64,000 nucleotides of DNA from Actibacterium sp. MT2.3-13A (lineage in GTDB: Bacteria > Pseudomonadota > Alphaproteobacteria > Rhodobacterales > Rhodobacteraceae): NCBI RefSeq assembly GCF_018139985.1, contig NZ_JAGSOU010000001.1, forward strand, positions 62,001 to 126,000, written 5' to 3'. The notes beneath the pieces were generated by a model. That model had not been told where the DNA came from, did not search any database, and was given only the letters and a program-made list of their open reading frames with translations. The number at the start of each line of letters is the position of its first letter. Position 1 is the first letter of the stretch. Shown here piece by piece: positions 1 through 64,000 of the stretch. The translations under genes and the position numbers were made by a program.

Positions 1-121
1 TGATGCTGACCGGGCCGGTGGCGGCGTTGAGAACCGTGGCCCCGACGAGCGCAGCGACCTGTGCGGCGGCCCGCATGGTGACGCGGGTGGAGGCGGCAAA
101 TTCTGACAGGATGTCCTTCAT
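1..121 (-). CDS. partial CDS of unknown function running off the left edge
   Basis: An open frame on the minus strand starts with ATG at 121 (protein begins MKDILSEFAASTRV) and runs past base 1, giving about 40 residues. Residues 15-35 are Ala/Val rich and could start a membrane segment. No family is recognisable from so little sequence, and no strong ribosome binding site is visible upstream. It lies just beyond the IS remnants, so it may belong to an accessory segment. Confidence 0.35.
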   Translation of the reverse strand, partial: MKDILSEFAASTRVTMRAAAQVAALVGATVLNAATGPVSI

Positions 122-136
122 CGGGTGCTCATCAGG

Positions 137-499
137 TTACGGGATCCGCGAGGAAACGCCGCAGCGATAGCGCCACTCGCATTTTATTAGCGGTAGCAGA
201 GATATCGCCTCCTCGAACTTGATCTCCATCAAACCGATTGAAATTGCAGGATTCTTTGGAGAGCCCCAGGACGAGCACATATAGAGTGCCCCTCCGGCGA
301 CATGGATGATCCGGATCGCCCCGATCAGCCCCGCTTGAGTGGTCCAATTTGATTGTTGGTGCATGATTGGCCGCGGTTCCATCGTGACGATGGGTTCCGG
401 TGCCGGTGGGCGGTAGCCCAGAGCGCTGTGGGGTCGCTTCGTGTTGTAGTGTTTCCTCCATTGTTCGACTAGGATTTGCGCCTCGCGCAGGCTGTAGAA
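137..499 (-). pseudogene. 3' remnant of an IS3-family transposase (orfB)
   Basis: Read on the minus strand from 499, the frame begins FYSLREAQILVEQWRKHYN and continues TKRPHSALGYRPPAPEP. This is the characteristic C-terminal end of IS3-family OrfB integrases, including the conserved Glu-x6-Arg region. Everything N-terminal, with the other two catalytic acidic residues, is missing because the frame is cut exactly where the IS5-type element ends (498/499). The IS3 part probably ends near 320-330; the rest of the frame down to the stop at 137 has no transposase character. It is a dead fragment. Confidence 0.75.
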
Positions 500-1196
500 G
501 GGCTCTGTTGCACAAATTGGTGACGGGATTCACCTTGGGAATCCAGCGTGATAGCTGGAGGTCATGAGCAGACCGACACCCCCGACCTACAAGACCACGA
601 ACTGGCCTGATGACAACGACGTGCTGAAGAAGCGGGGCTCCCTGGCTATCTGGTTCGATCCCGAGATGTGCTGGACGCTGGAGGTCCGGGCGGTCGAGAT
701 CACCGGGAGCCACATCGGCGATGCGCCGGTACTGCCCGACCTGCTCAGCCAGATCCCGGCCGATCAGGAGATCGGCAGCGTCACGGCAGACGGCGCCTAT
801 GATACGCGCAAGTGCCACAATGCCATCGCCGACCGCGGTGCCGCCGCCGTCATCCCGCCCCGCAAGAATGCCAAGCCATGGAAGACCGTCACTGCCGGCG
901 CCGTGGCGCGCAACGAGGCCCTGCGGGCATCGAAATACCTGGGCCGTGCGCTCTGGCGACGATGGAGCGGCTATCACCGCCGAAGCCGCGTCGAGACGAA
1001 GATGCATTGCGTGAAACTACTCGGCCAGCGCCTTATGGCACGCGCCTTCGAGCGTCAGGTTGCAGATATCCAGGTCCGTTTCGCCGTCCTGAACGGCTAC
1101 ACCGCGCTCGGCATACCCGTGACTGAAGCTGTGGGATAAGTCCGTCCAGGGAAGGGGGTAGCCCGGCCATCAGACGATTTGTGCAACAGAGCCCTT
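498..1196 (+). mobile_element. internally deleted IS5-family insertion sequence
   Basis: The element is bounded by perfect 20-bp terminal inverted repeats, aagggctctgttgcacaaat at 498-517 and its exact reverse complement at 1177-1196. It holds one transposase frame (564-1139) and is about 0.7 kb long, shorter than the roughly 1 kb or more usual for intact IS5-type elements. No convincing target-site duplication is visible next to the ends, so one flank was probably lost or rearranged. Intact ends mean it could still move if a complete relative supplies transposase. Confidence 0.85.
564..1139 (+). pseudogene. IS5-family transposase with an in-frame internal deletion
   Basis: The 191-residue frame opens with MSRPTPPTYKTTNWPDDND and WFDPEMCW, the usual start of this IS5-type transposase. 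It then jumps at about residue 37 straight to TLEVRAVEITGSHIGD in the catalytic core. The second catalytic Asp (VTADGAYDT) and the Glu of the YHRRSRVETKMH block are present. The region expected to carry the DNA-binding part and the first catalytic Asp is missing, and family members are usually around 300 residues. The frame is intact across the deletion, so a stable but catalytically dead protein could be made. Confidence 0.8.
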
Positions 1197-1356
1197 GAGC
1201 GTCCCGCTGACCGATCTCAAACTGCAAACTCTGTAGACAGTGCTCCTAGGTTCAATGAACCTGTCGAACCTGAACTTGGTTGGCTTCCTTGGCCAAACCA
1301 TCCGAAAAACAGGGCTCCTTTGACCAGAAATCAATGACTTGGCCGCCTGCACCGAT

Positions 1357-1402
1357 CTTCGGGAGGCAGGGGTCGGAGGTTCGAATCCTCTCACTCCGGC
1401 CA
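1357..1402 (+). other. tRNA-Pro(CGG) 3' half, probable integration (att) scar
   Basis: The segment reads as the 3' part of a tRNA. It has an anticodon loop TTCGGGA (anticodon CGG, G37), the 3' anticodon strand GGCAG, a 5-nt variable region, a T arm with stem GGAGG and loop TTCGAAT, an acceptor strand CACTCCG, discriminator G and encoded CCA at 1400-1402. No matching 5' half (acceptor CGGAGTG, D arm) lies upstream. Integrative elements often recombine in exactly this anticodon-to-CCA stretch. The rest of the 1197-1497 gap shows nothing else I can name. Confidence 0.65.
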
Positions 1403-1497
1403 TTTTCTCACGCACGATCCGCCGTTCCTCCGCATAGCCGGGGCGTCGAAAGCGTCTTGGGCGCACCACGGCGCAAAAGCGCGCGCGGCCGCCGGGA

Positions 1498-1914
1498 TCA
1501 CCGCGCCCAACGCTGCAGCGCCAGCTCCTCAAGTTCGGCCGCCTCGCGCCGCTGTAGCTGGCGGAGCATTTCCCATTCCTTTTCGAGCCGCACCGTCTCG
1601 TAGGTTTTCAGCTCGGCGAACCTGCCCTGCATGATCGCCTCCAACTCGTCCATGCGGGGGGAGAATCGGGCGATCTCGGCCTCCAGCACGGCGATCTCGC
1701 GGCGGATCGAGCGGATGAAATCGCCGAGATAGGGCGCCGCCTCGATGGTGGACACATGGGCGTCGCGGCGCAGCCGTTCGCGCAGCGCCTCGCGCTGCCG
1801 CTCCAGTTCCGCGATGCGCGCCCGCAACGCGCCCAGTTCGCGCGCCTGTTCCTCGATCTCGTGCCGCCGCAGCCGCTCCAGCAGGGCAAGCGCGGCGATG
1901 CGGCGGCGCGCCAT
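1498..1914 (-). CDS. fliJ: FliJ-like coiled-coil flagellar protein
   Basis: A 138-residue, strongly charged, almost wholly helical protein with long heptad-like stretches (RARIAELERQREALRERL near residues 30-50; LEKEWEMLRQLQRREAAEL near the end). Size, coiled-coil character and position at the end of the motA transcript fit FliJ, the export chaperone/stalk protein that works with the FliI ATPase. FliJ proteins are poorly conserved, so the call rests on architecture and context. The stop lies only about 95 bp from the tRNA remnant, so this gene marks the edge of the flagellar island. Confidence 0.6.
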   Translation of the reverse strand: MARRRIAALALLERLRRHEIEEQARELGALRARIAELERQREALRERLRRDAHVSTIEAAPYLGDFIRSIRREIAVLEAEIARFSPRMDELEAIMQGRFAELKTYETVRLEKEWEMLRQLQRREAAELEELALQRWAR

Positions 1915-1915
1915 G

Positions 1916-2149
1916 TCAGTGCCCCGCGGGCGTGTCTGCGGCGGGAGACGGGGCCGCCTGTCCCGCGCGCTCTTGCAGCCGCTCGCGCATCTTTTTCAGG
2001 ATGGCCGGCGGCAGGGGATTCCGCGCGACGGGGGCGGTGACGGTCGTGGCCGCACCCTGCGGCGGCGGCGCCGCGTCCCCGCCGGGACCCGCCGCGACGG
2101 CCGGGCCGGCGCAGGCGACAAGGGCGGCCGCGATCCCCCAGCGCCTCAT
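1916..2149 (-). CDS. small exported Ala/Pro-rich protein of unknown function
   Basis: A 77-residue product starting MRRWGIAAALVACAGPAVAAG, a short signal peptide with an AVAA-type cleavage site, followed by a low-complexity Ala/Pro/Gly segment and one charged helix (ILKKMRERLQERAGQ, about residues 50-64). Its ATG overlaps the motA stop in an ATGA at 2146-2149, and its stop is 1 bp from the fliJ-like start, so it is translationally coupled between them. A periplasmic or motor-linked role is inferred from context only; I do not recognise a family. Confidence 0.6.
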   Translation of the reverse strand: MRRWGIAAALVACAGPAVAAGPGGDAAPPPQGAATTVTAPVARNPLPPAILKKMRERLQERAGQAAPSPAADTPAGH

Positions 2150-3012
2150 GCCGCCGGCAGCTCCTTCTGGGCGCCTTCGACCTGGTAGAAATCCGGCTGC
2201 TTGCTGCTCGGGATATTGCCGCGGCCGATCTCGACGCAGATGCTGGGCGGGTGGTTGGCCACCATCGCCACGATGATGTCGCGGATGACCATGTAGAAGG
2301 CGCTGTCCTCCTCCTCTATCTGCATCAGCCGCCCGGAGATCGGCTGCACCATGCAATAGGCCAGGAACACGCCGAGAAACGTGCCGACCAGCGCGCCGCC
2401 GATCATCGCGCCGAGCACCTCGGGCGGCTGATCGATCGAGGACATGGTCTTGATCACCCCCAGGACGGCGGCCACGATGCCGATCGCCGGCAGCCCGTCG
2501 GCCATGGTCTGGATCGCCCGCGACGCGGCGAGCGCCTCGCCGTGGTGTTTCTTGATCTTGCGGTTGATGACATCCTCGGTCTGATACCTGTCGTCGAACT
2601 GCATCAGCAGCAGGCGCAGCGAATCCGTGATCAGCTCCGTCGCGAAGTGATCCTGGAGGATCTTGGGATAGCGCTGAAAGATCGCGCTTTCGCCCGGTCT
2701 CTCGATATGGGAGTCGAGCGCGATGATGCCGCGCGTCTTGTAGACCCGCGCGAACTCGAACATCAGGTTGAGCAGGTCGGCATAATCCTCAGCCTTCCAT
2801 TTCGGCCCCTTGATGACCTTGCCGATCCCCTTGATCGAGTTCTTGATCACCAGGAAGGAGTTGGCGATCACGAAGGCCCCCAGCGCACCGCCGGCGATCA
2901 TCATGCCCTCGAAGGGCAACGCGTGCAGGACGATGTCCAGCTTGCCGCCTGACAGCGCGAAGCCGCCGAAGACCAGGCCGAACACCATGATCAGACCAAG
3001 GAACAATGTCAT
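2146..3012 (-). CDS. motA: flagellar motor stator protein MotA
   Basis: A 288-residue inner-membrane protein that forms the proton-conducting stator with MotB. N-terminal hydrophobic segments (MTLFLGLIMVFGLVFGGF; MMIAGGALGAFVIANSFLVI) are followed by the cytoplasmic region containing FQRYPKILQDHF and TEDVINRKIKKHHGEAL. Two further membrane helices hold the MotA signature ADGLPAIGIVAAVLGVIKTM. The ATG at 3012 is chosen because MotA proteins begin at the first membrane helix; the frame is open further upstream, but that stretch is AT-rich promoter DNA. motB is not adjacent but about 2.4 kb away on the other strand. Confidence 0.95.
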   Translation of the reverse strand: MTLFLGLIMVFGLVFGGFALSGGKLDIVLHALPFEGMMIAGGALGAFVIANSFLVIKNSIKGIGKVIKGPKWKAEDYADLLNLMFEFARVYKTRGIIALDSHIERPGESAIFQRYPKILQDHFATELITDSLRLLLMQFDDRYQTEDVINRKIKKHHGEALAASRAIQTMADGLPAIGIVAAVLGVIKTMSSIDQPPEVLGAMIGGALVGTFLGVFLAYCMVQPISGRLMQIEEEDSAFYMVIRDIIVAMVANHPPSICVEIGRGNIPSSKQPDFYQVEGAQKELPAA

Positions 3013-3071
3013 CCTGCGCCACCCTTGCCGCGAGAAATTCGATTGGGCGGCCGGCCGCCCTGCGGTTCTGA

Positions 3072-3110
3072 TAAGAATAATTGACAATAATACAAGCATA
3101 AGCAAGGATT
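3072..3110. promoter_or_regulatory. cluster of CAAGNATA-type sites between motA and the divergent gene
   Basis: In the AT-rich gap, three related octamers lie in one orientation: TAAGAATA at 3072, CAAGCATA at 3093 and CAAGGATT at 3103. Start-to-start spacings are 21 and 10 bp, close to whole helical turns. The same octamer recurs before most flagellar operons here. Binding by a regulator is inferred. Confidence 0.4.
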
Positions 3111-3145
3111 GTTTCAGATTTTCCAAAGCTCAGCGAAGCATCAAC

Positions 3146-4234
3146 ATGCAAAAACCCGGGGCCCTTGCCTATTTCATCGACGAGAGCGACCTCGCGGAGC
3201 TTCTGCCCGACTGGCCGGAGGACATGAAGCTCGTGCTGTGCCTGGACGAGCACGGCGGCTGCGACATGCTGGTGCACCACCGCGACGAGGAGGACAGGGT
3301 CCTGGCCCGCGTCGCCGCCCTGCTTCGACGGCCGGCCGGGGGCTTCAGCGTTGTGCCGGAACGGCCCGGCCACCCCACCCTGCGCATCCTGTTCTCGGAA
3401 CGGCAGCAGTTGCTGACCCTCGTGAGCGGCGCCGAGCGGCTGCTGGAGACAGCCTCGGATTACGCGATCAACTACCGCTTCGCGCTGGAGGAGGGGCTCG
3501 ACCCCCAGGTGATGACCGACGCCGCCGTCGGCCGGCGGGTGCCGGAGCGGCAGGATCCCTCCACGCCCGCGCCGTGGTTCTCCTTCGCGCAGCCCGAGCG
3601 CCGCGCGACCGAGCCACCCTCCGAGCCGCCCCGCGAGAGCGTGCCCGATCTGCCGCCGGGCTATGCCCCGGCCAGCGTGCTGGCGCGGCGCGGCAGTCAC
3701 CTTCTGCCGGCCCGCCTGGAAGGCGCCGGCGGCCGCATCCGGCTGGTGCTGGAGCCCGGCAAGGGGCCTCAGAACGCGCAGCCTCTGCCGGTGGCGCAGA
3801 TCGGCCTCCGCGACGATTTCCAACGTTTCGTGTTGCCGCGCCGGTCGCTCGACGGCTGGACGCCCGGCGCGGGCGCGCTGCTGGACATCCCGGCCAGCCA
3901 GTTCCCCGAGGCGCTGGCGACGCGGTTCTGCCGCCAGCCGCACGCGGCGGAGGCGGTGGTGACCCCCGCCGGGGTGTTCGTGACGCCGGGCGCCGCATTG
4001 CCCCCGGGCGAGGCCCCGCCGCAGAGGCGTCCGCGCCGGCTGATCACCCCGTTCCGCCTGGCCCTCGCCGGCCTTGCGGCGGTGGGGCTGGTTTCGGGTA
4101 CCGTCGTCTCCGCCTGGCAGGACACGACCCCGCCCCCCCGTCCGGGGCCGGTGCAGCCGGGCGCGCCGGACCACGCCGCGCTGACCATGATCGAGAGCTT
4201 CGCGCGCGCCGATTCGCGCGATGCCGCGCGGTAA
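3146..4234 (+). CDS. unknown flagellar-island protein with one C-terminal membrane helix
   Basis: A 362-residue protein with no family I can name. Residues 1-125 look like a folded soluble domain (MQKPGALAYFIDESDLAELL; FSVVPERPGHPTLRILFSE). A Pro-rich linker follows at about 130-170, then a second mixed domain, a single hydrophobic helix at about 302-324 (LALAGLAAVGLVSGTVVSAW) and a short Pro-rich tail. It is transcribed away from motA under the shared promoter region and lies upstream of the MucR genes. A role in motility is inferred from position. The ATG at 3146 is the first after the AT-rich promoter DNA. Confidence 0.75.
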   Translation: MQKPGALAYFIDESDLAELLPDWPEDMKLVLCLDEHGGCDMLVHHRDEEDRVLARVAALLRRPAGGFSVVPERPGHPTLRILFSERQQLLTLVSGAERLLETASDYAINYRFALEEGLDPQVMTDAAVGRRVPERQDPSTPAPWFSFAQPERRATEPPSEPPRESVPDLPPGYAPASVLARRGSHLLPARLEGAGGRIRLVLEPGKGPQNAQPLPVAQIGLRDDFQRFVLPRRSLDGWTPGAGALLDIPASQFPEALATRFCRQPHAAEAVVTPAGVFVTPGAALPPGEAPPQRRPRRLITPFRLALAGLAAVGLVSGTVVSAWQDTTPPPRPGPVQPGAPDHAALTMIESFARADSRDAAR

Positions 4235-4354
4235 CCGGGACGCGCGGCTTTCGCCTCCTCCCACGCTGAACGGCCCGATATCGCGCGACCGGCGGACGGC
4301 GTCGGCGGCACTGCGCCGGAATCATGGGACTGCCGCGCGATTTTTCCGCAGCTT

Positions 4355-4371
4355 TTCAAAGTTCCTTAACC
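4355..4371 (+). promoter_or_regulatory. candidate CtrA box upstream of the MucR pair
   Basis: TTCA-N7-TTAACC, one mismatch from the CtrA consensus TTAA-N7-TTAAC, about 80 bp before the first MucR-type gene and in the gap after the single-TM protein gene. CtrA control of flagellar genes is well known in Rhodobacteraceae; occupancy here is inferred. Confidence 0.4.
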
Positions 4372-4450
4372 TCCGGACCATACCTGACAAACGAGAGTAG
4401 CGAGGGCGCGATGGCCATGTGGGCCGCGCTGGTGCACAGGGAAGAGTGCC

Positions 4451-4768
4451 TTGAACGAACTGATGAACAGGTGGCGCGAGGGTCTGCCCGGCAGGGCCGC
4501 ACGGCCGCGCCGAACCGAAGACATGGCGCAGCGGCATTCCGCCCCCGCCGTCCCGGTCGAAGACAGCGTGACCCCGAATTTCCTGATCTGCCTCGAAACC
4601 GGAACACGGCAGATCCTGCTGCGCCGCCACCTGCGCGAGCAGCTGGGGATGAGTCCCGACGAATACCGCAGGAAATGGGGCCTGCCGGGGGACTATCCGA
4701 TGGCGGCGGCGACTTACATTCAGCACCGCGACAAGGTATTGAACATGCACCAGCAGAAACAGAGTTGA
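4451..4768 (+). CDS. MucR/Ros-family regulator with a degenerate zinc finger
   Basis: A 105-residue protein with the Ros/MucR fold pattern (VTPNFLICLETGTRQILLRR, then LGMSPDEYRRKWGLPGDYPM). In canonical MucR the finger is C-x2-C-x9-H-x4-H. Here C47 and H60 remain, but the second Cys is T50 and the second His position is L65, so zinc cannot be bound in the usual way. Start: TTG at 4451 has a purine-rich GGGAAGAG upstream; ATG at 4463 is the alternative. A canonical paralogue follows about 160 bp downstream. It may still bind AT-rich DNA or pair with the paralogue. Confidence 0.75.
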   Translation: MNELMNRWREGLPGRAARPRRTEDMAQRHSAPAVPVEDSVTPNFLICLETGTRQILLRRHLREQLGMSPDEYRRKWGLPGDYPMAAATYIQHRDKVLNMHQQKQS

Positions 4769-4786
4769 GAACGCTGCGAATTGGTG

Positions 4787-4803
4787 CAAGAATAACAAGT
4801 ACT
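4787..4803 (+). promoter_or_regulatory. CAAGAATA / CAAGTACT site pair between the two MucR genes
   Basis: CAAGAATA at 4787 and CAAGTACT at 4796 are direct repeats 9 bp apart in the only AT-rich stretch between the two MucR-type genes. The first is an exact copy of the motif found before other flagellar operons. It may make the second mucR separately regulated, possibly by its own product. Inference only. Confidence 0.4.
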
Positions 4804-4927
4804 ATTTGTCGAAGAATTCGACTATCCGGCAAAGAAACATGCCACGGCGATGCACAGAACGCCGCCCGGAGCCGCGCGCACAGCTGCCGCCCGGCCGGCG
4901 CGGATCGCCCGAAACTGAGGTCATGCC

Positions 4928-5395
4928 ATGACGACATCAGATACCAGGGACGACGTGATCGCGACGATCGTCGCCGCCTACGCCGCCCGCCCGGACGTGA
5001 CACCGGACCAGATCGTTGAACTCCTCGCCAAGCTGAAGCGGGAACTGCGCGCCGAGGCCGCTCCGGCGCCCGCCCCCGAGGCGGCCGCCCCCACCGAGGA
5101 AAAACCCAGGCCCGCGCTGCCGATCGACGAGGCGGTCACCCGCGACAAGGTCTACTGCCTGTGCTGCGGCAAGGGGTTCAAGATGCTCAAGCGCCATCTC
5201 GGGGCGGAGCACGGCCTGACGGAGGCGGACTACCGCCGCCTCTTCGACCTGCCCGAGGACATGCCGCTGGTCGCGCCCAGCTATTCCGAGAAAAAGGCCG
5301 ACTACGCCAAGAAGGCGGGCTTCGGGAAATACGCGCGCGAGGCCGTCCCTTCGGGCCGGACGGCCGGCGCGGCGCAAGGGGAGAGCGCCTGCTGA
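4928..5395 (+). CDS. mucR: MucR-family transcriptional regulator, intact zinc finger
   Basis: A 155-residue Ros/MucR protein. The N-terminal helical segment (DDVIATIVAAYAARPDVTPDQI) is the family's oligomerisation region. A Pro/Ala linker at about 45-65 leads to the finger with C77-x2-C80-x9-H90-x4-H95, followed by LTEADYRRLFDLPEDMPLVAP and a Lys-rich tail. MucR proteins bind AT-rich sites with T-A steps and control motility, exopolysaccharide and virulence genes in alphaproteobacteria. Placement inside the flagellar island, beside a finger-less paralogue, points to a local role. SD-like GAGGTC precedes the ATG. Confidence 0.9.
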   Translation: MTTSDTRDDVIATIVAAYAARPDVTPDQIVELLAKLKRELRAEAAPAPAPEAAAPTEEKPRPALPIDEAVTRDKVYCLCCGKGFKMLKRHLGAEHGLTEADYRRLFDLPEDMPLVAPSYSEKKADYAKKAGFGKYAREAVPSGRTAGAAQGESAC

Positions 5396-5439
5396 GGCGC
5401 CCTCCGCGGGCCGCGCGCGCCCATCCCGGATCCGAGTGA

Positions 5440-6405
5440 ATGGCAAGAGAAACCATCATCATCAAGAAGCTCGACGACGACCGGCACCACGCCCATCACG
5501 GCGGCGGGTGGAAGGTGGCCTATGCCGACTTCATGACCGCGATGATGGCGTTCTTCCTGATGCTCTGGATCCTCGCCGCCTCCGACGAGGAAAAGCTGCG
5601 CGGCCTGGCCGATTACTTCACCCCCAGCCTCTCCGAGGCGGGCGGACGCGGACAGGGTGTGCTCGACGGGCAGGTCCTCGGCCCCGACGGCGTGATGAGC
5701 GGCACGGAGGGCCCCAAGAGCGAGGTGCAACTGCCGAGCTTCGGCCAGGAAAACCCCCTGGCGGTCTTCGACAGCCGGCTCCGCGACGAAGCCGCCCGCG
5801 AGACGGTGATCGAATACGAACCGGCCCCGCGCGAGGGCGCGTCGATCGCGGAAACCGCCGCCGAGGTCACGCCCGAGCAGCTGGAGATCGAGCGGCAGCG
5901 CAAGCAGCGCGAGGCGCGGCTCGAGGTGCTGCAAGACGAGATCGAGCAGGCGATCAAGGCCCGCCCGGACCTTGAGGAATATGCCGGAAACCTGCGCTTC
6001 GACCGGACGCCCGAGGGGCTGCGCGTGCAGATCGTCGATCGGGAGGGCCGGCCGATGTTCGCCTCCGGCAGCGCCCGGATCGAGGACAAGACGCGCGACC
6101 TGATCCGCATCATCGGCGCCGCGGTCGTCGAGTTGCCGAATCCGCTTGCGATTTCCGGGCATACCGACGCCGTGCCCTATGCAAGCCGCGCCGGATACGG
6201 CAACTGGGAACTGTCCGCCGACCGCGCGAACGCCACGCGCCGGATCCTGCTGGACGCGGGCGTCCACCCGGCGCGCATATCGCGGATTTCCGGCCTGGCC
6301 GACACGGCGCCGCTGAACGTCGAAGACCCGGAGGCGCCGGAAAACCGCCGCATCAGCGTGCTGCTGGAATATCCCGATCCCGCCCTGACCGCCGCCGGCG
6401 ATTAG
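5440..6405 (+). CDS. motB: flagellar motor stator protein MotB
   Basis: A 321-residue protein. The N-terminal cytoplasmic tail is rich in Lys and His (IIIKKLDDDRHHAHHGGGWK). One membrane helix follows (YADFMTAMMAFFLMLWILAA); the Asp in YADFMTAMMAFF is the proton-binding residue of MotB. A plug/linker region with a coiled stretch (about 145-180) leads to the C-terminal OmpA-like peptidoglycan-binding domain (ISGHTDAVPY; NWELSADRANATRRIL; PENRRISVLLEY). It anchors the stator to the wall and pairs with MotA encoded on the opposite strand. It lies downstream of the MucR genes, and a common transcript is likely. Confidence 0.95.
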   Translation: MARETIIIKKLDDDRHHAHHGGGWKVAYADFMTAMMAFFLMLWILAASDEEKLRGLADYFTPSLSEAGGRGQGVLDGQVLGPDGVMSGTEGPKSEVQLPSFGQENPLAVFDSRLRDEAARETVIEYEPAPREGASIAETAAEVTPEQLEIERQRKQREARLEVLQDEIEQAIKARPDLEEYAGNLRFDRTPEGLRVQIVDREGRPMFASGSARIEDKTRDLIRIIGAAVVELPNPLAISGHTDAVPYASRAGYGNWELSADRANATRRILLDAGVHPARISRISGLADTAPLNVEDPEAPENRRISVLLEYPDPALTAAGD

Positions 6406-6773
6406 GCGCGCGGCGTCAGCCCACCCTATGCCTGAAAACGAATCGCCCTGCCCCTGCGGCAAGGAAGACCGCGCCGCGGTCAAGCGACAGAGCCACATCG
6501 CCCGAACCTGCGGCGCATTGACAACTATTGCGCGAGTTATCCACAGGACGCCTATTCGACCTGAAATAACCCTTCAGATCCCTCCAAACCCGGAGAAACC
6601 TCAGATTTGGAAACGAAATCGGCCAGAATTGCATAGGGGCGAACACAACATATTTGGCATCCATGCATAACAACACCATGCATGTAGTAGAGAATTTTCA
6701 ATCTTGGGCTTTTCAGAGGCCTATTCGAGGCATTAAGAATGTTTCCAACATTGCACTCAGAATCGGACCACAG
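6406..6773. other. AT-rich gap after motB holding one perfect DnaA-type 9-mer
   Basis: This gap is clearly richer in A and T than its surroundings. It contains a perfect DnaA-box sequence TTATCCACA at 6537-6545, just after a TTGACA at 6519-6524, and a weak CAAGNATA-like octamer TAAGAATG at 6734. A reading frame open from 6654 or 6663 into the next gene exists, but the base composition of 6663-6773 is unlike the coding DNA around it, so I treat it as leader. I see no RNA gene or repeat. Confidence 0.4.
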
Positions 6774-7529
6774 ATGCGAAACGTGCGGCTGCTCGAACTG
6801 ATTTGGCAAGGAGATGTTACAACCTCAGGGAGTAACGCCACACGCCGCATGGCCGGGTTGCTCAAGGGGTTGCTGCCGGTGCGCGCCGTGCATCTGAGCG
6901 CGACTGCGGGCGTTGACCGGGTCTGCATCCTGTCGGACGAGACCGAGCTGCTGCCGGGGCTGCCCCTGGGCGATGTTCTGGTCGAGGAACTGGGCATCGA
7001 CGTCCCTTACGGGACCGCGATCGTGATCAGCGAGGAGGACGGCCAGGACGGGCCGACCACGGACGAGGACATGTCCTACAATCTCGGCATGGTCGTGGGC
7101 AACGCGCTGCTCGACGTCATCAGCCGCAATGTCTTTCCCCTGCACCGGGAAAGCTCCGCACTCTACGTCATGGGTTGCTCCTATCACAGCATGGCCAGCG
7201 GCTCTGGCCTGCAGCACCTCGGTCTCAAGCCCGCGCATTTCCGGGCAGGGCTCGCGGCCTCTCTGGGCGCATTCTGGTCGGGCGCGCAGCACAGCCGGGT
7301 CGAGACCAGCGGCCTGTTCCTTCAGCAGGACTTCCTGGCCAGCCCGCGGCTGCGCCGCTACCTCGCGACGATCGACGCCGGCTTCTCCGCGCCCAGACCC
7401 GAGCAGATCGGCGCGGGGCTGATGCATTTCCCTGGTGGCGCGCGCAGCTACGACCAATGGCTGGGGCTGGTTCAGAACGCGGTGATGGACCGGCTTGGCG
7501 CGCATACCGCCCGGCTCTGCGACAGTTGA
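6774..7529 (+). CDS. unknown protein of the flagellar island
   Basis: About 251 residues if translation starts at the ATG of MRNVRLLELIWQGDVTT. ATG at 6663 would add 37 residues encoded by unusually AT-rich DNA and is less likely. The protein is soluble, with no signal peptide or membrane helix. Recognisable stretches such as LGIDVPYGTAIVISEEDGQD, SLGAFWSGAQHSRVETSG and MHFPGGARSYDQW match no family I know. It sits between motB and the island's sigma factor gene on the same strand, so a regulatory or assembly role in motility is a guess from position. Confidence 0.65.
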   Translation: MRNVRLLELIWQGDVTTSGSNATRRMAGLLKGLLPVRAVHLSATAGVDRVCILSDETELLPGLPLGDVLVEELGIDVPYGTAIVISEEDGQDGPTTDEDMSYNLGMVVGNALLDVISRNVFPLHRESSALYVMGCSYHSMASGSGLQHLGLKPAHFRAGLAASLGAFWSGAQHSRVETSGLFLQQDFLASPRLRRYLATIDAGFSAPRPEQIGAGLMHFPGGARSYDQWLGLVQNAVMDRLGAHTARLCDS

Positions 7530-7561
7530 GCGGCAGCGCCAGCGCGTCGGCGGGCCGGACT

Positions 7562-7578
7562 TTAACCAACAGTTAACC
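7562..7578 (+). promoter_or_regulatory. perfect CtrA box before the sigma factor gene
   Basis: TTAACCAACAGTTAACC matches TTAA-N7-TTAAC exactly. It lies 77 bp before the sigma factor start and in front of a CAAGNATA palindrome, in a gap without other coding sequence. It is the best CtrA match in the window; CtrA entry into the flagellar hierarchy at this point is inferred. Confidence 0.6.
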
Positions 7579-7615
7579 AGAGTTTTCTTTCAAGTAGCAT
7601 CCGGTTGTGCTTCTC

Positions 7616-7636
7616 TATTCTTGCGAGACAAGGATA
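7616..7636. promoter_or_regulatory. near-perfect CAAGNATA palindrome before the sigma factor gene
   Basis: TATTCTTG at 7616-7623 and CAAGGATA at 7629-7636 form an inverted repeat with a 5-bp spacer; the arms extend one further base each side (CTATTCTTG and CAAGGATAG, one mismatch). It ends 18 bp before the ATG, so it may overlap the promoter or leader of the sigma gene. A dimeric regulator site is the simplest reading. Confidence 0.5.
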
Positions 7637-7654
7637 GTGCGAGGCATTCTTTCT

Positions 7655-8401
7655 ATGTCCATCACCTACCTGGCAGCGATGAGAGAGCCGCTCCTGCCTG
7701 TCGAGCAGGAGCGCGACGCCCTGCGCAGGTGGCAGGAAGACGGCGACCGCAACGCGCTGGAGCTGTTGCTGCGCTCGCACGCCCGTCAGGCCTGGTCGCA
7801 GGCGTCACGCTGGACCAACAACCCCGTGCATCTCGAGGATCTCGCCGCCGAGGGAATGATCGGGCTGATGCGCGCCGCGGACAATTTCAACCGCGCCCTC
7901 GACGTGCGCTTCTCCACCTATTCCTCGTGGTGGGTCATGACCTCGATCTCGACCGCGCTGACCCGGGTCAAGACGGTGATCGACATCCCGCCCCGCGCCT
8001 ATATCGACGCCCGCATGGGCCGACTGATCGGCGAGGAGGCCGCGCAGGCGCAGATGGCGATCCATGGACAGGTCGCGCTGGACGCACCGCTGGGCGAGGA
8101 TGGCATTCCAGCGGCGGACCGCCTGCCCAGCCCGGACCTGACGCCGGAAGAGGCGGTGGTGGCCCGCTCCTCGCAGGGCCTGCTGGAGCGCATGCTGCAC
8201 GAGGCACTCGACGCACTCGATCCCGTCGAGGCGGAGATCATCCGCCGCCGCAAGCTGAAAACCATGCCCGACCACGTCGCGGTGGTGGCAACCGATCTCG
8301 GCATGCCGCGCGAACGGCTGCGGCAGGTCGAGAACCGGGCGCTGATGCGGCTGCGCCGGCAGCTGCTCGAATCCGGGTTCCACCTGGCGCTGCTGAATTA
8401 G
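7655..8401 (+). CDS. RpoH-like sigma-70-family factor of the flagellar island
   Basis: A 248-residue sigma factor. Region 2 spans about residues 36-105 (LEDLAAEGMIGLMRAADNFNRA, then DVRFSTYSSWWVMTSI, the 2.3-2.4 helix). Region 4 spans about 185-245 (ALDPVEAEIIRRRKLK; DLGMPRERLRQVENRAL, the helix-turn-helix). There is no region 1.1. Size and sequence resemble the RpoH (sigma-32) group, but the RpoH-box-like stretch between regions 2 and 3 is not conserved. The start at 7655 is preferred over GTG 7607, which would place the palindrome inside the gene. It precedes fliK and flgD, suggesting a dedicated flagellar sigma in place of FliA. That is inference. Confidence 0.8.
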   Translation: MSITYLAAMREPLLPVEQERDALRRWQEDGDRNALELLLRSHARQAWSQASRWTNNPVHLEDLAAEGMIGLMRAADNFNRALDVRFSTYSSWWVMTSISTALTRVKTVIDIPPRAYIDARMGRLIGEEAAQAQMAIHGQVALDAPLGEDGIPAADRLPSPDLTPEEAVVARSSQGLLERMLHEALDALDPVEAEIIRRRKLKTMPDHVAVVATDLGMPRERLRQVENRALMRLRRQLLESGFHLALLN

Positions 8402-8417
8402 GAGGCGGGCGAAAGCG

Positions 8418-9815
8418 ATGCAAATGGTGTTCACGGCCCGCACGGCGCCGTCCGCAACGGCCGCCGCGACAGGCCCCAAACCCCGCGGCGCGGCCGGGCA
8501 GGCAGAGGGCTTCGCCGCGCTTTTCGCCCGGCTGCGCGCCGGCGCGTCCGGGGCCGCCGCGTCTCCGGCCCTCTCCCTGCCCCGGCAGATCGCGACCCCC
8601 GGCGGCGCGGAGGCCCGGCACGCGGCCCTGGCTGGGCTGATGGCCGGCCTCGAAACCCTCGCCAGCGCCACCACGACCGCACTGAAAGACGCCGAGGCCG
8701 GTGGCGGCGGGCTGGACGCGGCCCAGGCGATCCTCGCCCAGGCGGCCGCCCGGCTGGGCGAGATGCTGCACGCCTTCGACGCCGCGACCGGCGCCGACAG
8801 CCTTCAGACGCTGGGCGCCAATCTCGCCGCGCTGCTGACCGCCCCGGCCACCCCGCCCGCCGCGGTTCCGGCCGATGGCGAGGCCGCCGGGGTGGCGGTG
8901 GCCGAGGCCATGTTCGCGCTCGCCGCCGGCCTGCTCGGGCTGAGCGATGTCGCGTCTGCGTCGGCCCCGTCCGGCCCCGCGCCTGCCCAGGCCGCGCTGC
9001 CGCCCGTCCCGCCCGCGCGGGCCGTCGCGGGGACGGCGGCAATCGCGGAGGCGCCCCCCCGTCCGGCCACGCTGGCCGCGTTGGCCACGCAACAGCAACA
9101 GGGCGCAATCCCCGCGCCGCCGGTCCAGGCGGCCCGACCCGCGCCGCACCCTCCGGTCGCGGGGATGACACCCCAGCCGCCCGGCGCGGACGGCGCCGCG
9201 GACAGCACGCCCGCCGCGCCGCATTCGCGCGCGGCCGAGCTGCTGGTCGCCGCCCTACAGGCCAAGGCCCCCGCCGCCGATGCGGCGCCCCTGCCGCAGG
9301 CGCAGATACCGCAGGCCCCCGCGGCCGAACTGCGCGCGCCCGGCCCGGCCGACCCCGCCGAGACGCGCAGCGCCCACGCGCCTCAGCAGCCCTCGGCCGC
9401 GCCCAGCGGCTTCGCCCGCAGCATCGCCAACCAGATCCGCGGCACCAGCTTCAGCGAGGGTCACACCCGGATCGAACTGTCGCCGCGCGGCCTTGGGACC
9501 ATCGAGATCGACCTGCACGCCGACGAGGCCGGCAAGCTGCGGCTGGTGTTACGGGCTGAAAATCCAAACGTTCTCAATGCGCTGCGCGATCACCGCGGCG
9601 CGCTTCTCGCGGTGCTCGGCGACAGCGGCGTGGCGGTCGAGGACAGCGCCCTCGACTTCGAGGCGTTCGGCCAGCCGCGCCAGCAGCGCGACGACACGGC
9701 CCCGCCCGCGCCCCGCCAGGGAGGCCCCGACGAGAACGACAACAACACCCTCGAGCCGGCCCCGCGCCGGGCGGCCCACCTGCCCGGATCCGGGCGGCTG
9801 GACATCATCACCTGA
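8418..9815 (+). CDS. fliK: flagellar hook-length control protein FliK
   Basis: A 465-residue protein with a long Ala/Pro-rich low-complexity N-terminal part (about 1-325), typical of the exported molecular ruler. The C-terminal Flg_hook domain at about 330-420 contains HTRIELSPRGLGTIEIDLHA and LRLVLRAENPNVLNALRDH, the segment that switches FlhB substrate specificity. A strong GGAGG lies 12 bp upstream of the ATG and right after the sigma factor stop, so the two are co-transcribed. flgD follows 14 bp downstream. Confidence 0.92.
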   Translation: MQMVFTARTAPSATAAATGPKPRGAAGQAEGFAALFARLRAGASGAAASPALSLPRQIATPGGAEARHAALAGLMAGLETLASATTTALKDAEAGGGGLDAAQAILAQAAARLGEMLHAFDAATGADSLQTLGANLAALLTAPATPPAAVPADGEAAGVAVAEAMFALAAGLLGLSDVASASAPSGPAPAQAALPPVPPARAVAGTAAIAEAPPRPATLAALATQQQQGAIPAPPVQAARPAPHPPVAGMTPQPPGADGAADSTPAAPHSRAAELLVAALQAKAPAADAAPLPQAQIPQAPAAELRAPGPADPAETRSAHAPQQPSAAPSGFARSIANQIRGTSFSEGHTRIELSPRGLGTIEIDLHADEAGKLRLVLRAENPNVLNALRDHRGALLAVLGDSGVAVEDSALDFEAFGQPRQQRDDTAPPAPRQGGPDENDNNTLEPAPRRAAHLPGSGRLDIIT

Positions 9816-9829
9816 GAGCAGGAGAGCCC

Positions 9830-10498
9830 ATGACCGTCGACAGCACCAGCGCAGCGCAGCCCGCGGCCCCCGTTGCGGCCAGCCGCAGCGCGATGACCAA
9901 GCTCGGCGCCGATTACGACAGCTTTCTCAGGCTGCTCACGGCGCAGATCGCCAACCAGGACCCGCTCGAACCGATGGATTCGACGACCTTCGTCTCGCAG
10001 CTCGCGCAGCTGTCGCAGGTCGAGCAGTCGATCGTGACCAATGCCAACCTGGAGGGTATCAGCAGCCAGCTGTCGAGCGTGGGGGCGATGGCGGACATGC
10101 AGCTGATCGGGCGCGACGTGACCCTGCCCAGCGGCCGGATCGAGTTGCAGGGCGGCAGCGGAACCTTCTCCTTCCGGCTGAGCGAGGCGGCGCAGAGCGT
10201 CAAGGCCGTGCTGCGCCACGCCGACGGCACGGTCATCCGCGAGATCCGCGGCCTGCCGACCGATCCCGGCACCCGGCACGACCTGGTCTGGGACGGAAAG
10301 GACAGCTATGGCCTGCCGGTGCCCGACGGCGTCTTCGAGGTGGCGATCGAGGCGGTGGATGCCGAGGACGCGCCGGTCTCCTACGCCGGCTACGCCACCA
10401 CGCGGGTCGAGCAGCTGGCCTTCCGCGACGGCGCGCCAATGCTGGTCCTGCGCAACGGCGAGGAGGTCCGCTCGACCCAGGTGCTCGGCATCGAGTGA
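9830..10498 (+). CDS. flgD: flagellar hook-capping protein FlgD
   Basis: A 222-residue hook scaffolding protein. The conserved N-terminal block (DYDSFLRLLTAQIANQDPLE, then STTFVSQLAQLSQVEQ) is the FlgD signature. The remainder forms the Tudor/Fn3-like C-terminal part (TLPSGRIELQGGSGTFSFRL, DLVWDGKDSYGLPVPDG). It is exported and caps the growing hook until FlgE assembly ends. It is the last gene of the + strand block and converges with the fliL-like gene, whose stop is 7 bp away. Confidence 0.95.
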   Translation: MTVDSTSAAQPAAPVAASRSAMTKLGADYDSFLRLLTAQIANQDPLEPMDSTTFVSQLAQLSQVEQSIVTNANLEGISSQLSSVGAMADMQLIGRDVTLPSGRIELQGGSGTFSFRLSEAAQSVKAVLRHADGTVIREIRGLPTDPGTRHDLVWDGKDSYGLPVPDGVFEVAIEAVDAEDAPVSYAGYATTRVEQLAFRDGAPMLVLRNGEEVRSTQVLGIE

Positions 10499-10505
10499 CG
10501 GGCGC

Positions 10506-11018
10506 TTAGCCGCGCGGAACGTCCTTCTTGAAGAAGGACAGGAACAGGACGTCCTCGATCTCGGGGAAACTGGCGTTGAGGTCGGCCCGGATCATGCCCG
10601 ACAGCGCCTCGGTGTCGACGGCCACGCCCTTGAGGATCGGCCCCTGTGCCGCGCGCGTCAGCGAGGCGAGGATGGCGTCGCGCAGCCGCGCCGCGTTCTC
10701 GCCCAGGCGGTAGTGGTTGGCGCTGCGGGAATCCGGCAGCGAAACGCCGAGATCCGCAACCACATAGGTCACGCTGCGCGGCTTTTGGACCGGCACCGTC
10801 ATGCGCCCGAGATTGACCAGATGGGGGCCCGCCGCGGCCCGCTCGCCGGTCGGGACGGCCGCCTCGCCCGCCGCGGCCTCGAAAGGGGCCTCGGCCGCGC
10901 TTTCGATCGCCGCGGCCCTGGTGGGGGCTGGGGCGAGATATTTGCCCGCGCCGTAGCCCGCCGCCAGGCAGGCGGCCGGCACGGCGGCCATCATTACCAG
11001 CATCTGTCTCATGTCCAC
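10506..11018 (-). CDS. second, divergent FliL-like protein
   Basis: A 170-residue protein with an N-terminal signal anchor (MLVMMAAVPAACLAAGYGAGKYL), an Ala-rich linker and a C-terminal domain of FliL type: PHLVNLGRMTVPV, a strand SVTYVVADLGVSLPD, a helix ENAARLRDAILASL and a closing DVLFLSFFKKDV. FliL proteins sit at the stator and basal body. A clear FliL is encoded separately at 30576-31157, so this is a diverged paralogue. It is the last gene of the flgF-flgG-flgA-flgH block, about 80 bp after flgH. Confidence 0.65.
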   Translation of the reverse strand: MDMRQMLVMMAAVPAACLAAGYGAGKYLAPAPTRAAAIESAAEAPFEAAAGEAAVPTGERAAAGPHLVNLGRMTVPVQKPRSVTYVVADLGVSLPDSRSANHYRLGENAARLRDAILASLTRAAQGPILKGVAVDTEALSGMIRADLNASFPEIEDVLFLSFFKKDVPRG

Positions 11019-11100
11019 CCGGTGTCAATTTGCCTCTGCGGTCCATCTCTGGCACCGCATTGGGGCAAAAATCCCAGCGAAGTTGGGCAATTTTTCTGGA

Positions 11101-11868
11101 TTAATACGGCAGAATTACGTCCATGACGTCCTCGCCGTAGCCGCGCGCCTGCTGGCGCGAGATCTGGCCGCGGCCGCCATAGGTGATGCGAGCCTCGGCG
11201 ATCTTGTCGTAGGCGATGGCGTTGTTCATCTGGATGTCCTCGGGGCGGATGATGCCAGCCACGCGCAATTCGCGCAGTTCCTGGTTCACCTTCACCTCCT
11301 GGCGCCCGGCGACCACGAGGTTGCCGTTCGGCAGCTCCTGCACCACCAGCGCCGCAACCTTCAGGCTGATCGTTTCGTTGCGGTTGATCGCGCCCGAGCC
11401 CGAAGCCTGGGTGCCGGAGGACAGATCGACGATATCCCCCGAGGGCAGATCCTCGGCTCCGACGCCGGGCAGGATCTTGTCGATCTGGCTGCCATAGCCG
11501 AAGAACACCGGGAAACCGATCGTGCTGCCGCCCTGCCGCTCGCGCTGGGTGGCGTTGCGCAGCTGCGCCTCGTCGTCGATCTCGATGTTGATGGTCAGGA
11601 TGTCGCCCACCTGGGAGGCGCGCTGATCGGCGAAGAACCCGCCCGAGCCGCGCTCCCACAGCGAGGCCGCCTCGGCACGCTTCCGCAGCTTGCGCGGCTC
11701 CTGCGGGGGCATCGGCACCTGGATGCGGGCGACCTCGGGCATGGCCTCGACGTCCATGCCCACGCCTGACACCCGCGGGTCGCGGTCGAAGACCGGCTCG
11801 CCGCAGCCGCTGAGCGCGGCGGCGGCAAGGGCGAGGAGCGAGACAGCCTGGAACGGATGACGGGTCAT
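11101..11868 (-). CDS. flgH: flagellar L-ring lipoprotein FlgH
   Basis: A 255-residue outer-membrane lipoprotein that forms the L ring. The signal peptide ends in a lipobox (LAAAALSGC, Cys near residue 22). Conserved FlgH segments follow: SLWERGSGGFFADQRASQVGD, TINIEIDDEAQL, and the C-terminal GNLVVAGRQEVKVNQELREL with RVAGIIRPEDI. It overlaps flgA in an ATGA at 11865-11868. The P-ring gene flgI is not here but in the block beginning at 21004. Confidence 0.96.
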   Translation of the reverse strand: MTRHPFQAVSLLALAAAALSGCGEPVFDRDPRVSGVGMDVEAMPEVARIQVPMPPQEPRKLRKRAEAASLWERGSGGFFADQRASQVGDILTINIEIDDEAQLRNATQRERQGGSTIGFPVFFGYGSQIDKILPGVGAEDLPSGDIVDLSSGTQASGSGAINRNETISLKVAALVVQELPNGNLVVAGRQEVKVNQELRELRVAGIIRPEDIQMNNAIAYDKIAEARITYGGRGQISRQQARGYGEDVMDVILPY

Positions 11869-12521
11869 CGGGTGACCTCCACGACTCCCTCGGCGGTGGC
11901 GATCCCGACCACCGAGGCGTTGCTGACGAGATTGACGATCTTGACCTCCTGGCCGCGGTGCGCGTCGGCCAGCGCCCGGCCCGGAGCGGTCAGTTCCAGC
12001 AGGCCGTCGGTGTAGCGGATGGCGACCTTGTCGCCGCGGTCGATGATCCGCGGCGCCTGCACCGACTGCGCCATGACGGGGCGGCCCTGCGCCAGCAGGC
12101 TGCGCACCTGCATGCCCACCAGATCCTCGACCCGCGTCACCGCGAAGCTGCCAACCCGGCCATGCGGCAGGCGCAGCACCCTGAGATCAGCCTCGGCGAT
12201 GATCTCTTCGGGCATCAGGCGACGGACGGGGACCGGCACCGGCACCGTCAGCAGCGCGAGCCCGGTGACGCGGCGCAGTTCCCCCTCGCCGGTCACGGCG
12301 TTGGCGACGAACTGTCCGGTGGCCCTGTCCATCCAGAACGCCGACAGCATCACCGCCTCCTCCAACCCGCCGGCCTTGAGCGTGATCTCGAATTCGCCGG
12401 TGTCCGGCAGGGTGGCGCCAAACTCGGCGCGCGCCTTTTCCTCGATCAGCACGTCCAGCGCCTCGGCCCCGGCGAGGCCGGGCAGCAGCGCCAGCACCAG
12501 AAAGAAAACCAGGCGTTTCAT
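11865..12521 (-). CDS. flgA: flagellar P-ring assembly chaperone FlgA
   Basis: A 218-residue periplasmic protein with a clear signal peptide (MKRLVFFLVLALLPGLAGAE). The C-terminal SAF/FlgA region is seen in PVRRLMPEEIIAEADLRVL, VGMQVRSLLAQGRPV and GQEVKIVNLVSNASVVGIAT. FlgA assists polymerisation of FlgI into the P ring. Its start abuts the flgG stop without a gap and it overlaps flgH by 4 bp, consistent with one transcript. Confidence 0.92.
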   Translation of the reverse strand: MKRLVFFLVLALLPGLAGAEALDVLIEEKARAEFGATLPDTGEFEITLKAGGLEEAVMLSAFWMDRATGQFVANAVTGEGELRRVTGLALLTVPVPVPVRRLMPEEIIAEADLRVLRLPHGRVGSFAVTRVEDLVGMQVRSLLAQGRPVMAQSVQAPRIIDRGDKVAIRYTDGLLELTAPGRALADAHRGQEVKIVNLVSNASVVGIATAEGVVEVTR

Positions 12522-13307
12522 CTACTTGATCTGGTTCGCGGTGGACATCATCTGATCCGCGGTCTCGATCGCCTTGGAGTTCATCTCATAGGCCCGCTGG
12601 GCCGAGATCAGGTCGGTGATCTGCTGGATGATGTTGACGTTCGAATTCTCCAGGTAGCCCTGCCGGATCATCCCGACGCCAGGATCGCCCGGATTGGCCT
12701 GCACCGGATCGCCCGAGGCGACGGTGGAGCGCAGCAGGTTGTTGCCCAGCTGCTTCAGCCCGGCGTCATTGGTGAAGGTCGCCAGCGTCAGCTGTCCCAA
12801 CTCGACCGGCTGGGGATCGTCCTCGACGAAGGCCATGACGGTGCCCTGCTCGCTGACCTCTACCTTGACGGTGTTGTCGGGGAAGACCACGCCCGGATCG
12901 ACCTCGTAGCCCTGCAGCGTCACCAGCTGACCCTCGGCCGAGAGCTGGAACGAGCCGTCTCGGGTATAGGCGCGGCTGCCGTCGGGCAGGTTGACCGCGA
13001 AATAGCCGCGCCCGTCGATCGCCATGTCGAGCTGGTTCTCGGTCTGCGCCAGCCCGCCCTGCGTGTTCAGCCGCACGGTGCCCGCGGTCTGCACGCCCAA
13101 CCCGACATCGACGCCGGTCGGGCGCGTCGAACCCTCGCGCGAGGTCAGCGCGCCCTCGCGTTCGCGGGTCTCGTAGATCAGGTCCTGGAACGCCGCGCGG
13201 CTGGACTTGAAGCCGGTGGTGTTGGCGTTGGCGATGTTGTTTGAGATCACGTCCACGTTGGTCTGCTGGGCAAGCATCCCGGTGGCGGCGATTCCGAGGG
13301 CTTTCAT
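12522..13307 (-). CDS. flgG: flagellar distal rod protein FlgG
   Basis: A 261-residue axial protein. The N-terminal rod signature is MKALGIAATGMLAQQTNVDV with NNIANANTTGFKSSRAAFQD; the C-terminal block is YLENSNVNIIQQITDLISAQ and RAYEMNSKAIETADQM, both forming the coiled D0/D1 helices. Its length fits FlgG. It follows flgF by 25 bp and is directly followed by flgA. Confidence 0.97.
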   Translation of the reverse strand: MKALGIAATGMLAQQTNVDVISNNIANANTTGFKSSRAAFQDLIYETREREGALTSREGSTRPTGVDVGLGVQTAGTVRLNTQGGLAQTENQLDMAIDGRGYFAVNLPDGSRAYTRDGSFQLSAEGQLVTLQGYEVDPGVVFPDNTVKVEVSEQGTVMAFVEDDPQPVELGQLTLATFTNDAGLKQLGNNLLRSTVASGDPVQANPGDPGVGMIRQGYLENSNVNIIQQITDLISAQRAYEMNSKAIETADQMMSTANQIK

Positions 13308-13332
13308 GGCGGGCTCCTTCGCGTTAGGCGGG

Positions 13333-14088
13333 TCAGCCGGTCTGGCCGAGGCGGCGCAGCGTGTCGCGGCGCAGGTCGTCCGCGCCGCTCATCAGCTTGG
13401 CCGCCCGTTCATAGGCTCTCTGGATGGACATCATGCGGGTCATCTCGACGACCGGCTGCACATTGCTGGCCTCGATCGCACCCTGCACGACCTCGGTGTC
13501 GGGATCGGGCACCGGCCGCGCCTGGCCGGGGCGGCTTTCGGGCGGCACGAACAGGCCGTTGCCGATGCGTTCGTAGGATTGCAGGTCGGGCAGGGTGAAC
13601 ACCCCGAGTTGGGCGATCACCCCGCGGCCCTCGGCGGTGATGCTGCCGTCCTTGGTGATGGTGACATTGCTTCCCAGATCGGGGGGCAGCGCGATGGGAC
13701 CGCCGCCGATATCCAGCACGCGGGCGCCGCTCAGCGTGATGAGGTTGCCCTGCGAGTCGAGGCCGAACCGGCCGTCGCGGCCATAAGCCAGCCGCCCCTC
13801 GGGGGTCTGGTAGGAAAACCAGCCCGGCCCCTGCAGCGCCACGTCCAGCGTGTTACCGGTCTGCGTCACCGCGCCCTGCCGCTCATCCAGGTAGGAGCCG
13901 CGATCGACCACGAAGCTCGTGCCGCCTTCCGCGCCCGGACCCTGCGCGTCATGCAGAAAGGAGTCGAAGACGACGCGCTCCCCCTTGAAGCCCGCGGTGT
14001 TGGCGTTGGCGATGTTGTTCGCCGTCACATCCATCTCGCGCCGCATGGCGGTGGCGAGGGAGAGAGAGACATAGATGGAATTGTCCAT
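13333..14088 (-). CDS. flgF: flagellar proximal rod protein FlgF
   Basis: A 251-residue rod protein. It begins MDNSIYVSLSLATAMRREMD with NNIANANTAGFKGERVVFDS and ends VVEMTRMMSIQRAYERAAKL. ATG 14088 is preferred over the TTG at 14115 because FlgF proteins start at MDNS-type sequences. It is first in its block (flgF-flgG-flgA-flgH-fliL-like). Its promoter lies in the 14089-14199 gap shared with the divergent repeat-protein gene. Confidence 0.93.
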   Translation of the reverse strand: MDNSIYVSLSLATAMRREMDVTANNIANANTAGFKGERVVFDSFLHDAQGPGAEGGTSFVVDRGSYLDERQGAVTQTGNTLDVALQGPGWFSYQTPEGRLAYGRDGRFGLDSQGNLITLSGARVLDIGGGPIALPPDLGSNVTITKDGSITAEGRGVIAQLGVFTLPDLQSYERIGNGLFVPPESRPGQARPVPDPDTEVVQGAIEASNVQPVVEMTRMMSIQRAYERAAKLMSGADDLRRDTLRRLGQTG

Positions 14089-14106
14089 GTGCTTGCCCGC
14101 AACTCC

Positions 14107-14142
14107 TAAGAACAAATCGCACAGATATTCGCTCTGTTCTTG
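14107..14142. promoter_or_regulatory. CAAGNATA-related sites between flgF and the divergent secreted protein
   Basis: TGTTCTTG at 14135-14142 (complement CAAGAACA) and TAAGAACA at 14107-14114 face each other in the AT-rich gap, with a weaker CAAGTTTT at 14172. They are variants of the island motif with A-to-C at one position. Their place between two divergent flagellar genes fits a shared regulatory site. Confidence 0.35.
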
Positions 14143-14199
14143 AATACTGTGTATTTTATTCTAGGATATCGCAAGTTTTTTATGGACTGAAGGCTGACC

Positions 14200-16014
14200 T
14201 TGCGCGCTAATCTTTGCATAATCTTGGCCTTCGCGGGTTTTCCGGGCACCCTGCGCGCGTCCGATCTGCCGGTCGCCCCCCTGCCCGCACAGGCGCCGGC
14301 CGCAGCGCAGGCGCTGCCCCCCGCCTTCGACCTGACCCGCCACGACGCCGCGCCCTTCCTGGAGCGGCGCGCCGCGCTTCAGGCGGCCTTCGCGCAGGCG
14401 GAGGGCGCGGCGGCAGCAGGCGCCGCGCTGCTCGACATGGCGGAGTTCTACCTGGCTCAGGCGCTGGTTCCGGAGGGGCGGTCGATCCTGTCGGGCCTCG
14501 ACGGGCTTCCGCTGGCGCCCGCGCCGGCCGCGCGCGGGGACGCCGTGGCGCTCGCCCTCGACCTGCTGGACCCGCGCGGCGCGCCGCTGCGGGACGCGGA
14601 CCGCGCCCGGCTCGACGCGGGCTGGGAGGGCTGGGCGGACCGGCCGCTTTTCCTGGCGCTGGACGAACTCCGGCGGGGCTCGCCTGCGGAGGCGGCGGCG
14701 CATCTGGACGGCGCGCTCCTCCGGCTTGACGCCTATCCCGCGCCTTTTCAGGCCGCCGTCCTGCCGGGCCTGCTGGAGGCCGCGATCGAGGCCGGGCACT
14801 GGCAGATGGCCCGCGATCTGGCCGCGCGTTTCAAGGACCACGCCGAGTTGCGCGACGGCAGTGCCTATCACTTCCTGCTGGGCCGCGCGGCCCATGCCGG
14901 AGGCGAACTTCTGGCCGCCTTCGACAGCTACGCGCTGGTCGCGGCGGGCAGCGACCGCTGGGCGCAGCGGGCCCGGCTGGCGCTGGTGCGCCTGGGCCAG
15001 GAGACCGGCACGCTGACCGCCGCCGAGGCGCGGGTGCTGCTGGCGCAGGCGCGGCAGATCTGGCGCGGCGACGCGCTGGCGGTGGAGACATTGCAGGCGC
15101 TGACCGAGGCCGAGATCGCGCTGGGCGACAGCGTGGCGGCGCTGGAGGTTCTGGGCGAGCTTTTCAGCAGCTACCCCGACACCCCCACCGCCGAAGCGGC
15201 CCGGACGCGGGCACAGGGGCTGCTCGAAACCTATTATGCCCGCGCCGCCGAGGGCGACATACCGCTGTCGGATTTCATGCTGGGCCACCGGCAGATTTCG
15301 CGCGACTACCGGCTCGCGCCCGGCTTCGACCGGCTGGCGGAAGTCTTCGCCGAGCGGTTCCTCGCGGCGGGGGCCAGCGACGTGGCCGCGCGGGAATACG
15401 GGATGATCCATGACTACCTCGCGGTAGCGCGCGACCTCGGCCTCGCGGAGGTCGCGCCGGAGCGGCTGGACGCGCTGCGCCTGAAACAGGCGGAGGCGTT
15501 GCTGACGGGCGGCCAGCACGAGGCGGTCGCGGCGCTGCTGGCGCGCGGCATCGACACGGACTCGACGGCGCTGCGCGACCGGTTGAACCTGCTCCAGGCG
15601 CGGCTGTTCGACGCGACGGGCGCGCCGGAGCGCGTGCTGGAGACCCAGGTGACCCTGCCCTCGGAGGACTACCTGCGGATCAAGGCCGAGGCGCATTTCG
15701 CACGCGAGGACTGGACGGCGGCCAAGGCGGCCTACGCGCGGCTCTGGCACCGGCAGGGCGACGCGCTGCGCTTTGGCGACGCGATCAACCTGCTGCTCGC
15801 GGCGCACCGCTCCGGGGACCGCGCGCAGACGCTGGCCCTGGCCGAGGCCTTTCCCGCACTCACCGACATCCCGCAATGGGCCGAGATCGCCACCAGCCTG
15901 ATGCAGGAGGCGCCCGCCACGCTGCCGCTGCGCGAAGAGGCGGCGCGGGCCCGGGTCGACGATGCGGGCCGGACCCTCGACCGCCTGAGGGCCATACAGG
16001 CGGTGTCGAACTGA
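14200..16014 (+). CDS. secreted alpha-helical repeat protein of the flagellar island
   Basis: A 604-residue protein beginning with a TTG codon (GAAGG 8 bp upstream) and a hydrophobic signal-like start (LCIILAFAGFPGTLRASD). The rest is repeated helix-turn-helix with Ala/Leu-rich TPR-like character, for example QAEALLTGGQHEAVAALLAR and HFAREDWTAAKAAYARLWHR. It is most likely periplasmic. Rhizobial MotC is another secreted motility protein of this general kind, but I cannot claim homology. Divergent from flgF and about 120 bp before flgE. A motor or assembly role is inferred. Confidence 0.75.
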   Translation: MRANLCIILAFAGFPGTLRASDLPVAPLPAQAPAAAQALPPAFDLTRHDAAPFLERRAALQAAFAQAEGAAAAGAALLDMAEFYLAQALVPEGRSILSGLDGLPLAPAPAARGDAVALALDLLDPRGAPLRDADRARLDAGWEGWADRPLFLALDELRRGSPAEAAAHLDGALLRLDAYPAPFQAAVLPGLLEAAIEAGHWQMARDLAARFKDHAELRDGSAYHFLLGRAAHAGGELLAAFDSYALVAAGSDRWAQRARLALVRLGQETGTLTAAEARVLLAQARQIWRGDALAVETLQALTEAEIALGDSVAALEVLGELFSSYPDTPTAEAARTRAQGLLETYYARAAEGDIPLSDFMLGHRQISRDYRLAPGFDRLAEVFAERFLAAGASDVAAREYGMIHDYLAVARDLGLAEVAPERLDALRLKQAEALLTGGQHEAVAALLARGIDTDSTALRDRLNLLQARLFDATGAPERVLETQVTLPSEDYLRIKAEAHFAREDWTAAKAAYARLWHRQGDALRFGDAINLLLAAHRSGDRAQTLALAEAFPALTDIPQWAEIATSLMQEAPATLPLREEAARARVDDAGRTLDRLRAIQAVSN

Positions 16015-16024
16015 ACTGAATTAG

Positions 16025-16066
16025 CAAGAATACGCAAACCGGCGAGAATTTACCAATTCTTTAACC
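16025..16066 (+). promoter_or_regulatory. flgE promoter region: CAAGAATA site and CtrA-like box
   Basis: An exact CAAGAATA lies at 16025-16032. TTAC-N7-TTAACC, one mismatch from the CtrA consensus, lies at 16050-16066, about 70 bp before the flgE start. A second weaker octamer CAAGAAAA is at 16069. The pairing of CtrA-type and CAAGNATA signals repeats what is seen before the sigma factor gene. Confidence 0.45.
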
Positions 16067-16134
16067 CGCAAGAAAAGTTTGCGCTTTATCTTTCAGACCA
16101 AGGAAGTGGCACAGAGAAGAAAGGAAGACCTTCC

Positions 16135-17439
16135 ATGAGCATCTCAAACGCCATGCAGACGGGCGTCAGCGGCCTCCAGGCGAATTCCACCAGGGTCGGA
16201 CGCATCTCGGACAATATCGCGAACGCCAATACCGACGGCTACCGGCGCACCTTCGCGCAAATGGTGACCTCGACCAGCAGCAACGCCAACGGCTTCGCCC
16301 CGGCCGGGGTGCAGGCCGTGCAAGGCGCCGAGATCGTCAAGGAAGGCTCCCTGCGTCCCACCTCGGGCGCCACCGATCTGGCCATCGGCGGACCGGGTTT
16401 TTTCGTCGTGTCGAAAAACCCCAACGATCCGGCCGAATCGAACTACTCGCTGACCCGCGCCGGGGCGTTCCAGCCCGATGAGAACGGCAACCTGCGCAAC
16501 GCGGCGGGCCTTTACCTGGCGGGCTTTCCCTATGATTCCAGCGGCACGCTGGGCACGGTGAACCGGACCGGCTTCGGCGATCTGGAGACGGTGAATGTCG
16601 GCAGCTTCACCCTGCCGGGCGAGGCGACCTCGGCGATGAGCCTTTCGGGCAACCTGCCGGCGCAGGAAACCGGCCTGGCCACGCCCGGCGCGCCCTTCGT
16701 GTCCTCTGCGCAGTTCTTCTCGCCGCTCGGGGCGGCGGACCAGATGCGGCTGTCCTGGCAGCCCAGCGCCACGCCCAACCAATGGGACCTGACCATTTCG
16801 GATGCGGCGGGCACGAGCTACGGCACGGTCACGGTGGATTTCCATGACAGCGGCGCCCTCGCCGGCGCCCCGCTGGCCTACAGCAACATCACCAACACCG
16901 CGCCCGCGCCCGCCAACTTCGCCTTCAACCCGGCCACCGGCGTCGCAACCCTGACGATCAACAACGGTGCCGTGCCGCAGGTGATCGACCTGACCATCGG
17001 CGCCCCCGGCAGCCACGACGGCATCACCCAGTTCGCCGGCGACTACTCGGCGCCCAGATACGAGACGGACGGTTTCCAGACCGGCACGCTGGTGCGCGCC
17101 GAGATCGACGAGCGCGGCGATGTCTTCGGGATCTTCGACAACGGCGGCCGCAAGCTGCTCTACAACATCCCGCTGGCCGAGGTGACCAACCCCAACGGCC
17201 TGCTGGCACAGGACGGCAACGCCTACACGCTGTCGCGCGATTCCGGCCCGATGGAGCTTGGCACCGCGAGCAGCGGCTCGACCGGAAAGATCGTTTCCGG
17301 CGCCCTTGAAAGCTCCAACGTCGAGGTGGCGCAGGAGTTGACCGACCTGATCCAGACCCAACGCGCCTATTCGTCCAACGCCAAGATCATCACCACCGTG
17401 GACGAGATGCTGGACGAAACGATGCGGCTGAAACGCTGA
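16135..17439 (+). CDS. flgE: flagellar hook protein FlgE
   Basis: A 434-residue axial protein. The N terminus (MSISNAMQTGVSGLQANSTR, DNIANANTDGYRRTF) and C terminus (ALESSNVEVAQELTDLIQTQ, RAYSSNAKIITTVDEML) are the paired rod/hook helices. The middle carries the variable D1/D2 domains and the FlgE-specific FVVSKNPNDP region. It forms the universal joint and is first in a flgE-flgK-flgL block, with flgK 73 bp downstream. Confidence 0.96.
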   Translation: MSISNAMQTGVSGLQANSTRVGRISDNIANANTDGYRRTFAQMVTSTSSNANGFAPAGVQAVQGAEIVKEGSLRPTSGATDLAIGGPGFFVVSKNPNDPAESNYSLTRAGAFQPDENGNLRNAAGLYLAGFPYDSSGTLGTVNRTGFGDLETVNVGSFTLPGEATSAMSLSGNLPAQETGLATPGAPFVSSAQFFSPLGAADQMRLSWQPSATPNQWDLTISDAAGTSYGTVTVDFHDSGALAGAPLAYSNITNTAPAPANFAFNPATGVATLTINNGAVPQVIDLTIGAPGSHDGITQFAGDYSAPRYETDGFQTGTLVRAEIDERGDVFGIFDNGGRKLLYNIPLAEVTNPNGLLAQDGNAYTLSRDSGPMELGTASSGSTGKIVSGALESSNVEVAQELTDLIQTQRAYSSNAKIITTVDEMLDETMRLKR

Positions 17440-17512
17440 TCGAGCAGGGTGCGCCCGCCCGTCGCCCCGCGGGGCCGGGCGGGCGCGCCGATAACAAGGA
17501 GGCACCCCCGGC

Positions 17513-18934
17513 ATGAGCATCACCGGCGCGTTCACCGCCAGCCAGAGCGGGCTGCGCATGACTGAAAAATGGGCCGAGGTCACCTCGGGCAACATCGCCA
17601 ACGCCCAGCGAGAGGGTTATGTGCGCCGCGGGCTGACCCTGTCCGGCGGCGCGGGCGACAGGACGGCCGGGGTGGCCGTCACCGGGCTGCGCCGCGAGGT
17701 GAACGGCGCGCTGGAGAGGATGCACCGGCTGGAGCTGGGGCGTATGGCGCGGCAGGACGCCGTGGCCGAGGGGCTGGAGGCCTACGCCGCCCGGCTCGGC
17801 CAACCCGGCGACACCCACGCGCTGACCACCCGGCTGACCGATTTCCAGACCACCTTCGACGTCCTGGCCAACAACCCGGCGGACCCGTCGCTCCAGCGCG
17901 CCGCGCTGGAGGCCGCCGAGGCGCTGACGCGGTCGCTCAACGATGCCTCGACCGGACTGGCCGAAGCGGCCGCGACCGCGCGCGAGGGGGTCCGGCGCGA
18001 CGTGGAGAGCCTGAACCGGCTTCTGGGCGAGGTCTCGGGGCTGAACGACCGGATCGCGCGGGAGGACGGCGCGACCGCCACTCGGGCCACGCTGGAAGAC
18101 GCGCTCGGCGTGCGCCTCGACGCGATCTCCGAACTGATGGACCTGCGGGTGAGCCGCGACGCTCAAGGCCGCGTGACCCTGCACAGCGCCGGCGGCACGC
18201 CGCTGATCGAGGGCGGCACGGTGGCGCGGGTCAGCTATGACGCGGCCGCGGGACGGCTGACGGCCGGCGGCATCGAGATTACGCCGGGCGCCGCGGGCGT
18301 GCGCGGCTTCGAGGAGGGACGGCTGGCCGGCGCGCTGGCGCTGCAGAACGAGATGCTGCCGCAGATGCAGTTGCAGCTCGACGAATTCGCCCGCGCGCTG
18401 GTCGAAGGTTTCCAGGCGGCCGATACCTCGCGCGCGCCGGGGCAGGCGGGGCTGTTCACCGATGCCGGCGCCGCCTATGACCCGGCCCAGCGCGAGGGGC
18501 TGGCCGGGCGGCTGTCCGTCAACGCCGCCGTGCGCCCCGAGGCGGGCGGCGCGCTCTGGCGGATCCGCGACGGGGTCGGCGCCGCCGCGCCGGGCGCGGC
18601 CAGCGACGCCAGCCAGATCAACGCCTTCCTCACGGCGCTGGAGACGGCGCACGGCTTCGACACGCAGGCCGGGCTGGGCGACACGGCGACGCTGACCGGC
18701 TATGCCGCCAGCCTGATCTCCAGCCAGCAATTCGTCCGCGTGGACGCTCAGGACCGGCTGGACAGGCTCCAAGCCGGGGCGGCAGCGATCGCCGCCGCGC
18801 GCTCGGGCAGCGAGGGCGTCAACGTGGACGACGAATTGCAGCAGCTCACGGCGATCGAGCAGGCCTATGCCGCGAATTCGCAGGTCATGCGGACCCTGGG
18901 CGAGATGCTCGACGCGCTGCTGGCCGCGGTCTGA
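17513..18934 (+). CDS. flgK: hook-filament junction protein FlgK (HAP1)
   Basis: A 473-residue exported protein. The N-terminal block (MSITGAFTASQSGLRMTEKW, GNIANAQREGYVRR) and the C-terminal block (GSEGVNVDDELQQLTAIEQA, YAANSQVMRTLGEMLDALL) are typical of FlgK. The coiled middle (LNDRIAREDGATATRATLED) matches its D2 region. It is the first junction protein added after the hook. flgL starts 17 bp downstream. Confidence 0.94.
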   Translation: MSITGAFTASQSGLRMTEKWAEVTSGNIANAQREGYVRRGLTLSGGAGDRTAGVAVTGLRREVNGALERMHRLELGRMARQDAVAEGLEAYAARLGQPGDTHALTTRLTDFQTTFDVLANNPADPSLQRAALEAAEALTRSLNDASTGLAEAAATAREGVRRDVESLNRLLGEVSGLNDRIAREDGATATRATLEDALGVRLDAISELMDLRVSRDAQGRVTLHSAGGTPLIEGGTVARVSYDAAAGRLTAGGIEITPGAAGVRGFEEGRLAGALALQNEMLPQMQLQLDEFARALVEGFQAADTSRAPGQAGLFTDAGAAYDPAQREGLAGRLSVNAAVRPEAGGALWRIRDGVGAAAPGAASDASQINAFLTALETAHGFDTQAGLGDTATLTGYAASLISSQQFVRVDAQDRLDRLQAGAAAIAAARSGSEGVNVDDELQQLTAIEQAYAANSQVMRTLGEMLDALLAAV

Positions 18935-18951
18935 ACGGAAGGGATGCGAGG

Positions 18952-20034
18952 ATGACCACCCCGATATCGACGGTCTCGACCCTGCAGGCGCTGCTGACGC
19001 GCCGGCGCATCGCCGCCGACCTGCAGGACCAGATGGGTCGGGCCTCGCAGGAGGTCTCGACCGGGACGCGGGCGGATGTCTACCGCTCGCTGGGCATGCG
19101 ATCAGCCGAGACGCTGGCGCTGCGCGCGCGGATGGACCGCAACGCGGGGCTGATCGCATCGAACCAGGTTCTGGGCAACCGGATGGAGATGATGGCGGAG
19201 CTGCTCGGGGTGATCCGCGGCACGGCGCAGGGCGTTCTTGACCTCGCGATCTCCAGCCGCGATGCGCCCGGCGCGACCGTCGAGGCGATGCAGACGGCCG
19301 CCCGCACCGCGCTCGACCAGTTGCAGAGCCAGATCAACGCCTCCTATCACGGCGCGGCGCTGTTTGCCGGCGTCGACAGCGGTCAGCCGCCACTGCAGGG
19401 CTGGGACGAGGTGAATCCGCGGTCCGGCCTGTCGCCGCGCGACGTGGTCGAGGGCGTGATCGGCGGCGGGTTCACAGGGGCGGCCGACGCCGCGGCCAAG
19501 GCCGCCGAGCTGGAGACGATCTTCGCCAGCGCCGATGCCGGGCAGCCCGCCCGCAATTTCGAGGCGACCTTCTACAACGGCACGCCGCGGCTCGATGCGG
19601 GCGGGGCGCCGTCGCCGCGGCTGACGGCGCATGTCGAGGAGGGTGTCACGCTGTCCTACGGGGTGCAGGCCAACGACGCGCCGTTCACCGAGTTGCTGCG
19701 CGGCCTGTCGATGCTGGCCGCCACCGACCCGGCCCAGATCGCCGACCCGGACGCCTACCGTGCCTGGGTCGGCGCCGCCGTCGATGCCGTGAGCGCCGGG
19801 GTCGAGGGACTGATCGAGACCGAGGCGCGGCTCGGGGGCCAGCAACAGCTGCTGGCCCAGACGATCGCCACCCAGACCGACCGCAACGACCTCTACAACA
19901 GCCAGATCCTGTCGCTGGAGGGGGTGGATCCCTATGAGGCGGCGAGCCGCCTGTCCACGCTTCAGACCCAGCTCGAGGCAACCTATGCGGTGACCGCGCG
20001 GCTGTCCCGGCTGAGCTTTCTGAACTTCATGTGA
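18952..20034 (+). CDS. flgL: hook-filament junction protein FlgL (HAP3)
   Basis: A 360-residue flagellin-like protein. The N-terminal flagellin helix (RIAADLQDQMGRASQEVSTG, YRSLGMRSAETLALRARMDR) and the C-terminal helix (DRNDLYNSQILSLEGVDPYE, RLSTLQTQLEATYAVTARLS) bracket a variable middle. Size and place after flgK support FlgL rather than a second flagellin. It ends the block and converges with the response regulator gene 26 bp away. Confidence 0.92.
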   Translation: MTTPISTVSTLQALLTRRRIAADLQDQMGRASQEVSTGTRADVYRSLGMRSAETLALRARMDRNAGLIASNQVLGNRMEMMAELLGVIRGTAQGVLDLAISSRDAPGATVEAMQTAARTALDQLQSQINASYHGAALFAGVDSGQPPLQGWDEVNPRSGLSPRDVVEGVIGGGFTGAADAAAKAAELETIFASADAGQPARNFEATFYNGTPRLDAGGAPSPRLTAHVEEGVTLSYGVQANDAPFTELLRGLSMLAATDPAQIADPDAYRAWVGAAVDAVSAGVEGLIETEARLGGQQQLLAQTIATQTDRNDLYNSQILSLEGVDPYEAASRLSTLQTQLEATYAVTARLSRLSFLNFM

Positions 20035-20060
20035 GGCGCGGCCGGGGCCGGTGGTGGCAC

Positions 20061-20801
20061 CTATTCGGCCGCGGACAGAACCCCGGCCAACGGTTCCGCG
20101 GCGGCCGGGTCGGCCGGGTCGGCCGGCGCGAACTTGTAGCCGCGGCCATAGACCGTTTCGATATACGGATGCCCCGAGGCGGCGGCGCCGCCGAGTTTCT
20201 TGCGGATCTTGCAGATGTAGACGTCGATCACCTTGTCGAAGGGCTGCTCGTCGGCCATGCCGTAGACCGCGTCATAGATCGCCCCCTTGGAGATCACGCG
20301 CGGCGCGTTCAGCGCCAGATGCTGGAAGATCGCGTGCTCGCGCCGCGACAGCTTCACCCTCTGGCCCTGCACCTCCGGATCGCGGCCGTCGAAATAGGCG
20401 GTGACCTCGCCGATGGTGACACTTTCGGCGGCATGGCCATAGGCCCGCCGTGTGATCGAATTGATGCGCGAGCGCAGCTCCACCGCCTTGAGCGGGATCA
20501 CGATGTCGTCGTCGGCGCCGCTATCCAGCGCCTCGGCGGTCTGCCTTGCGTTGCGGAAATCGCGCATCACCAGCACCGGGTTGCGGCAGCCGGCCTCGCG
20601 CAGCAGGCGGATCTTGTCCAGCGTGCCGGGCGTGTCGGCCAGCAGGAAGGGCCGCGTCTCACTGCCCTTGCGCGTCAGCAGCGCGAGATCCCCAAGAAAG
20701 AAATCGTCTCCGATTTCCACTGGCTTCAGGCCCGCGGCCCGGAGTTCGGCGATCACGCCGGGGCGGCGCTCTGCCCGTGGTTCAAAGAGGTAGATATGCA
20801 T
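20061..20801 (-). CDS. CtrA/FtcR-like orphan response regulator with a degraded receiver
   Basis: A 246-residue protein. The C-terminal winged helix (about 130-225) is close to that of CtrA: LSRREHAIFQHLALNA, KVIDVYICKIRKKLGG, YIETVYGRGYKF. The N-terminal receiver-like domain begins MHIYLFEPRAERR, so the usual acidic pair after strand 1 is missing. D56 (LLADTPG) is the only candidate acceptor, and the late Lys is K105 (VIPLKAVEL). No kinase lies beside it. It resembles Brucella FtcR in place and role: an OmpR-type flagellar regulator that may work without phosphorylation. ATG 20801 is preceded by GAGGGA. Confidence 0.8.
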   Translation of the reverse strand: MHIYLFEPRAERRPGVIAELRAAGLKPVEIGDDFFLGDLALLTRKGSETRPFLLADTPGTLDKIRLLREAGCRNPVLVMRDFRNARQTAEALDSGADDDIVIPLKAVELRSRINSITRRAYGHAAESVTIGEVTAYFDGRDPEVQGQRVKLSRREHAIFQHLALNAPRVISKGAIYDAVYGMADEQPFDKVIDVYICKIRKKLGGAAASGHPYIETVYGRGYKFAPADPADPAAAEPLAGVLSAAE

Positions 20802-20886
20802 CCGTCCCTCGGTCGGTCGCGTCCCGACGACGCCGGGCATCGTCAGGTCATTTCCAGGGATGATACGAACCTGATGCAAGATTAGT

Positions 20887-20963
20887 CAAGTATTGGCACA
20901 TATATTGCTTTACTTTATTCAATCTGTTCTTGCTACAACAGACATTATTGCTGTTTAATCTTG
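20887..20963. promoter_or_regulatory. CAAGNATA-type sites between the orphan regulator and flgI
   Basis: Three octamers lie in the AT-rich gap: CAAGTATT at 20887, TGTTCTTG at 20925 and TAATCTTG at 20956, the last two 31 bp apart (about three turns). The 20959-20968 stretch cttgcgagac is identical to one in the sigma-factor upstream region at 7620-7629. Position allows regulation of both the regulator gene and the flgI operon. Confidence 0.45.
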
Positions 20964-21003
20964 CGAGACTGATCCCACCCCGATGGCAAATTGGACGGCC
21001 TCC

Positions 21004-22128
21004 ATGACGCGACACCGCCCCCACCTCGCCCCGCTCGCCGGTATTTTGGCGGCGCTGCTGGCCTTCGCGCCCGCCCAACCGGCGCAGGCCGAGGTGCGGA
21101 TCAAGGACATCGCCACCTTCGAGGGCGTGCGCGAGAACCAGCTGGTGGGCTACGGGCTGGTGGTCGGGCTGAACGGCACCGGAGACCGCCTGCGCAACAG
21201 CCCCTTCACCCAGAAAAGCATCGAGGGGATGCTGGAGCGGCTGGGCGTCGGCAACCTGTCCGAGGACGACATGAAAACCGCGAACACCGCCGCGGTGATG
21301 GTCACGGCGATGCTGCCGCCCTTCGCGCGGCGCGGCTCGACCATCGACGTGGTGGTGTCTTCGCTGGGCGACGCCTCGTCGCTGCGCGGCGGGACGCTCA
21401 TCGTGACCCCGCTGTCGGGGGCCGATGGCGATATCTACGCCGTCGCGCAGGGCCCCATCGCCGTGGCCGGCTACGCCGCGCAAGGCGCCAACGCCTCGAT
21501 CGTCGAGGGCGTGCCGACGGTGGCGCGGATCGAGAACGGTGCGACCGTGGAGAACGAGATCGACTTCAGCCTCAACAGCCTGAACTCGATCCAGATCGCC
21601 CTGCGCACGCCCGATTTCACCACCGCCATGCGGGTCGAGGAGGCCGTCAACGCGGCCCTCGGCCCCGGCAGCGCCACCGCGCTCGACCCCACCACGATCG
21701 AGGTGCGTCCCCACGACAAGACCGACCTGCCCGAATTCATGGCCCGCGTCGAAAACCTGCGCGTGCAGCCCGACAGCGTGGCCAAGGTGGTGATCGACGC
21801 GCGCTCGGGCACCATCGTGATGGGCCACAACGTGCGGATCGACAAGGTGGCGGTCAGCCAGGGCGGGCTGACCATCATGGTGCGCGAGGACATCGAGGTC
21901 AGCCAGCCCGAGCCGATCTCCATCGGCGGCACCACGGTCGTGGTTCCGCAGACCACCGTCGAGGTGCAGGAAAAACAGGCGCATTTCACCATGCTCGAAG
22001 GCGATGTCAGCCTGCAGCGGCTGGTGGACGGGCTGAACGCCATCGGCGTGGGGGCAAGCGAGACGATATCCATCCTGCAGGCGATCAAGGCCGCCGGCGC
22101 GCTGCATGCCGATCTCGAGATCATCTGA
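21004..22128 (+). CDS. flgI: flagellar P-ring protein FlgI
   Basis: About 374 residues, secreted (MTRHRPHLAPLAGILAALLA, cleavage after AQA). The mature protein has the FlgI signature VRIKDIATFEGVRENQLVGY, then GLNGTGDRLRNSPFT, FARRGSTIDVVVSSLGDASS and the C-terminal LQRLVDGLNAIGVGASETIS. It forms the P ring around the rod. ATG 20983 would add seven residues ahead of the signal peptide; 21004 gives a better signal sequence, so the start is uncertain. It begins the flgI-flgJ-flgN transcript. Confidence 0.95.
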   Translation: MTRHRPHLAPLAGILAALLAFAPAQPAQAEVRIKDIATFEGVRENQLVGYGLVVGLNGTGDRLRNSPFTQKSIEGMLERLGVGNLSEDDMKTANTAAVMVTAMLPPFARRGSTIDVVVSSLGDASSLRGGTLIVTPLSGADGDIYAVAQGPIAVAGYAAQGANASIVEGVPTVARIENGATVENEIDFSLNSLNSIQIALRTPDFTTAMRVEEAVNAALGPGSATALDPTTIEVRPHDKTDLPEFMARVENLRVQPDSVAKVVIDARSGTIVMGHNVRIDKVAVSQGGLTIMVREDIEVSQPEPISIGGTTVVVPQTTVEVQEKQAHFTMLEGDVSLQRLVDGLNAIGVGASETISILQAIKAAGALHADLEII

Positions 22129-22139
22129 GGAGGACCGCG

Positions 22140-22463
22140 ATGAACGTCACCGGAAAGCCCGCCATCGCCGCGCAGCAGGTCACGGCCCGGATGCATGCCC
22201 GCCCCGGCGCGGCGGCCCCGGACGCGGCACAGAGCGCGGCGCGGGAATTCGAGGCGCTGTTCCTGACTCAGGCGGTCGAGGAAATGATGCGCAGCGTCGA
22301 TACCGGCAGCTTTGGCGGCGGCCAGGCCGAAGAGACCTGGCGCAGCTTTCTCGCGCGCGCGGTGGCCGACGAGATCGCAGCGCAGGGGCGCACCGGACTC
22401 GCGCAGAGCGTGCAATCCGCAATCGGGGCCTATGAGGCCGCCGCGACACAGGGAGAGGGATGA
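22140..22463 (+). CDS. flgJ: FlgJ-like rod-binding protein without a muramidase domain
   Basis: A 107-residue protein equal to only the N-terminal rod-binding part of FlgJ: SAAREFEALFLTQAVEEMMR, then FGGGQAEETWRSFLARAVAD and GLAQSVQSAI. The enterobacterial peptidoglycan hydrolase half is absent, as is usual in alphaproteobacteria; a separate transglycosylase gene lies at 37132-37965. It starts 11 bp after flgI with GAGGAGG upstream and overlaps flgN by 4 bp. Confidence 0.9.
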   Translation: MNVTGKPAIAAQQVTARMHARPGAAAPDAAQSAAREFEALFLTQAVEEMMRSVDTGSFGGGQAEETWRSFLARAVADEIAAQGRTGLAQSVQSAIGAYEAAATQGEG

Positions 22464-22885
22464 TGCCGGGGACGAACAAGAATGCGGCGCGCGCCGGGGC
22501 ATCCGCCGAAATCGACGCCCTGACGGCGCTTCTGCGCGAGGAGATCACCGCCATCGGCCAAGGGGACACGGCCAAGCTGGCGGCGCTTTTCCCGCGCAAG
22601 ACGGCGCTGCTGGAGGCCCTTGAGGCCGCCGCGCCGGCGCTGGAGAACGCCGTCCGTCAAGGCGGCGCCCAAGAGCCCGGATTGCCGGATAAACTCAAGA
22701 TCCTACAGTCACTTATCCAGAATGACGCGGCGCTGCTCGCGCGGATGCGAGACGCCACGGGCGGCCTTGTCGCCGAAATCACCCGGATCCGGGACCGGCA
22801 CGGGCTCAAGGGGCTTTACGGTGCAAGGGGCGAACCGCGGAACGGCACCGTGACGGCTCCGCAACGCTTCGACCAGCAGGTCTGA
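22460..22885 (+). CDS. flgN: FlgN-like chaperone for FlgK/FlgL
   Basis: A 141-residue helical protein. Pattern and size fit FlgN: EIDALTALLREEITAIGQGD, KLAALFPRKTALLEALEAAA, DKLKILQSLIQNDAALLARM. FlgN binds the junction proteins before export. It overlaps the flgJ stop by an ATGA, so it is translationally coupled. It is the last gene before the hairpin and the flagellin gene. Confidence 0.75.
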   Translation: MMPGTNKNAARAGASAEIDALTALLREEITAIGQGDTAKLAALFPRKTALLEALEAAAPALENAVRQGGAQEPGLPDKLKILQSLIQNDAALLARMRDATGGLVAEITRIRDRHGLKGLYGARGEPRNGTVTAPQRFDQQV

Positions 22886-22889
22886 AACG

Positions 22890-22904
22890 TTAACTTTCTG
22901 GAAA
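22890..22904 (+). promoter_or_regulatory. CtrA half-site in the flgN-fliC gap
   Basis: TTAAC at 22890-22894 followed at the right spacing by GAAA instead of TTAA. It matches one half of the CtrA box and lies about 100 bp before the flagellin start. Weak on its own; noted because better boxes precede other flagellar genes here. Confidence 0.2.
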
Positions 22905-22927
22905 CCTTGCGCTCCAACATCACCATC

Positions 22928-22945
22928 ACGGCAGGTGCCGTTTTT
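22928..22945 (+). terminator. small hairpin with T-tract between flgN and fliC
   Basis: ACGGC-AGGT-GCCGT forms a 5-bp stem with a 4-nt loop, followed at once by TTTT. It could terminate the flgI-flgJ-flgN transcript, or form part of the flagellin leader if transcription starts upstream. The stem is short, so termination would be partial. Confidence 0.45.
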
Positions 22946-22958
22946 CGTCAGAATGACG
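22946..22958 (+). promoter_or_regulatory. CGTCA-GAA-TGACG inverted repeat in the flagellin leader
   Basis: A perfect 5-bp inverted repeat around GAA, about 35 bp before the fliC ATG. The core TCAGAATGACG recurs exactly at 23926-23936 before flaF, in both cases just after a hairpin and T-tract. It could be a protein or RNA target shared by the flagellin and flaF leaders; the function is not known. Confidence 0.4.
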
Positions 22959-22992
22959 ATGAATCGTGACTCAGAAAGAAACGGAGCAGAAC

Positions 22993-23832
22993 ATGTCTTC
23001 CATTCTCACGAACAACTCCGCGATGAGCGCGCTTTCCACGCTGCGCAACATCAACCAGTCCCTCTCGCAGACCCAGAACCGGATCTCGACCGGCCTCAAG
23101 GTTCAGTCGGGCAAGGACAACGCCGCCTACTTCACCATCTCCGAGACGATGAAGAGCGACAGCGGCATGTACAAGGCCATCGACGAGGGCCTGACCCTGA
23201 CCAAGAACTCGGTCGCCACGGCCCGCCTCGGCGCCGAGACGGTCATGGATCTTGCCAACCAGTTCGCCGAGCGCGTGGCCTTCTCGCAGGGCGACGCCGT
23301 GGATCGCACCGAAATCCAGAAGGAACTGAACGGCTTGATCGAGCGTATGACCACGACCATCGCCCAGTCGACCTTCAACGGCGACGACCTGGTGAACGCC
23401 GACGGCGCCACCCCGGGCGGCGCCGCGGTCAGCGTCGTCACCGGCATCACCCGTTCGGGCGGTACCTTTGCGACGACGACCATGACCTTCAACTCGGTCG
23501 ACCTCACCGCGATCAAGGACACGCTCGCCGCGATCGACGTCAGCACCTCCATCGACCTCGCGGCCGATCTCGCGACGGCCGAGGGCCAGCTCGCGCTCGC
23601 GACCTCCGCGGCCACCTCGCTGGGCGTCGCCGAGAAGTCGATCGAGACGCAGCAGGAGTTCCTCGGCGCCCTCACCGAGAACCTCGATGGCGGTGTCGGC
23701 GCGATGGTCGATGCCGACATGGAGGAAGAGGCCGCGCGTCTGCAGGCGCTGCAGGTTCAGCAGCAGCTGGCCACGCAATCGCTGTCGATCGCCAACCAGG
23801 CGCCCCAGAACATCCTGAGCCTGTTCCGCTAA
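22993..23832 (+). CDS. fliC: flagellin
   Basis: A 279-residue flagellin of the short alphaproteobacterial type. The N-terminal domain (MSSILTNNSAMSALSTLRNI, RISTGLKVQSGKDNAAYFTI) and C-terminal domain (LGVAEKSIETQQEFLGALTE, VQQQLATQSLSIANQAPQNI, ending LSLFR) are complete. The variable surface region between them is short, about 80 residues. ATG 22993 gives the standard flagellin start; the frame is open slightly upstream. It is the only flagellin in the window, with flaF and flbT immediately downstream. Confidence 0.97.
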   Translation: MSSILTNNSAMSALSTLRNINQSLSQTQNRISTGLKVQSGKDNAAYFTISETMKSDSGMYKAIDEGLTLTKNSVATARLGAETVMDLANQFAERVAFSQGDAVDRTEIQKELNGLIERMTTTIAQSTFNGDDLVNADGATPGGAAVSVVTGITRSGGTFATTTMTFNSVDLTAIKDTLAAIDVSTSIDLAADLATAEGQLALATSAATSLGVAEKSIETQQEFLGALTENLDGGVGAMVDADMEEEAARLQALQVQQQLATQSLSIANQAPQNILSLFR

Positions 23833-23862
23833 GTCGGGTCAGGTCGCGTACCACGAGTGAAC

Positions 23863-23918
23863 GGGTCCCGGAGAACCGGGGCCCGACCACCCGGGCCGAT
23901 CACGGCCAAAGCGGTTTT
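23863..23918 (+). terminator. tandem hairpins and T-tract after the flagellin gene
   Basis: Hairpin one: GGGTCCCGG-AGAA-CCGGGGCCC (23863-23884; 9 pairs, one G-T). Hairpin two: GGCCG-ATCA-CGGCC (23894-23907). TTTT follows at 23915. The pair probably ends or stabilises the abundant flagellin mRNA and separates it from flaF-flbT. Confidence 0.6.
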
Positions 23919-23925
23919 CCCCCGT

Positions 23926-23936
23926 TCAGAATGACG
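23926..23936 (+). promoter_or_regulatory. copy of the fliC leader element before flaF
   Basis: TCAGAATGACG, identical to 22948-22958 in the fliC leader, here 33 bp before the flaF ATG and likewise 7-8 bp after a T-tract. Shared control of flagellin and its secretion helper is an inference. Confidence 0.35.
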
Positions 23937-23958
23937 GAAGGCAAAGGACGCAGAACGC

Positions 23959-24357
23959 ATGAGCATTGCCGCCTACAAACAGACCATCCGCGAAAGCGAA
24001 ACACCCCGCCAGATCGAGCGCCGCATCCTGTCGCGTCTCACCGGGCAGCTCGAACAGCATGCCCGGGCCTTCGACGCCGCCGAAACCAGATCCGAGCGCC
24101 AGGCGCTTCTGGCCGGCGGGCTGCGCGCCAGCCTGACCGAGAACCAGGCGATGTGGCGCGCTCTGAAACACGACCTCGCCGCCGAGGGCAACGCCCTTCC
24201 GCCAGACATGCGGGCCTCGCTGCTGTCGCTGGCGCTGTGGGTCGACCGCCAGACCACAGCGGTGATGGGCGGCGCGCGGGGCCTTGGCGCGCTTGTCGCC
24301 ATTAACCGCAGCATCGTCGCCGGCCTGTCGGGCCAGCCCCCGCGGCCGGAGGGTTGA
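23959..24357 (+). CDS. flaF: flagellar biosynthesis regulator FlaF
   Basis: A 132-residue protein of the FlaF family, specific to alphaproteobacteria. Typical segments are YKQTIRESETPRQIERRILS, RLTGQLEQHA, ALLAGGLRASLTENQAMWRA and LLSLALWVDRQTTAV. In Caulobacter FlaF is needed for flagellin secretion and acts against FlbT. Here it sits directly between fliC and flbT, 4 bp before the latter. Confidence 0.94.
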   Translation: MSIAAYKQTIRESETPRQIERRILSRLTGQLEQHARAFDAAETRSERQALLAGGLRASLTENQAMWRALKHDLAAEGNALPPDMRASLLSLALWVDRQTTAVMGGARGLGALVAINRSIVAGLSGQPPRPEG

Positions 24358-24361
24358 TCCG

Positions 24362-24820
24362 ATGGCCCTCACGCTGACCCTCAAGCCCCATGAGCGCATC
24401 GTGGTCAACGGCTGCGCGATCCGCAATTCCGGCCGCCGCCATGTGCTGATGATCGAAAGCCACGCGGATGTGATCCGCGGCCAGGACCTGCTGGAAGAGG
24501 ACGCCGCCGCCACGCCGGTGGGCAAGGCCTATTTCCTGATCCAGACGATTCTGATCCGCGCCGATCTGCGCGAAAAGCTGGTGCCGGTCATCCAGCAGAA
24601 CCTGGCCGCGCTGGCCACCGTCTTCGGCGGCACCAACCTGGTGCAGATCTTCGAGGCCGCGAACTATGTCAGCCAGTCGGACTACTACAAGGCCCTGCGC
24701 GCGCTGCGCCCGGTGATCCGGCACGAGGAGCTGCTGCTCTCGGGCCGCCGCCCGGAGGCCGCGCCCGACATCGCCGAGGCGCCGGCCCCCGGCGCGGTGG
24801 CCGGAGGCGCGGCGCGATGA
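24362..24820 (+). CDS. flbT: flagellin translation repressor FlbT
   Basis: A 152-residue FlbT protein (MALTLTLKPHERIVVNGCAI, DLLEEDAAATPVGKAYFLIQ, LATVFGGTNLVQIFEAANYV, SQSDYYKALRALRPVI). In Caulobacter FlbT acts on the 5' untranslated region of flagellin mRNA and couples flagellin synthesis to hook completion. Its C terminus here ends in a short Ala/Pro tail. It overlaps the DUF1217 gene by 4 bp. Confidence 0.94.
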   Translation: MALTLTLKPHERIVVNGCAIRNSGRRHVLMIESHADVIRGQDLLEEDAAATPVGKAYFLIQTILIRADLREKLVPVIQQNLAALATVFGGTNLVQIFEAANYVSQSDYYKALRALRPVIRHEELLLSGRRPEAAPDIAEAPAPGAVAGGAAR

Positions 24821-25644
24821 TCCCGATCTCGGGCATGAACGCCCGGCTCGGGCTGCAACTGGTGGACGCGACCAGCGCCCGCCAGGCCGAGATGATCCGC
24901 AATTCCGCCCAGCACGCGCGCGCCATCACCACCTTCCGCGACCGGGTTAGCGCCATCGAAACGGTCGATCAGCTGATGGCCGACCGCGACCTCTATGTCT
25001 TCGTGATGAAGGCCTTCGACCTAGAGGATCAGATCTTCGGCAAGGCGATGATCGGGAAGGTCCTGAAAAGCGACATCGGCGACCGCTCGTCGCTGGTCAA
25101 CCGCCTGACCGACCCGCGGTTCCGCGAGATGCACGAGGTCCTTGGCTTCGGCCCGAACGGCGTGGGCAATCTCAACACGCTGAGCAGGAAATGGCGCGAG
25201 GCGATGGTCGATCGCTACGTCCAGCGCCAGTTCATCAACGCCCAGGCCGATCAGAACGAGACCGTGGGCAGCGTGCTGGAATTCCGGCGCAAGGCCGGCA
25301 CGGTCAGGAACGCCTTCGACATCCTCAAGGACAGACAGCTGGCCGGCTTCCTGCGCACCGCCCTCGGCATTCCGGAGGAGACCGTGCAACTCGACATCGA
25401 CCGCCAGGCCGAGATCCTGCGCGGCAAGCTCGACCTGGGCAAGCTGCAGGACCCGAAGGAGGTCGAGAAGCTGGTGGCAAGATATGTGGCCATCAGCGAC
25501 GCCACCAATGCCGCGGCCCTGCAGCAGAATGCCGCCGTGCAGCTGATGAACGGCGCCCTCGCCGCGGGCGCGGGCGGGCGGTTCGTGCCGGTCACGATCG
25601 ACATCGCCGCGATCAGCGCCACCCCGCGCCTGCCCTACGCCTGA
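24817..25644 (+). CDS. DUF1217-family flagellar protein
   Basis: A 275-residue protein matching the DUF1217 family encoded in many alphaproteobacterial flagellar clusters. It has FRDRVSAIETVDQLMADRDL, YVFVMKAFDLEDQIFGKAMI and repeated NRLTDPRFREMHEVLGFG-type units. Its biochemical role is not established. It is coupled to flbT by an ATGA overlap, ends the + strand block and converges with fliG 26 bp away. Confidence 0.88.
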   Translation: MIPISGMNARLGLQLVDATSARQAEMIRNSAQHARAITTFRDRVSAIETVDQLMADRDLYVFVMKAFDLEDQIFGKAMIGKVLKSDIGDRSSLVNRLTDPRFREMHEVLGFGPNGVGNLNTLSRKWREAMVDRYVQRQFINAQADQNETVGSVLEFRRKAGTVRNAFDILKDRQLAGFLRTALGIPEETVQLDIDRQAEILRGKLDLGKLQDPKEVEKLVARYVAISDATNAAALQQNAAVQLMNGALAAGAGGRFVPVTIDIAAISATPRLPYA

Positions 25645-25670
25645 ACCGGGCGCGACGGCGCCACAGCCGC

Positions 25671-26732
25671 CTATTCGATGATCTCGTCGTCGTCCTCGGC
25701 CATGGGCAGCTGGATCACCTCGTCCTCGGCCAGTTCCTTGGCGTAGTCGACCATCGCCGACTGCGCCGCGCGCACCTCGCGGCCGCGCACCGGGCCCATG
25801 GTGTTCATCTCCTCCAGCAGCATGTCGCGCGGCCGGGTCGGCAGGGCGTTCAGGAAATGATCGCGCACCTCCTTGCGCGCGCCGCGCAGCGCCATCGGCA
25901 GGGTATTGCCCTGCAGGCCGCGCATGATCCGCGCGAGGCTCTGTATGTCGAGCTTCACCAGGTCGTCGAAGGTGAACATCTTCTGCTTGATGCTCCTGAA
26001 GGTGTCGGGCAGCCGCTCCTCCAGCACCGGCGCCATGTTCTCGAACAGGTCGCGGTCGAGCCGGTTGAAGAGATCCGCCATGCGCTGCTGGCGCTCGGCG
26101 GCGGTGGGCTGGGCGGCGGCGGCGATGATGTCGCTCTGCAGCGTCTCCTCGATCTGCTTGATCATGTGCTGCGGCACCGCCTCCATGCGGATCATCCGCT
26201 CGACCACCTCCTGCATCCGCTCGATCCCCATCAGCGGCAGCACCCTAGCGGCCACCTCGGGGTCGACGTTGGACAGGATCGCGGCGGCGGTCTGGGCGTG
26301 CTCCCCCTTGAGGTAGTTGGCGATCACCGTCTCGTTGAGCGAGCTGAACCGCGCCCAGAGGTCACGCTCCTTGAGCGGGCCGCGGACCTCCTTGAGGATG
26401 CCGTCCACCTGCTCGTCAGGCAGGAATTTCCGCAGCATGGTCTCGGCCACCGCGAAGGAGCCGACGACGCCGCCGCCATTGGTCACGCTTTCCGAGAACT
26501 CGACCATCACCTCCTCAACCGCCTTGGCCGAGATGACGCCGAGCCCGGCCATCGCGCGGGTGATCTTCTGGATGTCGGCCTCGTCGAGATTCTTCATCAG
26601 CTCCGAGCCGCGCTGCTCACCGAGGCACAGGAACAGCACCGCCGCCTTTTCCGGGCCGCGCAGCCTGCGCTCGCCCATCACCCGGCCGGAGGCCGTGCCG
26701 GTGGTGGTCCGCCTGATGGTCGCCATGTTCAT
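25671..26732 (-). CDS. fliG: flagellar motor switch protein FliG
   Basis: A 353-residue C-ring protein. The N-terminal domain binds FliF (LRGPEKAAVLFLCLGEQRGS); the middle domain has DPEVAARVLPLMGIERMQEV; the C-terminal torque domain has FTFDDLVKLDIQSLARIMRG and LPMALRGARKEVRDHFLNAL, with the charged helix residues that face MotA. The tail is acidic (EDDDEIIE). It is last in the fliF-fliH-fliN-fliP-fliG block. Confidence 0.96.
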   Translation of the reverse strand: MNMATIRRTTTGTASGRVMGERRLRGPEKAAVLFLCLGEQRGSELMKNLDEADIQKITRAMAGLGVISAKAVEEVMVEFSESVTNGGGVVGSFAVAETMLRKFLPDEQVDGILKEVRGPLKERDLWARFSSLNETVIANYLKGEHAQTAAAILSNVDPEVAARVLPLMGIERMQEVVERMIRMEAVPQHMIKQIEETLQSDIIAAAAQPTAAERQQRMADLFNRLDRDLFENMAPVLEERLPDTFRSIKQKMFTFDDLVKLDIQSLARIMRGLQGNTLPMALRGARKEVRDHFLNALPTRPRDMLLEEMNTMGPVRGREVRAAQSAMVDYAKELAEDEVIQLPMAEDDDEIIE

Positions 26733-26778
26733 GGGCCCTGTCCTTCCATTGCATCCCCGGGGCGCGCCGCCGCCCCGC

Positions 26779-27621
26779 CTAGCCGCCGCCCGCGAGCGGC
26801 AGGTAGCTTTCCATCAGGCTGCCCGCCAGCATGTACCAGCCGTCGATCAGCACGAAGAAGATCACCTTGAACGGCAGCGAGATCAGCACCGGCGGCAGCA
26901 TCATCATCCCCGCGCTCATCAGCACCGAGGCGACGATCAGGTCGATCGCCACGAACGGCAGATAGATCAGAAACCCGATCGAGAAGGCGCGGCGCAATTC
27001 CGAGATCATGAAGGCCGGGACGAGGCTGCGCCAGCCGGCCTGTTCCGCGCTTTCCGGCGCGGGTAGCGGCGCGGCGGCCTCCGCTCCTCCGCTGCGCGCG
27101 GCGATGTCGTCGAACAGCGCCAGGTCCTTGGGCCGCGTATTGGCGAACATGAAGGTCTTGAACGGCGCGCCGACCCGCGCGATCGCCTGCTCCTCGGTGA
27201 TCGCGTTGTCGAGAAGCGGCTGGACCCCACCCTCCCAGGCGTCCTCGAACACCGGCTGCATCACGAAGAAGGTCATGAACAGCGCCATCGAGGAAAGCAC
27301 CATGTTCGGCGGCGTCTGGTTCAGCCCCAGCGCCGAGCGCAGGATCGAGAACACGATGACAAAGCGGGTGAAGCTGGTCATCACCACCAGCAGCCCCGGC
27401 GCGATGCTGAGCACCGTCATCAGCGCGATCAGCTGCAGGATGCGCCCGCTGAGCGAGGCCTGCGCGTCCGACCCCGGCGGCGCGTCGCCCAGTGCCTGCG
27501 ACAGCGAGCCGAGCAAACCGCCCGCATCCTGCGCCGCCGCCGGCGCCGCCCAGAACAGGGCCAGCACCGCCGCAGCCAGGCCGCAGCCGCACAGACGGAA
27601 AGGGGCGCGGGGGTGTGTCAC
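26779..27621 (-). CDS. fliP: flagellar export gate protein FliP
   Basis: A 280-residue inner-membrane protein of the type III export gate. A signal-type N terminus (LAAAVLALFWAAPAAAQ) precedes the FliP core: LSIAPGLLVVMTSFTRFVIV, RSALGLNQTPPNMVLSSMAL, then the last helices VAIDLIVASVLMSAGMMMLP and LPFKVIFFVLIDGWYMLAGS. No fliO frame is present beside it, which is unusual since fliO commonly precedes fliP. Confidence 0.96.
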   Translation of the reverse strand: MTHPRAPFRLCGCGLAAAVLALFWAAPAAAQDAGGLLGSLSQALGDAPPGSDAQASLSGRILQLIALMTVLSIAPGLLVVMTSFTRFVIVFSILRSALGLNQTPPNMVLSSMALFMTFFVMQPVFEDAWEGGVQPLLDNAITEEQAIARVGAPFKTFMFANTRPKDLALFDDIAARSGGAEAAAPLPAPESAEQAGWRSLVPAFMISELRRAFSIGFLIYLPFVAIDLIVASVLMSAGMMMLPPVLISLPFKVIFFVLIDGWYMLAGSLMESYLPLAGGG

Positions 27622-27625
27622 GCGG

Positions 27626-28033
27626 TCAGGTTCCCGAAATGTAGTCCTTGACGATCTCGGTCAGCGAGACGCCGATCCGCTCGCCCTCCAGCTTGACCAG
27701 ATCGCCGCGCGCCACCAGCCGGTCGTTGATCACCACGTCCACCGGCTCTCCGATCTTCTTGTCCAGCTCGATCACCGAGCCCCGGCTGAGTTTCAGCAGG
27801 TTGGCGATGGGCATCCGGCTGTGGCCCAGCACGATCTGCACGTTCAGCCCGACATTGAGCATGGCGTCGATGTTGCGCCCCGCGCCGCCTGGCTCCGGCG
27901 TCCCGCCGCCCAGCATGCTGTCGATCACCGTGCCTGGCGCGTCCGGCGTGTCGATCTCGGGCAACGCCTCGGCGATGCCGCCCTGGAGGCGCGCGCCGGG
28001 GGCGTCCTTGGCGTCGTTCTCGGTTTCAGACAT
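27626..28033 (-). CDS. fliN: flagellar motor switch protein FliN
   Basis: A 135-residue C-ring protein. An acidic, low-complexity N-terminal 50 residues lead to the SpoA/FliN domain (MLNVGLNVQIVLGHSRMPIA, LLKLSRGSVIELDKKIGEPV, DVVINDRLVARGDLVKLEGE). It forms the base of the switch with FliM. It overlaps the fliH gene by 8 bp and precedes fliP by 4 bp. Confidence 0.95.
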   Translation of the reverse strand: MSETENDAKDAPGARLQGGIAEALPEIDTPDAPGTVIDSMLGGGTPEPGGAGRNIDAMLNVGLNVQIVLGHSRMPIANLLKLSRGSVIELDKKIGEPVDVVINDRLVARGDLVKLEGERIGVSLTEIVKDYISGT

Positions 28034-28697
28034 TGGCGTCCCTTCCCCTCAGGATGGTGTCACGGTTCCCCGCCTGCGCTTGCCTGAGCGCGGTCAGGAT
28101 GCGGTCGCAGATGGCGGCACAGCTGTAGTCCATGAAGCCGTTGTTCCACTCCATGCGCACGTCGCCCTCCGCCAGCGCCGGATCGACGGCGATCTCGATC
28201 CGGGCCTCCAGCCCGGCGGCGCGCGCCGCCGCCTCGATGTCCGGGCGCAGCAGCGGCAGGGCGCTCGGCGACAGCGCCACGCGTAGGCAGGCGCTGCCGA
28301 GCGCGAGCGCGATCGTCTTTTTCACGCGGTCCAGGGCGCGATCGCGCGAACAGCGCCGGAGCACCTCGGGAAAGACCTGCTCGCAGACTGAGAGCGTGAA
28401 ATCCAGCGCCTGCGCCTCCAGCGCGGCGCGGTGGCGGTCGGCCTCCGCGATCAGCCGCTCCAGCTGCGGCCCGAGCGCCGCGAGCGCCTCGGCCCGGCGG
28501 GCCTCCGATGCCTCCAGGCTTTCGGCCAGCGCTTCGGCCCGGCCCGCCGCGTGCCCCTCCAGAAAGGCCGCGTCCCGCGCCTCGGCGAGCGCGGCCTCCA
28601 GATCCTCGGGGGTGTAGCAGGCGCGGGCGAGGCGCTCTGCCTCGCGGCGTTCGTGGTCCAGCTCGCGGTCGAAATTCCGGTCGAAGATATAGCTCAC
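28026..28697 (-). CDS. fliH: flagellar assembly protein FliH
   Basis: A 223-residue protein with a long charged coiled coil in the middle (LEAALAEARDAAFLEGHAAG; GRAEALAESLEASEARRAEA) and a C-terminal domain resembling the ATPase peripheral stalk. FliH regulates FliI and links it to the C ring. Sequence conservation is low, but architecture and position between fliF and fliN are typical. Confidence 0.8.
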   Translation of the reverse strand: MSYIFDRNFDRELDHERREAERLARACYTPEDLEAALAEARDAAFLEGHAAGRAEALAESLEASEARRAEALAALGPQLERLIAEADRHRAALEAQALDFTLSVCEQVFPEVLRRCSRDRALDRVKKTIALALGSACLRVALSPSALPLLRPDIEAAARAAGLEARIEIAVDPALAEGDVRMEWNNGFMDYSCAAICDRILTALRQAQAGNRDTILRGRDANV

Positions 28698-28701
28698 CGC
28701 C

Positions 28702-30444
28702 TCACACCTCCTCTGCCAGCCAGTGCCGCAGGACCCTCAGCGATTCCTCGGGCTCGGCCTCGACCAGTTCGCCGATCGAGGTCAGCCGCCGCCGGCGCAC
28801 GCCGCCGCGCACCGAGGCCAGCGCGATCAGGTCGCCCTCGTCCTCGTCCAGCGCCTCGAGCACGGTGCCGGTGCGCGGGGCCTCCGCCGCCTGGGACGGC
28901 GCGGCCTGCGCCGAGGCGAGCGCCTTCGGCGCGCCGCCCGCCGCCCCCTCCGCACCCAGAAGCGGGCGGGGCGCCGCGCCGGTGAGCGCCGCCGGGCCGG
29001 CGCCGGCTTCCGCACCGGCAAGGGCCAGCGCGCCGCCCGCGTCGGCCGCCGGCAGGAGGCGCATCATCGGACGCACGCCGAAGGCCAGCACAGCGGCCAC
29101 CAGCGCCAGCGCGAAGACCCCGCGCAGGATCGACATGATGTTGGCCGAGATCACCTCGCCCACCGAGGTGCCCACCGGCTCGCCCACGTCCATCGAGTAA
29201 TCCATGAAACGCAGCGAATCGACCGAGACGGCATCGCCGCGCGCCTGGTCGTAGCCGATCGCCGACTGCACCAGGCGGCCCAGCCGCTCCAGTTCCTCGG
29301 CGCCGCGCTCCTCGTAGCTGACCGACCCGTCCTTGGCCACGCTGTAGATGCCGTTGACCAGCACGGCGACCGAGATGCGCTCGATCTCGCCGGGCTCGCG
29401 GATGGTCTCGCTGCGCGTCGCGCCGATCTCGTAGTTGACGATTTCGTTGCTCTGGGTCCGGCTGTTCGACGATCCCGCGCCGCCGGTCCCGCCGCCGGCC
29501 AGCTCGGCGGGCAGGTCGTCGGCCACGCCGACCTCGCCCTGCGCGGATTCGCGCCCCTCGCTGGTTTCCTCGCGGCTCTCGGTGGAGCGCACCACCTGCT
29601 GCGCCGGATCGTAGCTTTCCTGCCGGATCACCTGCCGTTCGCTGCTGAGATCGACGCTGACCTGCACCCGCGCGTTGCCGGCGCCCACGCGCGCGGTCAG
29701 GATGCCGGTGATGTTGCGCGCCAGCCGCTCCTCTATGGCCGCGCGACGCGATTGGAGCGACAGGTCGCCCATGCCGTCGCCGTCGTCGGCCAGGATGGTC
29801 TCGCCGCTGGCTGACAGCACGGTGACATGCTCCGGCGACATGCTCGGCACCGCCGAGGCGACCAGCGCGCGGATGGCAAGCCCCTGCCGGCGGCTGATCT
29901 GGTGGTTGGCCCGGCTGCGCACGATCACCGAGGCGGTGGGCTCGGGCCGGGAGCGCGAGAACGCCTCGCGCTCGGGCAGCACCAGGTGCACCCGCGCCGC
30001 GTCGATCCCGTCGATCGTCTGGATCGAGCGCGCCAGTTCTCCCTCCAACGCGCGCAGGCGGTTCACCCGCTGAAGAAAGCTGTTCATGCCCAGGCCGCTG
30101 CTGTTGTCGAACAGCTCCCACCCCGGCGTGCCCTCGTTCGGCAGCCCGTTGTCGGCCAGGGTCATGCGGGCGCGGGCGATGTCGTCCTGCGGCACGCTGA
30201 CGATCGCGCCCCCGCCCGACAGATCCACCTCGAAGCCGGCCTGCTCCAGCGTGCTGACGATCCGGCTGGCCCCGGCCGGCGTCAGGTCGCTGTAAAGCGG
30301 CACAAAGCTGGGCGCCATGACCGACGACAGCCCGAAGAACAGCGCCAGCATCAGCCCCAGCCCGGTCGCCGCGAGCGCGATCAGCCGGGTCCGGCCCAGA
30401 GCTGCCAGATTGTCGATGATGGACTTCACGCGCGCACCCTGCAT
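28702..30444 (-). CDS. fliF: flagellar MS-ring protein FliF
   Basis: A 580-residue protein. The N-terminal membrane helix (LIALAATGLGLMLALFFGLS) precedes the ring-building motifs (VPLYSDLTPAGASRIVSTLE, VSVPQDDIARARMTLADNGL, NRLRALEGELARSIQTIDGI). The long periplasmic part includes VQVSVDLSSERQVIRQESYD. A second helix (ILRGVFALALVAAVLAFGVR) leads to a cytoplasmic FliG-binding tail (ESLRVLRHWLAEE). ATG 30444 has AAGGGG close upstream; GTG 30429 is an alternative. The gene heads the fliF-fliH-fliN-fliP-fliG block. Confidence 0.95.
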   Translation of the reverse strand: MQGARVKSIIDNLAALGRTRLIALAATGLGLMLALFFGLSSVMAPSFVPLYSDLTPAGASRIVSTLEQAGFEVDLSGGGAIVSVPQDDIARARMTLADNGLPNEGTPGWELFDNSSGLGMNSFLQRVNRLRALEGELARSIQTIDGIDAARVHLVLPEREAFSRSRPEPTASVIVRSRANHQISRRQGLAIRALVASAVPSMSPEHVTVLSASGETILADDGDGMGDLSLQSRRAAIEERLARNITGILTARVGAGNARVQVSVDLSSERQVIRQESYDPAQQVVRSTESREETSEGRESAQGEVGVADDLPAELAGGGTGGAGSSNSRTQSNEIVNYEIGATRSETIREPGEIERISVAVLVNGIYSVAKDGSVSYEERGAEELERLGRLVQSAIGYDQARGDAVSVDSLRFMDYSMDVGEPVGTSVGEVISANIMSILRGVFALALVAAVLAFGVRPMMRLLPAADAGGALALAGAEAGAGPAALTGAAPRPLLGAEGAAGGAPKALASAQAAPSQAAEAPRTGTVLEALDEDEGDLIALASVRGGVRRRRLTSIGELVEAEPEESLRVLRHWLAEEV

Positions 30445-30476
30445 GGCCCCTTGCCCTACAGGAGGGTAGCCTGATC

Positions 30477-30515
30477 TATTCTTGTCAATCAAGTATATAT
30501 TGCAGTTTATACTTG
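30477..30515. promoter_or_regulatory. three CAAGNATA sites in the fliF/fliL divergent promoter
   Basis: TATTCTTG at 30477-30484, CAAGTATA at 30490-30497 and TATACTTG at 30508-30515. The first pair forms an inverted repeat with a 5-bp spacer, like that at 7616-7636. The second and third form a perfect 8-bp inverted repeat with a 10-bp spacer. This is the densest cluster in the window and lies between two divergent operons of the basal body. Confidence 0.55.
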
Positions 30516-30575
30516 CTTATTCGCATCGCAATCGACATATTTATTCGTGCAAAACATGCTATCATCCGGGACGAC

Positions 30576-31157
30576 ATGAGCAGCACGACCGAACAGGGGG
30601 CGCAAGGGGCGGCGCCGGCGCGCAAGTCGCTGGGCCGGCATATCCTCATGGTCGCGGCGCTGACGCTGCTGTCGGGCGCCGCGCTGGCGGCAGGGCTTGC
30701 CGTCTCGATGGGGCCGAAGGCCTTCGTGGCTCTGCTCACCGGCACCGAGATCGCGCAAGAGCCCGCCCCGGCCGAGGACACCGCGGCGCCCCCGGCCGGG
30801 CACGGGGCATCGGCCGCGGACGGCGCCGCCGGGCCGTCCCTCGTGGTCACGCCCTTCAAGGAAATCATCGTCAACATCACCGCGACCACGGCCACCGGGC
30901 GGCGAACCACGCGGTTTCTCAAGCTCAACCTCGCGCTGGTCTATGACGCCAATGCCGAGGGGGCCGACCGGATCGAGGCGCGCAAGCTTTATCTGCGGGA
31001 TTCCTTCCAGGATTACCTGCGCCAACTCACCGAGCGCGACCTGCAGGGCACGATGGGCCTCGTCACGCTCAAGGCGGAACTGCTGCGCCGCGCCCGCGCC
31101 ATCACCGACAGCGAGGCCCCGCAGGAACTGCTGGTCTCCGACCTGATCGTGCAGTGA
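30576..31157 (+). CDS. fliL: flagellar basal body protein FliL
   Basis: A 193-residue bitopic membrane protein. It has a short cytoplasmic N terminus, one membrane helix (ILMVAALTLLSGAALAAGLA), an Ala/Pro linker and the periplasmic FliL domain (LVVTPFKEIIVNITATTATG, TTRFLKLNLALVYDANAEG, ELLVSDLIVQ at the end). FliL surrounds the stator. ATG 30576 is taken since the frame upstream runs through promoter DNA. It starts a fliL-fliM-DUF6468-motE transcript. Confidence 0.93.
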   Translation: MSSTTEQGAQGAAPARKSLGRHILMVAALTLLSGAALAAGLAVSMGPKAFVALLTGTEIAQEPAPAEDTAAPPAGHGASAADGAAGPSLVVTPFKEIIVNITATTATGRRTTRFLKLNLALVYDANAEGADRIEARKLYLRDSFQDYLRQLTERDLQGTMGLVTLKAELLRRARAITDSEAPQELLVSDLIVQ

Positions 31158-31170
31158 GGAGCCCGGCCAG

Positions 31171-32130
31171 ATGACCGCGACGCGCACCGGCCGCCCCCCC
31201 GAGCCCGGACTGGAAACCGCCAGCGTCGAGGAACAGATCATCCGCATGGCCACGCTCAGCTACGAGCGGCTGCCGATGATGGAGGTGATCTTCGACCGTT
31301 TCGCCCTGTCGCTGGGCGGCGCCCTGAAAAGCTTCAGCGCGGCGCCGACCGAGGTGACGCTCGACGCCTTCGAATACATGAGCTGCAACGAAGCGCTGGA
31401 AAGCCTGCCCGCGCCCTGGCTCGTCGCCGTCAGCTCGGCCAAGCCGTGGGAGGGCTCTCTGGCGCTGGTGATCGACCCGGACCTGCTGTTCACCATGCTG
31501 GAGACGATGCTGGGCGGGCGCGGCGCGGAAAAGGCGGGCTGGGTGCCGCGCAGCTTCACCTCGATCGAGAAGCGGCTCGCCACGCGGCTCTGCGAGGTCG
31601 CGCTGCGCGAACTGACCGAGGCATTCGCGAATGTCGCCGAGGTCCGCTTCTCCGTCGATCACCTGGAAAACAGTCCGCATTCCACCGTGCTCGCCCCGCC
31701 GCGCAGCGCCTGCGTGAAGATCACCCTCGACGTGTCGGTCGAGGGACGCGGCGGCAAGCTGGTCCTCGTCATCCCCAACATGACATTCGAGCCCGCCCGC
31801 GCGCTGCTGGCCCAGACCTTCCTCGGCGGTCAGATCGGCGGCGACAGCAGCTGGCAGAGCTTGCTGACCGAGTCCCTCCAGGACACCAGCGTCGATCTCG
31901 TGGCCCTGCTGCACGAGCTGAAACTGCCTCTGGCAGAGGTGCTGGGCTGGCGGCCCGGGGATGTTCTGGACCTCGGAATCGACACCGAAGCCGAGGTGAC
32001 GGTGAATGTCAGCGGCAAGAAGATGTTCCACGCCGCGATGGGCCGGCGCCGGAACGGATCGGTGGCGCTGCGCGTCACCCGCACACTGAACGGAAAGGAC
32101 GGGCTTCCCCATGATGGCACTGCTGATTGA
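31171..32130 (+). CDS. fliM: flagellar motor switch protein FliM
   Basis: A 319-residue C-ring protein. The middle domain begins MATLSYERLPMMEVIFDRFA, continues SLALVIDPDLLFTMLETMLG and contains the FliM pattern FTSIEKRLATRLCEVALREL. The C-terminal SpoA domain (LKLPLAEVLGWRPGDVLDLG) pairs with FliN. The N-terminal CheY-binding segment is short and diverged. The 3' end overlaps the next gene by 20 bp. Confidence 0.92.
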   Translation: MTATRTGRPPEPGLETASVEEQIIRMATLSYERLPMMEVIFDRFALSLGGALKSFSAAPTEVTLDAFEYMSCNEALESLPAPWLVAVSSAKPWEGSLALVIDPDLLFTMLETMLGGRGAEKAGWVPRSFTSIEKRLATRLCEVALRELTEAFANVAEVRFSVDHLENSPHSTVLAPPRSACVKITLDVSVEGRGGKLVLVIPNMTFEPARALLAQTFLGGQIGGDSSWQSLLTESLQDTSVDLVALLHELKLPLAEVLGWRPGDVLDLGIDTEAEVTVNVSGKKMFHAAMGRRRNGSVALRVTRTLNGKDGLPHDGTAD

Positions 32131-32488
32131 CACATTGATTCTGCTGCTCCTCGCCGGGACGCTGGGCTATGCGTTCATGGTGGAGCGCCGGGTGCGCACG
32201 CTGATGGCCGCGCTGAAGGAGCTGCAACCCGTCGTCGGCGAACTGTCGAACGCCGTTGACCGCTCCGAAAGCTCGGTGGTGGCGCTGAAATCGGTGGCCG
32301 AGAAGGTGGCGGCCGACGCGCCCCGCCCCGCCGCCCCGCAACCGGAGGCCGCAGGCGGCGGCAGCACGCTGACCTTCCGCTCGGTCCGCGCCCCCCGGCG
32401 CGTCGCCGGCGCCGGCGTCACCAGCCTCGGCGGCAAGTCAGACCTGGTGCGCAGCTTCTTCGAGGCCGCGCGGAGCCGCGGGGCATGA
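32111..32488 (+). CDS. DUF6468-type small membrane protein of flagellar clusters
   Basis: A 125-residue protein. One N-terminal membrane helix (MMALLIDTLILLLLAGTLGY) is followed by a coiled coil (RRVRTLMAALKELQPVVGEL) and a basic, Pro-rich C terminus. It matches the small protein encoded between fliM and motE in many alphaproteobacteria (DUF6468), of unknown molecular role. It overlaps fliM upstream by 20 bp and motE downstream by 4 bp. Confidence 0.8.
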   Translation: MMALLIDTLILLLLAGTLGYAFMVERRVRTLMAALKELQPVVGELSNAVDRSESSVVALKSVAEKVAADAPRPAAPQPEAAGGGSTLTFRSVRAPRRVAGAGVTSLGGKSDLVRSFFEAARSRGA

Positions 32489-33114
32489 GTCTGCGGCACC
32501 CGCTCCGGCTGGTCATCGTGACGCTGGCGCTGGCCGGCGCGGCGAAGACTGGCATCGCCGTGTTCGATGCCGCCGATCCCCGCGAGGCCCCGCGCGAGAC
32601 GGCCTTCGTCGCCGCGGCCTCCGCCGCCGCCCCCTCGTCGGAAGCCGCCCCTCCGGCCGCGCCTGCCGCGGCACGGACCTGCGAGACCCCCGAAGAGATG
32701 CTGGGCGCGGTGCAGCAGGAACGCGCCCTGCTGGCGGCGCAGAAGGAGGCGCTGGCGCAGCGCGCCTCCGAGGTGGAGCTGGCGGCCGAGCGCCTCGCGA
32801 TCGAGACCGCGCGTCTCGAAGATCTCAAGCAGGAGGTCGAAACTCTGCTGTCCCGGGTCGAGCAGGCCCAGACCGCCGATGTCGAGCGGCTGGTGAACCT
32901 CTACCGCAACATGAAGCCCAAGGAGGCGGCCTTCATCATGGATGACCTCGACATCGAGGTCTCGGTGATGGTCCTGGGAACGATGAGCGAGCGCGACGCG
33001 GCGCCGATCCTGGCCAGCCTCAACCCGGTGCGGGCGCGGGCGATCTCCAAGATCATCCTCGAACGATCCAAGCTGCCGGGCGACCAGAAACTCGTCGGGG
33101 TGCGGCTGCAATAG
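32485..33114 (+). CDS. motE: MotE-like periplasmic motility protein
   Basis: A 209-residue protein with a signal-type N terminus (LVIVTLALAGAAKTGIAVFD), an Ala/Pro-rich linker, a coiled coil at about 75-130 and a C-terminal MgtE-N-like domain (VERLVNLYRNMKPKEAAFIM; VMVLGTMSERDAAPILASL). This is the MotE architecture; in Sinorhizobium MotE is a chaperone for the periplasmic motor protein MotC. It ends a transcript that converges with flhB 12 bp away. Confidence 0.8.
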   Translation: MSLRHPLRLVIVTLALAGAAKTGIAVFDAADPREAPRETAFVAAASAAAPSSEAAPPAAPAAARTCETPEEMLGAVQQERALLAAQKEALAQRASEVELAAERLAIETARLEDLKQEVETLLSRVEQAQTADVERLVNLYRNMKPKEAAFIMDDLDIEVSVMVLGTMSERDAAPILASLNPVRARAISKIILERSKLPGDQKLVGVRLQ

Positions 33115-33126
33115 CGGCGCGCCCGC

Positions 33127-34251
33127 TCACTCCGCCACGCGCAGGCTCGACCCGGACGGCGGGCGGCGGCGGATGTTGCGCCGCAGGTCCATGACATAGC
33201 CGATGATCTCGGCCACCGCCTGCCAGTGCTCGACCGGGATCTGGTCGTCCACCTCGACGCTGGCGTGCAGCGCGCGCGCCAGCGGCCGGTTCTCGACCAA
33301 CGGGATGTCGTTCTCGCGTGCCAGGCGGCGGATCTGGGCGGCCATCAGGTCGGTGCCCTTGGCCACGCAGACCGGCGCGGTGTCCACCCCCGGCTGGTAG
33401 CGCAGCGCCACCGCGTAATGGGTCGGATTCGTCAGCACCACGCTGGCGGTGGGCACCGCCTGGGCCACGCGCTGGCGCGCGCGCTTGCGCCGGATCTCGG
33501 CCCGGCGCATCCGCACCATGGGATCGCCCTCCGACTCCTTGTGCTCGTCGCGCAGTTCCTTGAGCGACATGCGCTGCTTCTTGATCCACTGCATGCGCTT
33601 CCAGACGATGTCGATCACCGCGACCGGCACCAGGAACACCGTCGCCGCGATCAGCAGCTTCGCCACCTCGCCGCGCAGGTAGCCCGGCAGTTCCTCGGGG
33701 ACGAAGCCGCGGCTCTGCCATATCCCCGTCACCGCCCCGCGCGCCACCCAGACCGCGATCACCGCAACCACCAGCACCTTGGCCACGTTCTTGGCGAACT
33801 CGACGAAACTGTCGGCCGAGAACATCTTCTTCAGCCCCGACAAAGGTGAGAGCTTCGACAGTTTCGGCCGGATCCGATCCAGCGAGACCACCGTCTCGCC
33901 CTGGATCAGCACGCCGAAGATCGCCGCGACGATCATCACCAGAAGGGCGGGCGCCAGGGCCAGGGCGATGGCCCGGCCCAGCGCCCGCACCACCGCGCCG
34001 AGGTCGGCCAACCCCTGCCGCCCCTCGCCCACGCCGATCTGGCCCGCGCTCTCGAACACGCCGCGCAGCGCGCCGGCCAGTTGCGGCCCGGCCTGCGGCA
34101 GGATGAACAGCGTCAGCACGAAGAGCGCGAAGACGCTCATCATGTTGCCGGTCTCGCGCGAGCTGGGCACGTCGCCCTTCTCGCGGGCCTTGCGGAGCTT
34201 TCGCTCGGACGGCTCTTCGGTCTTGCTGCTCTTGTCCTCGTTCTCCGACAT
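33127..34251 (-). CDS. flhB: flagellar export switch protein FlhB
   Basis: A 374-residue export gate protein with four membrane helices in the first 210 residues and a cytoplasmic domain holding the autocleavage motif NPTH at about 275-278 (VVLTNPTHYAVALRY). Cleavage there switches export from hook to filament substrates when FliK signals. The N terminus (KTEEPSERKLRKAREKGDVP) is the family signature. Last gene of the block starting at flgB. Confidence 0.97.
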   Translation of the reverse strand: MSENEDKSSKTEEPSERKLRKAREKGDVPSSRETGNMMSVFALFVLTLFILPQAGPQLAGALRGVFESAGQIGVGEGRQGLADLGAVVRALGRAIALALAPALLVMIVAAIFGVLIQGETVVSLDRIRPKLSKLSPLSGLKKMFSADSFVEFAKNVAKVLVVAVIAVWVARGAVTGIWQSRGFVPEELPGYLRGEVAKLLIAATVFLVPVAVIDIVWKRMQWIKKQRMSLKELRDEHKESEGDPMVRMRRAEIRRKRARQRVAQAVPTASVVLTNPTHYAVALRYQPGVDTAPVCVAKGTDLMAAQIRRLARENDIPLVENRPLARALHASVEVDDQIPVEHWQAVAEIIGYVMDLRRNIRRRPPSGSSLRVAE

Positions 34252-34260
34252 CGCCCGCCC

Positions 34261-35016
34261 CTAGAAGGCCAGAAGGCCGAGCCAGTCGGCGAAGGCATCG
34301 AGGAAACCGCGCAGCAGGAACGGCGCGGCGACGACCAGCACGAACAGGCCGGCGGCGATCAGCACGGGCGCGGCGACGAAGAACACCGGCAGCGTCGGCA
34401 TCATCCGGTTGGCCAGCCCCAGCCCGACGTTCAGCACCAGCCCCATGACGTAGAAGGGCGCGGACAGCGACAGCCCGAGATAGAGGCTCATCCCCGCCGC
34501 GCGCACGGTCTGCTCGGCCAGGTCGCCGGGCATGATCCGCCCGACCGGGAACACCTCGTAGCTCATCAGCAGCGCCCGGATGATGACGTGATGCAAGTCG
34601 GTGACGAAGATCAGCGTTGCCCCCGCCATCATCAGCGCCGAGGCGATCAGCGTCGCGCCCTGGAACGATCCGGTGCTGGGCGCAAAGGCGTTGGCCAGCC
34701 CCGAGACCAGCCCGATCTGGTAGCCCGCGAATTGCAGCGCGGTCATCAGGATCCGCGCCGTCATCCCGATCCACAGCCCCAGCGTGATCTCCAGCGCCAG
34801 CACCGGCAGCATCTCCAGCGGCGTGCCCAGCGCCATCGGCCCGACCGGCGTGGCGGGCAGCAGCGCCGCGCAGAGCACCAGCGCCAGCATCAGCCGGAAC
34901 CGCACCGGCACCTGCGTCTCGCCGAAGCCGGGCATGAACACCATCACGCTGCCCAGCCGGGCGAAGACCAACACGAAGCCCATCACCTGCGACGTGAGAA
35001 AGGCGCTCAGGTCCAT
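34261..35016 (-). CDS. fliR: flagellar export gate protein FliR
   Basis: A 251-residue polytopic membrane protein with about six hydrophobic stretches. FliR features include VLVFARLGSVMVFMPGFGET, EITLGLWIGMTARILMTALQ, FAGYQIGLVSGLANAF and the C-terminal FVLVVAAPFLLRGFLDAFAD. Together with FliP and FliQ it forms the export gate. It lies 4 bp from flhA and 9 bp from flhB. Confidence 0.96.
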   Translation of the reverse strand: MDLSAFLTSQVMGFVLVFARLGSVMVFMPGFGETQVPVRFRLMLALVLCAALLPATPVGPMALGTPLEMLPVLALEITLGLWIGMTARILMTALQFAGYQIGLVSGLANAFAPSTGSFQGATLIASALMMAGATLIFVTDLHHVIIRALLMSYEVFPVGRIMPGDLAEQTVRAAGMSLYLGLSLSAPFYVMGLVLNVGLGLANRMMPTLPVFFVAAPVLIAAGLFVLVVAAPFLLRGFLDAFADWLGLLAF

Positions 35017-35020
35017 CGCC

Positions 35021-37120
35021 CTAGCCGCCGATCGTGCCCACGGTCCGCAGCGATGCCTTGCGGTGGATCTCGTTATGCGAAATCACCTGCGTCATCGGGC
35101 TGACCCGCTCCAGCATCGAGCGGACGAAGCTCCGCACCTCTGGGCTGACCAGCAGGGCCGGCCATTGATCCTGCTGCGCGTGTTTCTGGATCTCCTTGCG
35201 CGCCTCCAGCACGAATTCCTGCACCCTTTGCGGCGACATCAGGAAATTGCGCTCGTCGCCGTTGATCCGCACCGCATCGTTGAACTCGCGTTCCCAGGCC
35301 GGCGACAGGGCGATCACCGGCACATAGCCGGAGACGTCGGTCAGGGCGTTGCAGATCTGGTTGCTGAGGCGCCGGCGCACATGCTCGGTCACGGTGGTGA
35401 CATTGCTGCTGGTGCGGCTGATCTCGGCGATCGCCTCGACGATCAGCGGCATGTTGCGGACCGAGATCCGCTCGGTCAGCAGCGCCTGCAGCACCTGCTG
35501 CACGAGGATCACCGGCGCGGGCACCGACAGGTCGGCCACAAGTTTCTGATAGTCCCGGTCGAGCCTCTCGATCAGGGCCTGCGTCGCGCCGTAGGTCAGC
35601 AGGTCGGACATGTGGTCCTTGATGACCTCGGTCAGGTGGGTGGTGATCACGCTTTCGGGGTCGACCACGGTATAACCCTGGCTTTCGGCCTCGGCGGCGT
35701 GGGCGGCGTCGACCCAGACCGCCTCCAGCCCGAAGGCCGGATCCTTGGTGCGCTCGCCCGGCAGCGCGATCGGCGCCTCGGCCGGGTTGAGCACCATGCG
35801 CTTGGTCGGCCGGATGTCGCCGCGCACCGCCTCCACCCCCTGCACGAGGATGGCGTAGCTGTTGATCGGCAGGCCCGGCGCGTCCTTGATGCGGACCGAG
35901 GGCAGGACGAAGCCGAATTCGCGGGCGAAGAGGTTGCGCAGGCTCTTGATCTTGCCGGGCAGCGCGGCCTCGGCGCTGTCGGTCAGCGGCACCAGCGCCT
36001 CGCCCAGCTCAAGCCGCAGCTCATCGAGCTTCATGGTCTCCTGAAGGCTGTCCTCCTCGCTGAGCGCGCCGGCGCCGGCCTCCGCGGCGGCCTCGCGGCG
36101 GGCGGCCAGCTCCGCCTCGGCGGCCTTGCGCTGCATCACATAGCCAAGCCCCGCCATCAGCAGCGCCAGCGCCGCGAAGACCGGCACCGGGAAACCGGGC
36201 AGCAGGCCGATCCCGAACAGCAACCCCGCCGCCATGTAAAGCGCCTTGGGAAACCGGCCCAGCTGCGCCAGCACCGCCTCGTTCGCCGCGCCCACTGTGC
36301 CGCCCTTGGTCACGATCAGGCCGGCGGCCAGCGACACGATCAGCGCCGGCACCTGCGACACCAGCCCGTCGCCGATGGTCAGCGTGGTGTAGTTGTTCGC
36401 GGCCTCGCCGACGCTCATCCCGTGCTGCACGGTGCCGATCAGGATGCCGCCGATGACGTTGATCAGGGTGATGATGATCCCGGCCACCGCGTCGCCGCGC
36501 ACGAATTTCGACGCGCCGTCCATGGCGCCGAAAAAGCCGCTCTCGTCCTCCAGCTCCTTCCGCCGCCGCCGCGCCTCGGCCTCGTCGATCAGCCCCGCGC
36601 CGAGATCGGCGTCGATCGCCATCTGCTTGCCCGGCATCGCATCCAGCGAGAACCGCGCCGAAACCTCGGCGATCCGTGTCGAACCCTTGGTGATGACGAT
36701 GAAGTTGATCACGACGAGGATGGCGAAGATCACGATCCCGATGACGAAACTGCCCGCCACGATGAAGCGCGAGAACCCCTCGATCACGCCGCCCGCCGCA
36801 TCGGTGCCGGTATGACCCTGGCTGAGGATCAGCCGCGTCGAGGCCACGTTCAGCGACAGCCGCAGCATGGTTACCACCAGCAAGAGCGTCGGGAAGGAGT
36901 TGAAATCCAGCGGCCGCGGAATCCACAGCGCGACCATCAGGATCAGCGCCGAGACCGACAGCGACACCGCCAGCCCGAAATCGAGGATCACCGGCGGCAG
37001 CGGCACGAAGAGCACCGCGAGAACCAGGGTCACGCCGATCGCGAAGCCCACGTCGCGGTTGGCCAGCCCCAGGGACAGGAGATCGCCCTTGCCTGCCGGA
37101 TTGGTGCCCTGGCTGCTCAT
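35021..37120 (-). CDS. flhA: flagellar export gate protein FlhA
   Basis: A 699-residue protein. The N-terminal half carries about eight membrane helices and the FHIPEP signature (TKGSTRIAEVSARFSLDAMP, GKQMAIDADLGAGLIDEAEA, RRRRKELEDESGFFGAMDGA). The C-terminal half forms the cytoplasmic nonamer ring that docks export chaperones (VWVDAAHAAEAESQGYTVVD, YVPVIALSPAWEREFNDAVR). Full length for the family. Placed between the transglycosylase gene and fliR. Confidence 0.97.
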   Translation of the reverse strand: MSSQGTNPAGKGDLLSLGLANRDVGFAIGVTLVLAVLFVPLPPVILDFGLAVSLSVSALILMVALWIPRPLDFNSFPTLLLVVTMLRLSLNVASTRLILSQGHTGTDAAGGVIEGFSRFIVAGSFVIGIVIFAILVVINFIVITKGSTRIAEVSARFSLDAMPGKQMAIDADLGAGLIDEAEARRRRKELEDESGFFGAMDGASKFVRGDAVAGIIITLINVIGGILIGTVQHGMSVGEAANNYTTLTIGDGLVSQVPALIVSLAAGLIVTKGGTVGAANEAVLAQLGRFPKALYMAAGLLFGIGLLPGFPVPVFAALALLMAGLGYVMQRKAAEAELAARREAAAEAGAGALSEEDSLQETMKLDELRLELGEALVPLTDSAEAALPGKIKSLRNLFAREFGFVLPSVRIKDAPGLPINSYAILVQGVEAVRGDIRPTKRMVLNPAEAPIALPGERTKDPAFGLEAVWVDAAHAAEAESQGYTVVDPESVITTHLTEVIKDHMSDLLTYGATQALIERLDRDYQKLVADLSVPAPVILVQQVLQALLTERISVRNMPLIVEAIAEISRTSSNVTTVTEHVRRRLSNQICNALTDVSGYVPVIALSPAWEREFNDAVRINGDERNFLMSPQRVQEFVLEARKEIQKHAQQDQWPALLVSPEVRSFVRSMLERVSPMTQVISHNEIHRKASLRTVGTIGG

Positions 37121-37131
37121 CCCCGCCCCCC

Positions 37132-37965
37132 TCAGAACCCCTGCCGGAAATTCGGCAGGATCGGCTGAAGCTCGGCCTCGCTGTAGATGCTGCGCCGGCG
37201 CGCCTTGCCGTCCGCCCGGGCGCTCAGCCCGGCCGACCAGATGCCGCCGCCCGCCGCATCGGCATCCCGCGCCGCCTCGGGCGCGCGCGCGGGCTGCTCC
37301 GTCTCCGCCGCCGCGCCGCCGGCGGCGATGGCGCGGAACTGGTCGATCCGGTCATTGGCCACCGCCACGTTGCGGGTCAGCGCGGCGAGGTAGGTCTCGC
37401 GCTTTTCCGGCGTGAAGGAATGGTAGGAGCCCGCGGCCGTCTTCCAGTCGCCGGTCTGGTCATGAAGCTGTTTCAGGAACCGCGCAGCGTAATCCACGTT
37501 CACCGCCGGATCGAACCCCTCGGCCGCGCCCTCGAAGGCCTCGGGGTGCCAGCGCAGGTTGATCTGCATGCAGCCCACATCGATCGAGCTGACGCCCGCG
37601 GCCTGCTGCGCCCGCACCCAGTCCAGCGCCGCCGCGCGGCTGTCGAAGAGGCGCCCGTCGCCCGCCGCGTTGACCGCCCAGGGCCAGACCGTCAGCGCGC
37701 CGCTGCGGGTCACGCCGGCCTCCTGCAGCCCGATGCCGAGCAGGATGTTGTCGGGGATGCCGTGGCGCAGCTGGGCGCGCAGGATCTCCCGCACGCAGAC
37801 GCTTTGCGCCGGGACCGGCCCGGAGGGCGCGGGCGCGGCCTCGCGCCGGGCCGCGGCGCTCCGGGTGCTGGTGTAGAACCCGCTCCACCCCGCCCCGGCC
37901 GGCGCCCCCGCCAGCGCCGGCAGCAGCGCCAGAAGACCCGCGCGCAGCGCAGCGCGCACCCTCAC
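37132..37965 (-). CDS. flagellar lytic transglycosylase (SltF-like)
   Basis: A 277-residue exported protein starting at a GTG that overlaps the fliQ stop (GTGA at 37962-37965). The signal peptide is RAALRAGLLALLPALAGAPA. An SLT fold follows: catalytic Glu in LLGIGLQEAGVTR, the SSIDVGCMQINLRWHPEAFE block and the AARFLKQLHDQTGDWKTAAG helix. FlgJ in this window has no hydrolase domain, so this enzyme probably opens peptidoglycan for the rod, as SltF does in Rhodobacter sphaeroides. Sequence identity to SltF was not tested. The C-terminal 70 residues are low complexity. Confidence 0.82.
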   Translation of the reverse strand: MRVRAALRAGLLALLPALAGAPAGAGWSGFYTSTRSAAARREAAPAPSGPVPAQSVCVREILRAQLRHGIPDNILLGIGLQEAGVTRSGALTVWPWAVNAAGDGRLFDSRAAALDWVRAQQAAGVSSIDVGCMQINLRWHPEAFEGAAEGFDPAVNVDYAARFLKQLHDQTGDWKTAAGSYHSFTPEKRETYLAALTRNVAVANDRIDQFRAIAAGGAAAETEQPARAPEAARDADAAGGGIWSAGLSARADGKARRRSIYSEAELQPILPNFRQGF

Positions 37966-38231
37966 AGCCCGCCGCCCGCGATCAGGTCGAACACCTGGTC
38001 CGACAGTTTCCGCAGCACCGAATAGATGAACGGCGTCGAGGCCACCAGCCCGAGGAAGATCGCCACGATCTTCGGCACGAAGGTCAGCGTCATTTCCTGG
38101 ATCTGCGTCAGCGCCTGGAAGAAGGCGATGACAAGACCGATCGCCAACGCCAGCGCCAGCACGGGCCCCGAGGCGTAGAGCACGGTCAGAAAGGCCTCCG
38201 ACAGGATTTCGTAGACGTCGCTCTCGCTCAT
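37962..38231 (-). CDS. fliQ: flagellar export gate protein FliQ
   Basis: An 89-residue protein with two membrane helices (VLALALAIGLVIAFFQALTQ; FVPKIVAIFLGLVASTPFIY) and the conserved TQIQEMTLTFVPKI loop. It completes the FliP-FliQ-FliR gate. Its stop overlaps the transglycosylase start by 4 bp, and fliE lies 18 bp upstream. Confidence 0.95.
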   Translation of the reverse strand: MSESDVYEILSEAFLTVLYASGPVLALALAIGLVIAFFQALTQIQEMTLTFVPKIVAIFLGLVASTPFIYSVLRKLSDQVFDLIAGGGL

Positions 38232-38249
38232 CGGTTTGGCCCCCGGCCA

Positions 38250-38579
38250 TCAGATCGGCATCCGCATCACTTCCTGGTAGGCGGCGACGAACTTGTCGCG
38301 CACCGAGACCGCCAGCTTGACCGTCGATTCCAGCTCCAGCGCCGCCTGAACCACCTGCTGGGTGTTCACCTCGCCCTGCAGCCCGGCCTGCACCATCGCA
38401 TCCGCCGCGCGCGCCTCGTGCAGCGCGTTGACCGAGGCCTCGCGCAGCATCTCGGAGAAGGAGGCGCCGCCGGCCTGCGCGGCATCGCCCGCCGTTTCGG
38501 CGGAATCCGCGCGCAGATCCTGCGACGAACGGTAGGCGCCGCGGATGGCGCCGGTGGACAGGAGGGTGGTTTCGGTCAT
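38250..38579 (-). CDS. fliE: MS ring-rod junction protein FliE
   Basis: A 109-residue protein. The family signature is in SFSEMLREASVNALHEARAA, GLQGEVNTQQVVQAALELES and VKLAVSVRDKFVAAYQEVMR, ending MPI. FliE links the MS ring to the proximal rod. It follows flgC by 13 bp in the flgB-flgC-fliE order usual for bacteria. Confidence 0.93.
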   Translation of the reverse strand: MTETTLLSTGAIRGAYRSSQDLRADSAETAGDAAQAGGASFSEMLREASVNALHEARAADAMVQAGLQGEVNTQQVVQAALELESTVKLAVSVRDKFVAAYQEVMRMPI

Positions 38580-38592
38580 GCCGGTCTGGCCT

Positions 38593-39003
38593 TCACTTCA
38601 ACAGGTCGATCATCTGGCTGCGCATCCGGCGCCCGGCCTCGAACATGTTCATGTTCGCCTCGTAGCTGCGCGAGGCCTCGCGCATGTTGGCCATCTCCAG
38701 CAGCGGGTTCACGTTGGGCGTCTTGACGAAGCCGTTCTCGTCGGCCGCCGGGTGCGACGGGTCGTGGACCATCGCGAAAGGGGTGTCGTCGCGGCCGACC
38801 CGCGACACCTGCACCATCGACGCGCCGGTCTCGCGGTCGAGCACCTCGGCGAAGGAGATCGTCTTACGGCGATAGGGATCTTCGCCCGGCACGGTGCCGC
38901 GGGAATCGGCGTTGGCGACGTTCTCGGACACGATCTTCAGGCGCTCGCCCTGCGCCAGCATCCCGCTGGCCGCGATCGAAGAGATGGATTTGAGCGGGTC
39001 CAT
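38593..39003 (-). CDS. flgC: flagellar proximal rod protein FlgC
   Basis: A 136-residue rod protein. N-terminal SSIAASGMLAQGERLKIVSE with NVANADSRGTVPGEDPYRRK and C-terminal NVNPLLEMANMREASRSYEA, NMNMFEAGRRMRSQMIDLL are typical. It follows flgB by 25 bp. Confidence 0.96.
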   Translation of the reverse strand: MDPLKSISSIAASGMLAQGERLKIVSENVANADSRGTVPGEDPYRRKTISFAEVLDRETGASMVQVSRVGRDDTPFAMVHDPSHPAADENGFVKTPNVNPLLEMANMREASRSYEANMNMFEAGRRMRSQMIDLLK

Positions 39004-39028
39004 GTGCTGCCTCCCTGTCCTTCAGCCC

Positions 39029-39427
39029 TCAACGGATGCCGGTGACCGCCAGGGTCAGCAACTCATGCCCCTTGCGGTAGAGCTGCGCCGCCATCCGGTA
39101 ATTCTCACTGACCTCGGCGGCCTTGATGCTCTGCTGCTCCAGCACCACGGTATTGCCGTCCATGCTCTGGTCCCAGGCCCCGTCGTCCACCCGCACCCGG
39201 ACGTTGCCGGCCTGCGCCGCGCCGCCGAGATGCCTGGCGTTGGTGGTCACCACGCCCGAGGGCCGGGCGGAATCGTCCAGCATCTCGGAAAACCCGCTGA
39301 CCTCGCGCGCCCTGAAACCCGGCGTATCCGCATTGGCGATATTCTCGGAAATCACCTGCTGGCGCGTGCTCAGCCACTGCATCCGCTGCGAGGCGATCTT
39401 GAAGAAGGACAGCGAGTCCAGTTTCAT
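39029..39427 (-). CDS. flgB: flagellar proximal rod protein FlgB
   Basis: A 132-residue rod protein. It starts MKLDSLSFFKIASQRMQWLS with RQQVISENIANADTPGFRAR and ends SIKAAEVSENYRMAAQLYRK. It is first in the long minus-strand block flgB-flgC-fliE-fliQ-slt-flhA-fliR-flhB and shares its promoter gap with the divergent fliI gene. Confidence 0.96.
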   Translation of the reverse strand: MKLDSLSFFKIASQRMQWLSTRQQVISENIANADTPGFRAREVSGFSEMLDDSARPSGVVTTNARHLGGAAQAGNVRVRVDDGAWDQSMDGNTVVLEQQSIKAAEVSENYRMAAQLYRKGHELLTLAVTGIR

Positions 39428-39445
39428 TTGAGGTTCCTTCCAGTC

Positions 39446-39467
39446 TATTCTTGATATAACATGAATA
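39446..39467. promoter_or_regulatory. TATTCTTG / CATGAATA pair between flgB and fliI
   Basis: TATTCTTG at 39446-39453 and CATGAATA at 39460-39467 face each other in the 67-bp gap between divergent genes. A third copy, CAAGGATA, lies at 39548-39555 inside the 5' end of fliI. The first is an exact motif copy; the second has one change. Confidence 0.45.
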
Positions 39468-39494
39468 AATCATGCTGACTACCGGATAAATCCC

Positions 39495-40859
39495 GTGAAA
39501 ACCGTCTTTTCCGAGCTGTCCACCTTCGCGCGAAACCTTGAGGAAGCAAGGATAAATGGAACGGTCAGCGCCGTTCTCGGCCTTTCGCTGACCGTGGCGG
39601 GGCTGGAGCGCGCCATGGGGATCGGCCAGCGCTGCGCGGTGCATGGCCGCAACGGGCCGGTGCTGGGCGAGGTGGTGGGCCTCGACGCGCGCGGCACCCA
39701 TGTTCTGCCCTTCGGTACCTGGGACGGGGTGAGCGCGGGCGACCGGGTGGAGCTCAGCCCGCTCGGCGCGACGGTGCGTCCCGACGCCACCTGGATCGGC
39801 CGGGTGGTCGATGCGCTGGGCCGGCCGCTGGACCGGCGCGGGGCGCTGCACGAGGGCGCCGTGCCGCGCCCGGTCAAGGCCGCCCCGCCCCCCGCCTTCG
39901 ATCGCCGCCGCATCGGCGCGCGGCTGGAAACCGGGATCAAGGCCTTCGACATCTTCACCCCGATCTGCCGTGGTCAGCGCATGGGCGTCTTCGCCGGCTC
40001 CGGCGTCGGCAAATCGACCCTGATGGCGATGCTGGCGCGCAAGAGCGAGGCCGATGTCATCGTCGTGGGGCTGATCGGCGAACGCGGGCGCGAGGTGCAG
40101 GACTTCATCCAGGAGGATCTGGGCGAGGAGGGCATGAAACGCGCGGTCCTGATCGTCTCCACCGGCGACGAGCCGCCGCTGATGCGCCGCCAGGCCGCCT
40201 GGACGGCAACGGCGGTGGCCGAGCATTTCCGCGACCAGGGCCTGCAGGTCCTGCTGATGATCGACTCGCTGACCCGCTTCGCCATGGCCCAGCGCGAAAT
40301 CGGCTTGGCCAGCGGCGAGCCGCCGACCTCGAAGGGCTACCCGCCCACCGTGTTCTCCGAACTGCCGCGGCTGCTGGAACGCGCCGGGCCCGGCCCCGTG
40401 GGGGCGGGCGACATCACCGGGATCTTCACCGTGCTCGTCGATGGCGACGACATGAACGAGCCGATCTCGGATTCCGTGCGCGGGATCACCGACGGCCATG
40501 TCGTGCTCGACCGGCGCATCGCGGAACGCGGCCGCTATCCCGCGGTCGATCTGCAGAAAAGCATCTCGCGCATGCTGCCCGACTGCCATTCGCCGGCCGA
40601 ATACGCCGTCCTGCAGGCCGCCCGGCGCATCCTGGCCAAGTATTACGACATGGAGGAACTGATCCGCATCGGCGCCTACCGGCAGGGCACCGACCCCGAG
40701 ACCGACGCCGCGATCCGCTTCTTCGCCCCGGCCGAGCGCTTCCTGACCCAGAGAAAGGGCGAGAGCGCCCCCGCCGACACCGCCTTCGCCGAGATCTACA
40801 GGATGCTCTGCGAGGCAGGCGCCGAGGTCGCGCTGCCGGCCGAGGGCGACGGCGCCTGA
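39495..40859 (+). CDS. fliI: flagellar export ATPase FliI
   Basis: A 454-residue ATPase starting at GTG. Walker A is GVFAGSGVGKSTLMAML and Walker B is VLLMIDSLTRFAMAQREIGL, followed by SGEPPTSKGYPPTVFSELPR, the FliI/SctN signature. It forms the hexamer that unfolds export substrates with FliH and FliJ. It is alone on its strand, divergent from flgB, and its 3' end overlaps the convergent LysR gene by 64 bp. Confidence 0.96.
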   Translation: MKTVFSELSTFARNLEEARINGTVSAVLGLSLTVAGLERAMGIGQRCAVHGRNGPVLGEVVGLDARGTHVLPFGTWDGVSAGDRVELSPLGATVRPDATWIGRVVDALGRPLDRRGALHEGAVPRPVKAAPPPAFDRRRIGARLETGIKAFDIFTPICRGQRMGVFAGSGVGKSTLMAMLARKSEADVIVVGLIGERGREVQDFIQEDLGEEGMKRAVLIVSTGDEPPLMRRQAAWTATAVAEHFRDQGLQVLLMIDSLTRFAMAQREIGLASGEPPTSKGYPPTVFSELPRLLERAGPGPVGAGDITGIFTVLVDGDDMNEPISDSVRGITDGHVVLDRRIAERGRYPAVDLQKSISRMLPDCHSPAEYAVLQAARRILAKYYDMEELIRIGAYRQGTDPETDAAIRFFAPAERFLTQRKGESAPADTAFAEIYRMLCEAGAEVALPAEGDGA

Positions 40860-41758
40860 CCGCCGCCGGCCTCCCAGCGGGGCGGGTCGCCGAGAAAGCC
40901 CATAAGGTGATCGAGGAACAGCCGCACCTTGGTCGGGGACCGCGCGCCGGGCGGGAACACGGCGTAAAGCGTATGCGCCTCGACCGGGCAGTCCCGCAGC
41001 AGCGGCACCAGCCGGCCGGCGTGGATCTCCGGCGCGGTGAGGAAGCGCGGCGCGAGCAGGATCCCGGCGCCGGCCAGCGCCGCCTCGCGCAGCGCGATCG
41101 AGCTGTCGGCGGTTATGGAGCCCGAGACCGGCTGGCGCTCTCCGCCCAGCGGCCAGCTGTAGCGGCTGTCGGAATGCTTGAAGGTCAGGCAGTTGTGCCG
41201 TGCCAGATCGGCCGGGGTGGTCGGCGCGCCGTGCCGCTCCAGATAGGCGGGCGCGGCGCAGACCACGCGCTCGATCGGCATCAGCGCGCGCGCAACGAGG
41301 CTGGAATCGGGCAGGCCGGAGCCGATGCGCAGGGCGACATGCACCTGCTCATCGACCAGGTCCACCACCCGGTCGTTGAAGGACAGGTCGAGCACCAGCT
41401 CGGGATGGCGCTCCGCGAAGGCGGGGATGCAGGGCGCGACATGCAGCATCCCGAAGGTGGCCGGCGCGCTGACATGCAGCCGGCCATGCGGCGTGGATTG
41501 CAGGCCCCGCGCCGCCGCCTCTGTCTCGTCGATCTCGTCGAGAATGGCCTGCACCCGCGGCAGGTAGGCCTGGCCGATCTCGCTCAGCGCCAGATGCCGG
41601 GTCGAACGCACCAGAAGGGTCGCGCCCAGCTCCGCCTCGAGCTGGCTGACGTAATTGCTGACCGCCGCGTTGGAGATCCGAAGATCCGCCGCCGCCGCGC
41701 TGAAACTGCCCAGTTCGGCGACGCGCCGGAAGGCGGTCATGGCGCGCAGCTTGTTCAT
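40796..41758 (-). CDS. LysR-family transcriptional regulator
   Basis: A 320-residue regulator. The N-terminal helix-turn-helix (MTAFRRVAELGSFSAAAADL, RISNAAVSNYVSQLEAELGA) and the effector domain (RLHVSAPATFGMLHVAPCIP, VHVALRIGSGLPDSSLVARA) resemble the CrgA/AaeR-like LysR branch. Its target is unknown. It lies back to back with the thiamin riboswitch operon (about 190 bp apart) but also overlaps fliI at its 3' end, so neither neighbour proves a role. Confidence 0.9.
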   Translation of the reverse strand: MNKLRAMTAFRRVAELGSFSAAAADLRISNAAVSNYVSQLEAELGATLLVRSTRHLALSEIGQAYLPRVQAILDEIDETEAAARGLQSTPHGRLHVSAPATFGMLHVAPCIPAFAERHPELVLDLSFNDRVVDLVDEQVHVALRIGSGLPDSSLVARALMPIERVVCAAPAYLERHGAPTTPADLARHNCLTFKHSDSRYSWPLGGERQPVSGSITADSSIALREAALAGAGILLAPRFLTAPEIHAGRLVPLLRDCPVEAHTLYAVFPPGARSPTKVRLFLDHLMGFLGDPPRWEAGGGQAPSPSAGSATSAPASQSIL

Positions 41759-41948
41759 CTTCCCCCTTGGCGTGAAATGATTTCCCTGACCCCACAGGGT
41801 TATTTAGATCAACGGTTTCTGTCAAATTCCCGCTCGTGGCCCGGCGCGGCGCGCAGCGTCCCGCGGGCCCGGACGGTCCGCGCCCGGACCCGGCGCGGGG
41901 TTTCTGCCGCTTGCATTGGGAAAACCAAAGGAGTACCAATCCTGCAAA

Positions 41949-42033
41949 TCCGTTGGGGTGCCCCGCAAGGGGCTGAGAGGCAAAGCGCCAACCCATCGAA
42001 CCTGATCCGGTCAATACCGGCGTAGGGAACGGA
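41949..42033 (+). ncRNA. TPP riboswitch (thi box)
   Basis: P1 is formed by tccgtt (41949-41954) and aacgga (42028-42033). Between them are the conserved TPP elements: GGGGTGCCCC, then GGGGCTGAGA, AACCCATCGAACCTGATC, the CCGG...CCGG stem (42007-42020) and GCGTAGGGAA. The 70 nt to thiD contain cttcct (42053-42058), able to pair with aggaag (42096-42101) in the ribosome-binding region. That suggests translational control, which is inference. Confidence 0.93.
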
Positions 42034-42103
42034 GCATGATCGGCAGGCGCAATCTTCCTGCACCCTCTTTCTCCAGATCCCCGCGCCGGAACAGGAGGAA
42101 GAG

Positions 42104-42907
42104 ATGACGACCACAGCGGCAGCACTGACGATCGCCGGCTCCGACAGCGGGGGCGGTGCGGGGATTCAGGCGGACCTCAAGACATTCTCGGCGCTCGGCG
42201 TCTACGGCGCCAGCGCGATCACCGGCATCACCGCGCAGAACACGCTGGGCGTCCACGGCGTCGAGCCGGTCTCGCCCGCCATGGTCGCCGCCCAGATCGC
42301 GGCGGTGCTGGACGACATCGGGATCGGCGCGGTCAAGATCGGGATGCTCGCCAGCCCCGCCATCATCGCCGCCGTGGCGGGCGCGCTTGAGGGCTATGCC
42401 GGCCCGGTGGTGCTGGACCCGGTGATGGTGGCGAAATCCGGCGACGCGCTGCTGGAGGACGCGGCGGTGGAGACCCTGGCGCAGCGCCTGCTGCCGCGCG
42501 CCGACCTGCTGACCCCGAACCTGCCCGAAGCCGCCCGCCTGCTGGGCACGGCGCCCGCCGGCAGCGCGGCGGAGATGACGGCGCAGGGCCGCGCGCTGCT
42601 CGATCTCGGCGCGCGGGCTGTGCTGATGAAGGGCGGCCATGCCGAGGGCCCGGTCTGCACCGACCGGCTGGTGACCCGTGACGCGGTGATCGAGGTCGCC
42701 GCACCGCGCATCGCCACCCGCAACACCCACGGCACCGGCTGCACGCTCTCCTCCGCCATTGCGGCGGAACTGGCCAAGGGTGCCGAGATGGAAGAGGCGG
42801 TGCGCCGGGCGCAGGCCTGGCTGCACGGCGCGATCCGGGCCGCGGACGAATTGGGCATCGGGACCGGCCACGGGCCGGTGCATCATTTCCACGAGGTCTG
42901 GACATGA
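42104..42907 (+). CDS. thiD: hydroxymethylpyrimidine/phosphomethylpyrimidine kinase
   Basis: A 267-residue ribokinase-fold enzyme that phosphorylates HMP and HMP-P. The start LTIAGSDSGGGAGIQADLKT and FSALGVYGASAITGITAQNT are ThiD signatures; the ATP/anion-hole motif near the end is NTHGTGCTLSSAIAAELAKG. A perfect AGGAGG stands 5 bp before the ATG, inside the riboswitch expression region. It is first in the operon and overlaps thiO by 4 bp. Confidence 0.95.
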   Translation: MTTTAAALTIAGSDSGGGAGIQADLKTFSALGVYGASAITGITAQNTLGVHGVEPVSPAMVAAQIAAVLDDIGIGAVKIGMLASPAIIAAVAGALEGYAGPVVLDPVMVAKSGDALLEDAAVETLAQRLLPRADLLTPNLPEAARLLGTAPAGSAAEMTAQGRALLDLGARAVLMKGGHAEGPVCTDRLVTRDAVIEVAAPRIATRNTHGTGCTLSSAIAAELAKGAEMEEAVRRAQAWLHGAIRAADELGIGTGHGPVHHFHEVWT

Positions 42908-43893
42908 GCGCCGCCGTTACGGTCATCGGCGCGGGCGTCGCCGGGCTATGCGTGGCCACCGAACTGGTCGCGCGCGGCTGCGAGGTGACGGTGGTGGACC
43001 GCCACGGCCCGCCGGGCCCGCATGGCTGCTCGTGGTGGGCGGGCGGGATGCTGGCCCCGTTCTGCGAAGGCGAGACCGCCGAGGAGCCGGTGGTGCGGCT
43101 CGGCCAGGCATCCGCGCAATGGTGGCAGCGGCATGCGGGAGGCGTGGTCACCCACGCCGGCACGCTGGTCGTGGCGCTGGGCCGCGACCGGCGCGAGCTG
43201 GACCGCTTCGCGCGCCGCACCCAGGGCCATGAATGGCTGGACGGCGACGCGCTGGCGGCGCTGGAGCCCGATCTCGGCGGCCGCTTCAGCCGGGCGCTGC
43301 ATGTCCCGTCCGAAGCGCATCTCGACCCGCGCAAGGCGCTGGCCGCGCTGACCGAGCGTTTGCTGGCCAGGGGCGTCGTCTTCGAGACCGCCGAACGCGA
43401 ACAGGGCGCGGGTCTGACCATCGACTGCCGCGGGTTGGCGGCGCGCGCGCGTCTGAACGATCTGCGCGGCGTCCGGGGCGAGATGGTGGTGCTGCGCTGC
43501 CCCGACCTGCATCTCAAGCGCCCGGTGCGGCTGTTGCACCCGCGCCACCCACTCTACATCGTGCCCCGCGGCGACGGCCATTTCATGCTCGGCGCCACGA
43601 TGATCGAGAGCGACGCGCAGGGCGGCGCGACCGTGCGCTCGGTGCTGGAACTGCTCAACCCGGCCTTCGCGCTGCACCCGGCCTTCGGCGAGGCGGAGAT
43701 CGTCGAAATCGGCGCCGATGTCCGCCCCGCCTTTCCCGACAACCTGCCGCATATCCGCAGGCGCGGCGACACCGTCTTCGTCAACGGCCTCTACCGCCAC
43801 GGTTTTCTGCTGGCGCCGGCCGTGGCGCAGATGGTTGCAGCGCATGTTCTGGACGGCACAACACCGGAGTTGATGGATGATTATCACGGTTAA
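42904..43893 (+). CDS. thiO: glycine oxidase ThiO
   Basis: A 329-residue FAD oxidoreductase of the DAO family. It has the dinucleotide-binding start VTVIGAGVAGLCVATELVAR, GCSWWAGGMLAPFCEGETAE and the C-terminal VFVNGLYRHGFLLAPAVAQM. It supplies dehydroglycine for thiazole formation. Its 3' end overlaps thiS by 17 bp, closer coupling than between the other genes. Confidence 0.93.
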   Translation: MSAAVTVIGAGVAGLCVATELVARGCEVTVVDRHGPPGPHGCSWWAGGMLAPFCEGETAEEPVVRLGQASAQWWQRHAGGVVTHAGTLVVALGRDRRELDRFARRTQGHEWLDGDALAALEPDLGGRFSRALHVPSEAHLDPRKALAALTERLLARGVVFETAEREQGAGLTIDCRGLAARARLNDLRGVRGEMVVLRCPDLHLKRPVRLLHPRHPLYIVPRGDGHFMLGATMIESDAQGGATVRSVLELLNPAFALHPAFGEAEIVEIGADVRPAFPDNLPHIRRRGDTVFVNGLYRHGFLLAPAVAQMVAAHVLDGTTPELMDDYHG

Positions 43894-44074
43894 CGGAGAG
43901 ACGGTCGCGGTGACCGCGGGCAGGCTGTCCGAGATCCTGGAGGAACTCGGCTATGGCGGCGAAAAGGTCGCCACCGCCGTCAACGAGACCTTCGTGCCCG
44001 CCGCCGCGCGGGCGGAACTGGCGCTTGCCCCGGGCGACCGGCTGGAAATCGTCGCGCCGCGGCAGGGGGGCTGA
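43877..44074 (+). CDS. thiS: sulfur carrier protein ThiS
   Basis: A 65-residue ubiquitin-like carrier ending in the required Gly-Gly (VAPRQGG). The typical start MIITVNGETVAV and the segment TAVNETFVPAAARAELALAP support ThiS. The C-terminal carboxylate is adenylated by ThiF and converted to thiocarboxylate to give sulfur to ThiG. Confidence 0.95.
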   Translation: MIITVNGETVAVTAGRLSEILEELGYGGEKVATAVNETFVPAAARAELALAPGDRLEIVAPRQGG

Positions 44075-44077
44075 GCA

Positions 44078-44851
44078 ATGCCACGCTTCTACGGAACCGA
44101 GATCGCCTCGTCCCTGATGCTGGGCACGGCGCAATACCCCTCGCCGGCGGTGCTGGCCGAGGCCTTCCGCCGCTCGGGCGCGGGGATCGCCACCGTTTCC
44201 GTCCGGCGCGAGGCGGGCGGCGAGCGGGCCGGCGCGGATTTCTGGGCGCTGATCCGGCAGCTGGGCGTGCGCGTGCTGCCCAACACCGCCGGCTGCCATT
44301 CGGTGCGCGAGGCGGTGACCACGGCGCAGATGGCGCGGGAACTGTTCGAAACCGACTGGATCAAGCTCGAGGTGATCGGCCATGCCGACACCCTCCAGCC
44401 CGACCCGTTCGGTCTGGTCGAGGCCGCGCGCATCCTGACCGCCGAGGGCTTCCAGGTCTTCCCCTACACCACCGAGGACGTGGTGCTGGCGGAGCGCCTG
44501 CTGGAGGCAGGCTGCGAGGTGCTGATGCCCTGGGGCGCGCCGATCGGCACCGGGCTGGGGCTGACCAACATCTACGGGCTGCGCACCCTGCGGGCACAGT
44601 TCCCGGACGTGCCGATGGTGGTCGATGCCGGTCTGGGCCTGCCCAGCCAGGCCGCGCAGGCGATGGAGATGGGCTTCGACGCGGTGCTGCTGAACACCGC
44701 CGTGGCCAAGGCGGGCGACCCGGCGGCGATGGCCGAGGGCTTCGCCCTCGCGGTCGAGGCCGGGCGCCTGGCCTACGCGGCCGACCCGATGGAGCCGCGC
44801 GACATGGCCGCCCCCTCCACCCCGGTTGTCGGAAAGGCGTTCCTCGAATGA
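44078..44851 (+). CDS. thiG: thiazole synthase ThiG
   Basis: A 257-residue TIM-barrel enzyme combining deoxyxylulose phosphate, dehydroglycine and ThiS thiocarboxylate. Landmarks: the start [12 protein letters not shown], the Schiff-base Lys in [20 protein letters not shown], then [20 protein letters not shown] and [20 protein letters not shown]. It follows thiS by 3 bp and overlaps thiE by 4 bp. Confidence 0.96.
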
Positions 44852-45444
44852 CCCTCGACCGTTTCTATCCCATCTTCGACAGCGTGGACTGGCTGGCGCG
44901 GGCGCTGCCGCTGGGTGTCAGGCTGGTGCAGTTGCGCGTCAAGGACAGGCCCGAGTCGGAGCTACGCGCGGAGATCGTGGCGGCGCAGGCGCTGTGCCGC
45001 CAGCACGGCGCCGTGCTGGTGGTCAACGACCACTGGCGCCTCGCCATCGAGGCCGGTTGCGACTGGCTGCATCTGGGGCAGGAGGACCTCGACGAGGCCG
45101 ACCTGCCCGCGATCCGCCGCGCCGGGCTGAGGCTGGGCGTCAGCACCCACGACCATGCCGAGCTTGACCGCGCCCTGTCGCTGGCGCCCGATTACGTCGC
45201 GCTGGGGCCGGTCTATCCGACCATCCTGAAAAAGATGAAATGGCACCAGCAGGGCCTCGACCGCGTGCGCGCATGGAAGGACCTGATCGGGGACATTCCC
45301 CTTGTCGCCATCGGTGGGATGAGCGTGGAGCGCGCCGCCGGCGCCTTCGCCGCCGGGGCCGATATCGTCTCGGCCGTCACCGACATCACGTTGCACGCCG
45401 ACCCCGAGGCCCGAATGCGGCGCTGGCTGGAGGCCACGCGATGA
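44848..45444 (+). CDS. thiE: thiamine phosphate synthase ThiE
   Basis: A 198-residue TIM-barrel enzyme joining HMP-PP and thiazole phosphate. It shows [73 protein letters not shown] and [16 protein letters not shown]. Its ATG and stop overlap its neighbours in ATGA junctions, part of the continuous coupling through the operon. Confidence 0.94.
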
Positions 45445-46424
45445 GCCGCTACGCCCGCCAGATCGCGGTGCCCGAACTGGGGCCCGAGGGGCAGGCTAGG
45501 CTGCGCGCGGCCCGCGTGCTGGTCGTGGGCGCCGGCGGGCTGGCCGCGCCGGCGCTGCAATATCTCGCCGGTGCCGGGGTCGGCGACCTGCGGCTGGTCG
45601 ATCCCGACCGGGTGGAGCCGTCGAACCTGCACCGCCAGACGCTGTTTCGCGAAAGCGATCTCGGCCAGAGCAAGGCCCATGCGGCGGCCGCGCATCTCGC
45701 CGCGCTCAACCCCGACTGCCGGGTCGAGCCGGTGCGCGGCGCGCTCGATCCCGCGAATGCCGGGCCGCTCTGCAAGGGCACCGACCTGGTGCTCGACTGC
45801 GCCGACAGCTTCGCCGCCAGCTACATCCTGTCGGACAGCTGCCGCGCCGCGAACCTGCCGCTGATCAGCGCCTCGGTTACGGGCATGGAGGGTTACGCGG
45901 GCGGCTTCTGCGGCGGCGCGCCCAGCCTGCGCGCCGTCTTTCCCGATCTTCCCGCCCGCGGCGGAAGCTGCGCCGAGGATGGCGTGCTCGGCCCCGTGGT
46001 GGGCGTGATCGGCGCGCTTCAGGCACAGATGGCGATGGCGGTTCTGGCCGGCATGGCCCCCTCGCCGCTCGGCCGCCTCGTCAGTTTCGACGCGCGCAGC
46101 TACCGCTTCGGCGGCTTCCGCTTCGACGCAGCACCCGAGCCGGAGCGGCAGCCCCGCTTCCTCGCGCCGTGGGAGATCCGCGAGGCCGATTTCGTGGCCG
46201 ATCTGCGGGCCGAGGCCGAAGGCCCGCTGCCGCACCCCGGCGCCCGGCGCCTGCCGGCCGATGCCTTCGGGCCCGGCGGGCCGGTCCCCGCCCCCGGTCA
46301 GCGCGCCGTGCTGTGCTGCCGCTCCGGCCTGCGCGCCTGGCAGGCGGCCGAACGGCTGGCCGCGGTCTGGGACGGAGAGATTTTGCTCGTCGCCCTCGGC
46401 GACACCCTAGGAGAAAGAACATGA
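45441..46424 (+). CDS. thiF: ThiF/MoeB-type adenylyltransferase with a rhodanese-like tail
   Basis: A 327-residue E1-like enzyme. The adenylation fold starts [20 protein letters not shown], has the ATP loop [20 protein letters not shown] and the [20 protein letters not shown] signature. The first zinc Cys pair of MoeB/ThiF is absent: the usual C-x2-C before LFP is [10 protein letters not shown]. The C terminus holds a short rhodanese motif [16 protein letters not shown] with a candidate sulfur-carrying Cys. It activates ThiS; the tail may deliver sulfur. Confidence 0.9.
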
Positions 46425-47356
46425 AACTCGTGACACTCATCGCGGCCCTGCTCGCCGCGACGCCGGCGCTGGCGCAGGACAGGATGACCCTGATGCTGGA
46501 CTGGTTCGTGAACCCCGATCACGGCCCGATCATCGTGGCCCGGGAAAAGGGCTATTTCGCGGATCAGGGGCTGGAGGTCGAAATCATCGCCCCCGCCGAC
46601 CCTTCCGATCCGCCCAAGATGGCCGCCGCCGGGCGCGCGGACCTGGCGATCTCCTACCAGCCTCAGCTGCATCTGCAGGTGGCCGAGGGCATGCCGCTGA
46701 CCCGGGTCGGAACGCTGGTGGCCACGCCGCTCAATTGCCTGCTGGTGCGCGCCGACGGCCCGGTCAAGGAGGTCGCCGATCTGAAGGGCCGCAAGGTGGG
46801 CTTCTCGGTCGCAGGCTTCGAGGACGCGCTTCTGGGCGCGATGCTCGGCCAGAGCGGGCTTTCGGCCGAGGATGTCGAACTCATCAACATCAACTGGTCG
46901 CTCTCGCCCTCGCTGATGTCCGGCCAGGTCGATGCCGTGATCGGCGCCTTCCGCAATTTCGAGCTGAACCAGATGGAGATCGAAGGCGTCGAGGGACGCT
47001 GCTTCTACCCCGAGGAGCACGGCGTGCCCGCCTATGACGAGCTGGTCTATGTCGCCAACCCCGAGACGATGGATGCCGACAGGATCCGCCGCTTCCTCGC
47101 CGCAACGGAAAAGGCCACGCAGTTCATCGTGAACCACCCGCAGGAAAGCTGGGAGATCTTTTCGGGCACCTCGGCCGAACTGCGGGACGAGCTGAACGAA
47201 AAGGCCTGGGCCGACACGCTGCCGCGCTTCGCGCTGCGCCCCGCGGCGCTGGACCGGGGCCGCTACGCCCGCTTCGAAAGCTTCCTCGTGGAGGCCGGTC
47301 TGCTGACCGAGGCAAAGCCGGTGGAGCGGATCGCCGTGGATCTGGGCGCAAGATGA
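46421..47356 (+). CDS. thiY: ThiY-like periplasmic pyrimidine-binding protein
   Basis: A 311-residue substrate-binding protein of the NMT1/THI5-like family. The signal peptide is [19 protein letters not shown]. The mature start [20 protein letters not shown] is the ThiY hallmark, followed by [20 protein letters not shown] and [20 protein letters not shown]. ThiY binds a formylaminopyrimidine thiamin breakdown product for import by ThiX-ThiZ. ATGA overlap with thiF. Confidence 0.9.
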
Positions 47357-48027
47357 GCGCGTATGGCCGGACCTTCCCGCTGTGGCGGGCGGCGGCCGGC
47401 GGGGCATGGCGGGACTACACCCGCCATGCCTTCGTCGAGGGGCTGCGCGACGGCACGCTGCCGCGCGCGGCCTTCCTGCGCTATCTGGTGCAGGACTATG
47501 TCTTCCTTATCCATTTCTCCCGCGCCTGGGCGCTGGCCGTGACCAAGGCCGAGACCCTGGACGAGATGCGCGCCTGCGCGGCCACCGTGAACGCGCTGAT
47601 CGACGGCGAGATGCGCCTGCATGTCGCGACCTGCGCGGCCGAAGGCATCAGCGAGGCGGAGCTTTTCGCGGCCGAGGAGGCGCCGGAGAACCTCGCCTAT
47701 ACCCGCTATGTGCTCGATGCCGGGCATTCGGGCGATTTCCTCGACCTGATGGCGGCGCTGGCGCCCTGCGTGCTGGGCTATGGCGAGATCGGCGCGCGGC
47801 TGAAAGGGGAGGCGGGCGCGACGCCCTATGCCGACTGGATCGCCACCTATGGCGGTGCGGACTACCAGCAGACCTGCCGCGAGGTCGGCGCGCTGATCGA
47901 CGCGGCGGTGGTCCGCCGTCTGGGAGAGCGGCCCGAGGACAGCCCGCGCTGGCATCGGCTCTGCCACCGCTTCGCCACCGCCACCCGGCTTGAGGTCGGG
48001 TTCTGGCAGATGGGCCTGCGCGGATGA
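47353..48027 (+). CDS. tenA: aminopyrimidine aminohydrolase TenA (thiaminase II)
   Basis: A 224-residue helical enzyme. Family landmarks are HAFVEGLRDGTLPRAAFLRY, YVFLIHFSRAWALAVTKAET, and the candidate active-site Cys in LMAALAPCVLGYGEIG. It converts aminomethylpyrimidine into HMP for ThiD. It lies between the binding-protein gene and the ATPase gene, each joined by 4-bp overlaps, tying import directly to salvage. Confidence 0.93.
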   Translation: MSAYGRTFPLWRAAAGGAWRDYTRHAFVEGLRDGTLPRAAFLRYLVQDYVFLIHFSRAWALAVTKAETLDEMRACAATVNALIDGEMRLHVATCAAEGISEAELFAAEEAPENLAYTRYVLDAGHSGDFLDLMAALAPCVLGYGEIGARLKGEAGATPYADWIATYGGADYQQTCREVGALIDAAVVRRLGERPEDSPRWHRLCHRFATATRLEVGFWQMGLRG

Positions 48028-48746
48028 GCGCGGCGCCGGCGCTGCACCTGTCGGGCACGGCCCGGATCGGCGGCACGATCGTCTTCGGGCCGGTGTCGCT
48101 GGAGGCCCCGGCGGGGCAGTGGACCTGCCTGCTCGGCCCTTCGGGCGCGGGCAAGTCCACCATCCTGCGCCTCTTCGCCGGGCTCGCCGGGGAGGTGGCG
48201 CTGGAGGGCACGGCGGAGGCCAGCGACGGCGCGCCGCTTGCCGGCCGCGTGGCGCTGATGGCGCAGGACGACCTGCTGATGCCCTGGCTGAGCGCGCTGG
48301 AGAACGTCACCCTCGGCGCCCGGCTGCGCGGCCTGCGCCCCGACCGGGACCGGGCGCGCGCGGTTCTGGCGCGCGTCGGCCTCGACGGCCACGCGGCAAA
48401 GAGGCCGGACGCCCTGTCGGGCGGACAGCGCCAGCGCGTGGCGCTGGCCCGCACCCTGATGGAGGAGCGCCCTGTGGTCCTGCTGGACGAGCCGTTCTCG
48501 GCGCTTGACGCGCGCACCCGCGCCGGGATGCAGGACCTGTCAGCGGAACTGCTGAGCGGCCGCACCGTCCTGCATGTCACCCACGACCCGGCCGAGGCCG
48601 CGCGGCTGGGCCAACGCGTCCTGATCCTGACCGAGGCGGGCCTCAGCGCCATCGCGCCGCCCGAATGCGCCCCGCCCCGCCCGATCGACGCGGCGGCGAC
48701 GCTGGCGCTTCAGGGACGGCTGCACCGGCGGCTGATGGAGGCGTAA
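48024..48746 (+). CDS. thiZ: ABC transporter ATPase ThiZ
   Basis: A 240-residue ATPase. Walker A is LLGPSGAGKSTILRLFAG, the Q loop is VALMAQDDLLMPWLSALENV, the signature is LSGGQRQRVALARTLM and Walker B is VVLLDEPFSALDARTRAG, with the switch His in VLHVTHDPAEA. It powers pyrimidine import with ThiX. Its TAA shares one base with the ThiX ATG (TAATG). Confidence 0.92.
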   Translation: MSAAPALHLSGTARIGGTIVFGPVSLEAPAGQWTCLLGPSGAGKSTILRLFAGLAGEVALEGTAEASDGAPLAGRVALMAQDDLLMPWLSALENVTLGARLRGLRPDRDRARAVLARVGLDGHAAKRPDALSGGQRQRVALARTLMEERPVVLLDEPFSALDARTRAGMQDLSAELLSGRTVLHVTHDPAEAARLGQRVLILTEAGLSAIAPPECAPPRPIDAAATLALQGRLHRRLMEA

Positions 48747-49483
48747 TGAGACGGGCGGCGAAGATCGCGGTCGGCGTCGCCTTCGGCCTGCTGGCCTGGC
48801 AGGCCCTGGTGACGCTGGCGGGGCTGCCGCCCTACATCCTGCCCGGCCCGGGGCGGGTGTTGACGACGCTGTGGACCAGCCGCGCGCTGATCGCGGAACA
48901 CGCGCTGACCACCGCCGCCGAGGTGCTGATCGGGCTGGCCATCGGCGCGGTTCTGGGCGGGGCCTCGGCGATCCTCATGGCCGCCGCGCCGCTGGCGCGG
49001 ACGCTGCTGCGGCCGATGCTGGTGTTCAGCCAGGCCATCCCGGTCTTCGCGCTGGCGCCGATCCTGACGCTGTGGCTGGGCTACGGGCTGTGGTCGAAGA
49101 TCGCCATGGCCCTGCTGATCATCTATTTCCCGGTCACCTCGGCCTTCTTCGACGCTCTGATGCGCACGCCCGGCGACTGGCTGGGGCTGGCGCGGGTGAT
49201 GGGCGCGCGGCCGGCGCGCGCGCTGTGGCATATCCGCATCCCGGCCGCCCTGCCCGGCTTTGCCTCGGGGCTGCGGCTGGCGGCGGTCTACGCCCCGATC
49301 GGGGCGATCATCGGCGAATGGGTGGGCGCGTCGCGGGGCCTGGGCTATCTGATGCTGCTGGCCAACGGGCGGGCCAGGATCGACCTGATGTTCGCGGCGC
49401 TTCTGGTGCTGGCGGCCTTCACCCTGACGCTGCACGCGCTCGTCGACCGCGGCTGCCGCGCGCTGGCGCGCCGGCAGGGCTGA
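48746..49483 (+). CDS. thiX: ABC transporter permease ThiX
   Basis: A 245-residue inner-membrane permease of the nitrate/taurine/NMT1 type with about six helices (MLVFSQAIPVFALAPILTLW, IAMALLIIYFPVTSAFFDAL). The coupling EAA-like loop is LARVMGARPARALWHIRIPA. It is the last gene of the thiamin operon, at least 4 reading frames of which are linked by stop/start overlaps. Confidence 0.92.
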   Translation: MRRAAKIAVGVAFGLLAWQALVTLAGLPPYILPGPGRVLTTLWTSRALIAEHALTTAAEVLIGLAIGAVLGGASAILMAAAPLARTLLRPMLVFSQAIPVFALAPILTLWLGYGLWSKIAMALLIIYFPVTSAFFDALMRTPGDWLGLARVMGARPARALWHIRIPAALPGFASGLRLAAVYAPIGAIIGEWVGASRGLGYLMLLANGRARIDLMFAALLVLAAFTLTLHALVDRGCRALARRQG

Positions 49484-49753
49484 CGCGCCCCCGCGCGCGC
49501 CCTCATCCCGGGCTACGCGACGTCCCCCGGCCCGCCGCGTGATCGGTTCTTGACTTGCTACAGGGCCGTGGGCACTGTTTTTTTGAGTGTTCGATCAATA
49601 TTCAACAAGGAATTGGCGCGTCTCTTTCCATGCTGTCGGACCGGTCTTTTCGGCACGGAAAACGTGACTTGCGCCCGGCCCGGCCAGCGGGCTCCGGCAA
49701 CGTCCGGGATGCGCTCGGCGACGTGATTGCGGAAGTCTAACAAGGAGATTGAA
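49484..49753 (+). promoter_or_regulatory. leader of the nucleoside-transporter operon
   Basis: A TTGACT (49550-49555) makes a plausible -35 element; no good -10 is seen at the right distance. The following leader of about 180 nt contains a small open frame, ATG 49630 to TAA 49740 (36 residues), ending just before the AAGGAG of the binding-protein gene. No known riboswitch class is recognisable. Confidence 0.3.
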
Positions 49754-50770
49754 ATGCTGAACAAGACATTGCGGGCGGCGGTCGCGGGCACCTTCCTGGC
49801 GACCGGCGCGATGGCCGCGGATTTCACCGCCTGCCAGGTCACCGACACCGGCGGGATCGACGACAACAGCTTCAACCAGACCGCATGGAAAGGCGTTCTG
49901 GACGCGCAGGAAAAGCTGGGCATCGACGGCCGCTACCTGGAATCCCAGGCCGAGACCGATTACGAGGCCAACATCAACTCGCTGCTGGGCGGCCAGTGCG
50001 ACGTGATCATCACCGTGGGCTTCCTGCTGGGCGATGCCACCGCTGCGGCCGCCAAGGCCAATCCCGACCAGAAATTCTCGATCGTCGACTATGCCTATGA
50101 CCCGGCCATCCCGAACGTCCTGGGCCAGGTCTACTCCACCGACGAGGCGGCCTTCCTGGCCGGCTACCTGGCCGCGGGAATGACCAAGACCGGGGTTCTC
50201 GGCACCTTCGGCGGCATCAACATCCCGCCGGTGACGATCTTCATGGACGGCTTCTACAACGGGGCGATGTATTACAACGCGCAGAAAGGCGCCAACGTGA
50301 CCGTGCTGGGCTGGAACCCCGACAGCCGCGAGGGGCTGTTCACCAACAATTTCGACTCGCTCGACGACGGCCGCGCCTTCGCGCAGAACCTCTATGACGA
50401 GGGTGCCGACATCGTGCTGCCGGTGGCCGGCCCCGTGGGCCTCGGCTCGGCCGCGCTGGCCGACGAGCTGGGCACCGACAAGATGAAGATCATCGGCGTC
50501 GATGCCGACCTCTACGAGACCGACCCCGAGAAGGGCTATGTCTACCTGACCTCGATCACCAAGCGGATGGACAGCACCGTCTACGACGTGATCGAGCGCA
50601 CCATGAACGGCCAGTTCGTGGGCGGCCTGCTGGTGGGCACGCTGGAAAGCGGCGGCGTGGGCCTTGCCCCCTATCACGACATGGAAGACCTGGTGCCGGA
50701 CGAGCTGAAGGCCGAGATCGAAACGATCCGCGCCGGCATCATCGACGGATCGATCAAGGTCGGCGGCTGA
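49754..50770 (+). CDS. BMP-family nucleoside-binding periplasmic protein
   Basis: A 338-residue substrate-binding protein. The signal peptide is LRAAVAGTFLATGAMAA. The mature protein has DTGGIDDNSFNQTAWKGV, the BMP signature, then DVIITVGFLLGDATAAAAKA and GVLGTFGGINIPPVTIFMDG. BMP proteins of this kind bind purine nucleosides. No lipobox Cys is visible, so it is probably soluble. ATG 49754 has AAGGAG upstream. Confidence 0.92.
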   Translation: MLNKTLRAAVAGTFLATGAMAADFTACQVTDTGGIDDNSFNQTAWKGVLDAQEKLGIDGRYLESQAETDYEANINSLLGGQCDVIITVGFLLGDATAAAAKANPDQKFSIVDYAYDPAIPNVLGQVYSTDEAAFLAGYLAAGMTKTGVLGTFGGINIPPVTIFMDGFYNGAMYYNAQKGANVTVLGWNPDSREGLFTNNFDSLDDGRAFAQNLYDEGADIVLPVAGPVGLGSAALADELGTDKMKIIGVDADLYETDPEKGYVYLTSITKRMDSTVYDVIERTMNGQFVGGLLVGTLESGGVGLAPYHDMEDLVPDELKAEIETIRAGIIDGSIKVGG

Positions 50771-50790
50771 TCCGGCCATCGGCGGGACCG

Positions 50791-50812
50791 CCGTCCGCCC
50801 GGCGGGCGGCGG
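50791..50812 (+). promoter_or_regulatory. intercistronic hairpin after the binding-protein gene
   Basis: CCGTCCGCCC-GGC-GGGCGGCGG forms a GC-rich stem of 9 pairs with one bulged T and is followed by CCCTTTCT. Such hairpins between a binding-protein gene and its ATPase gene usually stabilise the upstream mRNA or reduce read-through, so that more binding protein than ATPase is made. Confidence 0.5.
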
Positions 50813-50839
50813 CCCTTTCTGTCGGGGGGAGGGGCAGGC

Positions 50840-52345
50840 ATGAATATCGAGCTGCGCGGCATCACCAAGCGCTTCGGATCGCTGGTGGCCAACCGCGACG
50901 TCAACATGGACATCCGCGCCGGGCAGGTGCTGGGCCTGCTGGGCGAGAACGGCGCGGGCAAGTCCACGCTGATGAACGTGCTGTGCGGCCTCTACCGACC
51001 GAACGAGGGCCAGATCCTGATCGACGGCAAGCCGGTCGCCTTCGACGGCCCGGGCGATGCCATCGCCGCCGGCATCGGCATGGTGCACCAGCATTTCATG
51101 CTGATCCCCGTCTTCACCGTGGCCGAGAACGTGGTCCTCGGGGTGGAGCCGACCGGGCCGCTGGATCACCTCGACCTGAAAAAGGCGCGCGAACAGGTGC
51201 GCGAGATCAACGACACCTACGGTCTGGAGGTCGATCCCGATGCGCTGATCGAGACCCTGCCGGTAGGCATCCAGCAGCGGGTGGAAATCATCAAGGTGCT
51301 GTTCCGCTCGGCCGAGGTGGTGATCTTCGACGAGCCCACGGCCGTGCTGACCCCGCAGGAGGTCGAGGATTTCTTCAAGATCGTCCGGGGCCTGCGCGAC
51401 GACGGCAAGGCCATCGTCTTCATCACCCACAAGCTGAACGAGATCATCGAGATCGCCGACCGCATCAGCGTGCTGCGCGGGGGCGAGATCGTGGGCGGCG
51501 GCGACCCCAGCGAGATGACCGAGGCGGAACTGGCCGAGATGATGGTCGGCCGCCCGGTCAGCTTCGCGGTGGACAAGACGCCCGCCAGGCCGGGCGAGCC
51601 GCTGCTCGAGGTCCGCGACCTGGTGGTGCTGCGCGACAATGACGACATCGCGGTCAACCACGTCAGCATGACCATCCATCGCGGCGAGGTGGTGGGCATC
51701 GCCGGCGTGCAGGGCAACGGCCAGACCCCGCTGGTCGAGGCGCTGACCGGGCTGCGCCAGGTCGCGGGCGGCGAGGTGCGGTTCAAGGGCGAGGACATCA
51801 CCCATGCCGGCGCGCGCAAGCGCCACCAGCTGGGCTTTGCCCATATCCCCGAGGACCGTCAGCGCACCGGGCTGGTGCCCGCCTTCAGCATCGCCGAGAA
51901 CATGGTTCTCGACTGCTATTACGACGACCGCTTCTCACGCGGGCCGAACATGCTGTGGAAGGTCGTAAACGAGACCGCCGCGCGCAACGCGGCCGAGTTC
52001 GACGTGCGCGCGCCCTCGGTGTTCGAGGCGGTGCGCAAGCTGTCGGGCGGCAACCAGCAGAAGGTCATCGTCGCGCGCGAGCTGTCGCGCGACACCGAGA
52101 TGCTGATCGCCGCGCAGCCGACGCGCGGGCTCGACGTGGGCTCGATCGAATATATCCACGGCCGCATCATGCACGCCCGCGACGAGGGCGACGGGGTGCT
52201 GATCGTGTCGTCCGAGCTGGACGAGATCCTGGCCCTCTCCGACCGCATCCTGGTGATGTTCGAGGGCCGGATCGTGGCCGAGTTCGATGGCGCCACGGCC
52301 GAGAAATCCAAGGTCGGGCTGGCAATGGCAGGAGCGGTGGCATGA
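50840..52345 (+). CDS. nucleoside ABC transporter ATPase, two ABC domains
   Basis: A 501-residue ATPase of the RbsA/YufO type. Domain 1 (about 1-235) has Walker A LLGENGAGKSTLMNVL, an LPVGIQQRVEIIKVL signature and Walker B VVIFDEPTAVLTPQ. Domain 2 has a degenerate Walker A (GVQGNGQTPLVEAL), signature LSGGNQQKVIVAREL and a degenerate Walker B (LIAAQPTRGLDVGS), as usual for this class. It overlaps the first permease gene by 4 bp. Confidence 0.95.
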   Translation: MNIELRGITKRFGSLVANRDVNMDIRAGQVLGLLGENGAGKSTLMNVLCGLYRPNEGQILIDGKPVAFDGPGDAIAAGIGMVHQHFMLIPVFTVAENVVLGVEPTGPLDHLDLKKAREQVREINDTYGLEVDPDALIETLPVGIQQRVEIIKVLFRSAEVVIFDEPTAVLTPQEVEDFFKIVRGLRDDGKAIVFITHKLNEIIEIADRISVLRGGEIVGGGDPSEMTEAELAEMMVGRPVSFAVDKTPARPGEPLLEVRDLVVLRDNDDIAVNHVSMTIHRGEVVGIAGVQGNGQTPLVEALTGLRQVAGGEVRFKGEDITHAGARKRHQLGFAHIPEDRQRTGLVPAFSIAENMVLDCYYDDRFSRGPNMLWKVVNETAARNAAEFDVRAPSVFEAVRKLSGGNQQKVIVARELSRDTEMLIAAQPTRGLDVGSIEYIHGRIMHARDEGDGVLIVSSELDEILALSDRILVMFEGRIVAEFDGATAEKSKVGLAMAGAVA

Positions 52346-53481
52346 CCTATCAGGACCCGACCGGGAAGCTTTCGGAAAAACTGCTCGACCGCGCCGCGCC
52401 CGACCGCGCCGCCTTCGAGGATCTGGTGATCGTGCCGCTGTTCGCGGTGGTGGTGGCGCTGATCCTGGGCGCGCTGACCATGCTGGCCACCAATGTCGAT
52501 CTCGCGACCATTGGCAAATCCTACGTCGCGCTGCTGAACGGTTCGGTCGGGTCGCTCAACGCGATCTCCGAGACGCTGACCGCCGCCGCCCCGCTGACGC
52601 TGGCGGGGCTGGGGCTGGCGCTGGGCTTCCGCGCCGGGCTGTTCAACATCGGGGCCGAGGGGCAGATCCTGGTGGGCGGCATGGCGACGGTCATCGTGGG
52701 GTTCAGCTTTCCCGGGATGCCGGCGGCGATCCACCTGCCGCTGGCGCTGCTGGCCGGGGCGGTGGCGGGCGGACTCTATGCCTCGATCGCGGGCTGGCTG
52801 AGGGCGGCGACGGGGGCGCATGAGGTGATCTCCACCATCATGCTGAACCTGATCTCCTACCGCCTGATCGACTACATGCTGCGGCTGCCCTTCATTCAGC
52901 GCGAGGGCCGCGCCGACCCGGTGTCGAAATCCGTTCTGGAAAGTGCGGAGCTGCCGCGCCTGCTGAGTTTCATCGACCCCAACCTGCGCGTGCATGCCGG
53001 GATCTTCCTGATGTTCGCGGCGGTGGCGGCGGTCTACTGGCTGCTGTTCAGGACCCGGCTCGGCTTCGAGTTCCGCACCAGCGGCGAAAGCCCCGATGCC
53101 GCGCGCTATGCGGGCATGCGTGCGGGTCTTCTGATCGTTTTGGTGATGGGGCTGGCGGGGGCGCTGGCCGGGCTTGCGGGCGCCAACCAGGTGCTGGGCG
53201 TGCTGGGCCGCGCGACGCCGGGCTTTTCCGCCGGCATCGGGTTCGATGCGATCTCGGTGGCGCTGCTGGGCCGGTCGCATCCCATCGGCGTGCTGCTGGC
53301 CGGGCTGCTGTTCGGCGCGCTCGAGGCCGGGGGGCGGCAGATGCAGGTGGATGCCGGCGTCAGCATCGACCTGATCGGCATCATCCAGGCCCTGATCATC
53401 GTCTTCATTGCAGCGCCCCTGCTGGTGCGGGCCCTGTTCCCCTGGGGCTTCAGCAAGCTGACCAAGACCTCGAAGGAGTGA
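52342..53481 (+). CDS. nucleoside ABC transporter permease 1
   Basis: A 379-residue permease of the YufP/NupP type. It has about nine hydrophobic segments and the family stretches LTLAGLGLALGFRAGLFNIG, AEGQILVGGMATVIVGFSFP, GAHEVISTIMLNLISYRLID and GIGFDAISVALLGRSHPIGV. It pairs with the second permease encoded 7 bp downstream. Confidence 0.94.
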   Translation: MTYQDPTGKLSEKLLDRAAPDRAAFEDLVIVPLFAVVVALILGALTMLATNVDLATIGKSYVALLNGSVGSLNAISETLTAAAPLTLAGLGLALGFRAGLFNIGAEGQILVGGMATVIVGFSFPGMPAAIHLPLALLAGAVAGGLYASIAGWLRAATGAHEVISTIMLNLISYRLIDYMLRLPFIQREGRADPVSKSVLESAELPRLLSFIDPNLRVHAGIFLMFAAVAAVYWLLFRTRLGFEFRTSGESPDAARYAGMRAGLLIVLVMGLAGALAGLAGANQVLGVLGRATPGFSAGIGFDAISVALLGRSHPIGVLLAGLLFGALEAGGRQMQVDAGVSIDLIGIIQALIIVFIAAPLLVRALFPWGFSKLTKTSKE

Positions 53482-53488
53482 GCGCGCC

Positions 53489-54760
53489 ATGACATCCCCG
53501 GCAGACATCGCGGCCGCGGCGCCGCAACGCCTCGGCAAGGGCCGGCAACGCCAGGCGCGGATCAGCGGCGCAGTTCTTCTGGGTCTGGCGGCGCTGGTGG
53601 CGCTGGTCTTCGCGCAGGACGTGGCGGGCGAGGCCACCTTCCGCCTGTCGCGCCCGACCGATCCTCTGGCGCTGCCCGACCTGGTGGTGCCCGCCCTGCC
53701 CTTCAGCTACGCCGCGGCGGCGGTCCTGGCCTTCCTCGGGGTTCGGCAATTCCTGCGCGGCGGCGTTCGCTGGACCAGCCTGTCGCTGGGGTTCGGCCTG
53801 TTCCTGGCGGTGGCGGCCTTCCTGGTATGGGCGACGGCGGGCAAGTCGTTCTCGCTGACCGGGATGCTGCAGGCGACCGTGGTGCGCGCCGTGCCGATCG
53901 CGCTGGGCGGGCTGGCCGGTGTCCTGTCCGAGCGCGTGGCCGTGGTCAACATCGCGATCGAGGGGATGCTGCTGGCGGGCGCCTTCACCGGCGCGCTGAT
54001 CGGCTCGCTGATGGGCGGGCTCGGCGGGCTGGCGGCGGCGGTGGCCATCGGCGGGCTGTTCGGCTTCATCCTCGCGGCGCTTGTGGTGACCTACCGGGTG
54101 GATCAGATCATCGCAGGCGTGGTGATCAACCTCTTCGTCCTCGGCGTGACCTCCTATGTCAGTTCGCAGGTCTACCAGGAATACCGCTTCCTCAACAACG
54201 CGCCGGTGTTCCGCCCGGTCAAGATCCCGTTCCTGGGCGACCTGCCGGTGGTCGGGCCGGTGCTGTTCAACCAGAACGTCTTCGTCTACGGCGCGATCGT
54301 CATGGTCGCGGTCGCCACCTATTACCTGTTCTACACCCGTATGGGCCTGCGCGCCCGTTCGGTGGGCGAGCATCCCCGTGCCGCCGACACACTGGGCATC
54401 AACGTCTACCGCACCCGCTACGTCAACGTGACGATCGCGGGCATGGTGGCGGGCTTCGGCGGGGCGTGGTTCACGCTGGGCTCGGTCGGGCGCTTCGACG
54501 AGGGCATGACCGGCGGGCGCGGCTATATCGGCCTGGCGGCGATGATCTTCGGGCGCTGGCACCCGGTGGGCGCGCTGATGGCGGCGCTGGTCTTCGGCTT
54601 CGCGGACGCGATGCAGCAGAAGCTGGCGCTGCTGAACACGCCGATCCCGTCGGAATTCCTGGCCATGTCGCCCTATATCGCCACCATCATCGTGGTCGCC
54701 GGACTGATCGGCCGGTCGCGGCCGCCGGCGGCCGACGGCCAGCCCTATGCGAAGGAATGA
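53489..54760 (+). CDS. nucleoside ABC transporter permease 2
   Basis: A 423-residue permease of the YufQ/NupQ type. An N-terminal extension of about 120 residues with extra hydrophobic segments precedes the conserved core (ALGGLAGVLSERVAVVNIAI, EGMLLAGAFTGALIGSLMG, VDQIIAGVVINLFVLGVTSY, GRGYIGLAAMIFGRWHPVGA). Last gene of the importer operon. Confidence 0.94.
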   Translation: MTSPADIAAAAPQRLGKGRQRQARISGAVLLGLAALVALVFAQDVAGEATFRLSRPTDPLALPDLVVPALPFSYAAAAVLAFLGVRQFLRGGVRWTSLSLGFGLFLAVAAFLVWATAGKSFSLTGMLQATVVRAVPIALGGLAGVLSERVAVVNIAIEGMLLAGAFTGALIGSLMGGLGGLAAAVAIGGLFGFILAALVVTYRVDQIIAGVVINLFVLGVTSYVSSQVYQEYRFLNNAPVFRPVKIPFLGDLPVVGPVLFNQNVFVYGAIVMVAVATYYLFYTRMGLRARSVGEHPRAADTLGINVYRTRYVNVTIAGMVAGFGGAWFTLGSVGRFDEGMTGGRGYIGLAAMIFGRWHPVGALMAALVFGFADAMQQKLALLNTPIPSEFLAMSPYIATIIVVAGLIGRSRPPAADGQPYAKE

Positions 54761-54847
54761 GCCGCGGCCGCGGGGAGACGGTCTTTCCATCATGTCCCCC
54801 GGCCCGTAACCTCGGGCAGGAGTGACGCCGCACAATCGAGGTGCCCC

Positions 54848-55576
54848 GTGGACGACCCCGCCGCAACGCCCCAGGAGCTTGCCTATGCCACGACAGGGCT
54901 GACCAAGGTCTATGGCGAGGGGCATTCCGCCGTGCACGCCCTGCGCGGCGTCGACCTGGAGATCCCGAAAGGCGAGATCGTGGTGCTTCTGGGCCCCTCG
55001 GGCAGCGGCAAGTCCACGCTGCTGAACATCATCGGCGGGCTCGACCGCGGCACCGGGGGGCGGGTGTTCTTCCGCGACCAGTGCCTCTCCGACATGAGCG
55101 ACGCCGAGCTCACCCTCTATCGCCGCGAACATGTTGGCTTCGTCTTCCAGTTCTACAACCTGATGCCCAGCCTGACGGCGCGCGAAAACGTGGAACTGGT
55201 CACCGAGATCGCCGAGACCCCGATGGCGGCAGACGAGGCACTGGCGCTGGTCGGCCTGCGCGAGCGCGTCGATCACTTCCCGGCGCAGCTCTCAGGCGGT
55301 GAGCAGCAGCGCGTCGCCATCGCCCGCGCCATCGCCAAGCAGCCCACCGCGCTGTTCTGCGACGAGCCCACCGGCGCGCTGGACATCGCCACCGGGCGCA
55401 CCGTTCTGAAGGTGCTCAGGGATGTGAACGCGCGGCTCGGCTCGACCGTGCTGATCGTCACCCATGCCGCGGCCACCGCCGGCATGGCCGACCGCGTGAT
55501 CCATTTCGCCGACGGCAGGATCCGTGAGGTGGTTGTCAACGCGGCCAAGATCGACCCCGAGGAGCTGGAGTGGTGA
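54848..55576 (+). CDS. ABC transporter ATPase of the LolD/MacB type
   Basis: A 242-residue ATPase starting at GTG with GAGG 6 bp upstream. Walker A is [18 protein letters not shown], the family marker is [20 protein letters not shown], the signature is [16 protein letters not shown] and Walker B is [17 protein letters not shown]. It energises the FtsX-like permease encoded next, with which it overlaps. Confidence 0.93.
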
Positions 55577-57936
55577 GCCCGCTGAACCGCAAACTCCTGC
55601 GCGACCTGTGGCGCATGAAGGGGCAGGCGGTCGCCATCGGCGCGGTGATCGCGGTGGGCGTGCTGATGTTGGTGATGATGACGGGGCTCGTCACCTCGCT
55701 CAGCGAGACCCGTCGCGCCTATTACGAGCGCTACCGGCTGGCCGATGTCTTCGCCCCCGCCGCCCGCGCCCCGCAGCGGCTGGAGCACCGGCTGGCCGCG
55801 ATCCCCGGCGTCTCGACCGCCGAGGGCCGGGTGACGGGCAGCGCCCTGATCCACCTGCCCGACCACGACCTGCCGGTGCAGGCCCGCGCGCTGTCGCTGC
55901 CGGCGCGGGGGGTGCCGACGCTGAACGACATCTATCTCACCGATGGCCGGCGGCTGGACGCCGATCGCAGCGACGAGATCCTGCTGCTCAACAGCTTCGC
56001 CAAGGCCCACGGCCTGCGCCCCGGCGACGCCCTGCAGGCGACGATGAACGGCGCGCGGCGCAGTTTCCGCATCGTCGGCCTCGCCCAGTCGCCCGAGTTT
56101 CTCTATGCCACCGCGCCCGGAGAGCTGGTCCCCGACGACGCGCGCTTCGGCGTGATCTGGATGAACCGCGCCACACTGGCCGCGGCCTATGACATGGAGG
56201 GCGCCTTCAACGAGGCGCTGCTGTCGCTGGCGCGCGGCGCCGACGGGCCGGCGGTGCTGGACGCGGTGGATCGGCTGCTCGATCCCTATGGCGGGCAGGG
56301 CGCCTACGGCCTGGTCGACCAGTTCTCCAACCGCTTCATCACCGAGGAGATCTCGGGGCTGAAGGCCGCGGCGGTGATGGTGCCGCCGATCTTCCTCGCG
56401 GTGGCGGCGTTCCTGCTCAATATCGTCATCACCCGCATGGTTCAGTCCGAGCGCGAGGAAATCGGCCTGATGAAGGCCTTCGGCTACACCAATGCCGAGG
56501 TGGGAGCGCATTATTTCAAGCTGGTGCTGGCGATCGCCACGGGCGGCGCGCTGGCGGGCTGCCTGGGCGGCATCGCGGCGGGGCGCGCGCTGATCGGGGT
56601 CTACACCGCCTATTACAAATTCCCCTTCCTGCTGTTCCAGCTGTCGCCGGGCCCGTTCCTGACCGGGGTCACCGTCAGCATCCTGTCGGCCTCTGCCGGG
56701 GGCATGTTCGTGCTGCGCCGGGTCTTCGCGCTGACCCCGGCGGCGGCCATGCGCCCGCCGGCGCCCGCCGATTTCAGCCGCACCGGCCGGATCGGGGCCT
56801 GGCTGACCGGGCCGCTGGACCAGCCCAGCCGGATGGTGTTCCGCCGCCTGACCCGCCAACCGATGCGCATGGCCGGCGCGGTGCTGGGCATCGCGCTGGG
56901 CATGGCGCTGTCGGCGGCGATGCTGACGATCTATGCCGGCTTCGACCGCGCGATCATGACGACCTTCAGCGTGGTCGACCGCAGCGATGTCAGCGTCACC
57001 TTCACCCACCCGGTCAGCGACAAGACCCTGTTCGAACTGCGCCGCCTGCCCGGCGTGATCCGGGCCGAACCGGTGCGCCACGTCTCGGTCGTGCTGCGCA
57101 ACGGCCCGAACAGCCACCGCGGCGCCATCACCGGCCTGCCCCCGGACGCCGCCCTCAACCGCGCCATCGACAGCCGGTCGCGGCCGATCGCGATGCCGAA
57201 AAGCGGCGTGGTGCTGTCCCAGGCGCTGGCCGATATCCTGGGCATCCGCCCCGGCGCGCTGCTGACCGTCGAACTGCGCGAGGGCGCGCAGCCGGTGCTG
57301 CAGATCCCGGTGGCGGGCATCGCCGACACCACCATGGGCGCCCCCGCCTTCATGGAGCTGTCCGCCCTGAACCGCGCGCTGGGCGAGCCGCGCCGCGTGA
57401 CCGGCGCCTATCTGGACATCGACGAGAACCGCGGGCGCGAGATCTTCCGCGCGCTGCGCGACATGCCCACCGTGGCCGGGCTCAGCCGGAAATCCGACGC
57501 GCTGGCGGCCTTCATCACCCTGATGAACAGCGGCGCGGGCGCGATGCGCCATGTCATGGGGGCGCTGGCCTTCGTGATCACCTTCGGCATCATCTACAAC
57601 GCCGCCCGCATCGCCTATGCCGAACGCGCCCGCGACCTCGCCAGCCTGCGGGTGATCGGCTTCACCCGCGCCGAGGCCGGATTCGTCCTGCTGGGCGAGT
57701 TGGCGGTGGTGACGCTGCTGGCGCTGCCGCTGGGCGGGCTGCTGGGCTACTATCTGTCCTTCGCCATCGCCGAGGGCTTCTCGACCGAGCTCTACCAGAT
57801 CCCCGCGATTTTCCACCCGCGCAGCTTCGGCACGGCAGAGCTGTTCGTGGTCGGCGCGGCGGCAACCTCGGGCTGGCTGGTGAAACGCGACCTCGACCGG
57901 GCCGACCTGGTCGAGGCCCTCAAGACACGGGAATGA
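55570..57936 (+). CDS. FtsX-like ABC permease
   Basis: A 788-residue permease with two FtsX repeats. An N-terminal helix ([20 protein letters not shown]) and a MacB-type periplasmic domain lead to three helices at about 270-400 with [21 protein letters not shown] second periplasmic domain precedes the final helices with [20 protein letters not shown]. The start may be GTG 55570 or GTG 55573; the latter gives a 4-bp GTGA overlap with the ATPase stop. Substrate unknown; export or lipoprotein/lipid handling is likely. Confidence 0.9.
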
Positions 57937-59174
57937 TCATGGCAGTTCGCAAGAAACGATCCCGCACCCTGCTGTCGCTGCTGGCCCTGGGCCTGGTGGC
58001 CGCGACGCTGGCCGCCGCCTTCTGGCCGCGCCCGGTGATGGTGGACATGGGGCAGGTGAGCCGCGGAGCGATGCGCGTGACCATCGACGAGGAGGGGCGC
58101 ACGCGGGTGCATGATGCCTATGTCCTTTCGACGCCGGTGGCGGGCCGACTGCTGCGGGTGCAGGTGCATGCCGGCGACACGGTCGAGCGCGACCGGACGA
58201 TGGTCGCGCAGATGCGCCCCATCAACCCCGAGGCGCTGGACGCGCGCACCCGCGAACAGGCCCGCGCCGCCGTCCATGCCGCCGAGGCCGCGCTGCGCCT
58301 CGCCCGCGCCGAGTTGAACGCGGCGACCGCGGAAAACGACCTTGCCCAGTCCGATCTCGAACGCGCCGGCAAGCTGGCCGCCAGCGGCACCGTCAGCGAG
58401 GCCGCCCTCGACCGCGCCACCGCCGCCGCCCGCGCCGCCGAGGCTCGGCTGGCCACCGCCCGCGCCGCCATCGCGATCCGCCGCGCCGAGCTTGAGAATG
58501 CCCGCGCCCAGCTGATCGGGGTCGACGACCTCGACCCCCGCGCCAGCGCGAACAATGGCTACGGCGACGAAATCCCGCTGTTCGCCCCGATCGACGGCCG
58601 GGTGCTGCGGGTGATCCAGCAGAGCGAAACCACCCTGCCCGCCGGCACCCCGATCCTCGAGATCGGCGACATCGACAACGACCTCGAGATCGTGGCCGAC
58701 CTCATCTCCTCCGACGCGGTTCAGGTCGGCCCCGGCGACCGGGTGCTGGTCGACGACTGGGGCGGGCCGGCGACGCTGGAGGGCGAGGTTGTGCGCGTCG
58801 ATCCCTTCGGGGTCACGAAATACTCGGCGCTCGGCGTCGAGGAGCAGCGTGTGAATGTCACGATCCGCTTCACCGATCCGCCCGAGACCCGCGCCACGCT
58901 GGGCCACGGCTATCGCGTCGAGGTGCGGATCGTGGTCTGGGAGGACGCGTCGGCGCTGCGGGTGCCGGCCAGCGCCCTGTTCCGCGCCGGCGCGGACTGG
59001 GCCGTGTTCCGCGTGGAGGAGGGAATCGCCCGGCTGCGCCCGGTGCAGATCGGGCACAACAACGGCATCTCGGCCCAGGTCCTGGGCGGACTGTCCGAGG
59101 GCGATGCGGTGGTGCTCTATCCGTCCGCGGGCCTGTCCGACGGCGCACGCGTCACGCAGCGCCGGATCGAATGA
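57933..59174 (+). CDS. HlyD-family periplasmic adaptor protein
   Basis: A 413-residue membrane-fusion protein. An N-terminal anchor (LLSLLALGLVAATLAAAFWP) precedes a lipoyl half-motif (VAGRLLRVQVHAGDTVERDR), a coiled-coil hairpin at about 100-190 rich in Ala, Arg and Glu, the second lipoyl half (FAPIDGRVLRVIQQSETTLP) and a beta-barrel domain. It links the inner-membrane permease to the outer envelope. No outer-membrane channel gene is adjacent. ATGA overlap with the permease gene (alternative ATG at 57939). Confidence 0.9.
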   Translation: MIMAVRKKRSRTLLSLLALGLVAATLAAAFWPRPVMVDMGQVSRGAMRVTIDEEGRTRVHDAYVLSTPVAGRLLRVQVHAGDTVERDRTMVAQMRPINPEALDARTREQARAAVHAAEAALRLARAELNAATAENDLAQSDLERAGKLAASGTVSEAALDRATAAARAAEARLATARAAIAIRRAELENARAQLIGVDDLDPRASANNGYGDEIPLFAPIDGRVLRVIQQSETTLPAGTPILEIGDIDNDLEIVADLISSDAVQVGPGDRVLVDDWGGPATLEGEVVRVDPFGVTKYSALGVEEQRVNVTIRFTDPPETRATLGHGYRVEVRIVVWEDASALRVPASALFRAGADWAVFRVEEGIARLRPVQIGHNNGISAQVLGGLSEGDAVVLYPSAGLSDGARVTQRRIE

Positions 59175-59257
59175 CGGCGCCTGCCGGAACGACCGGCCGC
59201 GACCTCCGCCTGTCCACAGGTCAAATGCCTGCGAATCCCCGTCTTTTCCGGATCAAG

Positions 59258-59333
59258 TGGTGAGCCGTGCAGGATTCGAACCTGCGACCCACTGATTAAA
59301 AGTCAGTTGCTCTACCAACTGAGCTAACGGCCC
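59258..59333 (-). tRNA. tRNA-Lys(TTT)
   Basis: A 76-nt tRNA with encoded CCA. Acceptor GGGCCGT pairs with ACGGCTC (one G-T). D arm GCTC-AGTTGGTA-GAGC. Anticodon arm ACTGA-CTTTTAA-TCAGT with anticodon TTT. Variable GGGTC. T arm GCAGG-TTCGAAT-CCTGC. All arms pair fully, so it is intact. Confidence 0.97.
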
Positions 59334-59346
59334 ACTTGAGGCCCGC

Positions 59347-59375
59347 TACTTAGAAAAACCCCGCGGGGGGGTCAA
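59347..59375 (-). promoter_or_regulatory. promoter of tRNA-Lys
   Basis: On the minus strand TTGACC (complement of 59370-59375) and TAAGTA (complement of 59347-59352) are 17 bp apart and point at the tRNA, whose 5' end is 14 bp from the -10 edge. Spacing and distance fit a housekeeping-sigma promoter. Confidence 0.5.
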
Positions 59376-59441
59376 GGACATTTTCGCGCTTTTTTCACCC
59401 TTCTCTTTATTTGGCCTCTGACGCGGGTTATATGCCCGCCC

Positions 59442-60281
59442 ATGCAGAACAGCGCCCCCCCTTCCGGCCTGCCCTTCATGAAGATGCACGGGCTTGGCAA
59501 TGACTTCGTGGTGATCGACCAGCGCGGCACGCCCGCGCCGCTGCCGGCTGCGCTGATCGCGGCCATAGCCGACCGGCACCGGGGCGTGGGTTTCGACCAG
59601 TTGGCGGTGATCGAATCCGTCGCGGATGCCGATGCGCGGCTGAGTTTCCACAATGCCGATGGCTCTCTCTCGGCGGCCTGCGGCAACGCCACGCGCTGCA
59701 TCGCGCGCCACCTGATGGAGGAGACCGGCAAGGCGGCGCTGACCCTGGTCACCGAGCGCGGCCGGCTGGCCTGCGAGGATGCGGGCGGCGGCCTGACCCG
59801 GGTGAACATGGGACCGCCGCTGCTGGAGTGGCAAGACATTCCGCTGGCGCGCGCGATGGACACGCTGGAACTGCCGATTCCCGGCTCCCCCACCGCGACC
59901 GGCATGGGCAACCCGCATTGCACCTTTTTTGTCGAGGATGCCGAGGCGGTGGATCTGGAACGCTTCGGCCCCGCGCATGAGCATCACCCGCTCTTCCCCG
60001 AACGCACCAATGTCCAGGTGGCGAGCATGATCGGCCCCGATCATCTGCGGATGCGGGTGTGGGAACGGGGCGTGGGCGTGACGCTGGCCTCCGGCTCGTC
60101 CTCCTGCGCCACGGCCGTGGCCGCGGCGCGGCGCGGGCTGACCGGGCGGCGCGTGCGAATCGACCTCGACGGCGGCACGCTGGAGATCGACTGGCGCGAG
60201 GACGGCGTCTGGATGACCGGCGCCACCATGCATGTCTTCTCGGGCATCTTCACCGGCCAGTTCCTGGAGACGGCGCAGTGA
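59442..60281 (+). CDS. dapF: diaminopimelate epimerase
   Basis: A 279-residue enzyme of lysine and peptidoglycan-precursor synthesis converting LL- to meso-diaminopimelate. Both catalytic Cys regions are present: [14 protein letters not shown] (first half) and [16 protein letters not shown] (second half). The start [20 protein letters not shown] and the [16 protein letters not shown] stretch are diagnostic. It overlaps mtaB by 4 bp and lies back to back with tRNA-Lys. Confidence 0.97.
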
Positions 60282-61534
60282 GCGTTCCCAAGTTCACCAC
60301 GCTGGGCTGCCGCCTGAACGCCTACGAGACCGAGGCGATGAAGGAGCTCGCGGCAAAACACGGCGTGGAGAACGCCGTCGTGGTGAACACCTGCGCCGTG
60401 ACCGCCGAGGCCGTGCGCAAGGCCCGCCAGGAGATCCGCAAGCTGCGCCGCGACAACCCCGGCGCCAAGCTGATTGTCACCGGCTGCGCCGCTCAGACCG
60501 AGCCCGAGACCTTCTCCGTCATGGAAGAGGTCGATCTGGTCATCGGCAACAGCGAAAAGATGCAGCCTGAGACCTGGGCAGGCCTCGGCCCCGATTTCAT
60601 CGGTCGGACCGAGAAGGTGCAGGTCGACGACATCATGTCGGTGACCGAGACCGCCGGCCACCTGATCGACGGCTTCGGCACCCGGTCCCGCGCCTATGTC
60701 CAGGTGCAGAACGGCTGCGATCACCGCTGCACCTTCTGCATCATCCCCTACGGCCGGGGCAATTCGCGCAGCGTTCCGGCCGGCGTGGTCGTGGACCAGA
60801 TCAAGCGCCTGGTCGATCGCGGCTACAACGAGGTGGTGCTGACCGGGGTCGATCTGACCTCCTGGGGCGCCGACCTTCCGGCCGCGCCCCGACTGGGCGA
60901 TCTGGTCATGCGTATCCTGAAACTGGTGCCCGACCTGCCGCGGCTGCGCATCAGCTCCATCGATTCGATCGAGGCGGACGAGGCCCTGATGCAGGCCATC
61001 GCGACCGAGCCGCGGCTGATGCCGCATCTGCACCTCAGCCTGCAGGCGGGCGACGACATGATCCTGAAACGGATGAAGCGCCGGCATCTGCGCGACGACG
61101 CCATTCGCTTCTGCGAGGAGGCGCGCCGGCTGCGCCCCGACATGACCTTTGGCGCCGACATCATCGCCGGCTTCCCCACCGAGACCGAGGCGATGTTCGA
61201 GAACTCGCTGCGGCTGGTCGAGGACTGCGGCCTGACCTGGCTGCATGTCTTTCCCTACTCGCCCCGCCCCGGCACCCCGGCGGCGCGGATGCCGCAGGTG
61301 CATGGCGCCGCGATCAAGGAGCGCGCGGCGCGGCTGCGCGCCGCCGGCGCGACGCAGGTCGAAAAACACCTGCGCGCCCAGCACGGGGCGACCTGCAAGG
61401 TCTTGATGGAAAACCCACGCATGGGCCGGACCGAGCAGTTCACCGAGGTCGCCTTCGCCGCCGACCGGCCCGAGGGGCAGATCGTGACCGCCACGATCAC
61501 CGGCCATGCCGACGGCCAGCTGACGGCAGCCTGA
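60278..61534 (+). CDS. mtaB: tRNA t6A37 methylthiotransferase MtaB
   Basis: A 418-residue radical-SAM enzyme starting at GTG in the dapF stop (GTGA). The N-terminal MTTase domain contributes three Cys ([30 protein letters not shown]). The radical-SAM cluster motif is C-x3-C-x2-C in [20 protein letters not shown]. The C-terminal part is TRAM-like. It thiomethylates t6A37 in tRNAs reading ANN codons, tRNA-Lys among them. Family call: MtaB rather than MiaB or RimO, by CRLNAYE and length. Confidence 0.93.
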
Positions 61535-61535
61535 G

Positions 61536-62153
61536 ATGCACCCGAACCCCGCCTTCCGGTCCGAGCCGCGCGAACGCAACCTCGCCTTCGCCCGCGACCG
61601 GGGCTTCGGCGCGCTTTGCGTAAATGGCGGGGACGGGCCGCTGATCTCGCATGTGCCCTTCCTGCTGTCCGAGGACGGCACGGTGCTGGAGACGCATCTG
61701 GTGCGCTCCACGCCGCTGTCGCGCGCGCTGCCCGCGCAGGCAGTGATGGCGGTGACCGGGCCCGACGCCTACATCTCGCCCGACTGGTACGGGATGGAGG
61801 ACCAGGTGCCGACCTGGAACTACGTCTCGGTGCATCTGCGCGGCCGGCTGGAGCCCCGTCCCGACACCGAGCTGCGCGCCCTGCTGGAGCGACAGTCCGC
61901 CCGGTTCGAAGAGCGTCTCCTGCCCAAGCGGCCCTGGACGCTGGACAAGATGCCCGAGGATCTGCTGGCCCGGATGATGCGCGCCATCGTGCCGGTGCGG
62001 ATGCGGGTAGAGGCGATCGACGGCACCTGGAAACTGGCCCAGAACAAGCCCGCCGCGGCCCGGCTGTCGGCGGCCCGGCAACTCGACGGTTTTGGCCAGG
62101 ACCCGGAGGCGCGGCTGCTGGCCGCGCTGATGAAGGGCCTCGGCGAAAGCTGA
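61536..62153 (+). CDS. PaiB-like FMN-binding protein
   Basis: A 205-residue protein of the FMN-binding negative transcriptional regulator (PaiB) family with a split-barrel flavin fold. Segments are PLISHVPFLLSEDGTVLETH, YISPDWYGMEDQVPTWNYVS, VHLRGRLEPRPD and WKLAQNKPAAARLSAARQL. It starts 1 bp after mtaB, so it is probably in the same transcript. PaiB acts with the acetyltransferase PaiA in Bacillus; no paiA is nearby. Confidence 0.88.
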   Translation: MHPNPAFRSEPRERNLAFARDRGFGALCVNGGDGPLISHVPFLLSEDGTVLETHLVRSTPLSRALPAQAVMAVTGPDAYISPDWYGMEDQVPTWNYVSVHLRGRLEPRPDTELRALLERQSARFEERLLPKRPWTLDKMPEDLLARMMRAIVPVRMRVEAIDGTWKLAQNKPAAARLSAARQLDGFGQDPEARLLAALMKGLGES

Positions 62154-62210
62154 GTGGACAGCGGCCCGCGCCCTGCCTATCGTGGCCCCGAACACAGACG
62201 GAGGATTGCG

Positions 62211-62495
62211 ATGCCCCTTCCCGTTGCCCTGGCCCCGATCGCGACGGTGGCGCTGCGGTATGGCGCGGTGGCGCTGGCCGGCTACGCGCTGGCCCGCCGG
62301 ATCGAGCCCGGCCGCCGCTGCCAGCACGCCGAGGACGCCCATGACCGGCTGGACGAGGGCGTGACCCTGCGCCACGCGGCCGAGCAGGTGAACACCACCG
62401 CCCGGTTCCGCCGCATCCTGCGGCTGGGCGAGGCCGGTCCGGGGCTCGAGATCGACGCCAGCGCGCTGGGCCGCCTGCGGGTGCGCCGGGTATGA
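62211..62495 (+). CDS. small hypothetical protein
   Basis: A 94-residue protein from ATG 62211 (GGAGG 8 bp upstream). The N-terminal third is hydrophobic (ATVALRYGAVALAGYALARR) and probably spans or enters the membrane; the rest is charged (DRLDEGVTLRHAAEQVNTTA). I do not recognise the family. It overlaps the glutathione S-transferase gene by 4 bp. Confidence 0.7.
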   Translation: MPLPVALAPIATVALRYGAVALAGYALARRIEPGRRCQHAEDAHDRLDEGVTLRHAAEQVNTTARFRRILRLGEAGPGLEIDASALGRLRVRRV

Positions 62496-63100
62496 TGAAG
62501 CTCTTCCACAACCCCGCCTCGCCCTTCGTCCGCAAGGTCATGGTCGCGCTGATCGAGACCGGCCAACTGGACGACGTGACCCTCATCTCCGTCGCCGGCA
62601 GCCCCACGGCCTCCGAACAGATGCCCACGGCGCAGAACCCGCTGGGCAAGGTCCCCACGCTGATTCGCGACAGCGGCCCGGCGATCTATGACAGCCGGGT
62701 GATTTGCCGCTTCTTCGACCACCGCGCGGGCGGACGGCTCTATCCCGAAAGCCACCTGTGGGAGACGCTGACGCTGGAGGCGACCGCCGACGGCATGATG
62801 GATGCCGCGGTGCTGATGGTCTACGAGGCCCGCTGCCGTCCGGAGGACAAGCGCTCCGAGGAATGGGTCGAAAGCCAGTGGAACAAGGTCTCCCGCGCGC
62901 TGGACGCGCTGGAAAGCCGCTGGATGAGCCACCTTTCCGGCCCGCTGGACATGGGCCAGATCGCGGTGGGCTGCGCGCTGGGATACCTCGATTTCCGCCA
63001 CGACGCGCGCAACTGGCGCAAAGGGCGCGAGGCGCTGGCGGCGTGGTACGAGGATTTCGCCGGGCGGCCCGCGATGCAGGTCACCCAGCCGCGGGCCTGA
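62492..63100 (+). CDS. glutathione S-transferase family protein
   Basis: A 202-residue protein with the thioredoxin-like GST N domain (MKLFHNPASPFVRKVMVALI, NPLGKVPTLIRDSGPAIYDS, including the cis-Pro before T) and a helical C domain (LDMGQIAVGCALGYLDFRHD). The Ser in NPASPFVRK is the likely catalytic residue. Substrate unknown. Its stop is 4 bp from the stop of the convergent outer-membrane gene. Confidence 0.9.
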   Translation: MMKLFHNPASPFVRKVMVALIETGQLDDVTLISVAGSPTASEQMPTAQNPLGKVPTLIRDSGPAIYDSRVICRFFDHRAGGRLYPESHLWETLTLEATADGMMDAAVLMVYEARCRPEDKRSEEWVESQWNKVSRALDALESRWMSHLSGPLDMGQIAVGCALGYLDFRHDARNWRKGREALAAWYEDFAGRPAMQVTQPRA

Positions 63101-63104
63101 ACCC

Positions 63105-63752
63105 TCAGAACCTGTAGGACAGGCCGACGTTCAGCGCGTTGGTGATCAGGTCGGTCTTCAGCGTGCCGCCGCCCTTCAGGTCGGCCTCGTTGCTGGAGTA
63201 GGTGCCCTTGTATTCGCCGAACAGCGACCAGGTGTCGTTCAGCGCATAGCTCGCGCCCAGCACCAGTTGCACCACCGGGCCGGTGACCTGGTAGCCGTAG
63301 GTCTTGTTGCCGCCGACCAGCACATCGACATGCGGAATCGCCAGACCCAGGCCTGCGCCGGCATAGGGCGTCAGGCGGCTGGCCGCGTCGGGCCAGCGGT
63401 AGAACACATTGAAGGTGACCAGGTTGTGCCCGTCGGTGAATTCCAGCCGGCTGAAGCCGCTCTTGGCCAGGGTCGCCTTGTCGGCATAGACCTTGGCGTG
63501 GTTGACCTCGAAGGCATAGCCGAGATTGGCGCTGCGCCACCAGGTGGCGCGCAGCCCGTAATAGGGCGGCATGTCGAAGGGCTTGCCCTCCCAGCCGGCC
63601 TGGAACTTGAACGGCCCGACGCCGGGGGCGGTGCCGCTGACGTCGCTGTGCGGGGCGGACTGGGTGCCGGTGTAGAAGCTCAGCTCGACCTCCGCCGCGG
63701 CGGGCAGGGCCGAGAGCAGAACCAGGCTGAGAGCGCGCAGAAAGTGTTTCAT
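63105..63752 (-). CDS. LpxQ-like outer-membrane beta-barrel protein
   Basis: A 215-residue protein with a signal peptide (MKHFLRALSLVLLSALPAAA) and a beta-barrel ending in the outer-membrane sorting signal (NALNVGLSYRF). VELSFYTGTQSAPHSDVSGT, FKFQAGWEGKPFDMPPYYGL and VFGEYKGTYSS-like stretches resemble rhizobial LpxQ, the lipid A oxidase that turns the proximal glucosamine into aminogluconate. Activity cannot be judged from sequence alone; a structural role is possible. The region from 63753 to the right edge shows no gene I can support. Confidence 0.7.
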   Translation of the reverse strand: MKHFLRALSLVLLSALPAAAEVELSFYTGTQSAPHSDVSGTAPGVGPFKFQAGWEGKPFDMPPYYGLRATWWRSANLGYAFEVNHAKVYADKATLAKSGFSRLEFTDGHNLVTFNVFYRWPDAASRLTPYAGAGLGLAIPHVDVLVGGNKTYGYQVTGPVVQLVLGASYALNDTWSLFGEYKGTYSSNEADLKGGGTLKTDLITNALNVGLSYRF

Positions 63753-64000
63753 GGAAGGCTCCGGGTTGACGAAATGCCACGGGCAGCCGGCCCGCGGGCA
63801 CGTTGCGCCCCATGCTGGCAAAGCGCACGCGCCGCTGCAACAGCCAACTGGGGTCCATATCGTCACGGGGGGGCAGTATCCCATTGCATTCCGGCATCAC
63901 TTTCCGCCACCGTGCAATGACTTCTGGACGCTTGAGCTGTTCGCCGCTAAACAACCGCGCGTGAGGCTGCGCATGCGTGGCCGCAATTTCGTTTCAGGCC

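Follow-up and report, generated by a model that had tools for sequence, protein, structure and literature searches.

Results

The window analysed here, a stretch of 64,000 nucleotides of the Actibacterium sp. MT2.3-13A genome (3.6 Mb in 51 contigs), holds a flagellar island in which the gene of a sigma-70-family factor, hereafter SIG, is preceded by a conserved gene, orf6660, and followed by fliK and flgD (Table 1). The spacing is close, with 16 bp between SIG and fliK and 14 bp between fliK and flgD, and since fliK (from 8418) and flgD (from 9830) lie on the strand of SIG, co-transcription of the three genes is plausible; the earlier note had asserted it outright, and it is the common strand and the tight spacing that stand. 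The island is a known, published and mobile fla2-type flagellar cluster. In Marinovum algicola DG898, plasmid pMaD5 carries the fla2 reference, MALG_04521-04566 (PMC12363192, which counts 43 fla2 clusters). Compared with it, the genes for SIG, orf6660, fliK, flgD, flgH/A/G/F, flgE and a CtrA-like regulator (RR) are orthologous and in the same order, MALG_04549 on pMaD5 being the SIG orthologue at the same position. The sigma gene of the reference cluster is not discussed in the accessible part of PMC12363192; according to the accessible part of PMC12843797, two fla2 clusters have an 'rpoD' and a 'cheY' in the corresponding places, and the gene on the pontiacus flagellar plasmids is possibly SIG. 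One or two ROS/MucR-type regulators occur inside fla2 clusters close to motB, and the leftmost part of the island has an ORF (window positions 564-1139) that reads, by eye, like a transposase remnant.

Table 1. Genes and sequence elements of the SIG locus and of the fla2-type cluster in the window
Feature	Position	Strand	Basis or remark
ROS/MucR-type regulator a	4463..4768	+	1.9e-23
ROS/MucR-type regulator b	4928..5395	+	5.6e-34
orf6660, conserved protein upstream of SIG (true start uncertain)	6663..7529	+	in 12/12 other SIG loci
CtrA-type box TTAACCAACAGTTAA, TTAA-N7-TTAA, upstream of SIG	7562..7576	+	sole exact match in 64 kb; shuffle mean 0.00
Palindrome TATTCTTG-N5-CAAG-N-ATA upstream of SIG	7616..7636	+	belongs to cluster-wide motif
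SIG, sigma-70-family factor of the RpoH lineage	7655..8401	+	248 aa, ATG start
fliK, next gene after SIG	8418..9815	+	ORF list; order conserved in 12/12 other loci
flgD	9830..10498	+	ORF list; conserved downstream order
RR, CtrA-like orphan regulator, between flgL and flgI	20061..20801	-	receiver without the usual acidic residues
Putative fliC promoter region	22886..22925	+	GTTAAC at 22889, GCTCCAACAT at 22911; both degenerate compared with relatives
fliC (flagellin), proposed SIG target	22993..23832	+	ORF list; start placed at conserved MSSIL
Palindrome, second perfect copy, fliF/fliL intergenic region	30477..30497	+	sole other perfect copy

Genome-wide, five genes exceed the cut-off for sigma-70 region 2: RpoD, an RpoH2-type and an RpoH1-type factor, an ECF-like factor and SIG. 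The RpoH2- and RpoH1-type genes pass the sigma-32 cut-offs (438 bits for a cut-off of 315 and 414 for 241, respectively), and the ECF-like gene, which has a ChrR-like neighbour, reads by eye like an ECF sigma. The island had been described as lacking FliA (sigma-28) and FlgM, and this is upheld for the whole genome: no gene exceeds the FliA cut-off, the four weak matches overlapping the RpoD, RpoH2, RpoH1 and SIG genes, and FlgM gives no match at E<=1. SIG itself reaches 30.2 of the 189.6 bits required by the FliA/WhiG model, through region 2 alone. Two RpoN, one FlhA and one CtrA (424 bits) were found over their cut-offs in the genome.

Pfam matches SIG to Sigma70_r2 (5.1e-13) and Sigma70_r4 (7.8e-8) and to no other family; its region 1.2 model does not match SIG, and the N-terminus can be aligned to RpoH and to region 1.2 of solved sigmas. 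Regions 1.2, 2 and 4 are present; missing are the RpoH box and the larger part of region 3. The lack of a Pfam region-3 match carries no weight in this respect, the genome's own RpoH1 and RpoH2 being unmatched too. Among NCBIfam models, sigma-32/RpoH models come out on top, far under their cut-offs (124/315 and 99/323 bits), in agreement with the proposal that regions 2 and 4 are of the sigma-32 type. The RpoH-box area, previously noted as not conserved, is missing altogether: QRKLFFNLR of E. coli RpoH aligns to ----YIDAR in SIG, and the box Q-R/K-x-LFFNLR, present in E. coli RpoH and in both RpoH genes of this genome, is absent from all 16 aligned fla2 sigmas. SIG has 26 residues between regions 2.4 and 3.2 versus 50-59 in RpoH; across the 16 fla2 sigmas this spacer measures 9-26 residues, and it is still shorter than in SIG (9-17) in four of them. 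The 16 aligned members have open frames throughout and share 28 invariant columns, and SIG is 38-60% identical to its counterparts in the other 12 genomes of the family that have it.

The broad superfamily model TIGR02937 accepts SIG (75.8 bits for a cut-off of 42.9), a result that is not specific to ECF sigmas because the RpoD of this genome passes too. In the AlphaFold2 model of SIG (mean pLDDT 77.7, pTM 0.46), regions 1.2-2 and 4 are confident and the linker is weak. Foldseek ranks E. coli sigma-32 as the top match to this model, and VIA-align scores chains of sigma-S, sigma-A and sigma-70 as well as sigma-32 or better, so the fold cannot tell the sigma families apart.

In a FastTree phylogeny built on 243 trimmed columns, the fla2 sigmas form one clade (0.91) with relatives from the M. 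extorquens AM1 megaplasmid and R. leguminosarum pRlX5. Its sister is the clade holding every RpoH tested (0.92), the union of the two having a support of 0.96, with FliA and RpoD outside; these supports are moderate. SIG falls inside neither RpoH1 nor RpoH2. Because it branches beside RpoH1/RpoH2 and is devoid of the RpoH box and of most of region 3, SIG is, as judged from its sequence, neither an ordinary RpoH nor a FliA. The two relatives from outside the family (AM1 megaplasmid, positions 553858-554586; pRlX5, positions 148537-149238) are likewise without the RpoH box, and the flagellar proteins of the window have no match within 8 kb of either. Short sigma relatives in four genomes (G575, G722, G547 and G461) were considered as SIG members and discarded, the tree placing them with RpoH, outside the fla2 clade.

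We found SIG in 13 of 394 family genomes, this one included, by scoring six candidates per genome and rechecking eight genomes that lack it with all candidates. A fla2-type FlgG (at least 68% identity) occurs in 21 of the 394, and these contain all 13 genomes with SIG. All 12 other loci preserve the order orf6660-SIG-fliK; in the 11 with a long enough contig, flgD, flgH/A/G/F and flgE come next. Within the family, SIG was found solely in fla2 clusters, where its occurrence is patchy, and RR and exact CtrA-type boxes are associated with it. Scanning contigs with the single SIG protein gave no match and an alignment-based scan did, as judged on the best 80 of its 564 matches. Among plasmid records, 21 match SIG, 17 of them from Rhodobacterales and pMaD5 among them; FlgG matches 93, of which 19, all Rhodobacterales, show 60-80% identity, the next standing at 56%. 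Of these 19, taken as carrying a fla2-type FlgG, 17 also have SIG. The two that lack it are from Loktanella salsilacus; in the one that was opened, fliK directly follows the orf6660 homologue, the other being known from its search matches. Contig C5 of G332 (113 kb) has flgL at its start and RR at its end, an arrangement that would suit a circular plasmid.

SIG is absent from 8 of the 21 fla2 genomes, in which a profile search scoring all candidates matches only frames of RpoH or RpoD size (298-346 and 505-730 aa). In six of the eight, the locus is intact and orf6660 adjoins fliK; a contig end cuts it in G163 and G325. A tree built from six flagellar proteins (midpoint root; weak backbone, with 35-60 at several nodes) interleaves clusters without SIG with clusters that have it: G131 groups with G407 (100), G162 with G068 (100), and G286, which lacks SIG, sits within a clade that has it (65 with G112, then 95 and 100 further out). 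The simplest reading of this interleaving is that SIG was lost repeatedly, the alternative being repeated gain at the same place; repeated loss would make SIG dispensable over evolution.

The distribution of RR parallels that of SIG. RR is present in all 12 family genomes with SIG that were examined, G404 (a 5 kb contig) being left out, and a response regulator is annotated at its position on the six plasmids with SIG that were opened, the S. abyssi stretch stopping short. Among the eight genomes without SIG, three keep RR (G162, G163 and G325) and five have no RR orthologue (G006, G131, G194, G201 and G286); Loktanella salsilacus has no RR at the locus. The chance that five losses of RR among 20 genomes would all fall in the eight without SIG is 56/15504 = 0.004, calculated by hand and ignoring kinship. 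The recognition helix of RR, IDVYICKIRKKL, matches that of the genome's CtrA, IDVFICKLRKKL, more closely than do those of three other regulators compared, and RR scores 121.7 bits against the CtrA model, below the cut-off of 350. Some fla2 clusters also have a second response-regulator-like gene between motA and orf6660 (L056, L061, L088 and L062, the last being MALG_04553).

Upstream of SIG, we confirmed both the perfect CtrA box and the palindrome pointed out in the earlier note; the box is unique in the 64 kb, and the palindrome, of which 0.07 matches are expected in the window at up to three mismatches, is shared with the fliF/fliL region. A word search found TATTCTTG in 40 of 212 upstream regions of clusters with SIG versus 0.7 expected, and TATCCTTG in 14 of 77 upstream regions of clusters without SIG versus 0.2 expected. 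In a strict intergenic scan, the common motif TATNCTTG lies before SIG (13/23), flgI/RR (9/12) and fliL/fliF (6/8). Clusters without SIG keep it, at fliL in 6/6 for instance, and it is never found at fliC, whether SIG is present (0/12) or not (0/6); for these two reasons TATNCTTG is not a signature of SIG and, judging by its distribution, probably marks another regulator, MucR-type proteins being candidates for the binding factor. A rewiring of fliC to TATNCTTG in clusters without SIG, suggested by five of six regions in a loose EM fit, was rejected after inspection of the sequences showed no such motif and the strict scan gave 0/6; where inspected, the loose matches proved to lie in the last part of flgN. 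Written as TCTAT[T/C]CTTG, the fla2-wide motif, seen in the window at 7616-7636 and 30477-30497 for example, stands before many rod, hook and switch genes, in clusters with and without SIG alike.

In the strict scan, the exact box TTAA-N7-TTAA is commonest upstream of SIG (9/23) and of fliC in clusters with SIG (8/12, versus 0/6 without SIG). After the family genomes were supplemented with plasmids, it precedes flagellin in 14 of 19 clusters with SIG versus none of the eight without (Fisher p=0.0006, kinship ignored; G006 and Loktanella are nearly identical, leaving at most seven independent members in the latter set). This contrast vanishes when one mismatch is allowed (14/19 versus 6/8), and the argument from the box is weakened by exact copies upstream of orf6660 in 3 of 7 clusters without SIG. 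The clusters that have SIG and no exact fliC box are those of the window itself, G335, G112, M. algicola and Roseivivax. Flagellin is encoded twice, with differing upstream regions, in G112 (L075), G006 (L212), G332 (L224) and Loktanella (L222); the flgN-proximal gene was taken in G112, G006 and Loktanella.

What follows the box differs between the two promoters, the AT content being 0.80 at the SIG promoter (16 sequences) versus 0.36 at the fliC promoter (13 sequences). The exact sequence GCTCCAATCT occurs five times in the scanned cluster sequence, always at fliC (G296, G116, G161, Alloyangia and Salipiger CCB-MM3). With up to two mismatches, it is found in 8 of 19 fliC regions from clusters with SIG versus 0 of 8 without (p=0.06), largely within a single portion of the tree, and it is absent from the branch of Sulfitobacter, G068, G332 and G345. 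The -10 element of RpoH promoters is CCCCATnT, which GCTCCAATCT resembles.

The earlier note had also raised a checkpoint differing from FliA/FlgM, a proposal for which we obtained no support so far: we found no anti-sigma or checkpoint component for SIG and no FlgM-like partner. The product of orf6660 was tried as a FlgM-like anti-sigma and rejected, since no family model matches it over cut-off and the gene is kept where SIG is lost. It is retained in seven of nine clusters without SIG, the remaining two being cut by contig ends, which makes it unlikely to be a dedicated anti-sigma. Its AlphaFold2 model (six sequences, mean pLDDT 75.3) has no Foldseek match at E<=0.001, and its best VIA-align Z of 4.6 is not meaningful.

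Discussion

Our preferred reading, which we advance as quite possible while rating it short of probable, is that SIG serves the fla2 flagellum as its dedicated sigma factor, that RR or CtrA activates its gene and, together with SIG, fliC, and that SIG does the job of FliA where FliA and FlgM are missing. For the SIG gene itself, with its CtrA-type box and the AT-rich stretch behind it, transcription would depend on the housekeeping sigma and on RR or CtrA. In a second step, RNA polymerase carrying SIG would transcribe the late gene fliC, aided by that regulator at about -35, from a GC-rich, -10-like element that reads GCTCCAATCT in several relatives, so that neither FliA nor FlgM would be needed. 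Region 3 contacts promoter DNA in other sigmas, and with most of it gone SIG could depend on an activator near -35. In lineages that lost SIG, fliC must be under other control, since these often have no RR and never the exact fliC box. We regard as more tentative still the general proposition that the heat-shock lineage, by shedding the RpoH box and the greater part of region 3, gave rise to a flagellum-specific alphaproteobacterial sigma, which would transcribe fliC only with a CtrA-like, pseudo-receiver activator near -35, the pair being mobile, co-lost in several lineages and working without a FlgM-type export checkpoint. A dedicated flagellar sigma of independent origin had been suspected from the start: its association with one type of flagellar cluster and its distinctness from FliA and from the genome's own RpoH1- and RpoH2-type factors favour the first half of that idea, and the grouping of SIG with the RpoH lineage leaves a strictly independent origin unsupported.

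SIG might instead serve the middle genes, or boost the cluster as a whole, with fliC left to the housekeeping sigma and RR or CtrA. The position of SIG in front of fliK-flgD, the motif common to most middle-gene upstream regions and the absence of GCTCCAATCT from the fliC of some clusters with SIG would all fit; the common motif TATNCTTG, however, also occurs in clusters without SIG (fliL 6/6) and no middle-gene element specific to clusters with SIG was found, and we consider this account somewhat unlikely. Rather less likely, in our estimate, is a mainly non-flagellar role in a stress or surface response, with SIG merely co-expressed with flagellar genes. The RpoH ancestry, the AM1 megaplasmid and pRlX5 relatives without a flagellar match within 8 kb, and the flagellin-linked ECF sigma with other targets described in the accessible part of PMC12826043 speak for it, against which SIG was found in the family solely in fla2 clusters, at a constant position, and travels with plasmid-borne clusters.

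Decay or loss of function is a far more doubtful explanation: the spacer between regions 2.4 and 3.2 does shrink to 9-17 residues in 4 of 16 members and SIG has been lost several times, but frames are open in all 16 aligned members, with 28 invariant columns, and the AlphaFold2 model is confident in regions 1.2-2 and 4. That SIG is simply the heat-shock RpoH of this genome is refuted on sequence and has next to no probability left, for although sigma-32 provides its best family models, two other genes pass the sigma-32 cut-offs, and SIG, which has no RpoH box, branches apart from the two.

SIG can be compared with several known systems. RpoH (sigma-32, with RpoH1 and RpoH2 in Alphaproteobacteria) is its nearest lineage, gives the best family models and has the same regions 2 and 4, but SIG is set apart by the missing RpoH box, the spacer of 9-26 instead of 50-59 residues, the scores below cut-offs and the flagellar location. 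With FliA (sigma-28) and FlgM, it would share the role of a late flagellar sigma, from another lineage of the tree, with a weak FliA score and with FlgM unmatched in the genome. RpoE6 of Azospirillum brasilense, an ECF sigma of another alphaproteobacterium, resembles it in its two main sigma domains and its link to a flagellin gene, whereas SIG retains region 1.2 and falls beside RpoH in the tree; for RpoE6, an anti-sigma partner and metabolic targets are reported in the accessible part of PMC12826043, which also states that Alphaproteobacteria have no known sigma specific to the flagellum. RR has the recognition helix of CtrA and, like Brucella FtcR in the part of PMC8781033 available, sits in a flagellar cluster, but differs in its receiver, devoid of the usual acidic residues, and in its score below the CtrA family cut-off. 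In D. shibae, rpoH1 has a CtrA site and CtrA-dependent expression, according to the available part of PMC4046655. Our literature search, with few subscription journals in reach, found no study characterising SIG.

SIG stands as a concrete candidate for a flagellar sigma, with natural clusters that have or lack it and a predicted target promoter. If the preferred reading is true, switching on late genes requires neither FliA nor FlgM, and a mobile flagellum carries its own transcription factor into new hosts. Just upstream of fliC, a hairpin CGTCAGAAxGACG occurs in the window (22946-22958) and in most of the clusters printed; because FlbT acts on flagellin 5' UTRs in Caulobacter (from the reference list of PMC8781033), this hairpin may, by analogy, be an FlbT site.
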